This document shows, in pieces, positions 1 through 64,000 of a stretch of DNA of 64,000 nucleotides. Made by a program: the position numbers and the translations under genes. The stretch comes from Synergistaceae bacterium (GTDB lineage: Bacteria; Synergistota; Synergistia; Synergistales; Synergistaceae). How positions within the stretch are numbered: position 1 is the first letter of the stretch; each line of letters opens with the position of its first letter. The stretch lies in the NCBI GenBank assembly GCA_030533085.1, contig JAUNJZ010000008.1, positions 1 through 64,000 on the forward strand, written 5' to 3'. The notes beneath the pieces are model-generated. The model was not told where the DNA came from. It searched no databases and worked only from the letters and a program-made list of their open reading frames with translations.

Positions 1-251
1 GGTGCCTGTTAAGGGCCTCTGGCACCGCTTCTTTCTCGTTTTTCAGTGACGACTACATAAATCAAGATACAACTAATAATTTTAAATTATTTTCATTCTA
101 GCAGGCATTGACATAAAACTCAACGTGCAAATGCGTTGGTTGTCAATATCCGGAGAAAGCATCACAACCTCTTTAGATCGCCCACGTCAGAGGTCAGCTG
201 AAGGTTGATTTATGAGGCGCTACAGTGAAAGCGTCCTTTATGCTATAAATC

Positions 252-281
252 TAAGAAAGCCGGATTTCTCCGGCTTTCTTA
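252..281. terminator. perfect 12-bp stem-loop, possible terminator
   Basis: A perfect inverted repeat (AAGAAAGCCGG, 6-nt loop, CCGGCTTTCTT) lies about 75 nt past the stop of the minus-strand Abi gene. Read in that direction it ends in a short A/T-rich tract, so it may terminate that gene or one arriving from the left. No gene is recognisable in the remaining bases 1-357. Confidence 0.5.
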
Positions 282-357
282 AGTATGCGTCCGCAAACAC
301 ATACCCCCATTAACACTTATAGTGTACAGCAATCCATCAAAAATGCAAGTCCTGCAT

Positions 358-1338
358 TTACAGAAAATTTTTCAACAAATCCATTCTTGATGCTAAATCC
401 GGATGAATCACGATTGAAGCAACATTAACATTTACAGCCTTCCGGTAATCCTCTGTAATTTTTTCGAACTCTCTGGTAAATGCCTTGATTTCAGTCTTTG
501 ACACCTGAAGCAGTTTCATATAGTAGCACGTAAGAATAACATAATCACCTATTGTTTTGAAATTCACATACGGCAATCCAATCTCAATTTTCAAGCACTG
601 CTTCATTGCACTTGAAGGGTCAATATTACGAAATCTTGTGTCAAATACCACAGCATTATGGGCAATGGCATTCCTCAAATCTTTTAGCGTATATATGTAT
701 TTGTAAATCAGCTGTCTATTCGTATCGCTTGAAACGTTGATGCCGAGTCTTTTTGATATATCATCACGCACGTCGTAGGTAAGGCACGATAAAAGATATC
801 CCAAATCTCCCATGGTCATTATTTCAAATAATGCCCAGATTGGAACACCCGAGTAACCAACATTATTGTAAAAATGTGTGATTTTAGGATTATCCTTCTT
901 GTAGGCATACGCCAGGCTTGATTGGATGGAATTTTGTAAATTCAATTTGTTTTGCTGCAATCTTTTCCTTTGTTCCGCAGTGCAGTTCACAGGCGCATTA
1001 TTATAGCTGCTCACAACCTTATCGTACATATCTTGAATGCTTTCGGATTTTGCGTTATCCAATATGCTTTCAAGAGCAATATTTTTCACCGCAGTCTCAA
1101 TATACATCATCTTTCCATAAAACAAAGCTTTCAAAGATGAATCATACTGGATGGTTGCGTAAACCTCATCATAAGACACAAAAGGAAGGCGCTTCTGTGC
1201 GTTCTTAAAAAAACGATATCCTTTATATCCATGAAAATATCCCGTGTTCCTCAGTTGCCGTTTCTGCGAACTACCCGATATCGCTATTCCGTTATCCCGT
1301 AGATGACGCATCAATCCATCAATAGTCTTATAGCTCAT
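358..1338 (-). CDS. Abi-family (AbiD/AbiF-like, Abi_2) protein
   Basis: Protein of 326 residues resembling the Abi_2 family, linked to abortive phage infection and related to HEPN-fold RNases. Near residues 220-240 it has the motif RNAIAH, matching the R-N-x-x-x-H signature of HEPN domains, followed by a DTRF stretch typical of this family. I chose the ATG at 1338 because GGGGGAAGG sits about 8 nt upstream; an ATG 30 nt further upstream has no good ribosome binding site. The gene stands alone on the minus strand with no visible antitoxin partner. The role in phage defence is known only for the family; here it is inferred. Confidence 0.75.
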   Translation of the reverse strand: MSYKTIDGLMRHLRDNGIAISGSSQKRQLRNTGYFHGYKGYRFFKNAQKRLPFVSYDEVYATIQYDSSLKALFYGKMMYIETAVKNIALESILDNAKSESIQDMYDKVVSSYNNAPVNCTAEQRKRLQQNKLNLQNSIQSSLAYAYKKDNPKITHFYNNVGYSGVPIWALFEIMTMGDLGYLLSCLTYDVRDDISKRLGINVSSDTNRQLIYKYIYTLKDLRNAIAHNAVVFDTRFRNIDPSSAMKQCLKIEIGLPYVNFKTIGDYVILTCYYMKLLQVSKTEIKAFTREFEKITEDYRKAVNVNVASIVIHPDLASRMDLLKNFL

Positions 1339-1519
1339 AAAAACCTTCCCCCAGTTATTACAAGCCAATTATATACCCTAATATGCGTGAAAATAATACG
1401 TTTCAAGAATCATAGCAAAATCATGATTCACCTACCATGTGCGTTTCGTTCATACTCCAGAATGTTTATGTAGCGACATTATCACAGACCAATAACAAAA
1501 CCGCCTTTACCCGTTAATC

Positions 1520-1570
1520 TTTCCCTTATTTTATGATAGTATTTAAGGGAAAGCGGAGGGGATTAAGGGA
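1520..1570. promoter_or_regulatory. inverted repeat upstream of fic (candidate operator)
   Basis: TTTCCCTTA (1520-1528) and TAAGGGAAA (1544-1552) form an inverted repeat with a 15-nt spacer that includes an AT-rich TATGATAG stretch. A third copy, TTAAGGGA (1563-1570), lies directly against the ATG. The same 9-mer recurs as an inverted pair just after the gene. A binding site for the Fic protein's own C-terminal winged-helix domain is an inference. Confidence 0.45.
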
Positions 1571-2617
1571 ATGAGAGAATTTAACTACTCAAAGCTCAGA
1601 GAACAAAAATGGGATTCTGATATCCTCGGATATATAGCGGCCATCTACAAGGAAGCCGGTAAACAGGAGCAATACTTAAAGCAGCGTCCGGAAGAGCTGG
1701 AAAAGCTCGTGGAAATTGCAAAGGTGCAAAGCACTGAGGCATCTAATGCAATCGAAGGCATCGTCACTACCGACACACGCATCAAACAGCTTGTGGAAGA
1801 AAAAACAACGCCCAGAAACCGTGACGAACAGGAAATTGCCGGATATCGCGACGTTCTTAATGTCATTCACGAGAGTTTCGACGCCATCCCGATTTCCAGA
1901 AACTATATCTTACAGCTGCATAAAATCCTGTACGGTTACATGAATAACCCAATTGCGGGACAGACAAAAAATGTTCAGAATTATATCAGCAGCATTTACC
2001 CGGATGGCCGTACAGAAATCCTGTTCACTCCGCTCACCCCATTTGAAACGCCGGCGGCACTGGACAGAATTTGCGAAGAATACAACCGCGTCACTGGAAA
2101 CATGGAAGCGGAGCCATTGATTGCAATAGCGGTATTTATTCACGACTTCTTATGTATTCATCCCTTCAATGACGGAAATGGCCGAATGAGTCGATTGCTC
2201 ACGACGCTGCTTCTATACCGAAATGCTTTTTACGTCGGAAAATACATTTCACTGGAAGCGAAAATCGCGCAGACAAAAGAGCTTTATTATGACGCCCTTA
2301 GCCGCTCACAGGACGGATGGCACGAAAGCCGTGAAGATACAATTCCATTCATTAAATATCTGCTCAGTATCATATTGGCGGCATACAAAGACTTTGAAGA
2401 CAGATTCTTAATTGTTGAAACTAAGCTGCCTGCGATCGACATGGTGAGGAAAGCGACGCAGAATAAAATTGGACGCTTTAACAAGCAGGAGATCCGTGAG
2501 CTATGCCCATCCCTGAGCATCAGCTCCATTGAAGGCTCCCTTCGCAAGCTGGTAAAGTCCGGCGAATTAAAACGAGAAGGCGCAGGAAAATCGACCCGCT
2601 ACACTCGGTTGAAATAA
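1571..2617 (+). CDS. Fic family protein (AMPylase-type) with C-terminal winged helix
   Basis: A 348-residue Fic-domain protein. The catalytic loop HPFNDGNGR is intact near residues 198-206, with the His expected to act as base in transferring AMP (or another nucleotide moiety) to a hydroxyl of a target protein. An N-terminal SNAIEG segment near residue 60 matches the class II self-inhibitory helix [S/T]-x-x-x-E-[G/N], so the enzyme is probably autoinhibited. The last 70 residues (around NKQEIRELCPSLS and SIEGSLRKLVKSGELKREG) look like a DNA-binding winged helix, as is common in this subfamily. The ribosome binding site GCGGAGGGG lies about 8 nt upstream. Target unknown. Confidence 0.88.
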   Translation: MREFNYSKLREQKWDSDILGYIAAIYKEAGKQEQYLKQRPEELEKLVEIAKVQSTEASNAIEGIVTTDTRIKQLVEEKTTPRNRDEQEIAGYRDVLNVIHESFDAIPISRNYILQLHKILYGYMNNPIAGQTKNVQNYISSIYPDGRTEILFTPLTPFETPAALDRICEEYNRVTGNMEAEPLIAIAVFIHDFLCIHPFNDGNGRMSRLLTTLLLYRNAFYVGKYISLEAKIAQTKELYYDALSRSQDGWHESREDTIPFIKYLLSIILAAYKDFEDRFLIVETKLPAIDMVRKATQNKIGRFNKQEIRELCPSLSISSIEGSLRKLVKSGELKREGAGKSTRYTRLK

Positions 2618-2620
2618 ATG

Positions 2621-2668
2621 CCCTTAAACAAACACAGATTCCCTTAAAAATACTACGTTTTAAGGGAA
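2621..2668. repeat. inverted TTCCCTTAA/TTAAGGGAA pair downstream of fic
   Basis: CCCTTAA (2621-2627) is followed by TTCCCTTAAAA (2639-2649) and TTTTAAGGGAA (2658-2668), the last two forming a perfect 11-bp inverted repeat with an 8-nt loop. The core is the same 9-mer as upstream of fic. It could be an operator, a weak AT-rich terminator, or the boundary of the inserted gene. Confidence 0.5.
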
Positions 2669-2683
2669 ACAAGAATATTACGG

Positions 2684-2818
2684 GAAGCATACGCCGAGAG
2701 GCGGCCGCTTTTCTTATACCCAAATTTGAAGGGAGTGATCTTCCCTACCTTTGCGGATATTTTCGGAAAAAAAGAGCCATACTCCGCGATAGCAATGAGT
2801 CTGCACGCTTCGACTTAA
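2684..2818 (+). pseudogene. orphan C-terminal gene fragment (unidentified)
   Basis: An open frame of about 45 codons without a start codon or ribosome binding site runs into a TAA at 2816-2818, overlapping the tail of the convergent LysR gene. Its translation (containing RRPLFLYPNLKGVIFPTF and ADIFGKKEPYSAIAMSLHAS) reads like a real protein C-terminus rather than random sequence. I do not recognise the family. It is probably the 3' stub of a gene whose 5' part was removed when the fic region arrived. Confidence 0.3.
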
Positions 2819-3699
2819 ATTTCCTTTTTCAATCCGCTTTTCAACGCATCGAGCAGCCTTTCAGTCATTGGAGTAAATATCTGATATTTTTTCCAGATCA
2901 CATACATTTTTGTTTCCAGCGTCGGATACAATGGGCGGAAACAAAGGCCGCTTTTTTCGTTAGCGTCCGCAAGATTTTCAAATGTAAGCATATACCCCAG
3001 CCCCTCTCTTACAAACACAGAACCGTTGTAAAACAGATTTGTCGAGCCGGAAACATTAAGCGTATCCGCAATCTCTCCGCACCAACGGGGAATATCCACG
3101 CGCAGCGACTGCATGGAGCATATCAAATCAAGGCCGAACAAATCCTCTGCGAGGATATGTTCCTTTTCCGCAAGAGGGCTGTCGCATTTCATTAAAAGCC
3201 CCCATTTATCCGCTCCCGGCATTTCCAGATAATTGTATCTGGATAGATCTGGCGGTTCTACAATTACCGCCAAGTCAAAAAGTCCCTTATCAAGTTTTTC
3301 CGTCACCTGTTCCGTGTTGCCGCTTGTAAGATGGTACTTTAATAACGGATACCTTTCCTTCAATTTCTTGATGCACTCCGCAAGATATCTGATCTGATAG
3401 GACTCCGCACAGCCGATATAAATCTCGCCTGTCGAGTCATCGTCAAGAGCCTCAAATTCCCTGGCAGTCTTTTCCATCATGTCAAGAATATCCTCCGCGC
3501 GCTTGCGCAGCAGCATTCCTTCACTTGTCAGGCTGACGCTGCTGCTTCCACGGCGAAAGAGCTTTTTCCCAAGCTCTTCCTCAAGGTCTTTCATTTGCTT
3601 GGATAGGGTCGGCTGGGAAACATGGAGCGTTTCCGCCGCTCTCGTCATGTTTCCCTCTCTCGCAATTTCCAAAAAATAACGAAGCATACGAAATTCCAT
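2815..3699 (-). CDS. LysR-family transcriptional regulator
   Basis: A 294-residue LysR regulator. The N-terminal helix-turn-helix is clear (residues 3-60, including MTRAAETLHVSQPTLSKQMK and a LGKKLFRR wing), and the remainder fits the periplasmic-binding-protein-like effector domain. The start at 3699 is preceded by AGAGGGGGC about 8 nt upstream; an ATG 39 nt earlier lacks a site. It is divergent from the small protein, flavodoxin and hydrolase genes (3840-5790), with a 140-bp gap, the usual LysR layout, so it probably controls them. The effector is unknown. Confidence 0.92.
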   Translation of the reverse strand: MEFRMLRYFLEIAREGNMTRAAETLHVSQPTLSKQMKDLEEELGKKLFRRGSSSVSLTSEGMLLRKRAEDILDMMEKTAREFEALDDDSTGEIYIGCAESYQIRYLAECIKKLKERYPLLKYHLTSGNTEQVTEKLDKGLFDLAVIVEPPDLSRYNYLEMPGADKWGLLMKCDSPLAEKEHILAEDLFGLDLICSMQSLRVDIPRWCGEIADTLNVSGSTNLFYNGSVFVREGLGYMLTFENLADANEKSGLCFRPLYPTLETKMYVIWKKYQIFTPMTERLLDALKSGLKKEI

Positions 3700-3839
3700 C
3701 TTGAAGCCCCCTCTCATTCTGATTTTTTCTACACACATTATACATGTCGTGATATTCTATTCAAGAATAACATGATATAAATTTTGAATATTAGACATAT
3801 CATCAGCGCCATGTAAAAATTAGCGCAGGAGGTGAACGA

Positions 3840-4088
3840 ATGGCTGAAGCAAACGACAGAGTATCTATCTTCAATCAAAATTTAATCGACGCGGGCTGTG
3901 ACGAACAAACCATAGCCAAATGTATGCAGATGGTAGAAAGCGAGCGGTATTCCGGATTGCTTCCCTTACTTTCACAACACAGGAAAACTTTGCTTGCGGC
4001 GGTACATTCAGGGCAGAAACAGATAGATTGCCTTGATTATCTCGTTTATCAAATTCAAAAAAACAGGAGGACTAACTTACAGACATGA
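3840..4088 (+). CDS. small conserved hypothetical protein upstream of a flavodoxin
   Basis: An 82-residue, mostly helical protein with a strong ribosome binding site (GCAGGAGGTG, 6 nt upstream). Its stop overlaps the start of the flavodoxin-like gene by 4 nt (ATGA at 4085-4088), so the two are translationally coupled. It contains two Cys (in DAGCDEQ and AKCMQM) and a third in IDCLDY, but no motif I can assign. Small proteins of this appearance accompany flavodoxin-like reductases in other anaerobes, from memory; function unknown. Confidence 0.7.
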   Translation: MAEANDRVSIFNQNLIDAGCDEQTIAKCMQMVESERYSGLLPLLSQHRKTLLAAVHSGQKQIDCLDYLVYQIQKNRRTNLQT

Positions 4089-4618
4089 ATATTTTGGTGT
4101 TAAATGGCAGTCCCAGACCCAACGGAAATACTGCGAATATGATTTCCGCCTTTCGCGCCGGAGCCGAGGGGGCAGGACAGCATGTTGATGTTGTGGATAT
4201 CTGCAAGAAGAAGATTGCCGGCTGCTTGGCCTGCGAGCACTGCCACACAAAAGGAAATGGTTCGTGCGTCCAGAAAGATGATATGCAGGAGGTTTATGCG
4301 CTTCTTAAGAATGCCGAGATGTTAGTGATCGCCTCTCCCATTTATTATCACGGCATATCCGGCCAGCTCAAGTGCTGCATTGACAGATTCTATTCCGCAG
4401 CCTATCCGGCCAAGCCGGCAAAGCTGAAAAAGGCCGCTATGATTTTAAGTTCGGGCGACGCCAATATGTATGATGGGGCGCTGTTTTCCTTTAAGGGAGA
4501 TTTCCTGGATTATCTGGGACTTGCAAACATGGGCGTATATACGGCGCACGGCAGCGAAAACGATTCTCCTAAAAAGCTTGAGGAGCTTAAGGCATTTGGC
4601 GCGTCGCTTAAAGACTAA
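4085..4618 (+). CDS. flavodoxin-fold NAD(P)H-dependent FMN reductase / iron-sulfur flavoprotein-like
   Basis: A 177-residue flavodoxin-fold protein. The FMN phosphate loop is visible at residues 5-16 (LNGSPRPNGNTA), and the second flavin loop is the SPIYYHGISGQLK region near residue 82. A Cys cluster GCLACEHCHTKGNGSC (about residues 43-58) resembles the cluster of Isf-like flavoproteins, which bind [4Fe-4S]; in many reductases of this group the Cys are only partly conserved, so a cluster is possible but unproven. It probably passes electrons from NAD(P)H or ferredoxin to small oxidants. It is coupled to the upstream 82-residue protein and followed after 83 nt by a secreted hydrolase. Confidence 0.85.
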   Translation: MNILVLNGSPRPNGNTANMISAFRAGAEGAGQHVDVVDICKKKIAGCLACEHCHTKGNGSCVQKDDMQEVYALLKNAEMLVIASPIYYHGISGQLKCCIDRFYSAAYPAKPAKLKKAAMILSSGDANMYDGALFSFKGDFLDYLGLANMGVYTAHGSENDSPKKLEELKAFGASLKD

Positions 4619-4701
4619 TGAGATTTCTGATAGCGCGAATGAATTTTTACCGCTGTACAATCGGGGCAATGCCCCATATTAAAAAATGAGGAGGAATTTT
4701 T

Positions 4702-5790
4702 ATGAAGAAGATTGGAAGAATTACCCTTTTTGCGCTGCTGGCGCTCTTTGTAGCCGGAGCCGCGCAGGCGGCCTTTGCGGAAAGCTCGCAGAGTCAGATT
4801 AAAAAGGCAAAGCTGAAGCTGACTGCGGAGTGGGACAAAACATTCCCGCAAAGTGAAAAGGTCGCGCACAGCAAGGTAACTTTTGTCAACCGTTTCGGCA
4901 TAACCCTTGCCGCCGATATGTATGTACCAAAAGGCGCAAAGAGCGGACTTCCTGCCATTGCAATATGCGGCCCCTTCGGCGCGGTGAAGGAACAGAGTTC
5001 CGGCCTGTACGCGCAGAAGCTGGCTGAGCTGGGCTATCTGACGATTGCCTTTGATCCGTCTTTCACAGGCGAAAGCGGCGGCACTCCGCGCAACGTTTCT
5101 GCGCCTGACATCAATACGGAAGATTTTCAGGCCGCGGTCGATTTCCTGTGCGATAATAAACTCGTGGATAAGAACAGGATCGGCATTCTGGGAATCTGCG
5201 GCTGGGGCGGTATTGCCCTCAACGCGGCCGCTATCGACACACGCGTTAAGGCCACAGTAGCCTCCACAATGTACGACATGACGAGAGTAAATTCCCGCGG
5301 CTATTTCGACAGCCTGGACGAGGAGGGACGTTATGCGGCAAGAGAAGCAATGAACGCACAGCGCGTTGAAGATTACAAAAACGGCAGTTATAAGCGCGCC
5401 GGCGGCGTAGTTGACCCCCTGCCGGAAGATGCGCCGTTCTTTGTTAAGGACTATTACAGCTACTACAAAACCAGCCGAGGCTATCATCCGCGCTCGCTCA
5501 ACAGCAACGAGGGATGGAACGCGACATCGGGCCTTTCATGGATGAACGCAAGATTTCTGCAATTCTCGAACGAGATCCGCAGCGCCGTATTGGTCATCCA
5601 CGGCGAAAAAGCGCACTCCTGCTATTTCAGCAGAGATGCTTACGAGAATATGACAAAAGACAGCAAATATGCGGGCAACAAGCAGCTTGTAATTATCCCG
5701 GGCGCCGTCCACACAGACCTGTACGACAAGCTCGATGTGATACCCTTTGCCCGGATCGATGAGTTCTACAAAGAAAATCTCAAAAAGTAA
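4702..5790 (+). CDS. secreted alpha/beta hydrolase with Cys nucleophile (dienelactone-hydrolase-like)
   Basis: A 362-residue protein with a clear Sec signal peptide (Lys-Lys, hydrophobic core, AFA/ES cleavage near residue 26). The nucleophile elbow is GICGWGG (about residues 155-161), so Cys replaces Ser as in dienelactone hydrolases. A late HTDLYD segment (about residue 338) supplies the likely catalytic His. The ribosome binding site GAGGAGG precedes the ATG. It follows the flavodoxin-like gene and may be in the same LysR-controlled unit. Substrate unknown. A weak CCGCTT/AAGCGG hairpin at 5794-5809 without a T-tract follows the stop. Confidence 0.85.
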   Translation: MKKIGRITLFALLALFVAGAAQAAFAESSQSQIKKAKLKLTAEWDKTFPQSEKVAHSKVTFVNRFGITLAADMYVPKGAKSGLPAIAICGPFGAVKEQSSGLYAQKLAELGYLTIAFDPSFTGESGGTPRNVSAPDINTEDFQAAVDFLCDNKLVDKNRIGILGICGWGGIALNAAAIDTRVKATVASTMYDMTRVNSRGYFDSLDEEGRYAAREAMNAQRVEDYKNGSYKRAGGVVDPLPEDAPFFVKDYYSYYKTSRGYHPRSLNSNEGWNATSGLSWMNARFLQFSNEIRSAVLVIHGEKAHSCYFSRDAYENMTKDSKYAGNKQLVIIPGAVHTDLYDKLDVIPFARIDEFYKENLKK

Positions 5791-5919
5791 AGCCCCGCTT
5801 TCAGAAGCGGCCGGATTCTTCTGGTAATAGCTTTAAGCAGCAAATAGTGCCCTTCGAGGATTATTCCTCTGAGGGCATTGTTGTAAATTTCGGACTGAGA
5901 GCCCCGCCAATCACGGACA

Positions 5920-6108
5920 AAAGCCCTATTTGGCGAGCTGCCGGGCATTCATCAGATGAAGTGGGACGAGAGGCGCATCGTGCAGTATCTGACAGATATT
6001 TACAATTCCGTCTTGCTCAAGACGGCGATGCCTTTCGTCAGCTTCACCAGCTTTTCATTGCGCTTTGCGGCGCTTCGGCCCAATTTGTTGCTGTTATTGT
6101 ATTTATAA
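5920..6108 (+). pseudogene. remnant of an AAA_14/DUF4143-type ATPase gene
   Basis: In one frame this stretch encodes GELPGIHQMKWDE, then QYLTDIYNSVLLK, which closely matches the middle region (GxPGxHQ ... YLxDIYNSVLLKD) of the common AAA_14 plus DUF4143 ATP-binding proteins. After LLK the similarity ends and the frame closes at 6106-6108. There is no start codon and neither end of the gene is present, so it is a decayed fragment. Bases 6109-6461 hold no gene I can support. Confidence 0.55.
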
Positions 6109-6461
6109 ATTAAAGCTTAATTTACAGTGTGCGTTACCGCAGCGGATGTTTTGCGGCTTACTTTGTTCATATTTCATAGAGTCTTGTTTGTAAAGAGTTA
6201 GGATCAATAGCAAAATATAATGCCAGCTATCGTTTTTCTCGATAAATTTTAAATCCAACAATCAACCCCCAAAAGGGCCGGCGGTGAAAGTGCCGTCCAC
6301 AAGCTGTTTCGCGCGATTGGCTCAATCTGCTATAACTAAAACTATCAGTTGATTCGATAGCTTCTATTGACTTTTGGTATTTTTATAATAGAAAAGCCTG
6401 ATGTATAGTCTGCCGGGGGTTAAAAGAGCAACAAACAGATCGAAGAAAGGAGAAAAAAACA

Positions 6462-7268
6462 ATGGTCAATGTAGCAGCAATTCAGATGGATGTCTGGGAG
6501 GACATGGAGTCAAACTATCAGCGTTCGTTGGCGTTCATGGAACAAGCAGCGGCACGAGGCGCGCAGGTGACGGCGTTTCCTGAAGGACACCTTTCGAGGT
6601 ATATCGCCCAGTACCCGGGGCTTGACGCCCAAAAGTATGCAATCACTATGGATCATCCGTATATCAAGGGCTTCTGTGATGCGGCAAAAAAGTTACATAT
6701 GATTACCAGTATCTCGCCGTCCCTCCTTATCGACGGAAAAATCTATTCTTCAAACGTTCTCATATCAGAAGAGGGAGAGATACTAGCGTCAGTCGCAAAG
6801 AATCACATAGTGCGCACGGAACATTTCTACGAGCAGGATTACTACACTCCCGGAAACGACGGCTTCCAGGTCGTCAACACTTCAGTGGGAAGGATTGGTA
6901 TAGTCGTCTGCTATGACAGGCATTATCCTGAAAGCTACCGTACATGCGCATTGAAGAACGCCGACTTCGTGATAACGCCGGCGGGGAACGAGAAGGCGGA
7001 ACCTGCGGATATCTTTGAATGGGAGATCCGCATCAATGCATTTGCAAACAGTATGTACATCCTTATGGTGAACAGAACTGGACTTGAGGGGCAGATGGAT
7101 TTCTGCGGACGGTCAATATTTGCCAGTCCAAGAGGGTTCGTTGTAAGCCAGGCTGACGACACGGAACAGATATTGATGGCTCAGCTCGATCTCGACAAAA
7201 TCGACGAGATACGCACAAATGCAAATTACATGAAGCTGCGCAGACCTGAGGTATTCGAACTGGGATAA
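6462..7268 (+). CDS. carbon-nitrogen hydrolase (nitrilase superfamily amidase)
   Basis: A 268-residue member of the nitrilase superfamily with the complete catalytic triad: Glu in FPEGH (about residue 42), Lys in VAKNHIVRTE (about residue 112) and Cys in VVCYDRHYPES (about residue 148). The CYDRHYPES box is typical of the N-carbamoyl-amine and beta-ureidopropionase branch, so a linear amide or carbamoyl amino acid is the likely substrate. The ribosome binding site GAAAGGAG is 9 nt upstream. The following gene is an amino-acid:cation symporter, so the pair may import and hydrolyse an amidated amino acid. Exact substrate not determinable. Confidence 0.88.
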   Translation: MVNVAAIQMDVWEDMESNYQRSLAFMEQAAARGAQVTAFPEGHLSRYIAQYPGLDAQKYAITMDHPYIKGFCDAAKKLHMITSISPSLLIDGKIYSSNVLISEEGEILASVAKNHIVRTEHFYEQDYYTPGNDGFQVVNTSVGRIGIVVCYDRHYPESYRTCALKNADFVITPAGNEKAEPADIFEWEIRINAFANSMYILMVNRTGLEGQMDFCGRSIFASPRGFVVSQADDTEQILMAQLDLDKIDEIRTNANYMKLRRPEVFELG

Positions 7269-7368
7269 ACAGACAGGAAAGGTGCAGCGGCGATAATTGC
7301 TATATTTAAAGAAAGATGAAACATGCAAAGACTGAATTCGCAAGGAAATTGCGGGAAAGGAAATAGTC

Positions 7369-8803
7369 ATGGAGTTTATGAATACGCTGACGGTCGCCCT
7401 TGACAATCTGAACGGCATTCTGTACGGATATATTCTCGTATATCTGCTGCTTGCCGCAGGCATCTTCTTTACCTTCCGGTCAGGATTTACTCAGTTGAAG
7501 CATTTCAAGGAGTCCTGTGGGCTGTTGTTCCAAAAGACGAACAACAAGGAAGCCACATCCGGATTCCAGGCTGTGATGGTGTCGCTTGCGTCCAGGGTCG
7601 GAGTAGGAACTATCGCCGGAGTCGCGACTGCATTAGCGGCTGGCGGGCCGGGCGCAGTGTTCTGGATGTGGATCACCGCGATCTTTGGCGGGGCCACGTC
7701 GCTGGTTGAAAGCACGATGGCTCAGGTGTACAAGCAGAAGACGGGCGCTCACAAGTTTCGCGGAGGCCCTGCATATTACATGCAGAAAGTGTTCAAGTCC
7801 AGAGGGGCCGGTCATTTTCTCAATCGGCCTTCTTGGAACGTACGCCTACGGTTCCCAGGCGCTTCAGGCCAATCTGATCACCAGTTCCCTTCAGCACTAC
7901 GTCGGGAATAGCATGATGACAAACATGCTCATCGGGCTGATTCTCGCCTCACTGACAGCATACGCAATTTCCGGAGGCCAGAAGCATGTTGCGAAGCTCA
8001 CAACGGTGCTTGTTCCATTGATGGGCGGCGTGTACATAATATTCACAATTATGATCATCATTAAGAACATAGGCAATATTCCCGGCGTTTTTGCAAACAT
8101 TTTCACCAACGCCTTCGATTTCAAGACAATTTTGGGCGGAGTCTCCGGTTCTGCGCTTATGTGGGGCGTCAAGAGAGGACTCTTCTCCAACGAGGCAGGT
8201 ATGGGATCGGCGCCAAATGCTTCGGCGACTGTTGAAACGACGCATCCTGTGAAGCAAGGGCTTGTTGAGATGCTCGCGGTCTATATCGGAACGATAATCC
8301 TTTGCTCCTGCACGGCGCTCATGGTGCTGAGTACCGGCGTCGAGACGGCTGGAATATCGGCGCTGCCGCTCGTACAAGCTGCCGTCGCAAAGGATTTCGG
8401 ACAGTTTGGGGTCGCGGTGATCTCCTTCTCGGTGTTCATGTTCGCGTTCAGCACGATAATAGGCAACTACTATTACACTGAACCAAACGTTGAGTACCTC
8501 ATTCAGCGCAAAACCGATTTCAAACTCTTCCGCGTGACGATAGTGGCGTTTGTTTTCCTCGGCAGCGTCATCAACACGTCGCTCGCGTGGAGCATAGCAG
8601 ACTTTTTCATCTTTATCATGACAGTAATCAATGTGCCAACCATATTGATTCTCACCAAGAAGTTCCTTCGTGTCATGGAAAATTATGAAAAACAGCAGAA
8701 GGAAGGCAAGGACCCTGTCTTCTACGCCTCCGATGTAGACATCGACGACACGGATTACTGGAAAGACAGTGATCGGACCGAAATTGCAAGCCTCGTGAAG
8801 TAG
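7369..8803 (+). pseudogene. alanine/glycine:cation symporter (AGCS family), frameshifted
   Basis: The two halves of an AGCS sodium/amino-acid symporter lie in different frames. The first frame gives the N-terminal helices through GGPAYYMQKVFKSRG. From about base 7807 the protein continues one frame over (VIFSIGLLGTYAYGSQALQA to the C-terminus at 8803). Removing one G from the GGGG run at 7804-7807 restores a single protein of about 478 residues, a normal length for the family. Either the gene is broken, it switches by slippage, or the base is a sequencing error. It lies 100 nt after the amidase gene and its own terminator follows at 8864. Confidence 0.8.
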
Positions 8804-8863
8804 CGGACTGCCGATAAAATCCGCATGAGGCGGAGCAGTACATCAGGGAACCACAAGCTGACC

Positions 8864-8898
8864 AACCCGGCTGACCAATGCGTCTTGCCGGGTTTTTT
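8864..8898 (+). terminator. Rho-independent terminator of the symporter gene
   Basis: AACCCGGC (8864-8871) pairs with GCCGGGTT (8887-8894), followed by a run of six T (8893-8898). It falls 60 nt after the symporter stop. Confidence 0.8.
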
Positions 8899-8929
8899 CA
8901 AGTACGTGATCTTCTTGCAGGAGGAAAAG

Positions 8930-9250
8930 GTGTCCGAGGTTATGCGGAAAAAAGTTGTCTGCTTCAAGCAAGATAATTCAGACTTCACAGTCGCAGCGGA
9001 GATGGTCCGACGACACCTGAAAATCTGCCCCGCCGTCGACAACAAAAATTTCCTCCGCGGCTACATCAGTCCATCGGATCTCATCAGGACAATGATGATA
9101 CGGTACAGGGAGGAGAATAACGATGGCCGGCTGAGATACGAGCAGCCAGTCGCGGCAGGGACAACGCCGAGGCCGCGTACTTTTGTGCGGACACAACAGA
9201 CAGGCGTCAGCGCTGTTTTTGCAGCTTGCCCCGAACGCTGCGCTTTTTGA
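8930..9250 (+). CDS. short CBS-domain protein
   Basis: GTG at 8930 is preceded by GCAGGAGG about 5 nt upstream and begins a 106-residue frame. Residues 1-57 (VSEVMRKKVVCFKQDN to GYISPSDLIRTMM) look like a single CBS motif, the small unit that binds adenine nucleotides when paired. The remaining 50 residues are Arg/Thr-rich and show no family resemblance, so the original C-terminus may have been replaced or frameshifted. It directly follows a terminator and has no clear operon partner. Possibly a degraded fragment of a two-CBS protein. Confidence 0.5.
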   Translation: MSEVMRKKVVCFKQDNSDFTVAAEMVRRHLKICPAVDNKNFLRGYISPSDLIRTMMIRYREENNDGRLRYEQPVAAGTTPRPRTFVRTQQTGVSAVFAACPERCAF

Positions 9251-9390
9251 AAGGCGCATCTGCTGCCACGCTTCGTCAGCGTCTATAGGGATGTGTGATT
9301 AAAGCCAATAATATACCGTTGTTTGTCATAAATTTAATGAATAATGGCTGAACTGATTATTATATTTATGAAAAACCATATGCCTAGTTT

Positions 9391-9600
9391 CTACATGGCC
9401 TGCCCCACAAACCCGTAATTATTTTTACTCTCCAACTCCGCTATCTTCTCTGCAGTGCAAAATTCCAGGAAATGCAGGACAAGTGCCGAGAGTTTTCTGC
9501 CTTTGAGCACGACTATCGAGCGTTTTGTCGCGAGATAAGGTCCTATCAACGGACGGCAGCAGATTTCGGAGTCCTCGATACGGGATGCTGACGAGGTCGA
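9391..9600 (-). pseudogene. 3' remnant of a LysR-family regulator gene
   Basis: The minus-strand translation CCRPLIGPYLATKRSIVVL then KGRKLSALVLHFLEF matches the end of a LysR effector domain (PL..P.......LV..KGR.LS.....FL.F) and closes normally at 9391. The first roughly 240 residues, including the helix-turn-helix, are missing; similarity stops near base 9600, exactly where the truncated mutase gene begins in the opposite direction. A single deletion between two divergent genes explains both losses. Bases 9251-9390 contain no recognisable gene. Confidence 0.6.
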
Positions 9601-9606
9601 AACCAC

Positions 9607-10896
9607 CTCAGCGAAGGCGAGGTAGGCAAGGTCGGCGTCGCAATCGATTCCCTCGAGGACATGGAAGATTTGTTTAAAGGCATCCCTCTCGATAAAGTCA
9701 GCACCTCTATGACAATCAACGCGCCTGCTTCCGTCATCCTCGCAATGTATCAGGCCGTCGCAGAAAAGCAGGGTGTTGAGTCCACACTCCTGCGCGGCAC
9801 GATTCAGAATGACGTATTAAAGGAATACCTCGCGCGCGGGACGTATATTTTCCCGCCGCGCCCGTCAATGCGCCTTACGGCGGATACCTTTGCATACTGC
9901 AAGGACTACATTCCGAAATGGAACACGATAAGCCTCGGCGGATATCACATCCGCGAGGCAGGGGCGACGCAGACGCAGGAGATAGCCTTCGCGTTCGCGA
10001 ATGCAATCGCCTACATCCAGTCCGCTATCGACGTGGGACTTGACATCGACGATTTCGCCGGCCGCATCTCGTGGATATTCACAGCCGGCATCAACGTTCT
10101 CGAAGAAGTCGCAAAGTTCCGCGCTGCAAGACGCCTCTGGGCGCGGATACTCAAGGAGCGCTTCGGCGCGAAGAAGCCGTCGTCGTGGCAGCTCCGCGTT
10201 CACACCCACACCTCAGGCTCCATCCTCACGGCTCAGCAGCCGATAAACAACGTCGTCCGCGTTGCGCTTCAGGCATTCGGCGCGGTGCTCGGCGGAACCA
10301 ACTCAATGGCGACATGCGCCTACGACGAGGCTCTATCCATACCCACGGAAGAGTCTGCAACGCTTGCGCTGCGCACGCAGCAGATCATTGCTTACGAGAC
10401 AGGCGCTTCTGAGGTCATAGACCCGCTCGCCGGCTCCTACTACATTGAAGCGATGACAGACAAGATCGAGAAGGAAGCAGAAGAAATAATCGAAGGCATC
10501 GAAAAGATGGGCGGCGCGGTCGCGGCGATTGAAAACGGCTGGGTTCAGAAAGAGATACTGAAGAGCGCGTGCGACTATCAGAATTCCGTCGAGAGCGGAG
10601 AGAAGACCGTCGTTGGCGTGAACAAGTTCACTGGCGGAAACGTCTCTGACGTCAACATCACGATGGTTGACCCATCGGTGGCGGAAATCCAGGCGGCAAA
10701 AATAGCCGATCTGAAAAAACGCCGCGACAACGAGGCGGTAAAGAAGGCCCTGGACGGCGTAAGGAAGGCGGCCGAAGGCACAGAAAACCTCTACCCGTAC
10801 ATTCTGACGGCTGTCAAGGCATACGCTACGCTCGGCGAAATCTGCGACACAATGCGGGAAGTTTTCGGCGAATACGAGCCGGCAAAGCTTATTTAA
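9607..10896 (+). pseudogene. methylmalonyl-CoA mutase large subunit, 5'-truncated
   Basis: From base 9607 the frame reads LSEGEVGKVGVAIDSLEDME and continues through DLFKGIPLDKVSTSM to the end of the catalytic subunit of the two-part methylmalonyl-CoA mutase, which rearranges succinyl-CoA and methylmalonyl-CoA with adenosylcobalamin. Family members have about 550-560 residues; only about 430 remain and the first 130-150, part of the CoA-binding TIM barrel, are gone. An in-frame TGA lies at 9589. The only in-frame ATG (9661, after a fortuitous GAGG) would give 411 residues. The C-terminal two thirds show no further damage, suggesting recent loss or a rearranged variant. The small-subunit gene follows after 15 nt. 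Confidence 0.8.
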
Positions 10897-10911
10897 GGAG
10901 ATGTGGACCTT

Positions 10912-11316
10912 ATGAAAAAGATTCGCGTACTGGTTGCAAAACCCGGGCTTGACGGCCATGACAGAGGGGCAAAGGTTGTAGCGAGCGCGTTCCGCGATGC
11001 GGGCTTTGAAGTCATTTACACAGGGCTGAGGCAGACGCCTGAAATGATTGCCGCGACGGCCGTACAGGAAGATGTTGACGTTGTCGGATTGAGCATACTC
11101 TCCGGCGCGCACAGGACACTCTTCCCGCGCGTCGTGCAGTGCCTCAAAGAGAGGGATGGCGGCGACATACTCGTCATCGGCGGCGGCGTCATTCCCGACT
11201 CTGATATTCCCTTCCTCAAGGAGAACGGAATCGCCGAAGTATTCACTCCCGGCACGCCTACCGAAACAACTGTCGAATACGTTCGCAGCGCGCTCAAAGA
11301 CAAAGAGGACATTTAA
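10912..11316 (+). CDS. methylmalonyl-CoA mutase small subunit (B12-binding domain)
   Basis: A 134-residue cobalamin-binding protein with all three signature elements: DGHDRG (the DxHxxG motif, whose His coordinates cobalt, residues about 15-20), LSILSGAH (SxL loop) and VIGGGVIP (GG loop). It is the free-standing partner of the catalytic subunit just upstream. The ATG at 10912 is 11 nt after AAGGAG; a GTG at 10903 is only 2 nt from it and is less likely. It is intact, but its upstream partner has lost its N-terminus, so activity would require another catalytic subunit. Confidence 0.92.
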
Positions 11317-11337
11317 TCAAGAAAGGCGGAGTGGCAA

Positions 11338-12117
11338 ATGGGAACAGCTGTAAAAGTCGAATTTGAAGGTCGTGTCGCATGGCTGACGCTTGACTGTCCT
11401 GAAAACTATAATTCGCTGACGCCCGAAATGTGCGACGCTCTGAACAAGGCAATCCTGGAATGCGAGAACGACGAGAACGTGAGGGCCGTGGTTCTCGCCG
11501 GCTCAGGCAAGGCGTTTTGCTCAGGGGGCGACCTGCGCACGATTGAGAAGCTTGACGACTACGAAAAGGCAAGAAGCTACGTACACCGCGCGGGTCAGAT
11601 TGTTTCCTCTATTGTCCGCTCCGCCAAGCCCTACATTGCCATGGTGAACGGAGCCGCGGCGGGAGCCGGATTCAACATTGCAATAGCGTGCGACTTTGTC
11701 TGCGCGTCTCCAAAGGCACGTTTTACGCAGGCTTTCAGCTCAGTAGGGCTAATATCCGACTGCGGCGGCAACTTCCTCCTTCCAAGACTCGTAGGGCAAA
11801 GCGTTGCGAAGGAGCTGATGCTCTTGCCGAAGGCGCTTGACGCGGGGGAGGCGCTGACGCTTGGGATAGTCGGCAGCATCGTCGAGGAGGACAAGCTCCG
11901 CGAAAGAGTCGCCAAACTCGCCGGCGATCTTGCTAAGCGTTCACCTCTTGCCGTGAAGTTCTGCAAAAGGATGTTCCTCGGCGACAGTGTTTCTTTCACT
12001 CAGGTGATCCTGGCGGAAGAGGACATCCAGGCGAGGCTCATCACGGGCGAGGACTGCAAAGAGGGTATCAGGGCGTTTTTTGAAAAAAGGCCCCCGGCCT
12101 TCCGGGGAAGAAGCTGA
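11338..12117 (+). CDS. enoyl-CoA hydratase/isomerase (crotonase) family protein
   Basis: A 259-residue crotonase-fold protein. The oxyanion-hole segments FCSGGDL (about residue 61) and GAAAGAGFNIA (about residue 104) are present. The catalytic region reads VGLISDCGGNFLLPRLVG, with Asp where hydratases have a second Glu, as in PaaG/PaaB-type isomerases (GLVPD-x-GG), so an isomerase or decarboxylase-like role is more likely than classical hydration. The position between mutase and epimerase genes suggests a branched or C4 acyl-CoA substrate. The ribosome binding site AAGGCGGAG precedes the ATG. Confidence 0.85.
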   Translation: MGTAVKVEFEGRVAWLTLDCPENYNSLTPEMCDALNKAILECENDENVRAVVLAGSGKAFCSGGDLRTIEKLDDYEKARSYVHRAGQIVSSIVRSAKPYIAMVNGAAAGAGFNIAIACDFVCASPKARFTQAFSSVGLISDCGGNFLLPRLVGQSVAKELMLLPKALDAGEALTLGIVGSIVEEDKLRERVAKLAGDLAKRSPLAVKFCKRMFLGDSVSFTQVILAEEDIQARLITGEDCKEGIRAFFEKRPPAFRGRS

Positions 12118-12148
12118 AGGCTTCAACAAAAAATTGGAGGCAAGAACA

Positions 12149-12550
12149 ATGAAAATCAATCATATAGGCGTTGCGGTGGCAAATCTTGAAGAAGCGTTGA
12201 ACTTTTACACGAATGGCATAGGTCTCGGCGTTACGGGGCGCGAGACAGTAGACGAACAGAAGGCGACCGTTGCGTTCATTCCATGCGGAGAAGCACGCTT
12301 CGAGCTGCTCGAAAGCACAAGCCCTGACGGTCCCATAGGAAAATTTCTCGCAAAGAACGGCGGCCGCGGCGGACTTCATCACGTTGCGATCGAAGTTGAC
12401 GACATCGAAGAGGCGCTCGCTTCGCTCAAAGCGCGGGGCATGAAGCTCATCGACGAGACACCGCGCATCGGAGCGGGCGGCTCGAAGATAGCCTTCGTGC
12501 ATCCGAAGACGACCGACGGTGTTCTCATAGAGCTCTGCCAGGAAGCATAG
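12149..12550 (+). CDS. mce: methylmalonyl-CoA epimerase
   Basis: A 133-residue vicinal-oxygen-chelate protein beginning MKINHIGVAV, the standard start of methylmalonyl-CoA epimerase. His5, His in GLHHVAIEV (about residue 83) and Glu in DGVLIELCQ (near the C-terminus) are the expected metal ligands. It interconverts the R and S forms of methylmalonyl-CoA between mutase and decarboxylase. The ATG at 12149 has TTGGAGG 8 nt upstream, which decides it over an upstream in-frame start that overlaps the crotonase gene. Confidence 0.93.
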   Translation: MKINHIGVAVANLEEALNFYTNGIGLGVTGRETVDEQKATVAFIPCGEARFELLESTSPDGPIGKFLAKNGGRGGLHHVAIEVDDIEEALASLKARGMKLIDETPRIGAGGSKIAFVHPKTTDGVLIELCQEA

Positions 12551-12582
12551 CCTCTGGGCGCAAGAAGTAGGAGGAAGGAACT

Positions 12583-14127
12583 GTGGACAAAAGAATAGAA
12601 GATATGTTTCAACGCAGAGCCGTCATCACGGCCGGCGGCGGCGAAAAGAGAGTCGAAAAACAGCATGCGAGCGGAAAGCTTACCGCGCGCGAGCGCATCG
12701 AACTCCTTTACGACAAAGGTAGTTTCGTTGAGACGGACGCCTTTGTAAAGCACCATTGCCACAACTTCGGCATGGAGAAAGTCCAGGCCCCGGGCGAAGG
12801 CGTCGTGACGGGGTACGGTACGGTTGACGGACGTCTCGTATACTGTTTCTCGCAGGACTTCACCGTTATTGGCGGCTCGCTCGGCGAGATGCACTCAAAG
12901 AAGATCTGCAAGGTCCTCGACATGGCAATGAAGGCAGGCGCTCCCGTGGTCGGTTTCAACGATTCGGGCGGAGCGAGAATACAGGAAGGCGTCGGCGCTC
13001 TTTCGGGCTACGGTAACATCTTCTACCGCAATACAAAGGCATCAGGGCTTGTCCCGCAGATTTCCGCGATCATGGGACCATGCGCCGGCGGCGCGACATA
13101 TTCTCCCGCGCTCACGGACTTCATATTCATGGTTCGCAGGACGTCGAATATGTTCATCACAGGGCCGGCTGTTATCAAGACGGTGACGGGCGAGGACGTC
13201 GATACAGAGACCCTCGGAGGAGCGCAGACGCACAACTCCGTCTCCGGCGTCGCGCACATGGCTTGCGACAACGATCAGGAGTGCATCGCACAGATACGCA
13301 CTCTTCTCAGCTACCTGCCGTCGAATAATCTCGACGACGCGCCAACGCTGCCGACAAACGACCCGATAACGCGCAGGTGCGAAAACTTAAACGAGATCAT
13401 GCCCGACTCCGCGCACAAGGCATATGACATGAAAGCCGTCATCAAATCCGTTGTTGACGACGGAACATTCTTCGAGATACAGCCGCTCTACGCGCCGAAC
13501 ATGATAACCGGCTTCGCGCATATCAACGGCGAATCGGTCGGGATACTCGCTAACCAGCCGCGCGTCATGGCCGGCTGCCTCGACATTAATGCATCCGACA
13601 AGGCGGGGCGCTTCATCTCGATATGTGACAGCTACAATATCCCGCTTCTGAACTTCGTTGACGTCCCCGGCTTTCTTCCAGGCACAGCTCAGGAGTACGG
13701 AGGCATAATCCGCCACGGCGCTAAGATGCTTTACGCCTATTCTGACGCAACAGTGCCAAAAGTCACCGTCGTTCTCAGGAAAGCATACGGAGGAGCGTAT
13801 ATCGCGATGTGCGCCAAGGAGCTTGGGGCCGACATCGTCTACGCATGGCCGATGGGCGAAATCGCAGTTATGGGGCCGGAAGGCGCAGCCAATATCATCT
13901 TCAAAAAAGACATTGAGTCCGCCGATAACAAAACGGATATGCGCACGAAAAAAATCGAAGAGTACAAGGCTGAGTTCTCGAACCCCTACCAGGCAGCGGC
14001 AGTCGGATTCATCGACGATGTCATAGAGCCGGCTGAGACGCGCCAGCGTGTCGCTGAGGCCTTCATGATGCTTAACACGAAGAGCGAGGCAAGGCCGAAG
14101 AAAAAGCATGGCAACTTCCCTGTCTAA
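12583..14127 (+). CDS. mmdA: methylmalonyl-CoA decarboxylase alpha / propionyl-CoA carboxylase beta (carboxyltransferase)
   Basis: A 514-residue acyl-CoA carboxyltransferase starting at GTG, with GTAGGAGGAAGG upstream. Paired crotonase-like halves are evident: FNDSGGARIQEGV (about residue 126) and the acyl-CoA/biotin site GGAYIAMCAKELGAD (about residue 405). With mutase and epimerase beside it, the natural role is decarboxylation of methylmalonyl-CoA to propionyl-CoA via a biotin carrier and a sodium-pumping beta subunit. The biotin, beta and delta subunit genes are absent from this window and must lie elsewhere if the pump is complete. Confidence 0.92.
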   Translation: MDKRIEDMFQRRAVITAGGGEKRVEKQHASGKLTARERIELLYDKGSFVETDAFVKHHCHNFGMEKVQAPGEGVVTGYGTVDGRLVYCFSQDFTVIGGSLGEMHSKKICKVLDMAMKAGAPVVGFNDSGGARIQEGVGALSGYGNIFYRNTKASGLVPQISAIMGPCAGGATYSPALTDFIFMVRRTSNMFITGPAVIKTVTGEDVDTETLGGAQTHNSVSGVAHMACDNDQECIAQIRTLLSYLPSNNLDDAPTLPTNDPITRRCENLNEIMPDSAHKAYDMKAVIKSVVDDGTFFEIQPLYAPNMITGFAHINGESVGILANQPRVMAGCLDINASDKAGRFISICDSYNIPLLNFVDVPGFLPGTAQEYGGIIRHGAKMLYAYSDATVPKVTVVLRKAYGGAYIAMCAKELGADIVYAWPMGEIAVMGPEGAANIIFKKDIESADNKTDMRTKKIEEYKAEFSNPYQAAAVGFIDDVIEPAETRQRVAEAFMMLNTKSEARPKKKHGNFPV

Positions 14128-14203
14128 AAATTCTAACCAATACATCTACAGCTTCGGGCTTCCGCTCGGCGCGGCAATCAATATGAAAGGGGCATAAGGC
14201 AAA

Positions 14204-15397
14204 ATGAGACTAAGCGAAAGAGTGTGCCAGATAGTTCCCTCCGCAACGCTCGAAATAAGTTCAAGGGTAGCGGAGCTGAAAGGCAAAGGGGCCGATATCA
14301 TCAGTTTTTCTGTGGGAGAGCCGGATTTCAACACTCCGCAGAAAATAATCGACGCTTGCACGGACGCTATGAACAAAGGACTCACAAAGTACACGCAGAT
14401 CACGGGCATCCTGCCTCTGCGCAGCGCTATATGCGACAAGCTCGAACGCGACAACAACGTCCGCTACTCTCCTGACGAGATAGTCGTCTCAACCGGCGCA
14501 AAGCAAGCAATTTACAACGCGATACTCGCTCTTGTGAACCCCGGCGACGAGGTGATCGTACCAAAGCCCTGCTGGGTGAGCTATGTTGAAATGATTAAGC
14601 TCGCGGGAGGAAAGCCCGTACTGGTGGAGAACCTTGAGAGCGATAAGTTCCTCCTCAACGTCAGTGCGATAAGAGCAGCCGTCACCGACAGGACAAGGGC
14701 TATACTCGTCAACTCCCCCAACAATCCAACGGGAGCCGTCTACACAGAGGAAAGCCTCAGAGAGCTAGCCGACATCGCGGTCGAAAACGACATATTCGTC
14801 ATTTCCGACGAAGTCTATGAAAAACTCGTCTACGGCGACACGAAACATTTCTGCATAGCATCTGTCTCCGAAGAGATGAGGCGGCATTCCGTGATCGTCA
14901 ACGGCCTTTCAAAAGCTTGTTCGATGACTGGCTGGAGGATGGGCTACTCCGCGGCGCCGCGAGAAATTTCAAAGGCGATATCATCTATCCAGGGGCACAC
15001 GACTTCCAACAGCACATCCTTTGTCCAATACGCCTCAATAGTGGCTCTCACAAAATGCGGCGACGAAATTGAAAAGATGCGCCAAGAGTTCGCGAAGCGC
15101 CGCGAGATCCTACTTGAAGCCCTCCGCGGAATAAATGGAATCACCTGCGCCGATGCGGACGGAGCCTTCTATCTGATGCCGAACGTAAGCTCGTTCTATG
15201 GCAAAAGCGCCGGCGGCGTAACAATCAAGGACAGCGCGGATCTCTGCAAATATCTTCTTGATGAGGCGCACGTTGCCGTAGTCCCGGGCAGCGCGTTTAT
15301 GTCCCCTGCCAACGTGAGGATTTCCTACTCTAACTCTGTGCAGAATATAGAGAAAGGCATCGCGCAGATCAAGGATGCCCTCGAAAATTTAAAGTAA
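14204..15397 (+). CDS. PLP-dependent class I/II aminotransferase (aspartate-aminotransferase-like)
   Basis: A 397-residue fold-type I aminotransferase. Visible landmarks are the substrate/PLP segment STGAKQAIYNA (about residue 95), NSPNNPTGAVY (about 168-178), the SDEVYEKLVY block and the Schiff-base Lys in GLSKACSMTGWRMGY (about residue 234). It belongs to the aspartate/aromatic aminotransferase subgroup and moves amino groups between an amino acid and 2-oxoglutarate. Its gene precedes the first 5-oxoprolinase cluster, whose product is glutamate, so the two may be linked through glutamate. Substrate specificity cannot be read here. Confidence 0.9.
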   Translation: MRLSERVCQIVPSATLEISSRVAELKGKGADIISFSVGEPDFNTPQKIIDACTDAMNKGLTKYTQITGILPLRSAICDKLERDNNVRYSPDEIVVSTGAKQAIYNAILALVNPGDEVIVPKPCWVSYVEMIKLAGGKPVLVENLESDKFLLNVSAIRAAVTDRTRAILVNSPNNPTGAVYTEESLRELADIAVENDIFVISDEVYEKLVYGDTKHFCIASVSEEMRRHSVIVNGLSKACSMTGWRMGYSAAPREISKAISSIQGHTTSNSTSFVQYASIVALTKCGDEIEKMRQEFAKRREILLEALRGINGITCADADGAFYLMPNVSSFYGKSAGGVTIKDSADLCKYLLDEAHVAVVPGSAFMSPANVRISYSNSVQNIEKGIAQIKDALENLK

Positions 15398-15408
15398 AAA
15401 TCAAGTTT

Positions 15409-15488
15409 CGGGGCCTGCGGGGACTTAGCTCAAAGAACTCCTTCCACACACTCGATGAACTTACACCAAAGTCCTCGCAGCACCCCGG
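15409..15488 (+). promoter_or_regulatory. long stem-loop between aminotransferase and pxpA
   Basis: CTGCGGGGACTT (about 15415-15426) pairs with AAGTCCTCGCAG (15469-15480) with one wobble, and the outer CGGGG (15409) with CCCCG (15483) extends the stem. The loop is about 42 nt. There is no T-tract, so this is not a standard terminator; it may be an mRNA processing or leader element for the pxp operon. Confidence 0.35.
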
Positions 15489-15516
15489 ATAATAAAAAAA
15501 CGGAAGGGGCAACACA

Positions 15517-16287
15517 ATGTACAAAGTCGACTTAAACAGCGACCTCGGGGAAAGTTTTGGCGCCTACAAGTTAGGCATGGATTATGAGATCATCAAGTAT
15601 GTCTCTTCAGTCAACATTGCATGCGGATGGCACGCGGGGGATCCTATGGTAATGGACAGGACGGTCAAGATGTGCGCAGTCAACGGCGTTGCAGTCGGCG
15701 CGCACCCTGGCTATCCTGACCTTGTCGGTTTCGGCAGGCGTCATATGAATATTTCCTTCGACGAAGCCAAGGCGTACGTGAAATATCAGCTCGGCGCTCT
15801 GATGTCCTTTGCCGCGTCGAACGGAGTCAAGGTGCAGCACCTTAAGGCACACGGAGCGATGGGCAACGATTCCAACAAAAACGAAAATCTTGCAAAGGCA
15901 ATCTGTGAAGCCGTTGCCGAAGTGGACAAAAGCATAATCCTGTTGAGCTTCGCGGGCGGCGCAGTCGTAAGGATTGCAAAAGAAATGGGCCTGCGCTGTG
16001 CAAATGAGGTTTTTGCCGACCGTGCCTACCGCGATGATTATACTCTTGTCCCTCGCGGCGAACCGGGGGCCATGATAACGGACACAGACCTCGCGGCGAA
16101 GCGCATCGTCAGAATGGTCAAAGAGGGCGTTGTAGAAACAATTACCGGCAAAGTCATACCAATAGACGTTCACTCTGTGTGCGTCCACGGCGATACGCCA
16201 GCTGCTATTACAATCGTCGAGAATCTGCGCGGCGCCTTTGAACGCGAAAATATCAGCATCGCTAATCTCAACTCGATAATCAAATAA
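15517..16287 (+). CDS. pxpA: 5-oxoprolinase subunit A (LamB/YcsF family), copy 1
   Basis: A 256-residue member of the LamB/YcsF family. The start [16 protein letters not shown] is diagnostic, followed by [24 protein letters not shown] and [10 protein letters not shown], the conserved acidic and His residues of the active-site barrel. With PxpB and PxpC it opens 5-oxoproline (pyroglutamate) to glutamate using ATP. The ribosome binding site CGGAAGGGG is upstream. The gene order pxpA, NRAMP-like carrier, pxpB, pxpC, DUF1445 closely follows the Bacillus ycsF-ycsG-ycsI-kipI-kipA set. Confidence 0.93.
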
Positions 16288-16312
16288 TAGCCAAATAGGA
16301 GGTATTTGTACA

Positions 16313-17554
16313 ATGTCTGACAACAGAAATACCGCTCCAATAAAGAATACCGCCGCCGCCGCTATTGCCAGCGGCAGCATAACGGCCGTTATAGGGGCCG
16401 CCTTCCTTATGGCAACTTCCACTATAGGACCTGGGTTCCTCAATAATACTGTTGTTTTTACGAAGCAGTACATGGGCGCGATGTTCATTTTGATTGTGAT
16501 ATGCGTAGGGCTTGACGTGGTGATACATCAAAATGTCTGGCGTCCGATCTGCTATACCGGTAAAAGAGGACAGGACGTTGCAAACGACCTTTGCCCAGGG
16601 CTTGGATATTTTTTCATCGCGCTCATAGGCATAGTCGGATTCATCGCAAACATTGGAAACGTGGGAGGTGTGGCGCTTGCCCTGCAGATGCTTGTGGATA
16701 TCAATCCGAAGATTGCAACACTGATTGGCGGCGGTGTGTCTCTGTCCATTTTTCTTTCCAATGACATCAAGGCTGCAATGGACAAACTTACCATATTCCT
16801 TGGGGCGCTGATGATTATGCTGTGCCTCTATGTAGCGATAACTTCTGCACCTCCTATCTCCAAGATTCCTGCCGATTTTGCTAACACACAGTTTTCAGAT
16901 ATGCTTATGCCCATAATTGCTATAGTCGGAGGCAGTGCAGGCGCGTACCTGTCGCTTGCAGGTCCTCACCGTCTCATTGATGCCGGAGTTACCGGACCAG
17001 AAAACAACAATCTTGTTGTCAAAAGCGCCATATTGGGGTGCGGCGTAGGCGCCATCATGCGCATATTGTTGTTCCTTGCGGCTTTCGGCGTGCTCTCAAA
17101 AGCCGGCGTTATGTACGACACTGCAAACCCCGCCGCTTCAGTGTTTAAGTCAGGAGCAGGGAGCGTCGGCTATATTTTCTTCGGCGTGGTTCTTTTCGCT
17201 GCTGCTACGACATCGGTTGTAGGCTGCTCCTTCACCTGCGTTTCCCTCTTAAAGTCGCTGCATCGCGTGTTTACGGAACAGGAAAAGTATTGCATCATAA
17301 TCTGGATAGTTCTTTCAACTCTGCTGATGACCTTTGCCGGTCGCCCCGCAAAGGTTCTTGTAATCTCGGGAGTGGTCAACGGGCTGATACTGCCCGCAGT
17401 TCTTGCTATTATGCTTTTGGTCAGCAGGAGCAAACGGCTGATGGGCAAAGATTACAGACATCCGTTCTATCTGACGATCCTCGGATGGCTTGTGGTCGTT
17501 GCGACTGGCTACGCAGCTGTTCGTGCAATTCCCAGCCTGCTGAAGCTATTCTGA
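16313..17554 (+). CDS. NRAMP-fold transporter (YcsG-like), probably not for metals
   Basis: A 413-residue integral membrane protein with about 11 predicted helices and the NRAMP layout. In helix 1 the metal-binding DPGN of true NRAMPs is replaced by STIGPGFLNNT, and in helix 6 the MPH motif is replaced by LAGPHRLIDAG, so both ion-binding sites are altered. Its place between pxpA and pxpB, like ycsG beside ycsF in Bacillus, suggests it imports 5-oxoproline or a related small acid. Good ribosome binding site (AGGAGG). The family is confident; the substrate is inferred. Confidence 0.8.
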   Translation: MSDNRNTAPIKNTAAAAIASGSITAVIGAAFLMATSTIGPGFLNNTVVFTKQYMGAMFILIVICVGLDVVIHQNVWRPICYTGKRGQDVANDLCPGLGYFFIALIGIVGFIANIGNVGGVALALQMLVDINPKIATLIGGGVSLSIFLSNDIKAAMDKLTIFLGALMIMLCLYVAITSAPPISKIPADFANTQFSDMLMPIIAIVGGSAGAYLSLAGPHRLIDAGVTGPENNNLVVKSAILGCGVGAIMRILLFLAAFGVLSKAGVMYDTANPAASVFKSGAGSVGYIFFGVVLFAAATTSVVGCSFTCVSLLKSLHRVFTEQEKYCIIIWIVLSTLLMTFAGRPAKVLVISGVVNGLILPAVLAIMLLVSRSKRLMGKDYRHPFYLTILGWLVVVATGYAAVRAIPSLLKLF

Positions 17555-17609
17555 TGAGAGGCGCAGCTGTCATCAGCAGCGTTAACGAGAGACGAAGGGA
17601 GAGGTTTTA

Positions 17610-17795
17610 ATGGCACTTTGCGCAGGAGTGACAGTCAATTCAACGGAGCGCGCGGAAAAGATTCTCACGCTTGCCGGAAAAATCACCGTGCGCAATGCCG
17701 CTCGGCATTTGTGCTTTCGGCACTCCGCCCTGAAACCTTCGGAGACCAATGTCTGCACAGTTAATCGGCGTGTCATTAAGCAAGAATCTGCTTGA
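17610..17795 (+). CDS. possible 61-residue hypothetical protein
   Basis: An ATG preceded by GAAGGGAGAGG opens 61 codons in the 258-bp gap between the NRAMP-like and pxpB genes. The product is basic in its second half, has four Cys (CAG, HLCFRH, NVCT) and resembles no family I know. The good ribosome binding site is the only support; it may equally be a remnant. Confidence 0.3.
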   Translation: MALCAGVTVNSTERAEKILTLAGKITVRNAARHLCFRHSALKPSETNVCTVNRRVIKQESA

Positions 17796-17812
17796 ATGTA
17801 GGAGGCTGTAGC

Positions 17813-18550
17813 ATGGATGGAACTTTTCTTACTGCGGGAGATACTGCTGTTTCAGTAGAAGTTGGAAATGACATCAGCATTCCGACAAGCCAAAAAGTAA
17901 GTTTGCTGTTCAGAATGTTGCAGGCGGCAGGAATAGACGGCATCGTTGAGTTGTTGCCGGCCTACTGCTCCGTGACAATTCAGTACGATCCTTCGATTAT
18001 CCATCATGACGACCTTGTACAAAAGGTTAAAGGCGTGATGGACTCGGCAAGCACCAGGGAAGCCGGCCCTTCCGTGAGCGAGATGATGTGCGACATTCCC
18101 GTCCTGTATGGCGGAGAATATGGCTATGATATCCAGGAAGTGGCTGATTACCATAAAAAAACAGTCCAGGATATAATCGACATCCATTCGTCTCATGAAA
18201 ACTACACTTATATGCTTGGATTTGCGCCCGGGATGGGCTATCTCGGTTCGCAGAACGGCCTGCGTATGCCAAGGAGGAAAAGTCCGCGCTTAAGCGTCGA
18301 AGAAGGGTCGATAATAATCTGGGAAAATCAAAGCATAATATTCCCTATAACCGGTCCTACAGGCTGGAATGTCATAGGCAAGACCCCTGTGAAGATATTT
18401 GACATAAGCAAAAAGCAGCCGTTTTTGCTCAGCGCGGGGCTGTGGATCAAATTTTTCCCTGTCAACGAAGAAGAATACAGGGAGATTGCCAAACAGTCAG
18501 CCGAAGGCAAGTATCTCTGCAGATTTTATGACAGGAGGGCGGGAAAGTGA
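17813..18550 (+). CDS. pxpB: 5-oxoprolinase subunit B (KipI-like), copy 1
   Basis: A 245-residue protein of the allophanate-hydrolase subunit 1 (KipI/PxpB) family. Landmarks are DIPVLYGGEYGYDIQEVA (about residue 100), FAPGMGYLG (about residue 140) and ITGPTGWNVIGKTP (about residue 182). It forms the ATP-dependent 5-oxoprolinase with PxpA and PxpC. The ATG at 17813 follows TAGGAGG by 7 nt; a TTG 21 nt earlier has no site. Its stop overlaps the pxpC GTG by 4 nt (GTGA at 18547-18550), indicating translational coupling. Confidence 0.92.
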   Translation: MDGTFLTAGDTAVSVEVGNDISIPTSQKVSLLFRMLQAAGIDGIVELLPAYCSVTIQYDPSIIHHDDLVQKVKGVMDSASTREAGPSVSEMMCDIPVLYGGEYGYDIQEVADYHKKTVQDIIDIHSSHENYTYMLGFAPGMGYLGSQNGLRMPRRKSPRLSVEEGSIIIWENQSIIFPITGPTGWNVIGKTPVKIFDISKKQPFLLSAGLWIKFFPVNEEEYREIAKQSAEGKYLCRFYDRRAGK

Positions 18551-19575
18551 GCATCCTGTTCAAATCAGGCGGCGCTTTGACGACGGTTCAGGATCTCGGT
18601 CGTCAAGGCTGGCAGCAGTACGGAGTTCCGCTTGCAGGAGCGGTTGACCAGCGCTCTCTGCGCCTCGCTAATGTGCTTGTCGGCAATCCAGAGTCAGAGG
18701 CAGGGATCGAGACGACATTCATCGGTCCGATAATTGAGTTCAGGGAAGGCAACGTTTTCGCTGTGACCGGCGGAGACCTGGGAGCCGAGCTGAACGGCAG
18801 ACCGATTGAGCGTTACAAGGCAATTGCCGCTCACAAGGGAGACGTGCTTTCGTTTCGCGGGATGAAAGACAACGGAAGCAGAGCCTACATTGCCTTTGCG
18901 GGCGGGCTGGCGATAACGCCTGTTATGGGCAGCAAGTCGACATACCTCAGAAGCAGCTTCGGCGGGTTGGATGGCAGAAAACTGCGGACAGGCGACGAAA
19001 TAAAATTCCAAGCGCCCGTTGCCAACTTGCCCGATCTGGATTCCCGCAGGACGGAGCCGGAAACATTTCCGGCAGGGGAAGTAACAGTGCGCGCGGTTCG
19101 CGGACCGCAATCATCGGCATTTACCGAACGCGGCATTAAGACCTTTTTCACATCCGCATACAGGATTACAAACGAATTTGACCGAATGGGAGTTCGTCTT
19201 GAAGGAGAGAAGGTCGAACATGTCAAAGACGGCAACATGATCTCTGACGGTATTGTGTCAGGCTCTGTTCAAATTCCGACCAACGGGCTGCCAATAATAA
19301 TGCTTAGCGACCATCAGACAACAGGCGGGTACACCAAAATTGTGACTGTCGTATCAGTTGATATCCCGCTCATTGCCCAGAGCAGGCCGGGCTGCACGGT
19401 TCGTTTTAAGGAGGTAGACGTGACGACGGCGCAACAGTTGTTTATCGATGAAAAAAATTACGTAGAGAGATGCCGCGCCTCTTTCGGCAAGAGGCCGCCA
19501 ACGGACAAAGCGCGTACGCTTTCGATCAGGGTCAACGGGAAACAGTATATGGTTCAGATTGAGGAGATAATATAG
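18547..19575 (+). CDS. pxpC: 5-oxoprolinase subunit C (KipA-like), copy 1
   Basis: A 342-residue member of the allophanate-hydrolase subunit 2 (KipA/PxpC) family. Diagnostic segments are TTVQDLGRQGWQQYGVP near the N-terminus, FAGGLAITPVMGSKSTYLR (about residue 116) and IPTNGLPIIMLSDHQTTGGY (about residue 240). It starts at GTG overlapping pxpB. It lacks any biotin-carboxylase domain, so this is the stand-alone oxoprolinase subunit rather than a urea amidolyase piece. Confidence 0.92.
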   Translation: MSILFKSGGALTTVQDLGRQGWQQYGVPLAGAVDQRSLRLANVLVGNPESEAGIETTFIGPIIEFREGNVFAVTGGDLGAELNGRPIERYKAIAAHKGDVLSFRGMKDNGSRAYIAFAGGLAITPVMGSKSTYLRSSFGGLDGRKLRTGDEIKFQAPVANLPDLDSRRTEPETFPAGEVTVRAVRGPQSSAFTERGIKTFFTSAYRITNEFDRMGVRLEGEKVEHVKDGNMISDGIVSGSVQIPTNGLPIIMLSDHQTTGGYTKIVTVVSVDIPLIAQSRPGCTVRFKEVDVTTAQQLFIDEKNYVERCRASFGKRPPTDKARTLSIRVNGKQYMVQIEEII

Positions 19576-19674
19576 CCTCTTCGTGCCGGTCAGCAGCAGG
19601 CAAACACAGTGATTGACAGCTGCGGCTTCCAAGGCAGGCATAAAAAATATCAATATAACAAAGGAGGAACAAAA

Positions 19675-20481
19675 ATGCTGGATTTCAACACAGAGCCTTT
19701 CAGAAACACATCTCCGCGCGAGATGCGCAATCTTATCAGGGCCGGAGAGTGGACTTATCCTACGACCGGTCTTTGTAACGGCAATGTCCAATGTAACCTC
19801 ATTGTCCTTCCGAAAGACTGGGCTTATGATTTTCTGGTTTTTGCCCAGCGCAACCCGAAATCATGTCCCCTTCTTGACGTTACAGAGATAGGATCGCCAA
19901 AGCCGGTAATCATGGCAGAAGATTCAGATCTCCGCACAGACATACCCAAATACAGAGTATGGCGCGACGGCGTCGTGGTTGACGAGCCGACGGATGTCAT
20001 CAAATATTGGAGAGACGACCTTGTGGCATTTTTGACAGGATGCTCTTTCAGCTTTGAGAACGCTCTCGTGGAGAACTCGATACCCATGCGGCACATAGAT
20101 GACGGAACCAATGTGGCGGTATATATCACCAATATCCAATGCACGCCAGCAGGAAGATTGAGCGGCCCCATGGTTGTAAGCATGAGACCCGTGAGGAACG
20201 AGAAGGTTCCCGCCTCCGTCCTTTGCACCGGACGTTTCCCGTCAATGCACGGCGCCCCCGTGCATATAGGAGACCCGTCAGCTATCGGAATAAAGGATAT
20301 AAACAAAGTCGACTTCGGTGACCGCATCGAGGTCAAGGAAGGAGAAATGCCTGTATTCTGGGCATGCGGCGTCACTCCGCAGGCGGTAGTTATGAACAGC
20401 AAGCCTCCGTTTGCCATAACCCACGCCCCTGGATATATGTACATATCTGACAGGACTGATACCGAATATAGTGTGATGTAG
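19675..20481 (+). CDS. DUF1445 protein (YcsI / putative hydro-lyase; D-glutamate cyclase-like), copy 1
   Basis: A 268-residue DUF1445 protein. Conserved blocks visible are the N-terminal REMRNLIRAGEW, NVQCNLIVLPKDWAYDFL, GCSFSFENAL, GPMVVSMRP and FWACGVTPQAVVM. Bacterial members are labelled putative hydro-lyase, but the domain is shared with the animal mitochondrial D-glutamate cyclase, which forms 5-oxo-D-proline. Together with PxpABC this suggests it feeds or drains 5-oxoproline. The ATG at 19675 has AAAGGAGG 7 nt upstream. It is the last gene of the first cluster and has a near-equivalent copy at 21689. Confidence 0.85.
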   Translation: MLDFNTEPFRNTSPREMRNLIRAGEWTYPTTGLCNGNVQCNLIVLPKDWAYDFLVFAQRNPKSCPLLDVTEIGSPKPVIMAEDSDLRTDIPKYRVWRDGVVVDEPTDVIKYWRDDLVAFLTGCSFSFENALVENSIPMRHIDDGTNVAVYITNIQCTPAGRLSGPMVVSMRPVRNEKVPASVLCTGRFPSMHGAPVHIGDPSAIGIKDINKVDFGDRIEVKEGEMPVFWACGVTPQAVVMNSKPPFAITHAPGYMYISDRTDTEYSVM

Positions 20482-20522
20482 CCGGTTTGTTTATGTCTCG
20501 CTTCTCATAGGAGGACTGACGA

Positions 20523-20572
20523 AGGAAACTCAGAGCACGGCCGGAAGCGCCGCTTCTGAGTTTCCTGTCTTT
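20523..20572 (+). terminator. terminator after the first pxp cluster
   Basis: AGGAAACTCAG (20523-20533) pairs perfectly with CTGAGTTTCCT (20556-20566), followed by GTCTTTT. It lies 40 nt past the DUF1445 stop. Confidence 0.75.
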
Positions 20573-20681
20573 TGCAGGAGAGACTGAAAATATACGGCAG
20601 CCGATGAAAAAAACTATTCACATCTTATATCAGGCAAGCCTATAGAAATTACCACAAGCCCAAATTTTACGGAGGCAAGTC

Positions 20682-21386
20682 ATGGATCTCATAAAGGAAA
20701 AGGAAGAAAACAGTATGCAAAAGGAATTTGACGAAAAATACCGTTCAAGGTTTGAAAAGCTAAGCACGACGAACGTCTCGGACGCTCTTGACTCGCTCGG
20801 ACTAAAAGGCTCCACCTGCGGCATTCGTCCGATGATCGAGAGATGGCGCAAGGTTATTGGCACCGCAGTCACGATGAAGATGACTGCGGCTGGCGAGACA
20901 CCGCCGAAGACACACCTCGGAATGAACGCGATAGCCGCCTCCGTCCCCGGCAACGTAATCGTAATCGACAACGGAGGACGCCTCGACACTTCCTGCTGGG
21001 GCGGGATACTTGCGAACGGCGCGAAGAAGAAGGGCGTCGTTGGAACTCTTATTGACGGCGCGTGCCGTGACCTTGACGACTGCATCGACGCCGACTACAT
21101 CGTCTACGCAAGAGGAACTGTTGTCGCCACTGCAAGAGGGCGCATTATCGAGGAGAGCACGAACACGATGATCCAATTCGGCGGCGTTCAGGTGCGCCCC
21201 GGCGACGTTGTTATGGGCGACTCAAGCGGCGTTGTCGTCGTTCCGTGGGAGCACGTCGAGGAAGTCCTCGCGAAGGCGGAGCAGCTTTACGCGAAGGAAG
21301 AGTCGATGGTCAACGAAATCCTCGCCGGAGCCGACATAATCGAAGTCGACCACAAGTACGGCTACAACAAGATGCTCCAAAAGTAG
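20682..21386 (+). CDS. RraA-family aldolase (4-hydroxy-4-methyl-2-oxoglutarate aldolase-like)
   Basis: A 234-residue RraA/HMG-aldolase family protein. The catalytic core GGRLDTSCWGGILANGAKK and GTLIDGACRDLDD (about residues 97-130) carries the Arg and Asp that bind pyruvate enolate and the divalent metal. Members cleave 4-hydroxy-4-methyl-2-oxoglutarate or decarboxylate oxaloacetate; some instead inhibit RNase E. A start at 20682 is favoured by TACGGAGG; a second ATG 33 nt on lacks a site. It follows a terminator and stands alone, with its own terminator at 21616. Confidence 0.87.
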   Translation: MDLIKEKEENSMQKEFDEKYRSRFEKLSTTNVSDALDSLGLKGSTCGIRPMIERWRKVIGTAVTMKMTAAGETPPKTHLGMNAIAASVPGNVIVIDNGGRLDTSCWGGILANGAKKKGVVGTLIDGACRDLDDCIDADYIVYARGTVVATARGRIIEESTNTMIQFGGVQVRPGDVVMGDSSGVVVVPWEHVEEVLAKAEQLYAKEESMVNEILAGADIIEVDHKYGYNKMLQK

Positions 21387-21492
21387 CGCTAAGCAGGATA
21401 GAATAGGCAAAGAATAACAAGTGAAAGAGACAACATAGAAGAACAAATCCGATAAATGCCTGGTATGAAGCACTTCAGGCCGCTATACCCGC

Positions 21493-21615
21493 ATAATTTT
21501 GTATCGAATCCTGTTTCTTGCGAGCCATAAACCTCGTTGATCTCTGTTTTGCCGTAGACGACAAGCCGCGTCAGAAGCTCTAAAGCTTCTCGCGGCGTAT
21601 AGTATTCGCCGCGGC
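21493..21615 (-). pseudogene. remnant of a type I restriction-modification methyltransferase gene (hsdM)
   Basis: Minus-strand translation gives RRGEYYTPREALELLTRLVV, then YGKTEINEVYG, matching the HsdM region GE[Y/F][Y/F]TP that leads into the AdoMet motif (IYDPxxGSG). Here the glycine-rich loop is already degenerate (GSQETGF) and there is no start or remaining gene, so only about 40 codons survive. The fragment abuts the rraA terminator. The rest of 21387-21688 shows no gene. Confidence 0.45.
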
Positions 21616-21672
21616 GACGGGAGCCGGCGCGCCTTGCACGCTGCCGGCTCCCGTCTGTCAGAGTTTTTCTTA
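21616..21672 (+). terminator. strong terminator between rraA-like gene and the second pxp cluster
   Basis: GACGGGAGCCGGC (21616-21628) pairs perfectly with GCCGGCTCCCGTC (21643-21655); a T-rich tract (AGTTTTTCTT) follows about 5 nt later. It can also stop minus-strand transcripts from the convergent cluster. Confidence 0.75.
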
Positions 21673-21688
21673 CTTTCTTCTGTTCTGT

Positions 21689-22498
21689 TTAAAATACAGC
21701 GTAGTCCACGTCTTTTGGGTCGCCTATGAACATGTGGCCGGGGGCGTGGGTTATTGCGAAGGGCGGTTTGCTTTTCATGAGCACCGCCTGCGGGGTGACA
21801 CCGCAGGCCCAGAATACCGGCGTTTCGCCTTCGCGTATTTCCACCGCGTCGCCGAAGTCAGGTTTGTTTACATCTTTGATGCCGATGGCGGCGGGGTCGC
21901 CTATATGCACCGGCGCGCCGTGGACTGCCGGGAAGCGCCCTGTCGCAAGGACGGCTTTCGGTACCTGTTCATGTTTGACGGGGCGCATACTGACTACCAT
22001 CGGCCCGCTGAGCCGTCCAGCGGGGCGGTTCTGGATGTTTGTGATGTACATCGGAACGTTGCGGTTCATGTCGATGTGTCTTATTGGGATTCCGGCCTCA
22101 AGCAGCGCCCCCTCAAAGCTGAATGAGCAGCCGAGAAGGAAGGCGACAAGGTCATCTTTCCAGTATTTCACAACGTCCTCCGGCTCGTCGGTAAGTTCGC
22201 CGTTTTCCCAGACGCGGTATTTCGGCATGTCGGTGCGCACATCTGAGCCTGGGGCGATTATTTTCGCTTCCCACTCTCCCGGCTCCGTTATGTCGAGTAT
22301 CGGGCAGGGCTTTGGGTTGCGCTGGGCGAATACGAGAAAATCGTAGGCCCATTCTTTTGGCAGGACTATCATGTTGGCCTGCACATGGCAGCGGCAGAGG
22401 CCGGAGGTTGGGTATTTCCAGTCTCCCTCTCTTATCAGCCGGCGCATTTCCTGCGGCTGCGCGGAATGGAACGGCGCTACGTCAAATGGCAATGTCAT
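21689..22498 (-). CDS. DUF1445 protein (YcsI / putative hydro-lyase; D-glutamate cyclase-like), copy 2
   Basis: A 269-residue DUF1445 protein very similar along its whole length to the product of 19675-20481 (shared VLPK-WAYDFLVFAQRNPK, GCSFSFE-AL, GPMVVSMRPV and FWACGVTPQAV blocks). The ATG at 22498 has AAGGAGG 10 nt upstream and overlaps the pxpA stop by 4 nt, which rules out the longer frame. It is the last gene of a minus-strand pxpB-pxpC-pxpA-DUF1445 operon. The proposed role is the same: making or consuming 5-oxoproline. Confidence 0.85.
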   Translation of the reverse strand: MTLPFDVAPFHSAQPQEMRRLIREGDWKYPTSGLCRCHVQANMIVLPKEWAYDFLVFAQRNPKPCPILDITEPGEWEAKIIAPGSDVRTDMPKYRVWENGELTDEPEDVVKYWKDDLVAFLLGCSFSFEGALLEAGIPIRHIDMNRNVPMYITNIQNRPAGRLSGPMVVSMRPVKHEQVPKAVLATGRFPAVHGAPVHIGDPAAIGIKDVNKPDFGDAVEIREGETPVFWACGVTPQAVLMKSKPPFAITHAPGHMFIGDPKDVDYAVF

Positions 22499-23268
22499 CC
22501 AAATACGACCTCCTTCAGGCTGGTAACTTTTACTCCGGCGGCTTCGAGCGCGGAACGGACGGCTTTCGCCATTTCCACCGCTTCTGGGGTGTCGCCGTGC
22601 ATACATATTGACTGTGGGCGGAAGTTTATTATCGTGCCGTCCGCGGCTTCGACTGTCCCCTCTGTCACCATGCGGACGACGCGCCTTGCGGCCGCTTCGA
22701 CGTCGTGTATGACCGCTCCGGGCTGCGAACGCGGGACGAGCGATCCGTCGGGCATGTAGCCGCGGTCCGCGAAGGCTTCCGCCGCGAATGGGACGCCTGT
22801 CTCTTTCGCGGCTTTTTCAAATTCAGAGTTTGCAAGTCCCATGAGGATTATATCTTTTCCAGCGTCTTTGACGGCCCGGGCTATCGCTTTCGCGAGCGCA
22901 GGATCTTTGGCGGCCTGGTTGTACATAGCGCCGTGCGGCTTCACATGCTGGAGGCTGAGGCAGTTCGCTTCGCAGAAGGCTTTTAGCGCCCCTATCTGGT
23001 AGAGGCAGTCCGCGTATTCTTCGTCGGGGGTGCATTTCATGTTCCTACGGCCAAAGCCGACGAGGTCTGGGTAGCCAGGGTGCGCGCCGGCCGCGACTCC
23101 TTTTTTCGCGCAGTTTTCGAGCGTCTTTTTCATTACAAGCGGGTCTCCTGCATGGAAGCCGCAGGCGACGTTCGCCGATGTGACGGCTTCCATTATCGCC
23201 GGGTCGTCTCCCATTTTATAGGCGCCGAAGCTTTCTCCGATGTCGCTGTTAAGGTCTATCATGTACAT
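22495..23268 (-). CDS. pxpA: 5-oxoprolinase subunit A (LamB/YcsF family), copy 2
   Basis: A 257-residue LamB/YcsF protein ([50 protein letters not shown]). It has the canonical Phe in CGFHAGD, where copy 1 has Trp, and His-Val-Lys-Pro-His, where copy 1 has Leu-Lys-Ala; this copy is the more standard one. Two ATGs six bases apart are possible; GGAG favours the second (23262), GGGAG the first. The operon order is pxpB, pxpC, pxpA, DUF1445 without the transporter. Confidence 0.93.
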   Translation of the reverse strand: MYMIDLNSDIGESFGAYKMGDDPAIMEAVTSANVACGFHAGDPLVMKKTLENCAKKGVAAGAHPGYPDLVGFGRRNMKCTPDEEYADCLYQIGALKAFCEANCLSLQHVKPHGAMYNQAAKDPALAKAIARAVKDAGKDIILMGLANSEFEKAAKETGVPFAAEAFADRGYMPDGSLVPRSQPGAVIHDVEAAARRVVRMVTEGTVEAADGTIINFRPQSICMHGDTPEAVEMAKAVRSALEAAGVKVTSLKEVVFG

Positions 23269-23294
23269 CTCCGATCACTCCCTTTTCTTTATAT

Positions 23295-24338
23295 TTATAT
23301 TTCTTCACAGTTTATTTCGTAGGTTTTTCCCTCAAGCGTGAGTTTGAAGCGTCCGGACAGCGGCGCGGCGGAGCGCGATATGTATGATAGGCGCAGCTCT
23401 TTCGCGCGTCTGACGCTTTCGGCTATTTTGCGCAGCTCCCGCACTCCTTCTTCTGTCTCAGCCCTGCGGAAGCGCACTTTCATGCCGGGCATTTTCTGGA
23501 CAAGCGCCTCTATTGAGAGCGGGGTGAGGACGCCCGCTTTCGTGTAGCCGCCTGTGGTCTGGCGGTCGGCGAGCATGATTATCGGCATTCCGTGCCCCGG
23601 TATCTGCACCGCGCCGAGCGGTATGCCGTCCGATACTATGTCCGCCCCTTTTTCCGTGTGTCCTACTTTCGGCCCGTCAAGGCGGCAGCCCATTCTGTCT
23701 GATTCGGCGCTGATGAGGTATTCCGATTCAAAGAGCGTTTTTTTGCCCTCTTCGGTGAAGGCGTCTTCCTGCAATCCGACGGTGAGCGCGAGCGGAGCGT
23801 CCGGCGGAAGGGCGGGGTTCAGCTCTTCCGGGAGGCGGAGGCCGTCGAGACGTTTCCAGAGCGGGGCGGGCGTTCCCACTTGCAGCAGGTCGCCGCTTTT
23901 GAGGGCGCGTCCTTCCATGCCGCCTATTTTCGCGCGCATGTAGGTGGAGCGGCTGTTCATCACCACGGGGACGTCAACGCCGCCGGCGAAGCAGAGACAG
24001 CCGCGGCAGCCCGCGCCTTTCGCCCCGCTGAATGAGATGACGTCTCCATCTCTGAGCACGACGGCGCGCCATGAGCCTATTCCCCTGCCGTTGACGGAGA
24101 ATCCAAGCTCCGCGCCGGCAAAGATCGCCGCCCCTTCCCCTCTGATTTCGATTTCCGGCCCCAGCAGCGTCACTTCAAGCGCCGCCGCGTCTTCCGGGTT
24201 TCCGAGCAGCGCGTTGCCTATGCGCAGCGCGGGAAGATCCATCGCTCCGGCCACCGGCACGCCGCTGGACTGATAGCCCCAGCGTCCGAGGTCTTGCACG
24301 GAGGTGAGCATTCCGGCTTTTTTTATTATCAGTTCCAT
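23295..24338 (-). CDS. pxpC: 5-oxoprolinase subunit C (KipA-like), copy 2
   Basis: A 347-residue allophanate-hydrolase subunit 2 family protein starting ELIIKKAGMLTSVQDLGRWG. Later blocks CFAGGVDVPVVMNSRSTYMR and IPGHGMPIIMLADRQTTGGY match copy 1. Its start is 1 nt after the pxpB stop, so the genes are tightly coupled. Base composition is richer in G+C than copy 1, so the two clusters probably did not arise by a recent duplication. Confidence 0.92.
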   Translation of the reverse strand: MELIIKKAGMLTSVQDLGRWGYQSSGVPVAGAMDLPALRIGNALLGNPEDAAALEVTLLGPEIEIRGEGAAIFAGAELGFSVNGRGIGSWRAVVLRDGDVISFSGAKGAGCRGCLCFAGGVDVPVVMNSRSTYMRAKIGGMEGRALKSGDLLQVGTPAPLWKRLDGLRLPEELNPALPPDAPLALTVGLQEDAFTEEGKKTLFESEYLISAESDRMGCRLDGPKVGHTEKGADIVSDGIPLGAVQIPGHGMPIIMLADRQTTGGYTKAGVLTPLSIEALVQKMPGMKVRFRRAETEEGVRELRKIAESVRRAKELRLSYISRSAAPLSGRFKLTLEGKTYEINCEEI

Positions 24339-24339
24339 T

Positions 24340-25083
24340 TTATTTCGCCTCCGTTATGACCGGTACGTAAAGTCCCGCCGCCACTTCGGCTTCTATTTTT
24401 TTGTATTGATCTTCGTCTACCGGAACGAAGCGCACTTCGTAGCCGGCCTCTATCAGCGTTGGGCGCGAGGCCTCCGGCGTGAAGAGGCGCAGCGGGGTGC
24501 GTCCTATAAGCTGCCAGCCTCCCGGGCTGTCTATCGGGTAGATGCCCGTCTGTTTTCCCGCTATGCCGACGCCGCCGCCTTTTATGACTGTGCGCGGGTT
24601 GGCGAGGCGCGGGGCGGCTATGCTTTCGTCCATGCCGCCGAGGTAGGCGAAGCCCGGCATGAAGCCTATCATATAGCAGTGGCAGGAGACGGCGCTGTGG
24701 CGGCGTATGACCTCTTCTTCGGATATTCCGGCATGCCGCGCGACGTTGGCGATGTCAGGGCCGTATTCGCCTCCGTAGCAGACGGGGATCTCTATTTCCG
24801 TATTCGCCGCGCCGTCATTTTCGCCGCCGCCCCGCGGGGCGCTTTTCGCGGCGGCTATTACCTCTTCCGCGCTGACTGCCGTCGGATCGAAGTAGACGGC
24901 CAGTGAGCGGTAGGTCGGCAGACATTCCACGATGGGAATATCTTTCCTGCTCATAAGATATTTTTTCAGATTCATCACAGCGTCGTTCGCGCCGCGGTCT
25001 ATCTCGTCCGCAAATTCTACGACGAGGCAGGATTCTCCCGCGTTGAGATATTTTGGTTCGTTAAGATATACCGACACAGACAT
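24340..25083 (-). CDS. pxpB: 5-oxoprolinase subunit B (KipI-like), copy 2
   Basis: A 247-residue KipI/PxpB protein. Landmarks are EIPVCYGGEYGPDIANVA, GFMPGFAYLGGMD (the standard MPGF box, which copy 1 has as APGM) and PIDSPGGWQLIGRTPL. It is the first gene of the minus-strand cluster. The ATG at 25083 follows AAAGGGG by only 2-3 nt, which is tight; a GTG just before it is no better. A hairpin with a T-run lies immediately upstream in the leader. Confidence 0.9.
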   Translation of the reverse strand: MSVSVYLNEPKYLNAGESCLVVEFADEIDRGANDAVMNLKKYLMSRKDIPIVECLPTYRSLAVYFDPTAVSAEEVIAAAKSAPRGGGENDGAANTEIEIPVCYGGEYGPDIANVARHAGISEEEVIRRHSAVSCHCYMIGFMPGFAYLGGMDESIAAPRLANPRTVIKGGGVGIAGKQTGIYPIDSPGGWQLIGRTPLRLFTPEASRPTLIEAGYEVRFVPVDEDQYKKIEAEVAAGLYVPVITEAK

Positions 25084-25092
25084 CACCCCTTT

Positions 25093-25119
25093 GATAAAAG
25101 AGGAGCGCTGAGGCTCCTC
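25093..25119 (-). promoter_or_regulatory. hairpin with U-tract in the leader of the second pxp operon
   Basis: On the minus strand AGGAGC, a short loop and GCTCCT form a hairpin, followed by CTTTTATC, about 15-35 nt before the pxpB start. Structurally it is a small intrinsic terminator placed inside a leader, so it could act as an attenuator, or insulate the operon from upstream transcription. No recognisable riboswitch accompanies it. Confidence 0.35.
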
Positions 25120-25246
25120 CCTGATTTTACCCTTTGCGGCATTTTTCCGCTATGAGAAGAGTTTCATTATTCCGGTTTCCGCACAGCGCGCAAAGCGTGC
25201 TAAAATGCACAGATAAAACATAGAGAACGGAAGGGAGTGAAGCCGC

Positions 25247-26254
25247 GTGAAAAAATTTTACCTGTTGCTCGCAGCCGCGCTTCTTGCTCTCGCCCCCGAT
25301 ACGGCGAGGGCGGCGGAGCTGGCTTTCACGCGCTGGGGCGGAGACGGCGAATATTACGTCTGGCACTTCGATACAAAGAGCGGAAAAGAGAGCAGGCGCG
25401 TGAAGGGCTACGACCCTGAGATACATCCGGCCGGCGGCGTTATCGTCTATACGCGCTATGATAAGGACGGCGGGCGGCGCGTCGCTTTTTGTTCCTCTGA
25501 TAAAAAGACGCAGGACGCGGCCTCCGGTTATATTGCACGTAAGATGAAGGAAAAAGGCTTTATACCCAACGATTACGGGGCGCGATGGTCGCCTGACGGG
25601 CGCTGGCTGCTTTTCAGCCGTTTTGCGGATGGCGAACGCTGGACGCCGGTGATTCTCTCTCCGATAATCTACAAAGGAGGCTCAACCCCCGAATTTTCCC
25701 CGGCGGCGCAAAACGGAGCAGATGGCGGCGACTTTTTCTCGCCCTTTTGGTCGCATGACTCAAAAGCCTTTTTTGTCTCCGATTTGAATGCCGTACATAG
25801 ATTTTCCGCCGTTTACGGCCATCCGCCTAAGCTGGAAGAGAGTATCCCCTTTGAGCGGATCTTGCCATCGGAGAATATCATTATCAGCAGCGCGACGCGC
25901 TTCAGCGTCTCGGCGGACGGCTCGGCCTGGCTCTTCGCTGCGGAGGCCGGAGGCGAAGAGTGCGCTTTCTGCGCCGCCGCGGGCAATCCCGCGAATACGA
26001 AGGGTGTGCTTTTCATTTACCGTCCTGGCGGCGGCGCGGCGGCGGAGCGGGTCGATACGGGCGGACTCTGCGTCGCGGACGCGGCGTGGCTGGGCAGCGA
26101 GATCGTCTTTTCCGCCCACTCTCCTATGGAAAAAAAGTCGCGCGCGAATTCCGCGAATCTTTACGATATTTACCGGATGAAGCAGGGGGGCAAGCCGCGA
26201 AAGATAATCAATAACGGTCAGAATGTCAGCGCATCGAGAGAGGCCGCGAATTAA
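25247..26254 (+). CDS. secreted TolB-like beta-propeller protein
   Basis: A 335-residue protein starting at GTG after AAGGGAGTG, with a Sec signal peptide (LLLAAALLALAPDTARA, cleavage near residue 22). Repeats resembling PD40/WD40 blades are visible: GYDPEIHPAGGVIVYTRYD, RWSPDGRWLLFSRFADG, FWSHDSKAFFVSDL and FSVSADGSAWLFAAE. It is therefore a periplasmic propeller, perhaps for protein or cell-wall binding. It lacks the TolB N-terminal domain and has no Tol-Pal neighbours. Function unknown. A GEECAFCAA segment adds a CxxC pair. Confidence 0.75.
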   Translation: MKKFYLLLAAALLALAPDTARAAELAFTRWGGDGEYYVWHFDTKSGKESRRVKGYDPEIHPAGGVIVYTRYDKDGGRRVAFCSSDKKTQDAASGYIARKMKEKGFIPNDYGARWSPDGRWLLFSRFADGERWTPVILSPIIYKGGSTPEFSPAAQNGADGGDFFSPFWSHDSKAFFVSDLNAVHRFSAVYGHPPKLEESIPFERILPSENIIISSATRFSVSADGSAWLFAAEAGGEECAFCAAAGNPANTKGVLFIYRPGGGAAAERVDTGGLCVADAAWLGSEIVFSAHSPMEKKSRANSANLYDIYRMKQGGKPRKIINNGQNVSASREAAN

Positions 26255-26275
26255 GCTAATATATAAGCAGCGACA

Positions 26276-26368
26276 TCAGCGGGAGCCTCGCCTTATAAAA
26301 TGGATTATCAGGCAGGGCGCCAGCATCAGCAAAAGAAATATTATCCATATAAAAGCGCTGACTCGCAT
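26276..26368 (-). CDS. 30-residue single-span membrane miniprotein
   Basis: A minus-strand ORF preceded by a near-ideal ribosome binding site (CGGAGGAAAAGAGT, 8 nt spacing). It encodes a short N-terminus, about 20 hydrophobic residues (FIWIIFLLLMLAPCLIIHFI) and a basic tail RRGSR. Composition and topology are typical of small membrane-associated regulators. It lies between the TolB-like and a 62-residue gene on the other strand. No family recognised. Confidence 0.45.
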   Translation of the reverse strand: MRVSAFIWIIFLLLMLAPCLIIHFIRRGSR

Positions 26369-26485
26369 ACTCTTTTCCTCCGCGGCAATAAATTAAGCGG
26401 CTCACAAACTGGCCGATATCTCCGGTATGTAGTAATATATTAACTATTATAATATCTCTGTCTGGAATTTGGGAGGCCTTTTAAA

Positions 26486-26674
26486 ATGGCAAAGCAGCAG
26501 CCCGAGGGCGTATATCTTTACATCAACGACAGCGGCGAACGCTTCATCGCGATAGTGGACGCCTTCGGCGTGGCGAATATGCTCCCGTGGATGCAGCCGG
26601 GAGAGAGCGGCAATATTATGGAAAAAAGCTGGAATCTCACGGGCGATTTCATTAAGTTGAAGGTATCGGATTAG
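26486..26674 (+). CDS. 62-residue conserved hypothetical protein
   Basis: A short acidic soluble protein with GGGAGG 9 nt upstream of its ATG. It begins with a beta-rich region (VYLYINDSGERFIAIVDAFGVA), has one Trp in MLPWMQPG and one in KSWNL, and no Cys or His. I do not recognise the family. Its upstream gap contains a possible TATTATAATAT -10 region. A shared terminator with pgi follows. Confidence 0.55.
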   Translation: MAKQQPEGVYLYINDSGERFIAIVDAFGVANMLPWMQPGESGNIMEKSWNLTGDFIKLKVSD

Positions 26675-26695
26675 AAAAGGGTGCGTATCTCAGTT

Positions 26696-26738
26696 ATTAA
26701 AAGGCGCGGCCCCTTCTCGATAAGGAGCCGCGCCCTTG
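26696..26738 (-). terminator. terminator between the 62-residue gene and pgi (convergent)
   Basis: GCGCGGC (26704-26710) and GCCGCGC (26727-26733) form a GC-rich stem. Read on the minus strand it is followed by TTTTAATAA and so stops pgi; on the plus strand the tail is only CCTTGTCC, weaker. Confidence 0.7.
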
Positions 26739-26756
26739 TCCTTCACCGGAGTGTTT

Positions 26757-28109
26757 TTACAGCGTATCGACCCTATCCGCCGATATTTTTCCGAACCACT
26801 CGTCTACCTCTTCCGCATCTTTTTCATAGCCCTCGCGCCCCATCAGTCCGTAGGTGTATTTCTTGCCCTGCTCCACGCCGGGCTGGTCGAAGGGGTCTAT
26901 TCCCATCATCCGGCCTGTGAGCGCCGTCAGGTACTCGTAGAAAAAGGCTAGCGCGCCGACTGTTTCCGCATCGATGGCGGCCAGCTCTATCCATACGAGC
27001 GGACGCCCCGCTTTCACTATCGCCGCGGCCGTGCTCTTCGCCTCAAGATTCAGCATCGCCCCTATACCCTGACCGTCGAGATACTTCAAAGGGGCGAGCG
27101 TCCCGTGAGCTATCGGCGGCACGCAAAGCTCCCTGCCGCGGCTGCCGGCGCTTATAAGCGTGAATAGTTTATCGTCAGGCCCCTCCGTGTAGAGCTGCAC
27201 CTGCGAGTGCTGGTCTATCGCGCCGAGGGCGCGCACTGGCGTCGTGCCAAGCCCTTTTTTGCCGAGGCTCTCCGCCCAAAGCTGCGCGTACCACTCCGCG
27301 AAGTAGGCCATTCTGCTTGAATAGGGCATGAGAACGGACATCGGGCGGCCCTCTTTCTCATGGAGCAGATGTATCGCGGCAAGCCTGAGCGCCGGATTTT
27401 TATCAAAGTCTTTTTCTTCCGTCAGGAATTTTCTCATCGCCGCGGCCCCGCGAAGAAGCGCCGGCGCGTCCGCTCCCAACGCCGCGGCCGTTACCAGACC
27501 GGCGGGGCAAAGCACGGAGTAGCGCCCTCCGACGGAGGGGGGCAGCTCCATAACGCGGCACTGAGAAGCGTTCGCAAAGGCGCGGAATATGCCCTTCTCC
27601 GGGTCCGTTATCACAAGTATATCCGCGTCGCTTTGACCTTTTTTAAGCAGCTCCTCCCTGAACCAGAGAAACTGGGTCATCGTCTCGGCCGTAGCCCCTG
27701 ATTTGCTGACGCCGACGAGCGCAGTGCGCCCATCCTTCACCCGCTCCCATATCGAGAGGATTTTATCTGGGTCTGGATTGTCCGCGAGGAAAAATTTCGG
27801 AGCCGCTCCGCTTTCATTGTAGAATATGTCAAGCAGCGCCTGATTGAGCATCAGATTTCCAAGGGCGGAGCCGCCGATGCCGACCTGTATCACGCTGTCG
27901 TAGCCCGCGAGCCATTTCGCCGTCTCCTCGATACCGTCGGTCGGAGAATCCGGCAGCGCCATCCAGCCGTGGCCGGAGACAGCTGCCGGCGTCTCAGCAA
28001 GCCACCGCTGCGCCTCGCGCGCCTTCGCGCCGTATATATTTTTCAGCTCCGCCGCCGAAATCCCGCTTCCTCCCAATGAGGCTCCAAAAGAAAATGATAT
28101 TTTATCCAT
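26757..28109 (-). CDS. pgi: glucose-6-phosphate isomerase
   Basis: A 450-residue phosphoglucose isomerase, interconverting glucose-6-phosphate and fructose-6-phosphate in the cytosol. Signature segments are VGIGGSALG (about residue 80), VSKSGATAETM (about residue 135) and the family pattern SVGGRYSVLCPAG (about residue 195), with the late EQGKKYTYG block containing the catalytic Lys. The length matches bacterial short-form enzymes. I placed the start at 28109 (MDKISFSFG); the longer frame has no family similarity and a poorer site. It is monocistronic, 130 bp from the convergent-side glutaredoxin gene. Confidence 0.95.
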   Translation of the reverse strand: MDKISFSFGASLGGSGISAAELKNIYGAKAREAQRWLAETPAAVSGHGWMALPDSPTDGIEETAKWLAGYDSVIQVGIGGSALGNLMLNQALLDIFYNESGAAPKFFLADNPDPDKILSIWERVKDGRTALVGVSKSGATAETMTQFLWFREELLKKGQSDADILVITDPEKGIFRAFANASQCRVMELPPSVGGRYSVLCPAGLVTAAALGADAPALLRGAAAMRKFLTEEKDFDKNPALRLAAIHLLHEKEGRPMSVLMPYSSRMAYFAEWYAQLWAESLGKKGLGTTPVRALGAIDQHSQVQLYTEGPDDKLFTLISAGSRGRELCVPPIAHGTLAPLKYLDGQGIGAMLNLEAKSTAAAIVKAGRPLVWIELAAIDAETVGALAFFYEYLTALTGRMMGIDPFDQPGVEQGKKYTYGLMGREGYEKDAEEVDEWFGKISADRVDTL

Positions 28110-28242
28110 CCTTAACACCGGCCTTTCATAATAGATGCGAACAAAAAATGACGGCGGGACTATTCCTGCCGTCACTATCATATAACACTTTTATCTTTTT
28201 TTCACTCATTGTCCGCCGCAATACAAATCCGGCGGCCTGCGC

Positions 28243-28488
28243 TCAGGGAATCAGATTATTCTCTTTCAGAACGGCTTCCAGCTCTCCGGGGTTGTAGCCG
28301 ACGATAAATTTATCGCCGATGGTCGTGACTGGAACGCCCATCTGCTTTGTCTTTTTCACAAGCTCCATCGCGGCGGCGCGGTCTGCTGAAACGTCAACCG
28401 TCGTGTAGGCTACCTTGAGCTTATCGAGATATTCCTTAACCTTCGTGCACCACGGGCAGGTCTGCGTCGTATATACTCTGACTTCCAT
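28243..28488 (-). CDS. glutaredoxin-like protein
   Basis: An 81-residue thioredoxin-fold protein with the CPWC active site (residues 11-14), the cis-Pro in GVPVTTIG and the GYNPGEL glutathione-side loop. It reduces disulfides, probably coupled to a thioredoxin-reductase-like partner because many anaerobes lack glutathione. It resembles the domain fused to the Cys-knuckle protein at 48412. The ribosome binding site is TAAGGAG. Confidence 0.9.
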   Translation of the reverse strand: MEVRVYTTQTCPWCTKVKEYLDKLKVAYTTVDVSADRAAAMELVKKTKQMGVPVTTIGDKFIVGYNPGELEAVLKENNLIP

Positions 28489-28770
28489 TTTATCTGACCA
28501 CTCCTTAAAAGTTATTTTAAAATTGTTTCACTTATGTTATTATAACCCATAAGCGGGAATTAGTCGCCTGCGCAAAAAGCAGATTTTTTCTACAGATTAC
28601 ACATACATCGGCCAGTACGTACCAATTAGTTAAAATTTCTTTTTTGGTTGGTTTATTCTTTTATGCTTGAGAACATTGCAATATTCGGCAAATTGAGTTA
28701 AATTTGTACCCGGTTTGTGTATATTGAAAATGTGTGGGATAAAATGCTTTAACTTTAGAGGAGGTACATC

Positions 28771-29616
28771 ATGTTCAAAATAGTATCCAAGCAGAAGATC
28801 GCGCCGAAAGAATTCGACTTCTGGGTCGAAGCTCCGCGCATCGCGAAGCACGCGAAGGCGGGACAGTTCGTCGTCCTCCGCGTCAACGACGGAGGGGAAA
28901 GGATCCCCCTCACAATCGCCGATTACGACTGCGAAAAGGGGCTTATCCGCCTCATCTTCCAGGTCGTAGGCAAGACGACCGCGCTCATGTCCGGCCTTGG
29001 CGTAGGAGACTGTATTCAGGACATCTCCGGCCCGCTGGGCACGCCGAGCGAGATCGAAAAGTACGGCACTGTGCTCATGGTCGGCGGCGGCGTCGGCATC
29101 GCGGCGCTCTTCCCCATCATCAAATCGCTGAAGCAGGCCGGCAACAAGGTGATAACGATTCTCGGCGGCCGCAGCTCAGAGCTGGTCATTATGAAAGAGG
29201 AATGCCGCAAATACTCAGACGAGCTGATAATCACGACCGACGACGGCTCCGAGGGTATGAAGGGCGTAGTCACGGAAGCTATGAAAATGGTCGTCGAGCG
29301 CGGCGAGAAGGTAGACCGCTGTTGGTGCATCGGCCCCTCCATAATGATGAAATTCGGCACGAAGGCGGCGAAGGAGCTGGGGCTTCCGATATGGGTCTCG
29401 CTCAATCCGCTTATGGTGGACGGCACGGGCATGTGCGGCTGCTGCCGCGTCACCGTGGACGGCAAAATATTCTTCGCCTGCGTTGACGGCCCTGAGTTTG
29501 ACGGCCACAAGGTCAACTGGGATGAGTTCATGAGCCGCCTCCGCCAGTATAAAGACGAAGAAAAGATATCAATGGAAAAATATGAAGCAGAAGCAGGTGA
29601 ACTGACATGGCTGTAA
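28771..29616 (+). CDS. nfnA: NADH-dependent ferredoxin:NADP oxidoreductase small subunit (NfnA / sulfide dehydrogenase beta-type)
   Basis: A 281-residue ferredoxin-NADP-reductase family protein: FAD-binding barrel with ERIPLTIADYD (residues about 48-58), NAD-binding MVGGGVGIAALFPI (about residue 106), and a [2Fe-2S] site formed by DGTGMCGCCRV and FFACVDGPEF (about residues 222-245). With NfnB it bifurcates electrons between NADH, NADPH and ferredoxin. Its end overlaps nfnB by 10 nt. The ribosome binding site AGAGGAGG is clear. The 280-bp upstream gap (28489-28770) is AT-rich and must hold the promoter, but I cannot fix the boxes. Confidence 0.93.
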   Translation: MFKIVSKQKIAPKEFDFWVEAPRIAKHAKAGQFVVLRVNDGGERIPLTIADYDCEKGLIRLIFQVVGKTTALMSGLGVGDCIQDISGPLGTPSEIEKYGTVLMVGGGVGIAALFPIIKSLKQAGNKVITILGGRSSELVIMKEECRKYSDELIITTDDGSEGMKGVVTEAMKMVVERGEKVDRCWCIGPSIMMKFGTKAAKELGLPIWVSLNPLMVDGTGMCGCCRVTVDGKIFFACVDGPEFDGHKVNWDEFMSRLRQYKDEEKISMEKYEAEAGELTWL

Positions 29617-31019
29617 CATTCTCAAAGTGGAAGACCCCAATTAAAGAACAGGATCCCGAAGTGCGCAAGGGCAACTTCGGCGAGGTGTGCCTCGGCTACT
29701 CCCTCGAAGAGGGGATGAAAGAGGCTGAGCGCTGCCTCCAGTGCAAGACAAAGCCCTGCGTCGCAGGCTGCCCGGTAAAAATCGACATCCCCGCCTTCAT
29801 CAAATGCGTCAAGGATGGAGACATGGCCGGAGCCGCCGAAATAATGGATAAATACACAAACCTCCCCGCCGTCTGCGGACGCGTCTGCCCGCAGGAATCG
29901 CAGTGCGAGGGGCTTTGCACCGTCGGCAAGATGAAGGACTTCGAGCCTGTCGCGATAGGCAAGCTTGAGCGTCTTGTCGCCGACTGGAAGTACGCGCAGG
30001 AAAACCTCGAGGCGAAGCCATACGAAGGGGAAAAGAAGGGCAAGGTAGCAGTGGTAGGCTCCGGCCCATCAAGTCTCACGGTCGCCGGAGATCTCGCGAA
30101 GATGGGCTACGAGGTAAAAATCTTCGAGGCTCTGCACGCGGCGGGCGGCGTTCTCATATACGGCATTCCGGAATTCCGTCTCCCCAAGAAAATCGTCAAA
30201 ATGGAAATCGAGGCAATGCAGAAGCTCGGCGTAGATATAGAGTGCAACGTCGTCGTAGGAAAAACGATCACCATGCAGGAGATAATGGCTGAATACGACG
30301 CATGCTACATCGCCGTCGGCGCGGGCGCGCCGCACTTCCAGGGCGTCCCCGGCACCACGCTTAACGGAGTATACTCCGCCTCGGAATATCTGACGCGGAT
30401 CAACCTGATGCACGGCTACGAATTCCCGAAATTCGACACCCCCGCCAAAAAGGCAAAGAAGGTCGTCGTCATCGGCGGCGGCAACGTAGCTATGGACGCG
30501 GCGCGCTCAGCGAAGCGCCTCGGAGCGGAAGAAGTGACGATAGTATACCGCCGCTCGCTGGCGGAGCTTCCCGCGCGTATCGAAGAATACCATCACGCCG
30601 TCGAAGAGGGGATAATCTTCAACTGGCTCACCAACCCGACGGAATACGTCGATAACGGCGACGGCACGCTCAAAGGCGTGAAGTGCATAAAGATGGAGCT
30701 TGGAGAGCCTGACGCCTCCGGCAGACGCCGCCCCGTTCCGGTAGAGGGCAGCGAATTCTTCATCGAGGCGGACTGCGCCATAGAGGCCATCGGACAGGGC
30801 TCCAATAAGGTGCTCCTCTCCACCTTCCCCGAAATGAAGCTCAACAAATGGGGCTACATCGAAGCCGACGAAAAGACAGGAGCGACCTCCGTACCGGGCG
30901 TATTCGCCGGCGGAGACATCGTCACCGGAGCCGCGACAGTCATCCTCGCGATGGGCGCAGGCAAAGACGCCGCAGTCGCGATAGACAAATACATCACAGA
31001 GAAGAAGGCCGCGAAGTAA
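29607..31019 (+). CDS. nfnB: NADPH-dependent Nfn large subunit / GltA-type glutamate synthase small-subunit homolog
   Basis: A 470-residue flavoprotein. The N-terminal 4Fe-4S domain is visible in RCLQCKTKPCVAGCPVKIDI (about residues 42-61) and CGRVCPQESQCEGLC (about residues 90-104). Two Rossmann FAD/NAD(P) loops follow: VVGSGPSSLTVAGDLA (about 149) and VIGGGNVAMDAARSA (about 291). Alone this family is called homotetrameric glutamate synthase; directly behind NfnA it is best read as NfnB, making NADPH from NADH and reduced ferredoxin. A very stable terminator follows. Confidence 0.93.
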   Translation: MAVTFSKWKTPIKEQDPEVRKGNFGEVCLGYSLEEGMKEAERCLQCKTKPCVAGCPVKIDIPAFIKCVKDGDMAGAAEIMDKYTNLPAVCGRVCPQESQCEGLCTVGKMKDFEPVAIGKLERLVADWKYAQENLEAKPYEGEKKGKVAVVGSGPSSLTVAGDLAKMGYEVKIFEALHAAGGVLIYGIPEFRLPKKIVKMEIEAMQKLGVDIECNVVVGKTITMQEIMAEYDACYIAVGAGAPHFQGVPGTTLNGVYSASEYLTRINLMHGYEFPKFDTPAKKAKKVVVIGGGNVAMDAARSAKRLGAEEVTIVYRRSLAELPARIEEYHHAVEEGIIFNWLTNPTEYVDNGDGTLKGVKCIKMELGEPDASGRRRPVPVEGSEFFIEADCAIEAIGQGSNKVLLSTFPEMKLNKWGYIEADEKTGATSVPGVFAGGDIVTGAATVILAMGAGKDAAVAIDKYITEKKAAK

Positions 31020-31032
31020 GAGCAGCCATATC

Positions 31033-31088
31033 CGAATACAAAAATCCCCCCGCGCCGCTCCGTCCGGCGCGGGGGATTTTTGTATTCG
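31033..31088 (+). terminator. long bidirectional terminator after nfnB
   Basis: A 23-bp stem with one bulge spans 31033-31056 and 31066-31088: the sequence CGAATACAAAAATCCCCCC...GGGGGATTTTTGTATTCG folds on itself around an 8-9-nt loop and carries a T5 tract in the descending arm. Confidence 0.9.
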
Positions 31089-31149
31089 CTGCCCCGCAAA
31101 AGCAGACGGAAAATGACAGCCATTTTCACGATTATATAAATACAATATA

Positions 31150-31182
31150 TTGACATTATATTTACATAAGCTATAATAGCTT
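31150..31182 (+). promoter_or_regulatory. relB-yoeB promoter with overlapping operator palindrome
   Basis: TTGACA (31150-31155), a 16-nt spacer and TATAAT (31172-31177) form a consensus sigma-70 promoter. The -10 box lies inside a perfect 15-bp palindrome AAGCTAT-A-ATAGCTT (31168-31182), a likely binding site for the antitoxin's ribbon-helix-helix domain, giving the autoregulation normal for these systems. Confidence 0.8.
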
Positions 31183-31201
31183 CAGAAGGGAGTGAGAGAA
31201 A

Positions 31202-31474
31202 ATGGCACAGACGCTTGTAAACATCCGTATGGACGAGACACTGAAAAAAGAGATGGAGCGGACCTGTCATGAGCTTGGTATGAACATGACCACCGCATTC
31301 ACCATCTTCGCGAAAAAGATGAGCAGAGAAAAAAGAATTCCCTTTGAGGTGTCCGTAGATCCTTTTTACTCCGAAGCGAACCTGGCGCACATCAGAGAAT
31401 CGCTCGCGCAGGCAAAGGCAGGATTGACTGTAACGAAAACGATGGAGGAGCTGGAGGCTATGGCTGATGCGTAA
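31202..31474 (+). CDS. relB: RelB/DinJ-family antitoxin
   Basis: A 90-residue antitoxin. Residues 5-50 (NIRMDETLKKEMERTC, then GMNMTTAFTIFAKKM) match the ribbon-helix-helix of RelB/DinJ proteins, which binds operator DNA; the C-terminal half would wrap the toxin. It overlaps the toxin start by 8 nt, and the ribosome binding site is AAGGGAG. The pairing is a RelB/DinJ antitoxin with a YoeB toxin, a common mix. Confidence 0.9.
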   Translation: MAQTLVNIRMDETLKKEMERTCHELGMNMTTAFTIFAKKMSREKRIPFEVSVDPFYSEANLAHIRESLAQAKAGLTVTKTMEELEAMADA

Positions 31475-31727
31475 GATAATCTTTACCGCCAACGCCTGGG
31501 AAGACTATATCTACTGGCAGACAGAGGACAAAAAAACTCTGAAACGTATCAACGCGCTGCTCAAAGACATTGACCGCGGCGGCAATGAAGGTATCGGCAA
31601 GCCGGAAGCCTTAAAGAATTGCGAAGGCTGCTGGAGCCGCCGCATAGACGACGCGAACCGCCTCGTCTACCGTCTCACGGATGAAATAATGGAGATACTT
31701 CAATGCAGAGGCCATTATGACGACTGA
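31467..31727 (+). CDS. yoeB: YoeB-family mRNA interferase toxin
   Basis: An 86-residue RelE-fold toxin of the Txe/YoeB type, which cleaves mRNA in the ribosomal A site. Catalytic residues of YoeB are conserved: Glu in GKPEALK (about residue 46), Arg in SRRIDDANRLVYR (about 58-70) and the C-terminal CRGHYDD with His and Tyr. It starts inside relB. Nothing suggests truncation. Confidence 0.92.
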   Translation: MRKIIFTANAWEDYIYWQTEDKKTLKRINALLKDIDRGGNEGIGKPEALKNCEGCWSRRIDDANRLVYRLTDEIMEILQCRGHYDD

Positions 31728-31782
31728 CACGGCACAGCCTCTGTTCAGCCCGCGGCAGCTCTAAGCCTCCAAGTCCGACAGC

Positions 31783-32649
31783 TCACATAGAGATCCCCAG
31801 CAGCCTCTGCGCCCCCCAGCCTATGAGGAAAGAGACAAAGGCGACGCCGAAGCTGATACAAATCATCTCGGCAAAGGCGGGGACAAAGGGCTCCTTGCGC
31901 ACGACAGAGACGTAAAATGTAAAAAGCAAAATAACAAAGGCGGCGTTCATCAGGCAGCCGGCCAAAGCCCAAAGGGGAGAGCTGACGCAGGCATAGGGAA
32001 CCAGCAGCATACAGACGGCAAACATATATGCAAGCCCGGTGTAGAGGGCGGCCTTGAGCGGATGGTGCTCCCCCGGGTCATTCTTTCTGGCAAGATATTC
32101 CGACGCCGCCATCGAAAGCGTGGCGGCGCTTCCGGTGATAAAACCGGCCATACAGATGACCCTTGAGTCTCCCAGCGCGAAGGTAAAGCCCGCCAGCGCC
32201 CCCGTCAGCTCGACAAGCGCGTCGTTGATACCGAGCACCATCGAGCTGATATAGCGGAGCCGTTCGTCGTCAATCATATCCAGCAGCGCCCCTTCGTGCT
32301 CCTGCTCCTGCGCGTAAACGGCCAGCGCCTCCGGCGTTTCGGCGGAAAGCTTCGAATAGAACTCCTGCGCCTTCTCCTCGCCGTTCTCCATCAGGTTTAT
32401 GACAAAGGTCAGCCCAAAAATCAGCCCGCAAAGCCTGTAAAAAAGTATCTTCAGCATATTCGGCCTCGGCATCTCTCCGGTATAGCGGCTCCATATCTCG
32501 GCATGCTTCAGCTCCTCCGCCGAAAGCCGCGCCAGCGCAGCGCCGTTCTCGCCGGCGGCATACCTGGCCATATACCCGTATATCACATGCTCCGTAACCT
32601 CATTCAACTGCATCCTTTTGATCGTTTCAAGCGCATCCTTGTTCATCAT
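31783..32649 (-). CDS. ferritin-like domain fused to VIT1/CCC1 membrane transporter (MbfA-like)
   Basis: A 288-residue two-part protein. Residues 1-135 form a ferritin/rubrerythrin-like four-helix region with ExxH-type metal ligands (EELKHAE and QEHEGALLDM). Residues 140-288 contain about five hydrophobic helices and the VIT1 landmarks GINDALVELTGALAGF and AASEYLARKN. Such fusions export or store Fe(II) or Mn(II) at the cytoplasmic membrane, protecting against oxidative stress. The ribosome binding site is weak and either of two adjacent ATGs could be used. Confidence 0.85.
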   Translation of the reverse strand: MMNKDALETIKRMQLNEVTEHVIYGYMARYAAGENGAALARLSAEELKHAEIWSRYTGEMPRPNMLKILFYRLCGLIFGLTFVINLMENGEEKAQEFYSKLSAETPEALAVYAQEQEHEGALLDMIDDERLRYISSMVLGINDALVELTGALAGFTFALGDSRVICMAGFITGSAATLSMAASEYLARKNDPGEHHPLKAALYTGLAYMFAVCMLLVPYACVSSPLWALAGCLMNAAFVILLFTFYVSVVRKEPFVPAFAEMICISFGVAFVSFLIGWGAQRLLGISM

Positions 32650-32755
32650 GAAAACACCGCCATATAAATTTTTAACAGATATCCAGCCCCAGCCGTTGAC
32701 TTTATCCCAAATGTCTCCCTATAATTCAGCAGCGAAAACATTAAGGAGGCAAAAG

Positions 32756-33286
32756 ATGAATAAAGCGGCTCTATTTCTCTGCCTGGTCTATTATATAGCG
32801 ATATCCTCCCTTTCTCCAGCCGCGGCGGTCACAGCCAAAGAATTTGCCGCCGCGCAGAACTGCCGAATCGACGCGGACGCTCTCGCGCTGATGGAATCGC
32901 TCGGAGAACTGACCTACCTCGACTCGGCCTTTATTCTCCGAATAGCGCCGCTTCCGCCGGAAAGGCAGCGCGCCCTCGCGCTGCGGCTTGCCTCCGACGG
33001 ACACATGACAGTCGAGAAGCTCAAGCAAGTACCTCTAGCAGTCGCAGTGCCGGAAGATCCGGGAGACATTATCCCGCTGCTCTACGAGCAGCTGAAAGAG
33101 GACTACTGGCGCGGCTGGCTGAAACGCCACTCCTTCATGGCCGATGTGAAGATGAGGGAGTGGAAGGATAGCGCGAAACGCCGCTTCGTCGACCCCGATC
33201 TGGCGATACGCCTCATAGATATATTCTTCCAAAAAAGAGCCGGCAGCGGCTCTAAAGGCGGCGTGACATATTTGTATGGAAAATAA
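32756..33286 (+). CDS. secreted hypothetical protein
   Basis: A 176-residue protein with a signal peptide (LFLCLVYYIAISSLSPAAA, cleavage near residue 25) and an excellent ribosome binding site (TTAAGGAGG). The mature part is helical and charged, ending with a basic region and KGGVTYLYGK; it has one Cys near the new N-terminus (AAQNCRID). No family recognised. It is divergent from the ferritin-VIT1 gene with about 105 bp between them. Confidence 0.6.
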   Translation: MNKAALFLCLVYYIAISSLSPAAAVTAKEFAAAQNCRIDADALALMESLGELTYLDSAFILRIAPLPPERQRALALRLASDGHMTVEKLKQVPLAVAVPEDPGDIIPLLYEQLKEDYWRGWLKRHSFMADVKMREWKDSAKRRFVDPDLAIRLIDIFFQKRAGSGSKGGVTYLYGK

Positions 33287-33349
33287 CGGACATATCATTC
33301 CGACATGAAGCCGTATCAGTAAAAAATGTAAAATAATAGTAAAATGTGA

Positions 33350-33378
33350 TTGACACAACGCCGTAAAAATGCGAGAAT
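33350..33378 (+). promoter_or_regulatory. sigma-70-type promoter of the Synergist-CTERM gene
   Basis: TTGACA (33350-33355), 17-nt spacer, GAGAAT (33373-33378; four of six matches). The start codon is 47 nt further on. Confidence 0.55.
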
Positions 33379-33424
33379 ACCAGAAGGTTTTACAAATAAA
33401 ATCACTGAGCAGGAGGAGTTTCAA

Positions 33425-34024
33425 ATGAAGAAATTGTTAGTATTTGTGTGCGTGGCGGCCATTCTGGCCTTTGGTTCGGCGGCGATGGCCGCCAGCGGCG
33501 GGCATGTCTCTAATAGCTATAAAGAGATCGTTATCACCAGCGCGGACGTAAAAGTCACCAACGCTGAAATTGTCAGTGTTGAACCAATATCTCTGGCGAA
33601 CACTCAGAGCGCCATCAGCGGCAAAACTTTTGTAACGAGCAACAGTGATTGGCGCGCCAATATTTTAACTGGGCTTACACTTAATCTTAACAACTACAGC
33701 GGAAGTGGGAATATCGTTTTGACTCTCACACCGGCCAACGTTCCAAGCGCCGCCCCAACATTTGCATGGATTCTGCCTTCCACTCCCGGCGCTACTGAAT
33801 TCCAGCGCTACCCTGTAACAACGTCATCAAATGCCAGTACCGGCTATATGACAGTAACAATTTCAAACGTTGATTTTGCAGCCTATTTCTCCGTGAATAA
33901 TATATTCCTCGGCACTCAAGAACATACCGGCAGCGACTCCGGCTCCAGCGGATGCAACGCAGGCGCCGCTCCTCTGATGCTTCTTCTCGGCGCGCTTCCG
34001 CTTCTTTACTTCCGTAAGAAGTAA
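33425..34024 (+). CDS. secreted protein with Synergist-CTERM sorting domain
   Basis: A 199-residue exported protein. Signal peptide at residues 1-22 (KKLLVFVCVAAILAFGSAAMAA), then a Ser/Thr/Asn-rich beta-type body, and a C-terminal tripartite tail: GSDSGSSGCNAGAAP, a hydrophobic stretch LMLLLGALPLLY and FRKK. This matches the Synergist-CTERM sorting signal, thought to be recognised by a dedicated membrane protease or sortase-like enzyme in Synergistota. The ATG at 33425 has GCAGGAGGAG upstream. Its own promoter and terminator make it monocistronic. Function of the body unknown. Confidence 0.85.
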   Translation: MKKLLVFVCVAAILAFGSAAMAASGGHVSNSYKEIVITSADVKVTNAEIVSVEPISLANTQSAISGKTFVTSNSDWRANILTGLTLNLNNYSGSGNIVLTLTPANVPSAAPTFAWILPSTPGATEFQRYPVTTSSNASTGYMTVTISNVDFAAYFSVNNIFLGTQEHTGSDSGSSGCNAGAAPLMLLLGALPLLYFRKK

Positions 34025-34042
34025 GCCGCGTAAAAAATATCG

Positions 34043-34073
34043 AATAAGCCCCTTCGTATGAAGGGGCTTTATT
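34043..34073 (+). terminator. terminator of the Synergist-CTERM gene
   Basis: AATAAGCCCCTTC and GAAGGGGCTTTATT form a perfect stem with a GTAT loop, followed by AATATTA. Confidence 0.85.
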
Positions 34074-34126
34074 AATATTAACAATTTCAAACGACTACAA
34101 TCTGAAATAATGGATGTGACACTCTG

Positions 34127-36292
34127 TTGAGAAGATTAAAATTATTTGTTCTTTTTACAGCCATCGCACTTATACTGAATCTTTCATACCGGCCTTTTTG
34201 CGCCAACGCCGCAACCCCTTCCAACAGCGGTTTCACCGGATTGTGGGAGTACCCGACTGCGGAGCTGCCAGGCGACGGCGCGGGCTGGATACATTACAGC
34301 CGCTATTCGCCTTACAGGACATACGCCGCGAATCTCGGCCTCTTTCCCTGGCTGGAATTTAATCTGCGCCTGACAGAATATGAAAACGACGCGGCAAAGG
34401 TCTCGGAGGCTTTCGGCTACTACAAGGACAAGGGACTCGACCTGAAGTTGCTGCTGATAGAGCAAAACAGGCTCATCCCATCCGTCGCCGCCGGCGTGAT
34501 GGATATGATGGGAACAGAGCTGAGAAAGGGCTATTTCGGCGCGGCAACCTGGAGATACGGAAAGACCGCGCTGACATTGGGCTACGCGACAGATATGTAC
34601 AACGGATTCTACGGAGGTATTTCATGGGCGCCGCTTGACTGGCTGGAATTTAAGGTGGAATACAGCCCGATGGACTACGCCTCCGAGCGTGTCAGCGGCG
34701 TTCTGATACATCCGCATGAGGCGGATTCAAAGTTCAACTACGGCGTGGTCCTCAAAACCGACTTCGGACTGATGGGGAGCCTCAGCTACCAGCGTGGCGA
34801 GGAGCTGTGCTTCGGTATAAGCTACGCCTACGATCTGAACAAGCCGCTCTTCGGCGGCTCGCATCCCCCCAAAGCGGTCGAGCCGCTGACCTCCGACTGG
34901 AAGGATACGGACATAAAGAAAATAGCCGCGGAGCTGCAGGAAAAGCTTGGCAAAAAAGGCTTCGGACTGCGCAATGTCGTGGTGCTCGCCGGCGACAAAA
35001 GGGTTCATGTCGCCTTTGAGAACATCGGCTACGCCTCGCAATCGCAGGCCATGGCGCGCGCAATAATCGAAGCCTCACGAATGATACCGTGGGATACGGA
35101 AAGCTTCACCTGCGTTCTGATGGCGCGAGGTCTCCCCGTCTCGCGTCTTGAGCTGAACACGGAGCAGATGGCGCTCGTGCGCATGGACAAGATCAGAGAA
35201 TTTGACATCGGACGAAAAAATTACAGCTGGGCTGACAAGACAAAGTACGGCACTCTCCCCGATTCCAAATGGGAGATAATGGCCGGACCGGGCGAAAGCA
35301 TCAGAAACGGCTGGGGAGAGATACGCGCGGCGCTGGCCTTCGAGCCGCGCATCGACAAGCAGCTCGACAAGATGCCCTTCATGGCGCGCACTGACCTGGA
35401 CTGGATAGCGCAGCTGCGCTCATCTCAGGGGTGGGCGGCCTACCTGAAGGTGCGCCAGCCGCTGCACAACAATGTCGAAATATGGTGGGAGCCGGAGATG
35501 AACGACACCACTCGTATATGGAAAGGCGTATTCAGCTACCTCTATAAATTTGACAAAAACCTCTGGGCTCTCGGCGAGTTCGGCTATCTGAACGAGAACT
35601 ATTTCGGCGCTAACCTCTGGGGTCGCTGGTATCTGCCAAAGACGAACCTCTGGGGCGGCGGACGCCTCTCCGTCACCAAAGAGCGCGATTATGACTCTTT
35701 CGGCGGCATTGCCGACTATAAGCTGGGGGAGATGATGAACACACTTTTCCATTCACCGATGTTCGGCGACAATGATTGGGAGCTTTCATGGTGGGTAGAG
35801 GGCGGCTACCACGATTCAACCTACAACGCCGACGTAACGGCTCGTTACGGAAAGTTCGTAGACGGCGACAAAGGCTATAGGCTCGACGCGGTGAGAAACT
35901 GGGATGCCGCGAAAGTAGGCTTTTATTATACGGACACAGACCGCAAAACAACAGGCAAGAGCTTCACCGATGCCGGCATGATTCTGCATCTGCCGCTCTC
36001 CGTCTGGTACGACGGACACGCCAGCAATACATACTGGGACGAGGAATTCACGCTGCTGTCGACCTTCAGGCTTTTCGCCGGCAAGATGCCCGGCGCCTGG
36101 CAGACGCCGGAGGCACTCGTCGGCGAGCTGCAGCCGGAGCGGCTATATCAGGAGGTCGGCGCTCAGTTGGAGCGGCTTTGTATGCAGATGCGCGGAGACG
36201 ACGCATGGCAATCGGAAGCTGCCCAAAGCTACGGCTTCGTAGATTACGTCAGCGGAAAATGGAGGATAGACAAGGCTGTCGGCGAGGACTGA
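34127..36292 (+). CDS. YjbH-domain outer-membrane protein for exopolysaccharide
   Basis: A 721-residue exported protein of the YjbH type, starting at TTG (the ribosome binding site is poor). The signal peptide ends near SYRPFCANA. The start of the mature protein, SNSGFTGLWEYPTAELPGDG, is characteristic of the family, and the remainder is Trp/Tyr-rich with alternating beta-strand patterns expected of an outer-membrane barrel. YjbH proteins work in export or modification of exopolysaccharide. The next two genes (SLBB export protein and Wzz) confirm this context. It has no lipobox. Confidence 0.85.
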   Translation: MRRLKLFVLFTAIALILNLSYRPFCANAATPSNSGFTGLWEYPTAELPGDGAGWIHYSRYSPYRTYAANLGLFPWLEFNLRLTEYENDAAKVSEAFGYYKDKGLDLKLLLIEQNRLIPSVAAGVMDMMGTELRKGYFGAATWRYGKTALTLGYATDMYNGFYGGISWAPLDWLEFKVEYSPMDYASERVSGVLIHPHEADSKFNYGVVLKTDFGLMGSLSYQRGEELCFGISYAYDLNKPLFGGSHPPKAVEPLTSDWKDTDIKKIAAELQEKLGKKGFGLRNVVVLAGDKRVHVAFENIGYASQSQAMARAIIEASRMIPWDTESFTCVLMARGLPVSRLELNTEQMALVRMDKIREFDIGRKNYSWADKTKYGTLPDSKWEIMAGPGESIRNGWGEIRAALAFEPRIDKQLDKMPFMARTDLDWIAQLRSSQGWAAYLKVRQPLHNNVEIWWEPEMNDTTRIWKGVFSYLYKFDKNLWALGEFGYLNENYFGANLWGRWYLPKTNLWGGGRLSVTKERDYDSFGGIADYKLGEMMNTLFHSPMFGDNDWELSWWVEGGYHDSTYNADVTARYGKFVDGDKGYRLDAVRNWDAAKVGFYYTDTDRKTTGKSFTDAGMILHLPLSVWYDGHASNTYWDEEFTLLSTFRLFAGKMPGAWQTPEALVGELQPERLYQEVGAQLERLCMQMRGDDAWQSEAAQSYGFVDYVSGKWRIDKAVGED

Positions 36293-36406
36293 TTTCTAAA
36301 CTGGATATGGAATTTTTCCTCTGATGCGTATAAAATATAGTGCGCGATATAGGCGCGCAGCTCTTACATATTTGTGGGTTGGCAATATTGATTCTGGAGG
36401 AACAAA

Positions 36407-38677
36407 ATGTTGAAAAATCGTGGAATAGCCTTGTTGGTTCTTGTATTCTCTCTCTTCATGCTCGCGGCTCCGACTGCTTCCTTTGCCGCTGACTCCGGCT
36501 CTGTAGCGGCAGCCGCCGCCGCGCTGACCGGACAGGGGGGCGGCGCGAATAGCCCCGGCGACGCGGCTACAGCGGAAGGAACGGCGGAGGGAGGCATATT
36601 TGCCGGAGACACAGCCGCTGATACCTCCGATATGTCGGAGACGGACACCTCAGCCCTTACCGACCCGTTAGCCATCAGCGACCCGTCGGCATCGGAACCG
36701 GAAACAACCGTCGTCAACGAGAGCCTTGAAAGGGAAGATGAGCGTATCGGAACTACCTCCGCGCCTGACGCCACTACGGCAAGGTCGTCATCACTCGATC
36801 CCAGAGAGGTCAAGGGCAGCACGATGTACGACAATCTTCGCGGCAGGCTGAGACGCTTCGGCGCGGACTTCTTCGCCTCGCGCCGCACAAACACGTTAAC
36901 TTACGCCCCTGTAGGGCCAAACTACGTGGTCGCGCCGGGAGACGAGGTACGTATAACATTGTGGGGCTACGACGACATCAGAGCAAATCTGATCGTAGAC
37001 AGGGACGGCGTTCTGACCCTTCCGAAGGCAGGGCCGCTCAGCGCGGCCGGAATGACCTTCGCGGAGCTGGAAAAGGCGATAGAGAACGCATACGGGAGAA
37101 TATTGAACGACTTCGAGATAAACGTCTCAATGGGCAGGCTGCACACCATCAACGTCTACGTGACCGGACACGCGGCGCGCCCGGGAGCTTACGCAGTCTC
37201 ATCAATGGCGACTCTGATAGACGTCCTATCGCAGGCCGGCGGCCCGGCGCTCTCAGGCTCTATGCGCGCCATTGAGATAAAGCGCGCCAACAAAAAAATA
37301 GCTACGCTCGACGTCTACGAACTTCTGCTGCACGGCAGCCGTAAAGGCGACGCGCGGCTGCGTGACGGCGACGTTATCTTCATACCTACAGTCGGTGAAC
37401 TCGTATCGATCGCTGGAAATGTCAAACGTCCAGCCATATACGAGCTGAAGAAAAATGAAAAACGGCTTGAGGATATCATAAAACTGGCTGGCGGCCTCAC
37501 CTCAGGTGCTTACAAGGGGCGCGTGCAGATAGTTCGCGTTGAAAACAATACTATAAGGACAGCCTTTGAATCAGAGCTTACGCAGAAGAACGCCGCGTCG
37601 CAGAAGCTTCAGGACGGCGACCTCGTTAAAATATTCGCCGTCCCCGGCGGCTCAATCAACGTCCGCATAGCCGGAGCGGTCATCCAGCCCGGCGTCTACG
37701 CGATCGAGCCGGGTATGACGACGCTGGCTGACGTACTGAACCGCGCAGGAGGCCTGCTCTACACCGCCTCCAGCGAGGGCGAGCTTACACGCATCCAGGT
37801 AAGCGAACAGGGGCCTGTGACGACACGCATGATGGTCAACCTTAAAGATGTACTTGACGGTAAGGGGCGCTTCCTGCTCCAGCGCGACGACTATATATTC
37901 GTCCGCACCGTGCCGGACTGGAATCTCTATCGCAGCGCTCAGGTGACCGGACGCGTGTTATATCCCGGCAGCTACGCCATAAAACGGGGAGAGCGTCTCT
38001 CCTCGCTGCTTGAGCGCGCCGGCGGCTTTGCAGAAGATGCCTTCCCGCGCGGCGCTGTATTTATCCGCAACAGCGTGAGAACGCAGCAGCAGAGAAATAT
38101 CGACGAGATGGTTTTGCGCATGGAGCGCGAAATGGCGGCTGCGGCTAACGAGGCTGTATCGACGGCGACGACGACCAGAGACGTCACTTTCGCACAGGCG
38201 GAGGTAACGCAGAAAGAGCGGCTTATGGTTGCGCTGCGCGGACTCAAGGCTACAGGACGGGTCATCATTCAGATACCGGAAGACTACAAGCTGATCAAGG
38301 GCAGCCCATTCGACGTCATCCTTGAAGAAGGCGACCGCCTCCATATCCCGTCAGAGCCCGGCACAGTACAGGTCATAGGGGCGGTTACGGCGCAGTCCAC
38401 CTTTGTATTCCGCGAAGGACAGCCTATCAGCGACTACATCAGAATGGCGGGCGGCTATTCCGTCTCCGCCAACGCAAAACGCACCTATATCATGAAGCCT
38501 GACGGCTCGACCATCCGCGCCTTCGCAGGCAAACGAGCGCAGAAGATCGAAGAGGGCGACTTCATCGTCGTACCGGAAAAGCTGATGTTCCAGCCGACAA
38601 TGCGCAACATGACGGATATCATCGATATCGTCTATAAACTGGTGCTCGGCGTCGCCGCTGTCGACTACATCTTTTAA
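36407..38677 (+). CDS. polysaccharide export protein with multiple SLBB domains (Wza-like)
   Basis: A 756-residue secreted protein: signal peptide (to ASFAAD, about residue 28), a Gly/Ala/Asp-rich low-complexity linker (30-125), a polysaccharide-export domain (PNYVVAPGDEVRITLWGYDD, about 168-187) and at least five SLBB-type repeats, each with a G-x-V-x-x-P-x-x-Y core (VTGHAARPGAYAV, IAGNVKRPAIYEL, IAGAVIQPGVYAI, VTGRVLYPGSYAI, VIGAVTAQSTFVF). Canonical Wza is a lipoprotein with two SLBB repeats; this one has no lipobox Cys and a longer repeat array. It probably forms the periplasmic/outer-membrane conduit for a capsule. Confidence 0.9.
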   Translation: MLKNRGIALLVLVFSLFMLAAPTASFAADSGSVAAAAAALTGQGGGANSPGDAATAEGTAEGGIFAGDTAADTSDMSETDTSALTDPLAISDPSASEPETTVVNESLEREDERIGTTSAPDATTARSSSLDPREVKGSTMYDNLRGRLRRFGADFFASRRTNTLTYAPVGPNYVVAPGDEVRITLWGYDDIRANLIVDRDGVLTLPKAGPLSAAGMTFAELEKAIENAYGRILNDFEINVSMGRLHTINVYVTGHAARPGAYAVSSMATLIDVLSQAGGPALSGSMRAIEIKRANKKIATLDVYELLLHGSRKGDARLRDGDVIFIPTVGELVSIAGNVKRPAIYELKKNEKRLEDIIKLAGGLTSGAYKGRVQIVRVENNTIRTAFESELTQKNAASQKLQDGDLVKIFAVPGGSINVRIAGAVIQPGVYAIEPGMTTLADVLNRAGGLLYTASSEGELTRIQVSEQGPVTTRMMVNLKDVLDGKGRFLLQRDDYIFVRTVPDWNLYRSAQVTGRVLYPGSYAIKRGERLSSLLERAGGFAEDAFPRGAVFIRNSVRTQQQRNIDEMVLRMEREMAAAANEAVSTATTTRDVTFAQAEVTQKERLMVALRGLKATGRVIIQIPEDYKLIKGSPFDVILEEGDRLHIPSEPGTVQVIGAVTAQSTFVFREGQPISDYIRMAGGYSVSANAKRTYIMKPDGSTIRAFAGKRAQKIEEGDFIVVPEKLMFQPTMRNMTDIIDIVYKLVLGVAAVDYIF

Positions 38678-38697
38678 TTAACGGAGAGCCTATTGTA

Positions 38698-39966
38698 ATG
38701 ACAGATAACAACTACACGAATGATGAAGCATATGAGATATCGCTGCTGGATCTCTTTGTAATCCTGCTGCGGCAGCGCTGGTTTGTCGCAAAAATCGCGA
38801 CGGCCTTCGCTGTAATCGCAATCGTCTACGCGCTGCTGGCGACTCCTATATACAAAAGCACGGTACTGATCATGCCGCCGGGAGGCGGCGCGAAATCCGG
38901 CGCGGCGGCGATGCTTGCCGCATCCGGTATGGGTGACCTGCTTGGCGCCTCGCTGGCGACAACATCCGACACCATCGTCGGCGTCATAAAAAGCCCAGCA
39001 GTTCTTGACAGAGTGATAGACGCGAACGGGCTGATGACTCGCGAAGCGGAGGGCTTCAGTATCATCGGACTGATAAAATCTTTCCTGCCAAAGGGCGAAA
39101 AGGAAGAGAAAATGCGTTCAAAGGTACGTGCCGCCCTTTCGGAAAATGTGCAGGCCAACGCCGACAAGCAGAGCGGCATTATCACCGTCTCTGTCAAAGA
39201 CACATCGCAGGACATGGCGGTCACGCTCGCTCAATCGGTATTCGATGAGACGCTGAGCGTGATGCAGGAGGTGGCTATCACTCCTGACGCGCAGAAACGC
39301 CTCTTCCTTGAGGAACAAATTAAGAATACTGGAAAAGAGCTTTCACAGGCAGAGAATGACCTTGTCGCCTTCCAGAAGAGAACCGGCATGATGTCGACAG
39401 GCGGCGCCCCATCCGACGTTACCGCTCTGGCCGCGCTGCAGGCGCGTATGCTCGCCAAAGAGATCGAGCTGCGCGCTGCAAGGCGCTTCGCAACAAGCGA
39501 AAATCCACAGGTCAAGCGGCTGCAGGCCGAATATGACGCGATACGCAGGCAGTTTCAGGCCGACAGCGCGAAAACAGGCACTGTTCCCCTCTCCGGCGTC
39601 GGACTTAGCAAACTGCCGGAGACATCGCTTGAATACGCGGCGCTATTCCGCGAATACAAATTCAGGGAAAGGCTATACCAGCTTCTGCTGAACCAGTACG
39701 AGAGCGCTAAAATCAATGAACTCAACGACCCGCTCCTCATCCAGGCATTAGGGGCTCCGACCTACCCTGAGTTGAAGGACTCCCCTAAAAGAACAAAAAT
39801 CGTCATTCTCGCGACGCTGCTTGGCATCTTTATGGGAATATTCGCCGCATTCATCAGGCACTTCTTCTCTATGTCCTCCGAAGACCCGGAGGTCGCGCCT
39901 AAGCTCGATTATATAAAAAGTGCAATCCAGTCTGACTTAAGATGGTTTTCAAGAAGAAAGAAATAA
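38698..39966 (+). CDS. Wzz/chain-length-determinant family protein
   Basis: A 422-residue inner-membrane protein with two flanking transmembrane helices (IATAFAVIAIVYALLA at about 31-46 and IVILATLLGIFMGIFAAFI near 371-389) enclosing a helical periplasmic domain, and a Pro-rich segment before helix 2 (APTYPELKDSPKRT). This is the polysaccharide co-polymerase architecture (Wzz/Wzc N-terminal). No kinase domain follows, so it sets chain length without a fused BY-kinase. It lies 20 nt behind the export protein and is followed by a terminator. No glycosyltransferase is present. Confidence 0.9.
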   Translation: MTDNNYTNDEAYEISLLDLFVILLRQRWFVAKIATAFAVIAIVYALLATPIYKSTVLIMPPGGGAKSGAAAMLAASGMGDLLGASLATTSDTIVGVIKSPAVLDRVIDANGLMTREAEGFSIIGLIKSFLPKGEKEEKMRSKVRAALSENVQANADKQSGIITVSVKDTSQDMAVTLAQSVFDETLSVMQEVAITPDAQKRLFLEEQIKNTGKELSQAENDLVAFQKRTGMMSTGGAPSDVTALAALQARMLAKEIELRAARRFATSENPQVKRLQAEYDAIRRQFQADSAKTGTVPLSGVGLSKLPETSLEYAALFREYKFRERLYQLLLNQYESAKINELNDPLLIQALGAPTYPELKDSPKRTKIVILATLLGIFMGIFAAFIRHFFSMSSEDPEVAPKLDYIKSAIQSDLRWFSRRKK

Positions 39967-39984
39967 AAAAACGTAAAAGCAGAT

Positions 39985-40016
39985 AAGAAAGGGAGCGCCT
40001 CCGCGTTCCCTTTCTT
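39985..40016 (+). terminator. terminator of the polysaccharide export operon
   Basis: AAGAAAGGGA (39985-39994) pairs with TCCCTTTCTT (40007-40016), separated by GCGCCTCCGCGT. Bases 39967-40095 contain nothing else evident. Confidence 0.8.
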
Positions 40017-40095
40017 CGTAATCCATCGCCGCAAAAGAAAAGCAGCTGTGCCCGGCTCCGCTGTGATTTCTATTTTTTGCGCGGGTTCTTTGCTG

Positions 40096-41013
40096 CTATG
40101 CCGTTTTGTTTCTTCTGAGCCAGCCGAGGTAACCGTTGGCTGATTGGCGGATGAAGAATTCTTCGCGCTTTCTTACCGCTTCCGGCAGCAGCGCAAGCTT
40201 TTTGAGCATTGGGTCTCCCGCTTTCAGCGCGGCGGCGGCGGCTTCTCTGTCCGCCGATGCTGGCAGGGAGGATGTTATCTCAAGCCACAGCTTCATCTGC
40301 TCTTTGGCGCGCAGAAATAGCTCCTTGCCATCTTTGAGCCAGCCGGAGTGCGGGAAGCAGACCAGATCTATATCTTCCAACGCCAGCAGCTTTTCAAGCG
40401 AGGCGATCGCCGTATCGTAGAAAAATTTATGCGGCGCAGCGGGACGCATGAAAAAGTCGCCCCCATCAAGGGGGAACCAGCAGCCCGCGGCTTCTCCGGC
40501 AAAGAGCAGCCTCCGTCCATCCAACTCATATATATATGAGCTGTGATGCGGCGCGTGACCCGGCGTATCTATCACTGTCAGCCCTGGGATTGCCTCTTCA
40601 GGGCGGAGCATGTTTTCTTCCGGGACGGGGAGCGGCTCGCCGTAGAGGTCGCAAAGGCTTCCGAGCGAGCCGCGGCTGCCTTCAATCAGCTTTCGCGGAT
40701 CTATAAGATGCTGGCGTCCCTTTGCAGGAACGGTCGCTTTCGTTTCGGGGTGAGCCTTCAAAAAATGCCCAGCCCCTCCTGAGTGGTCAAGATGAATGTG
40801 CGTGAAAAGCAGATAATCTATTTTTTCAACGCCATTTGAATCAAGCTGACGCAGAAGCTCCCCAACGGCGCTCGCAGGCCCTGTTTCCACAAGCAGCGTC
40901 CTGCGGCGTTTCTCGTCTCTTATCAGCCAGCCGTCAAGAAAGGATTCAAAACCTCCCCGCGGTATCGGCAGGTTTATACGATAAAGCTTAGGAATAATCT
41001 CACTGAATGCCAT
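40096..41013 (-). CDS. MBL-fold metallo-hydrolase
   Basis: A 305-residue metallo-beta-lactamase-fold protein. The metal motif THIHLDHSG (about residue 69) is intact, with later ligands in DTPGHAPHHSSYIYE (about 140) and CFPHSGWLKDG (about 223); LFAGEAAGCW has Glu at the usual bridging Asp position. The C-terminal 70 residues are helical, like glyoxalase II-related and lactonase-like enzymes of unknown substrate. The start at 41013 has AAGGAGC 10 nt upstream; the longer frame has no similarity. It is divergent from the flavin reductase gene by 200 bp. Confidence 0.88.
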   Translation of the reverse strand: MAFSEIIPKLYRINLPIPRGGFESFLDGWLIRDEKRRRTLLVETGPASAVGELLRQLDSNGVEKIDYLLFTHIHLDHSGGAGHFLKAHPETKATVPAKGRQHLIDPRKLIEGSRGSLGSLCDLYGEPLPVPEENMLRPEEAIPGLTVIDTPGHAPHHSSYIYELDGRRLLFAGEAAGCWFPLDGGDFFMRPAAPHKFFYDTAIASLEKLLALEDIDLVCFPHSGWLKDGKELFLRAKEQMKLWLEITSSLPASADREAAAAALKAGDPMLKKLALLPEAVRKREEFFIRQSANGYLGWLRRNKTA

Positions 41014-41214
41014 TGCGCAACGCTCCTTCATCTCCGGCCGTCGTTCTCCTGCGGCGGCTCGTATGTCAAAGCCCACGGCTCCGCTCCCCTTCTGACGCGA
41101 GAGGCAGAAAGGGTAAGGTCGCTCTCCCCCGCCGGCGGCTTTGGCGCTATAATAACAGGGATTATTATAATACGAAATGCCCCGCCTTACGGGGCGGAAA
41201 AAGGAGTGAGCAGG

Positions 41215-41781
41215 TTGGGCAAGGTTACATGGAAAGCGGGAACGATGCTGTATCCGCTGCCTCCGGTGATGGTCTCCTGCGGGAGTATGGAAAAATCGAA
41301 TATCGTGACGGTGGCGTGGACCGGCATAGTCAACAGCGAGCCTCCGATGACCTATATATCCCTTCGTCCGGAGCGTCATTCTTACTCTCTGATAAAGGAG
41401 AGCGGAGAGTTCGTTATCAATCTCACTACAGAGCGGCTGGTATGGAACGCCGATTTCTGCGGCGTCAGGTCGGGGCGAGACATGCGCAAATTCTCGCTGC
41501 GGGGGCTCACCGCGGAGGCGGCGACGCAGGTCGGGGCGCCGATGATAGCCGAAAGCCCGGTCAATATCGAGTGCCGCGTCGAGAAATATATTCCACTCGG
41601 CAGCCACGAAATGTTTCTGTCAAAGATACTCGCCGTAAATGTCGAGGAAAAGCTGCTCGACGCAAAGGGAGTTCTGCACCTTGAGAGGGCCGGACTGGCG
41701 GCGACGGCGCACGGAAAGTATTACGCGCTCGGCCGGCAGATAGGGACATTCGGTTATTCGGTAAAAAAGAAGCAGGGGTGA
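41215..41781 (+). CDS. flavin reductase-family protein (flavoredoxin-like)
   Basis: A 188-residue FMN-binding split-barrel protein; TTG at 41215, 8 nt after AAGGAG, is the best start. Segments PPVMVSCGSMEKSNIVTVAW, PPMTYISLRPERHSYSLI and GEFVINLTTERL fit the FMN-binding face of flavoredoxin-like proteins, which shuttle electrons or bind small redox partners. It is followed after 5 nt by a small zinc-ribbon-like protein. A CCCGCC/GGGGCGG hairpin (41180-41197) lies just before the ribosome binding site. Confidence 0.85.
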   Translation: MGKVTWKAGTMLYPLPPVMVSCGSMEKSNIVTVAWTGIVNSEPPMTYISLRPERHSYSLIKESGEFVINLTTERLVWNADFCGVRSGRDMRKFSLRGLTAEAATQVGAPMIAESPVNIECRVEKYIPLGSHEMFLSKILAVNVEEKLLDAKGVLHLERAGLAATAHGKYYALGRQIGTFGYSVKKKQG

Positions 41782-41786
41782 TAACG

Positions 41787-41954
41787 ATGTTAAGATGCGC
41801 GATATGCCAGAAAGCGCTGCGCGAATGCTGCGACCTTTTCCACGAGGCTGTGGACGAAAAGGGCGACGACGTTGTGATATGCTTCGACTGCGCTGAGGAG
41901 CATAAGATCCCATTCGAGGATGAAGTCTCCGGAGATGAACAGCGCGTTGAATAA
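41787..41954 (+). CDS. 55-residue zinc-ribbon-like protein
   Basis: A small ORF with AGGGGTG about 8 nt upstream, directly behind the flavin reductase gene. It has two paired-Cys knuckles, CAIC (residues 4-7) and CFDC (residues 32-35), a spacing that fits a zinc ribbon or a rubredoxin-like metal site, plus an extra Cys pair (ECCDL). The C-terminus is acidic. Coupling to a flavoprotein suggests a redox or regulatory partner role, which is inference. Confidence 0.55.
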   Translation: MLRCAICQKALRECCDLFHEAVDEKGDDVVICFDCAEEHKIPFEDEVSGDEQRVE

Positions 41955-42046
41955 TATTACTGACAGCGCTTACGCTGGTTAGAGCTGCCGACAGCCGAAT
42001 GGGCAGGCTGTTGCAAACGGAGTTTATGACCGGCGGCGCACGAGAT

Positions 42047-42083
42047 GCGGAAGGAGGCTAATCATACGATAGCCTCCTTCCGC
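42047..42083 (+). terminator. hairpin after the flavin reductase/zinc-ribbon pair
   Basis: GCGGAAGGAGGCT (42047-42059) pairs perfectly with AGCCTCCTTCCGC (42071-42083). The plus-strand tail (GTGTAGAGGGGGTTT) is not T-rich at once; it may also serve the convergent glutamine synthetase gene ending at 42141. Confidence 0.6.
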
Positions 42084-42140
42084 GTGTAGAGGGGGTTTAT
42101 ATATGCGCCGGATGTGAGGCGCGTGAAGAGGTCGCAGTTA

Positions 42141-44228
42141 TCAGACGCTGTAGAGCAGCTCTCCGTAGGTCGGGTAAGGCCAGTATTTCTCGCCTACAAA
42201 TTTTTCTATCTCATCGGCCGCGGCGCGCAGTTCGCCCATCACGGGCAGCGCCATGTCGCGATAGTATATGGCTTTTTCAAGCTCGCTTCCTTCCGGCGAA
42301 GCCGCGATCAGCTCTTCCAGCCTGTTGAGATTCATATAGAGCGAATCTGTGAGCGTGCGCAGATGTTTGAGCATATTGATCTCCATCGCGCAGTCCAGCT
42401 CCGGGCAGGCGCTTTTGACAGCCACCGCCGTCTCGCTGAGGCGCTTCAGGTATGTGTAAGAGGCCGGAATGATGTCCTTGCGCACCATCTCCGCCATCGT
42501 CAGCGCCTCTATGCGGAGCACCTTGCAGTAATTCTCCAGGTGAACCTCGCAGCGCGAGCGCATTTCGACCTCTGTGAATACCTTATGTCTGGTAAACAGC
42601 GCGACATTCTTTTCGTCGATATAGTGCGGCAGCGCGTCGGGGGTCGTCGGATAGTTGGAAAGCCCGCGCCGCTCGGCCTCTTCCAGCCACGCGCCCTCGT
42701 ATCCGTTTCCGTTGAAGATGATACGCCTGTGCTCCGAAATTGTCTTTCTGATCAGGCCGTTCAGCGCCGCTTTGAAGTCCTCGGCCCCTTCAAGCTCGTC
42801 CGCGAACTGTTCAAGCTCGTCCGCGACTATCGTGTTGAGAGCTATATTCGGCCCCGCTATGGACTGGCTGGAGCCAACCATGCGGAATTCAAATTTGTTG
42901 CCTGTAAAAGCGAATGGCGAAGTGCGGTTGCGGTCCGTCGTATCCTTGCGGAAAAGCGGCAGCATATCGACTCCTATTTCCATCTGGCTCGCGACCCTGT
43001 CTTTATAGTCGGCTCCCTTTTCTATTGATTCCAGAATATCCATCAGTTCATCGCCGAGGAATATTGAAATGACAGCCGGCGGCGCTTCGTTCGCGCCGAG
43101 ACGGTGATCGTTGCCGGCCGTCGCGACTGTGGCGCGCAGCATATCCTGATATTCGTCCACGCCCTTTATCACGGCGCAGAGGAAGAGCAGGAACTGTGCG
43201 TTTTCCGAGGGAGTTTTGCCAGGGTCGAGCAGGTTGACTCCGGTATCCGTCGCCAGCGACCAGTTGACATGTTTACCGGAGCCGTTGACCTCCGCGAAGG
43301 GCTTTTCGTGAAGCAGGCAGACGAGCCCGTGACGGTCGGCCACCTTCTTCATCAGCTCCATTGTAAGCTGGTTGTGGTCGCAGCCGATATTCGTGTTGGT
43401 AAAGACGGGCGCAAGCTCATGCTGTGCGGGGGCGACCTCGTTATGCTCCGTCTTCGCGAGGATTCCGAGCTTCCACAGCTCTTCGTCAAGATCTGCCATG
43501 AACTCTCTCACGCGCGGACGTATCGCGCCGAAATAATGGTCGTCGAGCTCCTGCCCCTTGGGCGGCTTCGCGCCGAAGAGCGTGCGCCCGGTGAAGCGAA
43601 GATCCTTGCGCTTTTTGTAAAGCTCCTTGTCCACGAGGAAATATTCCTGCTCCGGCCCCACAGTCGTTACGACGCGGGCGACCTCCTTATTGCCGAAGAG
43701 CCTCAGTATACGCAGCGCCTGCGCGTTGATGACGTCCATCGAGCGCAGGAGCGGCGTCTTTTTGTCCAGCACCTCTCCGCCGTAGGAGCAGAAGACCGTA
43801 GGGACGCAGAGCGTGTTTTCCTTGATAAAGGCGTAAGATGTAGGGTCCCACGCCGTGTAGCCACGCGCCTCAAAGGTGGCGCGCAGCCCGCCGGAGGGGA
43901 AAGAGGAGGCGTCCGGCTCGCCCTTGATAAGCTCCTTGCCGGAAAATTCCATTATCACGCGGCCGTTGTCAAGCGGAGATATGAAGCTGTCGTGCTTCTC
44001 CGCGGTGATGCCGGTCATTGGCTGGAACCAGTGAGTGAAGTGCGTCGCCCCCTTCTCCACCGCCCAGTCCTTCATAGCGTTGGCGACTACGTTGGCAATG
44101 TCGCGCGCGACCGGCTTGCCCTCGCTGACAGACTTTTTCAGCGCGTTGAATGTCTCCTTGGGGAGGCGCTGCTTCATCGTAAACTCGTTGAATACCATCG
44201 TGCCGAATATATCTTCTATCTTAGCCAT
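42141..44228 (-). CDS. glnN: glutamine synthetase type III
   Basis: A 695-residue glutamine synthetase of the GSIII class, which makes glutamine from glutamate, ammonia and ATP. The length and N-terminal FGTMVFNEFTMKQRLPKET region are those of GSIII rather than the 450-residue GSI. Internal landmarks are HFTHWFQPMTG (about residue 69), GPEQEYFLVDKELY (about 190), APAQHELAPVF (metal/substrate), GSGKHVNWSLATDTG (about 314) and the long C-terminal helical region. ATGs at 44231 and 44228 are both possible; the AAAAGGAG spacing slightly favours 44228. No amtB or glnB gene is near. Confidence 0.95.
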   Translation of the reverse strand: MAKIEDIFGTMVFNEFTMKQRLPKETFNALKKSVSEGKPVARDIANVVANAMKDWAVEKGATHFTHWFQPMTGITAEKHDSFISPLDNGRVIMEFSGKELIKGEPDASSFPSGGLRATFEARGYTAWDPTSYAFIKENTLCVPTVFCSYGGEVLDKKTPLLRSMDVINAQALRILRLFGNKEVARVVTTVGPEQEYFLVDKELYKKRKDLRFTGRTLFGAKPPKGQELDDHYFGAIRPRVREFMADLDEELWKLGILAKTEHNEVAPAQHELAPVFTNTNIGCDHNQLTMELMKKVADRHGLVCLLHEKPFAEVNGSGKHVNWSLATDTGVNLLDPGKTPSENAQFLLFLCAVIKGVDEYQDMLRATVATAGNDHRLGANEAPPAVISIFLGDELMDILESIEKGADYKDRVASQMEIGVDMLPLFRKDTTDRNRTSPFAFTGNKFEFRMVGSSQSIAGPNIALNTIVADELEQFADELEGAEDFKAALNGLIRKTISEHRRIIFNGNGYEGAWLEEAERRGLSNYPTTPDALPHYIDEKNVALFTRHKVFTEVEMRSRCEVHLENYCKVLRIEALTMAEMVRKDIIPASYTYLKRLSETAVAVKSACPELDCAMEINMLKHLRTLTDSLYMNLNRLEELIAASPEGSELEKAIYYRDMALPVMGELRAAADEIEKFVGEKYWPYPTYGELLYSV

Positions 44229-44430
44229 CATAACCACTCCTTTTAAGAGCTATATCTCCGCAACGCGGACATAATATATCTTCTTGCAGTAAATGTCAAT
44301 ATTTAAGCATGATATTTTGAGATTTTTTATGCTTAATTTCTTGCATATCTCGCATAAAAATAAAAATCGCACAAGACAAGCGGTTTTGATTTCTGATATA
44401 AGCACATAGTCCATAACGAGCCCCAAACAC

Positions 44431-44474
44431 AAAAAAAGCCCCTTTCCGGCGGCGGAGGCCGGAGATGGGCCTTT
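44431..44474 (-). terminator. terminator downstream of the prepilin-like gene
   Basis: Read on the minus strand, AAGGCCC...GGGGCTTTTTTT encloses a second inner stem (CTCCGGCC/GGCCGGAG-like). It lies 50-90 nt past the prepilin-like stop. Confidence 0.7.
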
Positions 44475-44522
44475 AGAGACTATATTTGACTATGCTGAAT
44501 ATTACTTTTTAGAGAGACGTAA

Positions 44523-45372
44523 TCAATCAGGCACAAAGGTAGTCATATCGAATACTTTTATTGTCTTTCCACCGTTTACTTTGGTGGTCACCTTGGCCGT
44601 TCCAGTTTCCGTCTTCCCCGTCTCAGTGCTGTATCTTGTAACAGAGATAGTATCTCCCTTTTGCAGGTTGTCGATTTTCTGCGTTGACCAGCTTATCGTA
44701 TAGTTGTAGTTTCCGTTCTGTTTAACAAGGCTCGTTCTCTGTATCTGCCATGGATAACTGCTCATATCCAGCCCCGTTATCCTCGCTAGGTAATCCTTAA
44801 AATATTGTCCAAAATTAACACCTGTAGAATCCAGCGTCGCCTCTATATTGCCTGCCCGATTACCGGTATCAAAGTAGCTCGTTAAGTCCGTTACATGCAC
44901 ATTACCAGAATGTATATCAACAATATCCTCCTTATTCAGGAGGTTGCTCAGCTGAACAAACAGCGTGTCGTCCAGATTGTCGCTGTGCAGCGCGCAGGCG
45001 ACCGTGACTCTCGAACTATCCCGAATATCAGGCAGTGAAGCCGCAACAACGCCTTTTGCGGGACATATGTCGCTGATTGAATAGAATACAGGCGACGAAT
45101 ATATCTTTATTCCCCTGTTTTGTGCTTGAAGTACCTCGTCCATCAGAGATTCAAAATTTTTTGACGCTTCCGTACTGTGCCGGACATTGTATTCCCGCTG
45201 AAGTACCTTTCTGTTGTTAAGGCAGGCCGTCTCCTCCGCCTTATCAGTCGCGCTGCCGCTGGAAATCATCATCAATCCGGCCAGTATTCCTATCACTACT
45301 ATCGTTATCAGAACCTCCACGAGAGTGAAGGCATTAGTACCTGCCTGCCTGCCTGCCTGCCTGTATTCGCAT
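44523..45372 (-). CDS. prepilin-like protein with phase-variable 5' end (currently out of frame)
   Basis: A type IV prepilin/pseudopilin: NAFTLVEVLITIVVIGILAG is the methylation motif and hydrophobic helix, then a 240-residue globular part with several beta segments. The only good start, ATG 45370-45372, has GGAGGAAATATAT upstream and a TATAAT box at 45412-45417. After ATG-CGA-ATA come six CAGG units; in that frame translation ends after 12 codons (TAC-TAA). Five or eight units would join the leader to the pilin frame (leader about 13 residues). So at this repeat number the gene is off. Cleavage would be before Phe with Ala at -1, slightly off consensus. No other pilus gene is nearby. Confidence 0.75.
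45340..45363 (-). repeat. (CAGG)6 tetranucleotide tract inside the prepilin leader
   Basis: Six perfect tandem CAGG units on the coding strand (CCTG on the plus strand). Tetranucleotide tracts at the 5' end of surface-structure genes are a well-known phase-variation mechanism by slipped-strand mispairing. Gain or loss of one unit moves the frame. Confidence 0.85.
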
Positions 45373-45480
45373 ATATATTTCCTCCTTCCACACCCGACAC
45401 TACTATAGATTATTATATCAACAAAAACGATTGTTATCCAGATGTTATTTCTAACACGCGGCGGCGTTTCTCTTCCGCGC

Positions 45481-45517
45481 AAAAACAGCGCCTCTGCGTA
45501 CAAGGCGCTGTTTTTTT
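45481..45517 (-). terminator. terminator of ahpC
   Basis: AAAAACAGCGCCT (45481-45493) pairs with AGGCGCTGTTTTT (45502-45514), with T/A tracts on both sides. It follows the ahpC stop at 45543 on the minus strand. Confidence 0.85.
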
Positions 45518-45542
45518 ATGTTGGTATGGGTGAAGGTACGCT

Positions 45543-46106
45543 CTATATTTTTCCTACAAGGCCGATGCCGGGCTGCAGCGTCTCTTTTCCAGGCGTCCAT
45601 TTGGCGGGGCAGACCTTATCTCCGTATTTCGCCACAAACTGTAAAGCCTGTACCTTGCGGAATAGTTCGTCAGCGTTGCGGCCGACGTTGCCGGCGTTGA
45701 CCTCGTAAGCGCAGATTTTGCCCTCGGGGTTGACGATGAAGGTTCCGCGCTCGGCAAGTCCCGCATCTTCTATCATCACTTCAAAGTCGCGCGCGAGCTG
45801 CCCGTTCGGATCCGCGAGCATCGGGAATTTTATCGCCTTGATGGTCTCCGAAGCATCCTGCCATGCCTTGTGGACAAAGTGCGTATCGCAGGATACGGAA
45901 TATATTTCGCAGCCGATCTTTTTGAACTCATCGTATTTATCTGCCAGATCTTTCAGCTCCGTGGGGCAGACGAAGGTGAAGTCCGCCGGGTAGAAGAAGA
46001 ATACAGACCATTTGCCGAGGATGTCGCCTTTTGATATATCCTTGAATTCATAATCGTGGTATGCCTTTGTCTTGAAATCGCTGACTTCTTTTCCTATAAG
46101 AGACAT
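45543..46106 (-). CDS. ahpC: alkyl hydroperoxide reductase subunit C (typical 2-Cys peroxiredoxin)
   Basis: A 187-residue AhpC-type peroxiredoxin reducing H2O2 and organic peroxides. The peroxidatic Cys is in FTFVCPTELKD (about residue 47) and the resolving Cys in GDKVCPAKW (about residue 166). Length and both motifs match the AhpC subgroup. No ahpF is adjacent, so the reductant is probably a thioredoxin- or glutaredoxin-like system. A consensus promoter and a palindrome lie in the leader. Confidence 0.95.
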   Translation of the reverse strand: MSLIGKEVSDFKTKAYHDYEFKDISKGDILGKWSVFFFYPADFTFVCPTELKDLADKYDEFKKIGCEIYSVSCDTHFVHKAWQDASETIKAIKFPMLADPNGQLARDFEVMIEDAGLAERGTFIVNPEGKICAYEVNAGNVGRNADELFRKVQALQFVAKYGDKVCPAKWTPGKETLQPGIGLVGKI

Positions 46107-46134
46107 CTGAGAATCCTCCTGTTTTTTTATTTAC

Positions 46135-46186
46135 GTTAGCTTCATCTAACTGGATAAAATTTATCATCTTTTGTCTTATTTGTCAA
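46135..46186 (-). promoter_or_regulatory. ahpC promoter and leader palindrome
   Basis: On the minus strand TTGACA (46181-46186), a 17-nt spacer and TAAATT (46158-46163) form a good sigma-70 promoter. Just after the expected start point, GTTAGATGAAGCTAAC (46135-46150) is a 5-bp inverted repeat with a 6-nt centre, a plausible binding site for a peroxide-responsive repressor. The regulator is not identified. Confidence 0.6.
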
Positions 46187-46246
46187 TAACTTAAAACGAT
46201 TATTTTTACGGATTATATATATTCTTTTACGGCGGCAAAATTAAGC

Positions 46247-46282
46247 AAATAGAGGGGGCGAAAAGGTACGCCCCCTCTATTT
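46247..46282 (-). terminator. terminator of the microcompartment operon
   Basis: AAATAGAGGGGGCG (46247-46260) pairs with CGCCCCCTCTATTT (46269-46282) around an 8-nt loop. It lies 45-80 nt after the pduQ stop on the minus strand, closing the operon. Confidence 0.9.
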
Positions 46283-46325
46283 ATCAATGTTTCAGCAGTT
46301 GGTTTTATCGCGGCGCTGCGCGTCG

Positions 46326-47480
46326 TTAAAAGGCTTCTTTGTAAAGTGCGAGGATATCCTCTTTCGTCGCCTTGCGCGGGTTGCCCGGCGTGCATACGTC
46401 GGCAAAGGCCGATTCTGTAAGCGCTTCGAGGTCTTCTTCTTTTACGTTGAGCGCGGAGAGCTTCTGCGGGATGTTCACGTCGAGCGCAAGCTGGCGCACC
46501 GCGTCTACCGCCGCTCTGCGGTATTCGGCCGGGGTCATGCCGTCAACTCCCTTTACTCCGAATGCGCGCGCTATTTCGCGATATTTTTCTCCGCTGTATT
46601 CCGCGTTGTATTCCATTATGTAGGGCAGCAGCAGCGCGTTCGCCACTCCGTGCGGCATGTCGTAGAAGGCGCCCAGCGGGTGGGCCATTCCGTGTACGAG
46701 TCCGAGGCCGACATTTGAATAGGCCATGCCTGTCACGTACTGGCCGAGCGACATTTTTTCGCGCGCTTCGGGGCAGCCGTCGTGAACGGCGGCGCGCAGA
46801 TTTTCAGCTATGAGCTGTATGGATTTGAGGCTGAACATGTCGGCCAGCTCCCAGGCGCCGGGGGTGATGTAGCCCTCTATCGCGTGGGTCAGGGCGTCCA
46901 TGCCGGTCGCCGCCGCAAGTCCCTTTGGCATGGAGCTCATCATGTCGGAGTCCACTATGGCGATTTGCGGGATGTCGTGCGGGTCTACGCAGACAAATTT
47001 ACGTTTCTTCTCTTCGTCGGTGATGACGTAGTTGATTGTGGTTTCCGCCGCCGTTCCGGCTGTCGTCGGCACTGCGAAGATGGGCACTGCGGGATGTTTT
47101 GTCGGGGCGACGCCCTCAAGGGAACGAACGTCGGCAAATTCGGGGTTGTTTACGATGATGCCTGTTCCCTTGGCCGTGTCCATCGAAGAGCCGCCGCCTA
47201 TCGCTATCAAGTAGTCCGCTCCGGCCGCCTTGAATGCCGCTACGCAGTCCTGTACATTTTTTATCGTCGGATTCTGCTTCAGTCCGTCGAATACCTCGTA
47301 CGGGAGTCCCGCTTCTTCAAGGACGTCGAATACTTTTTTCGCCACGCCGAATTTGACGAGATCCTTGTCTGTTACTATAAGCGCCTTTTTGAATCCGCGG
47401 CGCGCGACTTCTTCGGGTATGCTTTTGATCGCTCCGGCTCCAAAGTAGGCAGTTCCATTCCATATCATGCGGTTTGCCAT
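46326..47480 (-). CDS. pduQ: iron-containing alcohol dehydrogenase (PduQ role)
   Basis: A 384-residue group III Fe-dependent alcohol dehydrogenase, similar to lactaldehyde reductase and 1,3-propanediol dehydrogenase. NAD-binding IAIGGGSSMDTAKG (about residues 92-105) and the metal-binding MDALTHAIEGY and VHGMAHPLGAFYDMPHG (about residues 261-278) are intact. As last gene of the operon it would reduce the aldehyde (propionaldehyde or 3-hydroxypropionaldehyde) to alcohol, regenerating NAD+ for PduP. It resembles FucO more than enteric PduQ. Starts 1 nt from the pduV stop. Confidence 0.92.
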   Translation of the reverse strand: MANRMIWNGTAYFGAGAIKSIPEEVARRGFKKALIVTDKDLVKFGVAKKVFDVLEEAGLPYEVFDGLKQNPTIKNVQDCVAAFKAAGADYLIAIGGGSSMDTAKGTGIIVNNPEFADVRSLEGVAPTKHPAVPIFAVPTTAGTAAETTINYVITDEEKKRKFVCVDPHDIPQIAIVDSDMMSSMPKGLAAATGMDALTHAIEGYITPGAWELADMFSLKSIQLIAENLRAAVHDGCPEAREKMSLGQYVTGMAYSNVGLGLVHGMAHPLGAFYDMPHGVANALLLPYIMEYNAEYSGEKYREIARAFGVKGVDGMTPAEYRRAAVDAVRQLALDVNIPQKLSALNVKEEDLEALTESAFADVCTPGNPRKATKEDILALYKEAF

Positions 47481-47481
47481 T

Positions 47482-48015
47482 TTATTTCTCTCCTTTTGCT
47501 GCGTTGTCGCGCAGCTCTCCGTATTTATCGGAGAGCACCTCTCGCGGCCTTTCGGCCTCTTCTTCCGTTTTCCACGGGAGTACGTCTCCCGGCTCTTTCA
47601 GGTAGTTCAGTATCTGCCACAGCCCCTCGCCGGTATATGAGCTGACGTGGAAGATGGGGCTGCATCCGGCCAGATCCAGCCAGTTGTGCGCCCTTTCGAC
47701 ATTCGCCCCTTTGTGGTCCGTCTGCGTCACTATCCCTATAACGGGACGGGTGCAGCTGGCTGTGACGCAGGGCGGGTAGAGGGAGTATTCTTCCGTCGCT
47801 GAAAGCAGCAATCCAACTACGTCAGCTTCATAGGTGTAAAGGGCGAGCGCTTTTGAAAGCGTGCTGTTTTCCGCGTACTCGCCCGGCGTGTCGATGATTA
47901 TGTCGTAGTGGTTGATGTACTGCGTCTTGTGATAGGCTATCGTACCGCCCCGGAGCGCCTGTATCAGCGTCGTCTTTCCACATTCGCTGCGCCCCATCAG
48001 GATTATCTTTTTCAT
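47482..48015 (-). CDS. pduV: PduV/EutP-family small GTPase-like protein
   Basis: A 177-residue P-loop protein: Walker A GRSECGKTTL (about residues 8-17) and DTPGEYAEN (about residue 43). The G4 position reads TQTDHK instead of the usual N/T-K-x-D, so nucleotide specificity may be relaxed. PduV associates with the outside of microcompartments and may affect their positioning. Its ATG overlaps the pduU stop by 4 nt. The C-terminal 35 residues are Glu/Arg-rich, an extension beyond the G domain. Confidence 0.88.
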   Translation of the reverse strand: MKKIILMGRSECGKTTLIQALRGGTIAYHKTQYINHYDIIIDTPGEYAENSTLSKALALYTYEADVVGLLLSATEEYSLYPPCVTASCTRPVIGIVTQTDHKGANVERAHNWLDLAGCSPIFHVSSYTGEGLWQILNYLKEPGDVLPWKTEEEAERPREVLSDKYGELRDNAAKGEK

Positions 48016-48392
48016 GTGCGCGTTATTTCACAGATCGTAAATCCCAGCTTGTTTTTCAGGTAGGTCAGGATGCTGTTGACAGCCGACTGCACATTGGATA
48101 TTCTCCCCGTGAATATGCAGGTCCCGCTGAAACGGTCGATAAAGCCTATGTCTATCGACGACGTTTTTATCGCGATGTCGCCCGCTATCACGGAAATTTC
48201 AGATGGAGTCATGCTCAATATGGCAATAGCGGACTGCTTGTAGTCAAGGTCGGGGTTGAGTCCCAGCTTTTTGTAAATTATTTCGTCGGGGCTGGCTATG
48301 ATATGAGCCAGCGTGACCTGTTTGCCGGGCACCATCTCCTGTACAAGGCGCAGCTTTCCGTCTTCCACTTTGCCAAAATCGCTCAGATCCAT
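48012..48392 (-). CDS. pduU: BMC shell protein PduU/EutS (circularly permuted)
   Basis: A 126-residue circularly permuted BMC-domain protein. RLVQEMVPGKQVTLAHIIA (about residues 15-33), SMTPSEISVIAGDIAIKTSS and IDRFSGTCIFTGRIS, ending in CEITRT, match PduU/EutS closely. It forms hexamers capped by a small beta-barrel in the shell. The ATG at 48392 has GGAG 8 nt upstream. It follows the Cys-knuckle gene by 19 nt. Confidence 0.93.
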   Translation of the reverse strand: MDLSDFGKVEDGKLRLVQEMVPGKQVTLAHIIASPDEIIYKKLGLNPDLDYKQSAIAILSMTPSEISVIAGDIAIKTSSIDIGFIDRFSGTCIFTGRISNVQSAVNSILTYLKNKLGFTICEITRT

Positions 48393-48411
48393 CTTTAACA
48401 CTCCGTTTCTC

Positions 48412-49140
48412 TCAGAGTCCCAGCGCCTTTTTGATTTCCGCTATTTCGGAGCCCATTATTTTGACGTCGCCTATCACGGTTACAGGAGCGCTGACGAAGC
48501 CGTTCGTCTCCATGAAGTGCTGGGCCTCTTTGCTGGTCGGTATGCTGATTGCCTCAAAGGGGACGCCGCGCGCCTTGAGGAAGTCCATCACCATCCGGCA
48601 GTGACCGCATTCCGGCATGGTGTAGACGCGCACTCCGGCTTTTTTTTCGGCCGCCTCGGCTTCGGCTTCCTCTTTCTTTATCGCCGCAACGTCGTAGAAG
48701 CACTGCGGGCATTCCTCCGGCTCTTTTTCCGGCTTGCTCTCGTAGAAGCACTGAGCGCAGTCGGAATCTTCGCCGGCTTTTTTGTCTTCCGCGTTCGGCT
48801 CATAGAAGCACTGCGGGCATTCTTCCGGCTCTTTTTCCGCCGCTGCTCCTCCGTAGAAGCACTGCGGGCAGCCATCTTCTTCCGTTTTTGCCGCCTCTTT
48901 CGCCGGCTCAGCCGCGCCTTCTTCTTCCTTCTTTATCGCGGCGACGTCGTAGAAGCACTGCGGACATTCCTCCGGTTCTTTTTCCGGCTTGCTCTCGTAG
49001 AAGCACTGAGCGCAGTCGGAATCTTCTCCGGCTTTTTTGTCTTCCGCGTTCGGCTCATAGAAGCACTGCGGACATTCTTCTTCTTCCTTCTTCTTTTTGT
49101 CGGAAGGTATGTAGTGACACTGCGGGCAATTTTCGGCCAT
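48412..49140 (-). CDS. novel microcompartment-operon protein: eight C-x-Q-C knuckles fused to a glutaredoxin-like domain
   Basis: A 242-residue protein with no family I can name. Residues 1-165 hold eight C-x-Q-C knuckles (CPQC six times, CAQC twice), seven followed by Phe-Tyr, joined by Glu/Lys-rich linkers of about 12-26 residues. Residues 168-242 are a glutaredoxin-like domain (VRVYTMPECGHCRMVMDFL, later SAPVTVIG). The ATG at 49140 has AAAGGAGG upstream. It lies between pduT and pduU, 15-20 nt from each, so it belongs to the operon. Two knuckles could make a rubredoxin-like Cys4 metal site, or they could form disulfides; both are inference. Knuckles 2-4 and 6-8 come from an internal duplication. 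Confidence 0.85.
   Translation of the reverse strand: MAENCPQCHYIPSDKKKKEEEECPQCFYEPNAEDKKAGEDSDCAQCFYESKPEKEPEECPQCFYDVAAIKKEEEGAAEPAKEAAKTEEDGCPQCFYGGAAAEKEPEECPQCFYEPNAEDKKAGEDSDCAQCFYESKPEKEPEECPQCFYDVAAIKKEEAEAEAAEKKAGVRVYTMPECGHCRMVMDFLKARGVPFEAISIPTSKEAQHFMETNGFVSAPVTVIGDVKIMGSEIAEIKKALGL
48676..48829 (-). repeat. internal tandem duplication, copy A (encodes knuckles 6-8)
   Basis: About 154 bp here match 48931-49084 at most positions, offset exactly 255 bp (85 codons), so the reading frame is preserved. Within each copy the encoded order is CPQC, CAQC, CPQC. High DNA identity points to a recent duplication. Confidence 0.8.
48931..49084 (-). repeat. internal tandem duplication, copy B (encodes knuckles 2-4)
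   Basis: Partner of the copy at 48676-48829. Differences are mostly at third codon positions (for example GCGGCG against GCCGCA in the Ala codons). Confidence 0.8.
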
Positions 49141-49154
49141 CAAAACGCCTCCTT

Positions 49155-49709
49155 TCAGTTCAGCAGCAGCTTTTCCACGAATCCGGGGTGCGGCGAGGGT
49201 ATTACGCAGCTGCCGGTTATCTCGCCGCTTTCTTTCAGCTGGCTGAGGCATGAGTTCATCGCGGATTTCACGGACGAAAGCTCGCCTGTGAATACGAGGA
49301 AGCCCTTGCCTCCCAGCCCTCTTGCTATCCTTATCTCCATCAGCCTGATGTTGGAGGCTTTCGCCGCTATGTCTCCGGCCATCACCGCCGTGAGCGCCGA
49401 TATCGTCTCTATCACGCCGATGGAGAGTATCTTCTCCACCTCCGAGGTTCCGGTGATCGCCGCGGGGATGGACTCGTGCACGTTGTTTATGATGTAGTCC
49501 GAAACTATGGACTCTCCCGCGGTCTGAAGGCCGCTTTCCATAGAGCTTTTTACCGCGCCGACGTTGCCGTAAACGGCTATCATATATTTTCCCGGACAGA
49601 TAGGGGTGGAGATGAGCGCCTTAACGTCCGCGGCCTTGAGCATCTCGTCCGTCGCCAGCATCCCCAGCGGAATGCTTTTTACCTCCAGCAGGCCAATTGA
49701 GTTTGCCAT
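49155..49709 (-). CDS. pduT: BMC-T shell protein PduT (Fe-S trimer)
   Basis: A 184-residue tandem-BMC protein (domain 1 about 1-90, domain 2 about 95-180). Cys38 in STPICPGKY is at the same residue number as the cluster-ligating Cys of Salmonella PduT, whose three copies hold a [4Fe-4S] cluster in the central pore. It probably passes electrons through the shell, with PduS as partner. RBS CGGGGCGG. PduS lies two genes upstream. Confidence 0.93.
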   Translation of the reverse strand: MANSIGLLEVKSIPLGMLATDEMLKAADVKALISTPICPGKYMIAVYGNVGAVKSSMESGLQTAGESIVSDYIINNVHESIPAAITGTSEVEKILSIGVIETISALTAVMAGDIAAKASNIRLMEIRIARGLGGKGFLVFTGELSSVKSAMNSCLSQLKESGEITGSCVIPSPHPGFVEKLLLN

Positions 49710-49725
49710 TAAAACCGCCCCGATT

Positions 49726-50625
49726 TTATTTGACTATCATCATTCTGATGATGCTCACCACTATGGTAAGGGTGAATATGGTGATCGCCGGCGGGTCAAT
49801 ATGCGAGTCGTTGTGGCTGTTGAAGGCGTTGCCCGCGAAATCTCCCAGAAGGCTGGCGAGTATCCCGATAACCACGCCGAGAGCCGCTCCGGCAGGCCCC
49901 CACGCCGCTATTCCGGTCAGCGCGCCGAGCGCCGAGGGGAGCGTGATGTGGTGCGTCGTCGGAACCGCAAAGCCCGTCTGCGCAAATATCAGGGTGATGG
50001 CGGAGAAGCCGAAGCAGATAACGGGGAAGGAACCAAGCGCGACATCCGATACGCCGGCGCTCTTCATCTGAGCCGCTACGAAGCTGACCGCTATACCTAC
50101 AACCGCTCCGAGCATGACGTTATAGCTGAAGCCGCTGCCGCCCGTGATCCAGACTCTCGGCCCCTTGCCGGTGTATTTTCCCAGCAGTCCGGTCTTTCCG
50201 AAGGTGAGGCGCGCTATGCAGCCGGATGCCGCGACTGTCATTGCTACAGCGTCGGTCATCGGGCCAAGCGGCGTCTTCATCAGAAGGGCGCAGATGATGT
50301 AACCCAATACTCCGAATATTCCTCCGACGATTATCACGTCAGCCTGACCAAGACCGTTCAGCGCGGTAACGATGTCGTTCCCTGCCTTGAGCGAACCTTT
50401 TTTACCGGCGTAGGCCGCCGCCGCGACTCCGCCGCCAAAGGCGATATGCGGCCCCATGAACGAGCCGAAGGCCAGGAAAGCAACGCCGATATCCGCTCCG
50501 CCGGCGGCGGAGATAAGCGCGCCTGCGAGCGCAAAGCACCCTGTCATGATAAAAGCAGGAAGAGCACCGAGAAGAGCGCCGAAAGCGCCGCCGCCAAAAG
50601 CCGCTACCAATGCAAACATATCCAT
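49726..50625 (-). CDS. integral membrane protein inside the pdu operon (putative permease)
   Basis: A 299-residue Gly/Ala-rich membrane protein with about eight to ten hydrophobic segments. A distinctive polar motif, FNSHNDSHIDPPA (about residues 262-274), lies before the last helix, and a GPHIAFGGG and TTHHITLPSA motif lie in loops. Proteins with a similar His/Asp motif occur in archaea and anaerobes as uncharacterised membrane proteins, from memory. Not related to PduF (aquaporin type). In the operon it may import the diol or export a product; this is inference. Confidence 0.7.
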   Translation of the reverse strand: MDMFALVAAFGGGAFGALLGALPAFIMTGCFALAGALISAAGGADIGVAFLAFGSFMGPHIAFGGGVAAAAYAGKKGSLKAGNDIVTALNGLGQADVIIVGGIFGVLGYIICALLMKTPLGPMTDAVAMTVAASGCIARLTFGKTGLLGKYTGKGPRVWITGGSGFSYNVMLGAVVGIAVSFVAAQMKSAGVSDVALGSFPVICFGFSAITLIFAQTGFAVPTTHHITLPSALGALTGIAAWGPAGAALGVVIGILASLLGDFAGNAFNSHNDSHIDPPAITIFTLTIVVSIIRMMIVK

Positions 50626-50649
50626 AAAAAACTGCCTCCTCTGTATTTG

Positions 50650-51987
50650 TTATTCTGTTGCTTTGCTGGTAATTATTATAACATTTTCTGTTACAAAAGT
50701 AACCCTTCCGCCTATCGAAGCGTGGAGGTTAGAGCCTAACTTTCCATCAGGGATTTTCGCTATCAGCTCCCCCCGCGCCACACAGTCGCCCGCCGCGACG
50801 ACCGGCACGGCCGGCGCGCCGGCCCCCTGCCGCAGCGGAAGCGCGACCTTTGAGAAGCGGTATTCTCCGCTCTCCATCGGCGCCGCCCTGTCGTACTCCG
50901 CGAGGCCGAGCTGACGCAGCAGTTTGCTCACCGGATAGAGCTTGTAATCGCGAAAGCTGCCGCAGCGCTCCGGCGTATCGCGCAGATTGTTTTTTACGCC
51001 GTTCTGCGTAAGCGTCTTTTTTATTGAAGCGTTGAATTTCCACGGCTGCAATCCCATGACGCAGGCATATTCGCAAAGGCGGCAGCCTACGCAGAGGTAT
51101 GCGTTCATCGGGCTTTGCTTCGCGTCGCAGACGCTTCCGTAGGCGGCGATGCGCATCATTTTGTGAGGCTCTATCCGGTGGCCGAGAAGATGTCTCGGGC
51201 AGACCTCCGTACAGAGCGAGCACTGCATACAGGCTATCGCCGCGTCGCGAATGCTTCTTTCGAGCGGTTTTTTCAGGCTTGTCAGCAGGCTGTGTCCGGA
51301 CGGCAGCACAATCAGCCCTTTTGTCGTCTTTGTGACGACGCTGTCCGGCGCGACGGTCATTCCCATCATCGGGCCGCCGTTTATCACCGCATAGTCCGCG
51401 ACCGTGGCTCCTCCGGCCAGCTCTATCGCCTCGCTCACAGTGATTCCGATCGGTACCTTTACGCTTTTAGGCGAACGCACCGCGCCGGTCACTGTGAGGT
51501 ATTTGTCTGTTACCGGAAGCCCTTCTTCGTATGCGGCGAGGATGTTCAGCGCCGTCTCGACATTTACGACTATAACCCCTACGTTCAGGGGTATTCCGCC
51601 CTCCGGGACTATGCGGCCTGCAGCCTCATAGACTACGACCTGTTCGTCTCCCGCCGGGTAAAAGCTTCCCAGTTCGCAGAGGGAGAGCGCGGGGTGCGCG
51701 GCAAGCTCGCCTCTGAGAGCGGCGGCGGCCTCATGGTAGTGCCTCTTGAGCGCGACCACTCCGCGCGACGCCCCAGCGCTCTCGACAATGAGGTCAAGAG
51801 CGCGCAGAAGTTTTCCGGCCTCTTTCTCCATCAGCTGTCTGTCCACGCGCAGCAGCGGCTCGCATTCCGCGCCGTTGATGATTACCGTTTCGGCCTGCGC
51901 CGCGAGCTTGACATGCGTCGGAAAGCCCGCGCCGCCTGCCCCAACTATCCCCGCCTCTGAAACTGACTTTATCAGCTTATCGTTCAT
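50650..51987 (-). CDS. pduS: cobalamin reductase PduS (RnfC-like flavo-Fe-S protein)
   Basis: A 445-residue RnfC-like protein: N-terminal FMN/NADH domain with VGAGGAGFPTHVK (residues about 16-28), an SLBB-like segment, and two [4Fe-4S] motifs, CMQCSLCTEVCP (about 257-268) and CVGCRLCEYAC (about 301-311), then a C-terminal barrel-sandwich region. It reduces cob(III)/cob(II)alamin for PduO, recycling damaged cofactor inside the compartment. Starts 13 nt after the pduP stop, with GAGGATG upstream. Confidence 0.93.
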   Translation of the reverse strand: MNDKLIKSVSEAGIVGAGGAGFPTHVKLAAQAETVIINGAECEPLLRVDRQLMEKEAGKLLRALDLIVESAGASRGVVALKRHYHEAAAALRGELAAHPALSLCELGSFYPAGDEQVVVYEAAGRIVPEGGIPLNVGVIVVNVETALNILAAYEEGLPVTDKYLTVTGAVRSPKSVKVPIGITVSEAIELAGGATVADYAVINGGPMMGMTVAPDSVVTKTTKGLIVLPSGHSLLTSLKKPLERSIRDAAIACMQCSLCTEVCPRHLLGHRIEPHKMMRIAAYGSVCDAKQSPMNAYLCVGCRLCEYACVMGLQPWKFNASIKKTLTQNGVKNNLRDTPERCGSFRDYKLYPVSKLLRQLGLAEYDRAAPMESGEYRFSKVALPLRQGAGAPAVPVVAAGDCVARGELIAKIPDGKLGSNLHASIGGRVTFVTENVIIITSKATE

Positions 51988-52000
51988 GGCTGCTTCATCC

Positions 52001-53401
52001 TCAGCGGATGTCCATGCCTCCGACCAGCACGCATCTTCTCCTGCGCGCGAAGGTCTTTGCCGAGGTCAGCCCCTCGCCGGTCGGTCCGGCTATCGTAAAT
52101 GTGGTGTGTCCCATGCCGCCGACGCCTATTCCCGCGTATGACGGGCCGTTTTTAACGAAAATCGTCGTCTGTATCAGCTTTGCCATTTTCGTCAGGCTGT
52201 CCACGTTTCTTGAATGTATCATCGCGGTGTGGCGGTTGCCGTGCTCTACGCGCACTGCCATATCGATGGCTTCGTTGACATTATCCACGCGAACGATGGG
52301 CAGTATCGGCATCATCAGCTCGACCTGTACGAAAGGATGTTCCTCCTTCGTCTCCATGATTATGACGCGCGTGTCGTCCGGCGCGGCTATCCCCGCCTTT
52401 TCGAGGATATATTTCGCGCTCTTGCCGACAAATTCCGTCCTGGGCGATTTGCCGTCTTTGGTTACAAGCGCTGCCAGCCGCTCTATAGCCTCCGGCTCTT
52501 TAACCTCAAAGGCCCCCTGTTTTTTCATGTTGAATATCAGGTAATCGGCGGCGGAGTCCACGACGATGACCTCTTTCTCAGCTATGCAGGGAAGGTTGTT
52601 GTCGAATGAGCAGCCGTCAATGATGTCTTTGGCGGCCTTTTCTATGTTCGCGCTTTCGTCAACAACTACCGGCGGATTTCCCGCGCCGGCCCCTATCGCC
52701 TTTTTGCCGCTGGAGAGGACTGTTTTGACTATCGCCGGGCCGCCTGTGGCGACCAGCATACGCACCTTTGGATGCGCCATCATGATATTGGTATTTTCAA
52801 TGGACGGCTCCGAGACCGTTACGATAAGATTCTCCGGCGCTCCCGCCGCCGCCAGCGCCCTGTTCAGCTCGCGCACAAGCCAGATGGAGACCTTTTTAGC
52901 GCGCGGGTGCGGGCTGAATACCACTGTGTTTCCGGCTGCGAGCATTCCAATGGAGTTGCATATTATCGTCTCAGTCGGATTTGTCGTGGGGGTGATGGCT
53001 CCGATGACGCCGAATGGAGAATATTCGACTATCGTCAGCCCGTCGTCCCCGCTCAGGGCGTCTGTGGTCAGATCCTCGATGCCGGGCGATTTCTCAGCCG
53101 CGAGACGGTTTTTGATGAGCTTGTGTTCATAGTTGCCCATGCCTGTTTCGTCAACGGTGGATTTGGACATGAAGGCAAGGTTTTCCTCGTTTGTCGCAAC
53201 AGCCCGGATCGCCTCTACGAAGCGCGCCCTGTCCGCCATAGAGCGGTCAAGGTATTTGCGCTGCGCGGCGGCGGCGGCCTCTATCGCGTCGTCCATCTTT
53301 TCAAATATTCCGAGGCTGTCAAAGGCGCCGTCCGCCTCCGCGTCGATTCTGCTCATTACCTTTTTAACTATGCCCTCAAGGAGAGCGGCGTCTATATTCA
53401 T
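52001..53401 (-). CDS. pduP: CoA-acylating aldehyde dehydrogenase PduP
   Basis: A 466-residue CoA-dependent aldehyde dehydrogenase. An N-terminal amphipathic helix (DAALLEGIVKKVMSRIDAE) is the type of encapsulation peptide that targets PduP to the shell. The catalytic Cys is in DNNLPCIAEKEV (about residue 276), with nucleotide-binding TGGPAIVKT and GAGAGNPPVVVDE upstream. It makes propionyl-CoA (or the 3-hydroxy form) from aldehyde. Its ATG overlaps the pduO stop by 4 nt. Confidence 0.94.
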   Translation of the reverse strand: MNIDAALLEGIVKKVMSRIDAEADGAFDSLGIFEKMDDAIEAAAAAQRKYLDRSMADRARFVEAIRAVATNEENLAFMSKSTVDETGMGNYEHKLIKNRLAAEKSPGIEDLTTDALSGDDGLTIVEYSPFGVIGAITPTTNPTETIICNSIGMLAAGNTVVFSPHPRAKKVSIWLVRELNRALAAAGAPENLIVTVSEPSIENTNIMMAHPKVRMLVATGGPAIVKTVLSSGKKAIGAGAGNPPVVVDESANIEKAAKDIIDGCSFDNNLPCIAEKEVIVVDSAADYLIFNMKKQGAFEVKEPEAIERLAALVTKDGKSPRTEFVGKSAKYILEKAGIAAPDDTRVIIMETKEEHPFVQVELMMPILPIVRVDNVNEAIDMAVRVEHGNRHTAMIHSRNVDSLTKMAKLIQTTIFVKNGPSYAGIGVGGMGHTTFTIAGPTGEGLTSAKTFARRRRCVLVGGMDIR

Positions 53402-54420
53402 TGATCGTTACCCCCAGTCCTGTAATTCAGCGCGCTCACGGCTATTTCCATATCCTCGTCAACCGTGCCGCCTGAGACGCCGATTGCGCCGACTATCTCG
53501 CCCTTATATTTATATGGGAATCCTCCTCCGAAGATGACTATTCTGTTTTGATTGGTATTCTGCACTCCGTAGAGGAATTCTCCGGGGCGGGATATTTTGC
53601 CGAGCGCGTCCGTGGACATTTTCAGCGAGGCCGCCGTGTAGGCCTTGTTGAGCGCGATGTCTATGCTGGCGAGCAGGGAGCCTTCCATTCTGTGCAGCAG
53701 CACGGGGTTGCCTCCCATATCTACCGCGGCGAAGACGATGGGGACGCCCATCTCTTTAGCCTTTTTTTCCGCCGCTTCCGCCATACGCTTCATATTTTCC
53801 AGCGTAAATGGCTCGTCGCCGCCGCTGAATTTTTTTTGCATCTCTTTTTTTACCAGCTCTTCCACTTTGAGGCGCAGCTCACGCTCAGAGGCCAGAGTTT
53901 CCTCATAGCGCGCCAGAGCGTATACAGCGTCTGAAAGACGGTTTACATAACGAAGCAGCTCGTCGCGGAAGAATACAGCCCCGGGGCGCATATTCTCGTT
54001 GCAGCGCGTGATGGCCCGCTCCGCGCGCCTGACGATGGTGCGCGCGACATGGAGCGCGGCCGAGGCGGGGTTGACTCCGGGAATGACGAAGGAGCGCTGC
54101 GGCCCTGTGGTCTCCGTGCATTTGTCCACGATTCCCTCAAGGAAGCTGATATCTGCCTCCCCTATCCTGTCCCGCAGCTTTTCCAGCCCCTTTTCGTCGC
54201 TCGCCAGCTCGGCCGCCAGCGCGAAGAGCCGTCCCTGTATCGCGCGGACGCTCTCCCTCACATAGGCTGTGGAGCTTTGCGAGTATGCCAGTCCGAGCAT
54301 GGAGCCGGCTTCGTCTATCGTGCCGTAGCACTCGACGCGCCCGTCCGCCTTGCTTACGCGGCTGCCGCCGACAAGGCCGGTTGTTCCTTTATCTCCCGTC
54401 TTTGTGTATAGGTTCGCCAT
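53398..54420 (-). CDS. pduO: corrinoid adenosyltransferase PduO with C-terminal GlcG/DUF336 domain
   Basis: A 340-residue two-domain protein. Residues 1-185 are a PduO-type ATP:cob(I)alamin adenosyltransferase (YTKTGDKGTTGLVGG start, then PASAALHVARTIVRRAERAI). Residues 205-335 are the GlcG/DUF336 domain (IVFAAVDMGGNPVLLHRM, GAIGVSGG), found in enteric PduO as a heme-binding domain. It supplies adenosylcobalamin to the dehydratase. The ATG at 54420 has AGAGGTC 9 nt upstream; a GTG just before it is too close. Confidence 0.93.
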   Translation of the reverse strand: MANLYTKTGDKGTTGLVGGSRVSKADGRVECYGTIDEAGSMLGLAYSQSSTAYVRESVRAIQGRLFALAAELASDEKGLEKLRDRIGEADISFLEGIVDKCTETTGPQRSFVIPGVNPASAALHVARTIVRRAERAITRCNENMRPGAVFFRDELLRYVNRLSDAVYALARYEETLASERELRLKVEELVKKEMQKKFSGGDEPFTLENMKRMAEAAEKKAKEMGVPIVFAAVDMGGNPVLLHRMEGSLLASIDIALNKAYTAASLKMSTDALGKISRPGEFLYGVQNTNQNRIVIFGGGFPYKYKGEIVGAIGVSGGTVDEDMEIAVSALNYRTGGNDQ

Positions 54421-54422
54421 TG

Positions 54423-54686
54423 TCACTCGACCTCTACAGTGTCAACGATGCCGACGATGGCCTTGTCCACCGGCATGTTCGCGCCGAAGATGCAGCGCGC
54501 GGAGCTTCCCTCGCAGACCAGGACGAGTTCGCCGGTGCCCGCGCCTACGGAATCGACCGCGACTTCGCTTCTTCCCTCGACTTCAAGCCGCCCTGTGAGC
54601 CGCTCGACTATCAGGAATTTCATTCCGATGAGAGCCTCGTTTTTACTGGTGGATACTACCGTACCGATAACTTTTGCCAGGTACAT
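54423..54686 (-). CDS. pduN: BMC vertex protein PduN (EutN/CcmL family)
   Basis: An 87-residue pentameric vertex protein: [17 protein letters not shown] start, KFLIVERL, then [20 protein letters not shown] and [13 protein letters not shown], the full EutN/CcmL pattern. Pentamers cap the corners of the shell. It lies 2 nt before pduO and 4 nt after the flavoprotein gene. Confidence 0.95.
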
Positions 54687-54690
54687 GGCT

Positions 54691-55491
54691 CTACACCTCT
54701 TTTTCTATGCTGACGCCGCGCTGTGACGCCGCGTCGCGCGCCAGCTGAGTTATAAGCGCATCTTTTGAAACTGTCAGCGCCGCTCCGGCCGGAAGTGATA
54801 TTATCTCTTTTCTTCCGATTACCTTTTTAGCGCAGCGAACCTTTTTCAGCGCCGCTGCGTCCGCCCCCTCTGAGGAGTGAAGGTCGGGCTGTATCAGCTT
54901 CACTGTCTTATAGGCCAGCGTGTTGCAGCCGGCTATTACCGCTCCGAAATCACGCAGCGCCTCCAGATTCGCAGTCAGCTTTGCCTTCAGCGCGGGGGTC
55001 ATCCTGTAGCCTTTGGCTATGCGCTCGGCGTTTTCCGGGCAGCAGCCGTCTCTGGCTATGACGACGTTTTTTCCGCGCATCATGGAGTTTGATATTATTC
55101 TGGAGGCGGGCGTATCCGCCATGCAGGCCGCGATTTTTGCTGCTGTGTTCACCGTCATGGCAGGGACGAGCAGCGTGTAATAGGGGGCGGCGAGAAGCTC
55201 GGGGGCTATTTCCAGAGTCTCTTCCTGATAGAAGCGCTCAGGCTCGAGCGCCTTGCGCAGCGTATCGACGTCAAGCAGCTTCCGTGCGCTTTTCGAGAGA
55301 AAGAGGTCAAAGGCGAAGCCCGCCTGCCTGAGCTGCTGCAGGCTGACAAGAGACGGCACGAAGCCTATCAGCGAGCCTGTGTAGACGACCAGCGCCTTTT
55401 TCTGCACGCTGATTAACTTCTCTTCCACGCGGCGAACGATCTCGGCGACGAGAGCATCTTCTGACATTCCGGCTATTGTTTCCTCTCTCAC
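54691..55491 (-). CDS. flavoprotein (PF02441-like) at the pduM position
   Basis: A 266-residue protein starting at GTG. The region [17 protein letters not shown] then [16 protein letters not shown] and [20 protein letters not shown], with later [20 protein letters not shown], fits the flavoprotein family that includes UbiX/Dfp-like FMN binders. It stands where enteric operons carry pduM. I do not see PduM similarity. It may be a redox protein supporting the reactivase or cobalamin recycling; substrate unknown. Confidence 0.65.
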
Positions 55492-55505
55492 ACTATCACC
55501 CGCCT

Positions 55506-56327
55506 TTATGCGTTCATAGCTATTCCCAGCGGGGTCACCAGCAGCGGGGCCGCCGGTTTGACCGTGGGGATACCTATCCTTTTTTCAAAAATTCCAGCGA
55601 ATTCGCTGAAACAACATGCGCCGCCGACGACATATATCGTATCGACTTCATATCCTCTGACGGCGCCGGCGACTATCGAGGCCATCTTGTCCACGACGGG
55701 CCTGATTATTGGGAATACCTCCGACTCGCGCCCTCTGTCCTTCTTGATCAGCTCGGCCTCGTCGGTCGAGATCCGCTTGAATCCGGCCAGAACCAGGGTC
55801 ATGTGCGTGCCTCCAGTCGGCTCGTCGGCTGTGAATATGACCTCTCCGTCTTTCAGAATGCTGATCCCTGTCGTGCCTCCGCCTACGTCGACCACAGCCC
55901 CGTCTTTGATTCCCAGCACAGAAGCTGCGGCGGTCGGCTCGTCCACGATGCGCGTCAGTCTGAAATCGGCGGCTTCGACGACGTTGCCTATCGCCTTTGT
56001 GTTGCCGGAAGATATTCCCGGTGGAATGGCGCAGGCGGCCTTTGTCAGCCTCACGCCGAGGTTTTCTTCCAGCCGCGCCTTCATCGAGCGCACCGTCTGT
56101 ATGGCTCCGACGTAGTCTACTACGATGCCGTCCCTCACGACGCGCGACGGCGTGCTGACGCCGGCGACGGGGCGGTTTTCCGCGTCCGTTACGGAGACGA
56201 GAATGTTGGCCGTTCCAAGGTCTACTCCAACCTTCAGCTCTCCCGTCCACGTATTCGCCGCCCCCTCTTCCACCAGCCGCTCAAATTCGAGCAGCGTGGC
56301 GTTGGCTGTCGTGAGGTCGGCCGCCAT
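55506..56327 (-). CDS. eutJ: EutJ-like Hsp70/actin-fold chaperone
   Basis: A 273-residue ATPase of the actin/Hsp70 superfamily: phosphate-1 loop VGVDLGTANILVSVTD (about residues 29-44), DEPTAAASVLGIKDGAVVDVGGGTTG in the middle and VVGGACCFSEFAGIFEK near the end (all split here to short pieces). It matches EutJ of ethanolamine and some Pdu loci, thought to be a chaperone. Its ATG shares the A of the pduL stop (TGATG). Confidence 0.9.
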   Translation of the reverse strand: MAADLTTANATLLEFERLVEEGAANTWTGELKVGVDLGTANILVSVTDAENRPVAGVSTPSRVVRDGIVVDYVGAIQTVRSMKARLEENLGVRLTKAACAIPPGISSGNTKAIGNVVEAADFRLTRIVDEPTAAASVLGIKDGAVVDVGGGTTGISILKDGEVIFTADEPTGGTHMTLVLAGFKRISTDEAELIKKDRGRESEVFPIIRPVVDKMASIVAGAVRGYEVDTIYVVGGACCFSEFAGIFEKRIGIPTVKPAAPLLVTPLGIAMNA

Positions 56328-56986
56328 CAGCTTTTTTCCCTTCCGACGATTCTTACAAAGTCGCCGTTTTTCGCGCCGACGGCATTCGCCTCGTCGGTAT
56401 CGATATGCATTTCAAGAGCGTATTTGTCGCTGACGCGCAGCAGCACGCCGCGGAATACGGCGGAGCGCTCCGGCGAACCGGCCTCAACATCGACAATTTC
56501 TTTGTCGCTGAAGCCGTAGAAGGCCGCCTCTCTATCCGACATGTGGATGTGTCTCAGGGCGGCGATGACGCAGCCCTCTTTTTTCACCGAGCCTTTGGGG
56601 CCGATTATCTCCACTCCCGGCGTTCCGTCGAGCTTGCCGGATTCGCGCACCGGCGGCCTCACTCCGAGAAGGAAGCCGTCGGAGAGCGATATTTCCAGCT
56701 GCGTATCAGGACGCAGCGGGCCGAGAACGCGCACCTTATCGAGCCGCCCTTTCGGCCCCTTGACGCTCACGGTTTCTTCCGCCGCATACTGTCCGGGCTG
56801 CCCCAGGTCGTTCCTGCGCGTCAGCTCGCTGCCTTCGCCGAAGAGCGCGTCCATATCGCCGCGATTCAGGTGTATGTGGCGGTTTGAAACGCCCAGCGGT
56901 ATCTTCGGCCCTTTGGCAAGCTCCTCCAAAACCAGCCGCGTAACCAGCTTTATCAGCTTTCCCCTGCCAACCGCGCTCTCAGCCAT
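56327..56986 (-). CDS. pduL: phosphate propanoyltransferase PduL
   Basis: A 219-residue PduL-type phosphotransacylase with the two metal-binding halves: GVSNRHIHLNRGDMDALFG (about residues 38-56) and AALRHIHMSDREAAFYG (about 142-158). It converts propionyl-CoA plus phosphate to propionyl-phosphate, recycling CoA inside the compartment. The N-terminal 20 residues (GRGKLIKLVTRLVLEEL) form an amphipathic targeting helix. No propionate kinase is in this operon fragment. Confidence 0.94.
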   Translation of the reverse strand: MAESAVGRGKLIKLVTRLVLEELAKGPKIPLGVSNRHIHLNRGDMDALFGEGSELTRRNDLGQPGQYAAEETVSVKGPKGRLDKVRVLGPLRPDTQLEISLSDGFLLGVRPPVRESGKLDGTPGVEIIGPKGSVKKEGCVIAALRHIHMSDREAAFYGFSDKEIVDVEAGSPERSAVFRGVLLRVSDKYALEMHIDTDEANAVGAKNGDFVRIVGREKS

Positions 56987-56995
56987 GACCTTCTC

Positions 56996-57271
56996 TTAGA
57001 GTCCCTTCGGAAGAAGCTTCTCAACATCCGCATGAGGACGCGGAATGACGTGCTGCGATACGATCTCGCCGACCTTCTCGGCCGCGCAGGCGCCTGCGTC
57101 AACGGCGGCCTTGACCGCGCCGACGTCGCCGCGAACCATCACTGTCACGAGTCCAGAACCGATCTTTTCATATCCGATGAGCACTACGTTGGCTGATTTT
57201 GTCATAGCGTCAGCCGCCTCGATGGCTCCTACAAGTCCCTTTGTCTCTATCATTCCCAGTGCTTCGCTCAT
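56996..57271 (-). CDS. pduJ: BMC hexamer shell protein PduJ/PduA type
   Basis: A 91-residue single-BMC shell protein ([20 protein letters not shown] start, [33 protein letters not shown] end). It is nearly identical to the partial gene at 63769, so the two are paralogues PduJ and PduA; order suggests this one is PduJ. Hexamers tile the facets and form pores. The ribosome binding site is AGGAGG. Confidence 0.93.
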
Positions 57272-57295
57272 AAAAAGAACCTCCTTAATTGTTTC

Positions 57296-57808
57296 TTAAC
57301 GCTTTTTGGGCGTTTTTTTCGCTTTGGGCTGAGGCGCGCTTTTCTCCTCAATGACTTCTGCTTTTTTCTCTTCGGTCTCCGGAGCTTCCGTCGTCGGCCT
57401 TTCTTCCGTCATCAGCGGCTCCTCAGCTGCTTCCGGCGCGTCCGCAGCCGGCCTGTCTTCCGCCGTCGGCGGCTCCTCGGCGACTTCCGGCGCTTCCTTC
57501 TTTTCAGGGGCCGCTGCGCCTACCGTATCGGCATTGCGCACCATCGCTTCAAGACAGGAGGCGGGGCGCGCTATCACGCGGGTGCTTACGACCCTGCCGA
57601 CCTTGGCGGCCGCGCTTCTGGCCGCGGAAACGGCGGCTGTTACCGCGCCGACCTCTCCTTCGACCTTGACGGTCGTCATTCCGCCGCCTTTCGCAAGCTC
57701 ATAGCCGGCGAGCGTCACATTCGCGGATTTGACCGCCGCGTCGGCGGCCTCTACCGCCGCCACAAGTCCGACGGTCTCTATCAGCCCTAAACTTTTCAGC
57801 TGTGCCAT
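57296..57808 (-). CDS. pduK: BMC shell protein with long Glu/Pro/Ala-rich tail (PduK-like)
   Basis: A 170-residue protein. Residues 1-93 are one BMC domain (LGLIETVGLVAAVEAADAAV, GAVTAAVSAARSAAAKVGRV). The remaining 77 residues are disordered and repetitive: units like EEP-x-x-x-E-x-RP-x-x-x-APE occur about three times, followed by a basic end (KAKKTPKKR). Enteric PduK has a C-terminal extension with Cys for an Fe-S cluster; here the extension has none, and the only Cys is ASCLEAM in the linker. The tail may bind cargo or neighbouring shells. Confidence 0.8.
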   Translation of the reverse strand: MAQLKSLGLIETVGLVAAVEAADAAVKSANVTLAGYELAKGGGMTTVKVEGEVGAVTAAVSAARSAAAKVGRVVSTRVIARPASCLEAMVRNADTVGAAAPEKKEAPEVAEEPPTAEDRPAADAPEAAEEPLMTEERPTTEAPETEEKKAEVIEEKSAPQPKAKKTPKKR

Positions 57809-57823
57809 TGCTTCACCGCCTTA

Positions 57824-58189
57824 TTAGTTACTGCCTTCCGCGATTTTCAGCGGAAGTTTCTTTACCAGCCGTCCGGCGTTCGTTCCGATGGTACGCAGCG
57901 GCTCTTCGCCGGAACGGACGGATATCTTAAACAGAGGACGCCCTTTGGGCAGCTTCGCGTAATGCAGGGCCACATGCTCCGAGTCTATCCCGATGCCGAC
58001 CTCCATCTGCGAGGCGTGCGAGGCCTCCCATGCAAGCTCCGCCGCCGCCTTCGGCTCTTCGGCCGCTGTCGCCTCAAAGGGTATTCCCTCCTCTTCGAGG
58101 CCGTAGCCTACATGCCGAAGCAGCTCAGCCGCGCGCGCTCCGTCACGGAAGAATATCTTCACCGTGGGGCGTTCCTGCTCGACATACAT
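57824..58189 (-). CDS. pduH: diol dehydratase reactivase small subunit PduH
   Basis: A 121-residue PduH/DdrB-type protein, the small partner of the reactivating factor that removes inactivated cobalamin from the dehydratase. IFFRDGARAAELLRHVGYGLEEEG and EVGIGIDSEHVALHY fit the family. It starts 3 nt after the pduG stop. Confidence 0.9.
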   Translation of the reverse strand: MYVEQERPTVKIFFRDGARAAELLRHVGYGLEEEGIPFEATAAEEPKAAAELAWEASHASQMEVGIGIDSEHVALHYAKLPKGRPLFKISVRSGEEPLRTIGTNAGRLVKKLPLKIAEGSN

Positions 58190-58192
58190 CGC

Positions 58193-60016
58193 TTAAAGCC
58201 CTTCGCGCGCCGCCGAAAGCACAAGCCCGGTGGCGACCGCGTTTCTCGGGCCGCAGCAGCCGCGGATATTTCCGCGCCCAGCGACGACCCTGTACTGCGA
58301 GAGCGCGTCCGTAACGAGCTGAGGCGCTTCGAAGTCAAGCGCGGAGCCTCCGACAAGTACGACGAACTGTATGTCGCGCACGCTGCCGGTGGGGCTGACC
58401 TTTTCAAGGGCGCGCAGCGCGTTTGTTACGAATACCTTTTCTTTAGCCTGTCTGCGTATGAGGCGTATCTTCTCGATGGAGTGCTCTCCCTCAAGAGGCA
58501 GCATCTTGCCCTCCTTGAGAATGACGACCTTCGCGAATACATGCGGCGGCAGCGCCTCTTTGAAGAATTCCGCCGTGCCGTCCTCGTGGCGGATGTGGAA
58601 GAGGCTCTCGACTTTGGCGAGCGGATATTTTTTGATATCCTCCGCCGTCTCGAAGTTATCCAGCCCCATTTCAGACTGTATCAGCAGCGTCGTCATGTTT
58701 CCGGCGCCTGCGAGGTGGATGGAATGTATCTCCCCCTCTTTGTTGATTATCGAAGCGTCCGTAGAGCCGGCCCCCATGTCGAGTATGGCCAGCGGGCGTG
58801 AGGTCCCGGGGGTCGTCAGCGCGCCGAGTATGGCCATGTCGGCCTCTACGCCCCCTACTTTGACCGGCACGCCGATCTTTTCGGAGAATTCACGGGCTAT
58901 GGCCTCCATTTGCAGGCGGTCCGCCTTCACCATCGCGGCGATGCCGACGGCATTCTCCTGCGAAAATTCGTTCGCAAGCCCGCCGCTGACCTTCTGCGGC
59001 GTAAATGTATCTACCGCGAGCAGATCCTGTATCCTGATTTCCCGCGTGTGCTGCCCGGTAAGGTTGGACATTACGAGGCGCACCTTCTCAAGCATGCCGC
59101 CGGCGTTGGTTCCCGGCTCTCCGTGAACGTCTTCAATGACCGGAATCGAACGGACTCCCTGCATTATCTTTTCCGCGCCGTCGTCCACATCGACTCTGAC
59201 CGTCTTGCCGCCGCCGGTTATCTCGATGAAGCCGGCGGGTATGCGGCGCTCTTTCACGTCGCCCTCCGGCGTTTTTATCACGACGGCAGAGCGGTTTCCG
59301 ATAAGCGCGCGCGCTATCGGCACGACCTGCCGCGTCTCGTCGGAGGAGAGGCCGAACAGCGTGGCGATGCCGTATGGGTTCGACAGCACCTCGACGACTC
59401 CGCCGGTGGCCGCGACCTCTACCGCCGCCGGCATTCCCATCGGGACTTTGTCTATAAGTCCGACCTCGTCTACGATGGGGATCTTCTCATCGAGGCGGTT
59501 ATTTATCAGCACGCCGTCGTCGCGCTGGACGATAGCCGCGCTGACCTTTCCGCCGCGCGAACGGTAGTCGTTCAGCGCCTTCGCCGCGTTTTCAAAATCG
59601 ACCGCGGCGGGGATTACCGCTATATACGGATCCCCTGTCGCCTTCTGCGAAAGGAGCTCCTCTATACCTATGGTGACGCCCTTGCCGACGCCGACGCCGC
59701 CGGGCGTCGCAGGGTTATGTCCGATCATCGTGGATTCGGTGATGATTGTTTCGGTGATCGTCTCCATCGCGACATCCCCTATGACCGGAGCCGCCTCGTT
59801 GAGGCGTACCTCGCTCAGATCCTTTACGGAAAGCCCCGCCTCTTCCAAAGCGCAGGTCAGTGAATGAAAGACACCGTTGATATTCTGGCGCGTGCCCTTG
59901 ATGCCGGTCGTGGGGACTGTGGCGTCGGAGAGGAATATCGCCTTTCCGTCCACTATCTTTGCCAGAGCCGTCTCAGTTGTGGCGTTGCCTATGTCTATAC
60001 CTGCGACAATTTTCAT
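58193..60016 (-). CDS. pduG: diol dehydratase reactivase large subunit PduG
   Basis: A 607-residue ATPase with the actin-like fold: VAGIDIGNATTETALAKI start, GVGKGVTIGIEELLSQ, LAILDMGAGSTDASIINKEG (about residue 404) and FVVLVGGSALDFEAPQL near the end. With PduH it exchanges damaged B12 for intact adenosylcobalamin in an ATP-dependent cycle. Full length for the family. The ribosome binding site GAAAGGAG is 7 nt upstream. Confidence 0.95.
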   Translation of the reverse strand: MKIVAGIDIGNATTETALAKIVDGKAIFLSDATVPTTGIKGTRQNINGVFHSLTCALEEAGLSVKDLSEVRLNEAAPVIGDVAMETITETIITESTMIGHNPATPGGVGVGKGVTIGIEELLSQKATGDPYIAVIPAAVDFENAAKALNDYRSRGGKVSAAIVQRDDGVLINNRLDEKIPIVDEVGLIDKVPMGMPAAVEVAATGGVVEVLSNPYGIATLFGLSSDETRQVVPIARALIGNRSAVVIKTPEGDVKERRIPAGFIEITGGGKTVRVDVDDGAEKIMQGVRSIPVIEDVHGEPGTNAGGMLEKVRLVMSNLTGQHTREIRIQDLLAVDTFTPQKVSGGLANEFSQENAVGIAAMVKADRLQMEAIAREFSEKIGVPVKVGGVEADMAILGALTTPGTSRPLAILDMGAGSTDASIINKEGEIHSIHLAGAGNMTTLLIQSEMGLDNFETAEDIKKYPLAKVESLFHIRHEDGTAEFFKEALPPHVFAKVVILKEGKMLPLEGEHSIEKIRLIRRQAKEKVFVTNALRALEKVSPTGSVRDIQFVVLVGGSALDFEAPQLVTDALSQYRVVAGRGNIRGCCGPRNAVATGLVLSAAREGL

Positions 60017-60041
60017 AGGGGTCTCCTTTCAGGAACGTTTC

Positions 60042-60548
60042 TCAGTCTTTCTTGAGGCGTCCTCTTGCCTCGTACACCGCCGCGGCCTCTCTTACCAGCC
60101 CGGCCGATATTCTGGCGTCGTATTTCGTCTCAAGCTCTTCCGCTATCGCCAGAAGCTCGGCCTTTGTCGAACGGTAGGGGCGAAGCGCGTTGTATATTTC
60201 AAGCAGTCTGTCGTCGCCGACGGCGATAAGCTCGGCGGCGCGGCGCATGTTGTTCGCGAATGCCTCGCGGCCGACGGATTCGGCGACCTGAGCCTGCATT
60301 TCAAGCGTCTCGGGAGAGATACGCATATCCTCAGAGCTGATATTGCCGGAGAGTACCTCGGCTTTTGTCATCTCTGTGAATTTTTTGCCCGAGGGGCTTT
60401 TCAGTTTATCCGCTGATTTCTCGCTGAGCGGGTAATCGGCGGCGGTCATTTTACCTGTGCCGGAGGCTTTCGCGGCGGGGGTTCCCCCCTCCTTCATGGC
60501 CTCCATGACCTTTTCGACAATCAGTTTCATCATAAGTTCCTGATCCAT
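60042..60548 (-). CDS. pduE: diol dehydratase small subunit PduE
   Basis: A 168-residue small subunit. An N-terminal amphipathic helix (QELMMKLIVEKVMEAMKEG) precedes a flexible linker, then the family core (DYPLSEKSADKLKSPSGKK, SEDMRISPETLEMQAQVAES, LRPYRSTKAELLAIAEELE). With C and D it forms the heterohexameric enzyme. Start preceded by AAGGAGG. Confidence 0.94.
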   Translation of the reverse strand: MDQELMMKLIVEKVMEAMKEGGTPAAKASGTGKMTAADYPLSEKSADKLKSPSGKKFTEMTKAEVLSGNISSEDMRISPETLEMQAQVAESVGREAFANNMRRAAELIAVGDDRLLEIYNALRPYRSTKAELLAIAEELETKYDARISAGLVREAAAVYEARGRLKKD

Positions 60549-60560
60549 TATTCTGCCTCC

Positions 60561-61220
60561 TTACTTGAACGCTACAGCGACGCTCTGCGGCTTCTTGTTG
60601 TTATCGACGTGCTCCGTCTCCTTGATGTGGAGCAGGGCGGCGATAGCCTGATAGGCGGGGCGCGCCATCTGGTCGTTTCTTACCGGAACAGGGGTCGGCG
60701 CTTCGCCCTTCGCGTATTTCGCGGCGTTCTTGCCTATCTGGCGGTAGGTCGCAAGGTCGATAAGCGGCGCCTGCGAGAACAGCTCCAGATTGCTGAGCGG
60801 AGGAAGATTCTTCTGGTGAATTACCGTGGTGCCCTTCGACTGGATGCCGATGCCGATGCCGGAGCCGCTGTATTCGGCCGCGTCATGGGCGATGAAGGAT
60901 ACGTCGGAGGTGCGGTATACCTTGATTATGCGCCACTTCATTCCCTCTTCCTCGATGCCCGCCAGTATCTCGCGGAGAACCTTGTCGTGCGGGATGCCAA
61001 GGATCGTCTTTGTCTGGTATACGCCGAAGGCCGGCGCCAGACCGACGACGACTTCGTCGGAGGCCGCGCCCTTCGGGGCGGTTCCGCTCTCCGTCAGCTC
61101 AAGCTTGATGACCTCGTCCGTGATAGACGGCTTCGGGCTTTTGCCCTTTTCTTCCTGTGCCGCCATTTCGGCGATTATCTCTTCTATAAAGGAACGCAAT
61201 ACTTTTTCGTCAAAAGTCAT
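60561..61220 (-). CDS. pduD: diol dehydratase medium subunit PduD
   Basis: A 219-residue medium subunit. The N-terminus ([20 protein letters not shown]) is the amphipathic signal that recruits the dehydratase to the shell. The core carries [39 protein letters not shown] and [17 protein letters not shown], which build the B12-binding face. Twelve nt from pduE. Confidence 0.95.
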
Positions 61221-61235
61221 CTCGTCTCACCTCTT

Positions 61236-62897
61236 TTATATATCTTCCGGCCTGATAGCCTGGCTGATATTTTTGATTTCATTCCAGCGCTCCTCGGAGA
61301 TCTGGTAGCCGGTCATCGGGCCGTGGTAGTCGTTAGGTTCGTTGACCGCGCTCATGACGTGGAAGTTCTCGTCAAGGATCGCTGAGGTGTGGAGATAGTC
61401 GCCAGCTACGCGCTGTTTCAGCATTCCGAATACGCCGTCCGCCACATCGGGGAATCCGGCCTTTTCGAGCGCCTTAACGAAGTCGACGCCCGTCACCTTG
61501 CGCGCCATCATCTCTTCTATGGCTTTAAGATCCTCGTTGACGTTGCGGTCAGGCATATCCTTGCTTCCGTTCGCGTATGTGGCGGCTTCGACCTCTTCGT
61601 CAGTGATGGCCGGCAGCCCCAGTTCGCGGAACACGCCCTGCAAAGCGCGCGCGGCTTTGTTGCGGATACGGATGACGTCCTCTTCCTTAACGGGCTGGAG
61701 TCCGCCGTCTATCCTCATGTCGCGCTGGATGATGTTCCAGTCGTCAAAGTCCTCCGCGTCCCAGTTCGAGCCGGCGAACATGTTGTCATAGTTCGGCGTC
61801 GCGCTGTAGCCGGAGCAGATGAAGTCCGTGCCGGAGAAGAACTGCGGGACGGAACGGGCCACGCGGCGCAGGTCGGAATGGGTGAAGGTCTGGTCGTTGG
61901 AGGAGGTGCATTCGAGGTCGAGAAGCATCGCTATGAGATTCTCCGCCGCTACCGCGCGGATACCGCCCGGCACTCCGGCAGGAACTCCGATGCAGGAGAC
62001 GGAGCCGTTCTGCGTTCCCTGAACGCCTGCGCCCTTCGTGATGGCAAGGCAGCGGGCTTCGAGGTAGAGCATCGATTTGCCTTCGGCGTAGCCCATCTGT
62101 ACCTCTGAGCCGGTGCCGGAGGTGAAGCGCATTTTGAGTCCGCGCGAAGCGTAGCAGGAGGCGAGGAATGCCTTTGAATACGGCGTGTCGTCGCCGTCCA
62201 TGAAGACAGGCTCCGTACCGTAGACGGATATCGTCTCTGCGTAGGTGGTGAAGCCGCGCATACCAAGCTGAAGCTCTGTAGCCTCCTCAAGCGCGCACTG
62301 GGTAAGCACGCCCTGACGTCCGACCTGCGCTCCGATGAGAAGCGACATGGCGTTGAATGGAGCGTATCTGGCTATACCGACAGTCGTCTCCATTTCGTCA
62401 AAGCCGCGGATACCGGCCTCGGCCGCGTCGGCAGCTATCTGTATCGGGTTGTCCTTTACGTTCGTGACATGGCACTGGTTGCTCGGCATCTTGCGGGCGC
62501 GCATCTTCGTCATAGCCATCATTATTTCAACGATGGAAAGCTTGTTGACGACGTCCACGAGCTTCGCCGGGGTCATACAAAGCGTCATATCAAGTATCTC
62601 TTTGCGGGATACGTTTATATCGACCAGCTTCCTCGCTATGTCGAGCGAGTCCATCGCCATGACGCGCTCCGCGCCGTCAAGGTTGATGGCGTGGTCGGCG
62701 ATGAAGGAGTCGAGCATATCGAACTCCGCTCTGGCTTTTCCGTCAAGCTCCGTAACGACGCCGTTTTCGATTTTAATGCTCGGCTTCGGGTCGAAGGGGC
62801 TGTTCATTGCGATCAATCCGACTTCCGGCCACTCCTGGACAAATCCGTCTTTGTTTACAGGACGCGCCGCAAGGGCTTCAAAACGTTTTGATTTCAT
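61236..62897 (-). CDS. pduC: propanediol/glycerol dehydratase large subunit PduC
   Basis: A 553-residue catalytic subunit, B12-dependent, turning 1,2-propanediol into propionaldehyde (or glycerol into 3-hydroxypropionaldehyde). Visible active-site blocks are PSNQCHVTNVKDNPIQIAAD (about residues 137-156, with the Gln and His that bind substrate), RGFDEMETTVGIARY, GYAEGKSMLYLEARC and SSNDQTFTHSDLRR (Asp-Gln pair). Motifs do not separate diol from glycerol preference. Full length for the family. The gene is close to pduB (18 nt). Confidence 0.96.
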   Translation of the reverse strand: MKSKRFEALAARPVNKDGFVQEWPEVGLIAMNSPFDPKPSIKIENGVVTELDGKARAEFDMLDSFIADHAINLDGAERVMAMDSLDIARKLVDINVSRKEILDMTLCMTPAKLVDVVNKLSIVEIMMAMTKMRARKMPSNQCHVTNVKDNPIQIAADAAEAGIRGFDEMETTVGIARYAPFNAMSLLIGAQVGRQGVLTQCALEEATELQLGMRGFTTYAETISVYGTEPVFMDGDDTPYSKAFLASCYASRGLKMRFTSGTGSEVQMGYAEGKSMLYLEARCLAITKGAGVQGTQNGSVSCIGVPAGVPGGIRAVAAENLIAMLLDLECTSSNDQTFTHSDLRRVARSVPQFFSGTDFICSGYSATPNYDNMFAGSNWDAEDFDDWNIIQRDMRIDGGLQPVKEEDVIRIRNKAARALQGVFRELGLPAITDEEVEAATYANGSKDMPDRNVNEDLKAIEEMMARKVTGVDFVKALEKAGFPDVADGVFGMLKQRVAGDYLHTSAILDENFHVMSAVNEPNDYHGPMTGYQISEERWNEIKNISQAIRPEDI

Positions 62898-62915
62898 CTG
62901 TCACCATCTCCTTCT

Positions 62916-63716
62916 TTAGATGATGTAGGGCTGGGTCGTTGATTTGAGTTCTGTCTCCGGGTCGAGCGCGGCGAGAACCTGTTTCCCGACTTCGCGAGCC
63001 GCTACGATAGCCTGCTTCACCGCGCCGGAATCGCCGCTGAAGGTGAGGATGACTTCGTTTGAGAAGCTTGTGCCGCCGTTCGCCGGTGACGAGTATCCGA
63101 CCACATCCACCGTGGCGGCCTTGACCGCGGTATCTCCGAGCAGCACGCCGATGGCGGCGGGAGCGCCGACCGTGATGCCGAACGCCTTGCCTATCGGAGC
63201 GCCGAAAGCCTTATTGAGGGCGTAGCTGGCGCGCGCCGTGTACTGGAATTCAAGATGTCCGGCCTTATTGCCGTAAACGTCGCCGAATGTGCGGTTAAGC
63301 TCTCTGAGCGCCACTTCGACGGCTCTTCTTACGTCTGAGACATCTTCCGCCCCGAAGATGATGAGCGATCCGTGACCGGCTCCGCCCTCTGTGTCGCGCG
63401 GAAGCTCTATCTTGAGAATTTCGCTGTTCGTTGCTTTGACCGCTTCGTCAGCCGCGAAGATGTGCGGGCCGGCTCCGGTACGTCCGCCGAGGATCCCTAT
63501 CGAACGGAATTTCTGATCTATTCCCATCTTTTCATGCATCTGATGATCCACATTGGCGATGACGAGTCCTATTGTGTGACCGATGGCCGTGCCGACAAAC
63601 TCTGTGAGGTTGCATCCGGCCTCGCAGCAGGAAGCCTCTTCCGGTTTGGCGGCCTCAACATTTCCGAGCTTTTTCGTAAGTTCGTCCATTATTTTGCTGA
63701 CCAGTTCGTCTTTCAT
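62916..63716 (-). CDS. pduB: BMC-T shell protein PduB
   Basis: A 266-residue tandem-BMC trimer protein. After an N-terminal helix (KDELVSKIMDELTKKLGN) and a Cys-rich piece (CCEAGCN), two BMC domains follow (GLVIANVDHQMHEKMGIDQK; GRTGAGPHIFAADEAVKATN; GAPAAIGVLLGDTAVKAATV). The ATG at 63716 follows GGAGGT by about 10 nt; a longer start 18 nt upstream has no clear site. PduB pores are thought to be gated. The N-terminal Cys triplet is not a standard enteric feature. Confidence 0.92.
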   Translation of the reverse strand: MKDELVSKIMDELTKKLGNVEAAKPEEASCCEAGCNLTEFVGTAIGHTIGLVIANVDHQMHEKMGIDQKFRSIGILGGRTGAGPHIFAADEAVKATNSEILKIELPRDTEGGAGHGSLIIFGAEDVSDVRRAVEVALRELNRTFGDVYGNKAGHLEFQYTARASYALNKAFGAPIGKAFGITVGAPAAIGVLLGDTAVKAATVDVVGYSSPANGGTSFSNEVILTFSGDSGAVKQAIVAAREVGKQVLAALDPETELKSTTQPYII

Positions 63717-63768
63717 TTTCTTGTCTACCTCCATTGTCTTCTTTTAATTGATCCGGTATAACGCGCGA

Positions 63769-64000
63769 TTATTCCTGAGAGGGAAGAATCTTTTCCACAT
63801 CTGTGTGAGGACGCGGAATGACATGCTGGGATACGATCTCTCCGACCTTCTCCGCCGCGCATGCGCCCGCGTCAACCGCGGCTTTCACCGCGCCGACATC
63901 GCCTCTTACCATAACCGTGACAAGACCAGACCCGATCTTCTCGTAGCCGACCAACGAAACATTCGCGGACTTCACCATCGCGTCCGCGGCTTCGATAGCG
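63769..64000 (-). CDS. pduA: BMC hexamer shell protein PduA (5' end beyond the window)
   Basis: Partial; only the last 76 residues are inside the window ([20 protein letters not shown] to the stop at 63769), since the gene starts beyond 64000. It is almost identical to the pduJ product, differing mainly near the end ([10 protein letters not shown]). It is the first visible gene of the operon, so the promoter and any upstream activator gene (PocR-like) lie outside. Confidence 0.92.

Follow-up and report, generated by a model that had tools for sequence, protein, structure and literature searches.

A 242-residue protein encoded in the pdu operon of the DNA analysed here (the window, 64,000 nucleotides) joins a tail of cysteine knuckles to a glutaredoxin-like domain, and it would most simply be read as part of a thiol-peroxidase module of the organelle. 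In the preferred reading, to which we give a probability of roughly 0.45, the protein would hold such a module at the Pdu organelle, serving as a disordered tether and dithiol platform that responds to redox state. The window gene would then encode the organelle-attached part of a thiol and peroxide protection module in one lineage of Pdu microcompartments. The pairing of the knuckle with a peroxiredoxin–glutaredoxin fusion in related loci suggests that a Pdu organelle may have a unit of its own for thiol and peroxide protection. A broader and more tentative proposal is that this is an undescribed antioxidant arm of the Pdu microcompartment, in which a new family of disordered, redox-switchable tethers, analogous but not related to CsoS2, docks a dedicated peroxiredoxin–redoxin system.

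The knuckle-glutaredoxin gene and its operon

The following features of the window are discussed, all on the minus strand.

48412..49140, minus: knuckle-glutaredoxin fusion gene, 242 aa, stop included (open reading frame, family searches, orthologues)
48640..49140, minus: knuckle region, residues 1–167, eight CxQC(F/H)Y motifs, E/K-rich linkers
48415..48639, minus: glutaredoxin-like domain, residues 168–242, CGHC active site (closest curated model: YruB type, score under the cut-off)
48922..49080, minus: copy 1 of a 53-residue internal duplication, residues 21–73 (comparison with copy 2)
48667..48825, minus: copy 2 of this duplication, residues 106–158 (comparison with copy 1)
49155..49709, minus: pduT, BMC-T shell protein, pore motif ICPGKY (family searches; motif after PMC6325248)
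48012..48401, minus: pduU, BMC shell protein (family searches)
47482..48015, minus: pduV, PduV/EutP GTPase family (family searches)
46326..47480, minus: pduQ-like iron alcohol dehydrogenase, lactaldehyde reductase model (family searches)
45543..46106, minus: AhpC peroxiredoxin, candidate glutaredoxin client, 219 nt past pduQ (family searches)
49726..50625, minus: membrane protein, 299 aa, between pduS and pduT (family searches, locus comparison)
50650..51987, minus: pduS, flavin/4Fe-4S protein (family searches)

The coding sequence (48415–49140; stop codon 48412–48414) is preceded by AAAGGAGG, which reads as a ribosome-binding-like site, and is separated by 14 nt from pduT (stop 49155) and by 10 nt from pduU (start 48401). 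The original prediction, which named no strand, had placed the gene between pduT and pduU with gaps below 20 nt and had described eight C-x-Q-C knuckles, seven of them with FY, ahead of a C-terminal CGHC domain in a 242-residue chain. Translation and position confirm both descriptions, the remaining one of the eight knuckles carrying HY. This is the first in the chain (CPQCHY), and the other seven read CPQCFY or CAQCFY. The knuckles start at residues 5, 23, 43, 59, 91, 108, 128, and 144 and span residues 5–147, with the redoxin following at the C-terminus. All 18 cysteines lie inside a CxxC, and C178-G-H-C181 holds the sole non-knuckle pair. Residues 1–167 consist of 22% E, 14% A, 13% K, and 9% P, these four residues dominating the linkers.

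The two 53-residue copies are identical in amino acid sequence, and the 8 of 159 nucleotides that differ between them are all in third positions, which identifies the eight knuckles as the product of a late internal duplication that had not been recognised in the original prediction. The dN/dS of the knuckle gene is 0.06–0.22 in seven Oscillospiraceae pairs; for the window gene against that of G015, a genome of the host's family, dS is saturated. The low dN/dS, the third-position-only differences between the copies, and the orthologues in 12 other genomes, each in the same place in the operon, argue that the gene is not a chance pattern.

The operon runs pduB-C-D-E-G-H, two BMC shell genes, pduL, a eutJ-like gene, a pduM-like gene, pduN, O, P, S, the membrane protein gene, pduT, the knuckle-glutaredoxin gene, pduU, V, and Q. 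Family searches covered ten of these genes; the others are presumably as labelled, being named by their order and from general knowledge of pdu operons. The membrane protein matched no Pfam or NCBIfam family and has an AlphaFold pLDDT of 37. Its gene separates pduS from pduT at all 13 loci (the proteins being about 59–81% identical), and distant relatives (25–43%) are encoded at other places in the host phylum, away from operons of this kind. The PduM-like protein (54691–55491, minus, 266 aa) exceeds the PduM models of roughly 160 residues in size; its N-terminus matches a flavoprotein domain (PF02441, E 1.3e-9), and its C-terminal part resembles PduM (PF15953, TIGR02536). In addition, a BMC shell protein (57296–57808, minus) carries a long low-complexity C-terminal extension rich in E, P, and A, and a type IV pilin-like protein (44523–45503, minus), with FTLVEVLITIVVIGILAGLM close to its N-terminus, is encoded between glutamine synthetase and AhpC, an order kept in G015.

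Homologues, the redoxin family and the peroxiredoxin partner

Orthologues were found in 12 further genomes, one from a different genus of the host's family (G015) and 11 from Oscillospiraceae, including Flavonifractor plautii. A pattern-based scan of 84,980 species genomes, which detects close relatives only, returned four Oscillospiraceae loci. With a knuckle profile, 2 of 188 host-phylum genomes and 11 of 400 genomes of the Flavonifractor family gave matches, while 391 sampled genomes of the class of Flavonifractor yielded only Flavonifractor itself and one false match (G717), a weak hit to a small rubredoxin-like knuckle that was rejected as an orthologue. No knuckle homologue was found in the plasmid and phage collections. 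At all 13 true loci, the knuckle gene directly follows pduT within the same pdu gene order, as far as the contig or fetched stretch extends (L006 stops inside the partner gene described below, and the G015 stretch begins at pduO). The protein had been proposed to be an uncharacterised member of such an operon, with the confinement of its homologues to BMC loci as the check; every true homologue found indeed resides in a pdu operon.

In the 11 Oscillospiraceae loci, the knuckle gene stands alone (about 65–90 codons), and the next gene, about 270 codons long, encodes an AhpC/TSA peroxiredoxin fused to a glutaredoxin domain. When 400 Oscillospiraceae genomes were searched for this protein, two-domain matches occurred in exactly the 11 knuckle-bearing genomes, at those loci, and the remaining 21 matches covered the peroxiredoxin part only. 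In one locus (L003, 9058–9945, plus), a tandem pair of pduU-like genes lies behind the fusion gene. It counts against the preferred reading that in the window's own lineage the peroxiredoxin is neither fused nor adjacent, AhpC lying beyond pduQ. Gene order in G015 is otherwise as in the window, except that a divergent gene separates pduQ from AhpC, which weakens the link to the window AhpC.

The redoxin domain matches Pfam PF00462 glutaredoxin over residues 170–226 (38.4 bits against a gathering cut-off of 22.9), with the CxxC active site present, and matches in the PDB support the glutaredoxin fold, so that the redox-related character proposed for the protein holds. The best NCBIfam model is TIGR02196 YruB, at 49.5 bits against a curated cut-off of 88.55; YruB/Cp9 is thus the nearest curated family by score, of which the domain is not a member by the cut-off rule, a further point against the preferred reading. 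The Foldseek search with the redoxin model retrieved NrdH-type and BC3987-type redoxins (4hs1, 1h75, 3zit); the hybrid Prx5 of Haemophilus (1nm3) ranked below them. In a tree of the redoxins of the 13 loci and 19 ordinary redoxins from the host's relatives, in which non-BMC Oscillospiraceae redoxins are absent, a branch with 100/99 support set the operon redoxins apart from the others. The grouping of both glutaredoxin types suggests one common redoxin, which one lineage carries on the tail and the other on the peroxiredoxin. Active sites among the operon redoxins read CGHC, CGFC, or CSYC. A selenoprotein redoxin was considered and rejected, the 'UXX-star' models giving weak matches only and the active site holding two plain cysteines. 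The host's ordinary CPWC redoxin (28273–28491, minus, in the window; L002) groups apart from the operon redoxin in the tree.

By gene-fusion logic, the knuckle-glutaredoxin of the host family and the peroxiredoxin-glutaredoxin of Oscillospiraceae together point to thiol and peroxide chemistry. It is reported that Cp9, a YruB-type redoxin of Clostridium pasteurianum, passes electrons from thioredoxin reductase to peroxiredoxin (PMC3720550). As for this related redoxin, the likely client of the operon redoxin is a peroxiredoxin, given the fusion to the same glutaredoxin and its exact co-occurrence with the knuckle. All five carrier genomes examined gave thioredoxin reductase matches, over the cut-off in four, the gene lying elsewhere in the genome and not at the locus; the glutamate-cysteine ligase family PF04262 was not found in these five genomes. 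The redoxin may be recharged via thioredoxin reductase, not glutathione, and may reduce the peroxiredoxin and perhaps oxidised cargo thiols too. Sensitivity to oxygen or peroxide is a property of the B12-dependent diol dehydratase, of Fe-S proteins, and of iron alcohol dehydrogenases, and such enzymes of the organelle would thereby be shielded. With their invariant tyrosine, the repeats could tether the protein multivalently to shell or cargo, and their cysteine pairs may exchange disulphides with the redoxin, or their redox state may tune the tether.

Conservation of the repeat tail and competing explanations

The number of knuckles is three in nine loci, four in three loci (including G015), and eight in the window. 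Both cysteines and the following tyrosine are invariant in all 46 counted knuckles, a count that leaves out the first knuckle of locus L005, present in the sequence. At the third motif position, 36 of them have Q and 10 have N, and the residue before the tyrosine is F in 32, H in 13, and Y in one. Ten loci have one repeat that lacks both cysteines yet keeps Tyr-His (e.g., VPQSPYHAPE, APGSLYHPSN), with tyrosine present in all ten. Tyrosine is the most constant residue of the tail, retained even where both cysteines are lost. In the AlphaFold2 model, built on a shallow alignment, the redoxin reaches a pLDDT of about 90, and residues 1–141, which stay below 50, are predicted to be disordered. Neither the window knuckle region nor its stand-alone relatives matched a Pfam or NCBIfam family above cut-off, and no encapsulation peptide was recognised by eye, which speaks against the preferred reading. 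The disordered repeats of CsoS2, which contain cysteine pairs and an essential tyrosine, bind the shell; tyrosine mutants lose growth while cysteine mutants do not, and shell mobility changes with the redox state (PMC11365436). Retention of the tyrosine in the cysteine-less repeats fits a CsoS2-like role of the tail.

The strongest competitor, which we still consider unlikely, is a metal scaffold, in which paired CxxC knuckles would serve as half zinc-ribbons for Zn or Fe, be it as a metal store, to shape the tail, or to cross-link molecules at the shell, while the redoxin keeps the thiols reduced. The CPxC knuckles do look like zinc-ribbon halves, every cysteine sits in a CxxC pair, and one Oscillospiraceae protein gave a sub-threshold zinc-ribbon match (PF12773 DZR, E 0.0034). 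However, no zinc-ribbon Pfam match exceeded its cut-off and the number of half-sites is not regularly even: with three knuckles, 9 of the 13 proteins would leave one unpaired within a monomer. The second cysteine also lacks the following glycine of typical rubredoxin-type knuckles, and the odd knuckle numbers together with the tyrosine kept in the cysteine-less repeats of ten loci argue against a pure metal scaffold. This part of the original interpretation is weakened, its assignment to a redox-linked Pdu component stands, and the peroxiredoxin partner had not been foreseen. A multihaem cytochrome c was rejected on Pfam scores below cut-off; CxxCH occurs in 13 of the 46 counted motifs, chiefly the first of each protein.

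Less probable again is a purely structural scaffold, with CsoS2-like disordered repeats gathering shell and cargo, the redoxin only keeping the cysteines reduced, and no peroxide role. Disorder, the varying repeat number (3, 4, 8), the invariant tyrosine, the conserved cysteine pairs, and the CsoS2 precedent are all in keeping with it, but in 11 of 11 Oscillospiraceae loci the adjacent gene joins this redoxin to a peroxiredoxin, and the protein is absent from most of the PduT-bearing genomes searched.

The latter point also bears on PduT itself. PduT-like genes occur in 67 of the 188 host-phylum genomes, against 2 with the knuckle, and a role as general PduT partner was therefore discarded. 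Among 165 genomes of the Flavonifractor family, 23 have PduT-like genes; those of five knuckle carriers are 65–71% identical to the PduT of the window, those of the other 18 genomes at most 43%. The knuckle is tied to one pdu operon lineage common to distant groups and not to PduT in general, and this lineage has probably spread between them by transfer. The host genome has a second PduT-like gene without a knuckle gene (G000, contig C75:51381–51917). The conserved pore cysteine of PduT sits in a C-P/S/A-G-K/R/S-Y/F motif (PMC6325248). A suggestion that the window PduT lacks the Fe-S cysteine (Ala at 108, Cys in 3n79) was withdrawn, its pore motif being ICPGKY according to the same source.

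The originally proposed electron relay linking PduS/PduT with the lumen is improbable: the gene order pduS, membrane protein, pduT, knuckle and the pore cysteine motif of PduT would suit it, but apart from the redoxin the protein has no redox cofactor-binding domain, and the knuckle is missing where PduT is of the other type. That the gene is a redox passenger moved along in a transferred operon, with no organelle function, is very improbable, since its patchy occurrence in two distant lineages suggests operon transfer but purifying selection, a position fixed across distant lineages, and synonymous-only change between the internal copies speak against it.

Significance and comparison with known systems

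The thiol-peroxidase reading touches the question of how radical and Fe-S enzymes, which are oxygen-sensitive, are protected in catabolic microcompartments, and of whether these organelles possess a thiol redox system of their own. The knuckle and peroxiredoxin-glutaredoxin gene pair forms a defined module in the culturable gut species Flavonifractor plautii, where this question is testable. If true, it would be a second independent case of disordered Cys/Tyr repeats in a bacterial organelle, and the tail might serve as a tag to bring redox enzymes to engineered shells.

The main text of two BMC surveys (PMC8217296, PMC4207490) and that of PMC6620236 do not name glutaredoxin, thioredoxin, or peroxiredoxin. 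Judged by title and abstract, none of the papers retrieved on microcompartments with glutaredoxin, peroxiredoxin, or AhpC describes such a component; a table entry 'glutaredoxin' is possible. The Pdu microcompartment as a kind is known; what we would call new is the thiol-redox arm, not described before, and the repeat family of the tail.

Among known operon members, PduS and PduT are likewise redox-related but act through flavin and Fe-S chemistry, not thiols. Double zinc ribbons and rubredoxin-type knuckles share the CPxC half-sites; the tail differs from them in having FY in place of G after the second cysteine, an odd number of knuckles in most members, and no match above cut-off. Cp9/YruB (TIGR02196) of Clostridium pasteurianum shares the redoxin fold and is the nearest curated family, whereas the operon redoxin resides in a microcompartment operon, is fused to a knuckle tail in the window protein, and scores below the curated cut-off. 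The Haemophilus influenzae hybrid (1nm3) resembles the Oscillospiraceae partner in carrying peroxiredoxin and glutaredoxin in one chain, but it is Prx5-type while the Oscillospiraceae fusion is AhpC-type; the hybrid is not known to have a knuckle protein or a microcompartment context. The closest parallel to the tail is CsoS2, the alpha-carboxysome scaffold, with which it shares disordered repeats, conserved cysteine pairs and tyrosine, and a microcompartment setting; shell binding is known for CsoS2, and the tail was compared with it in disorder and in Tyr/Cys conservation. CsoS2 is far longer, its VTG motifs are missing from the tail, the tail is tied to a redoxin, and no sequence kinship between the two is claimed.
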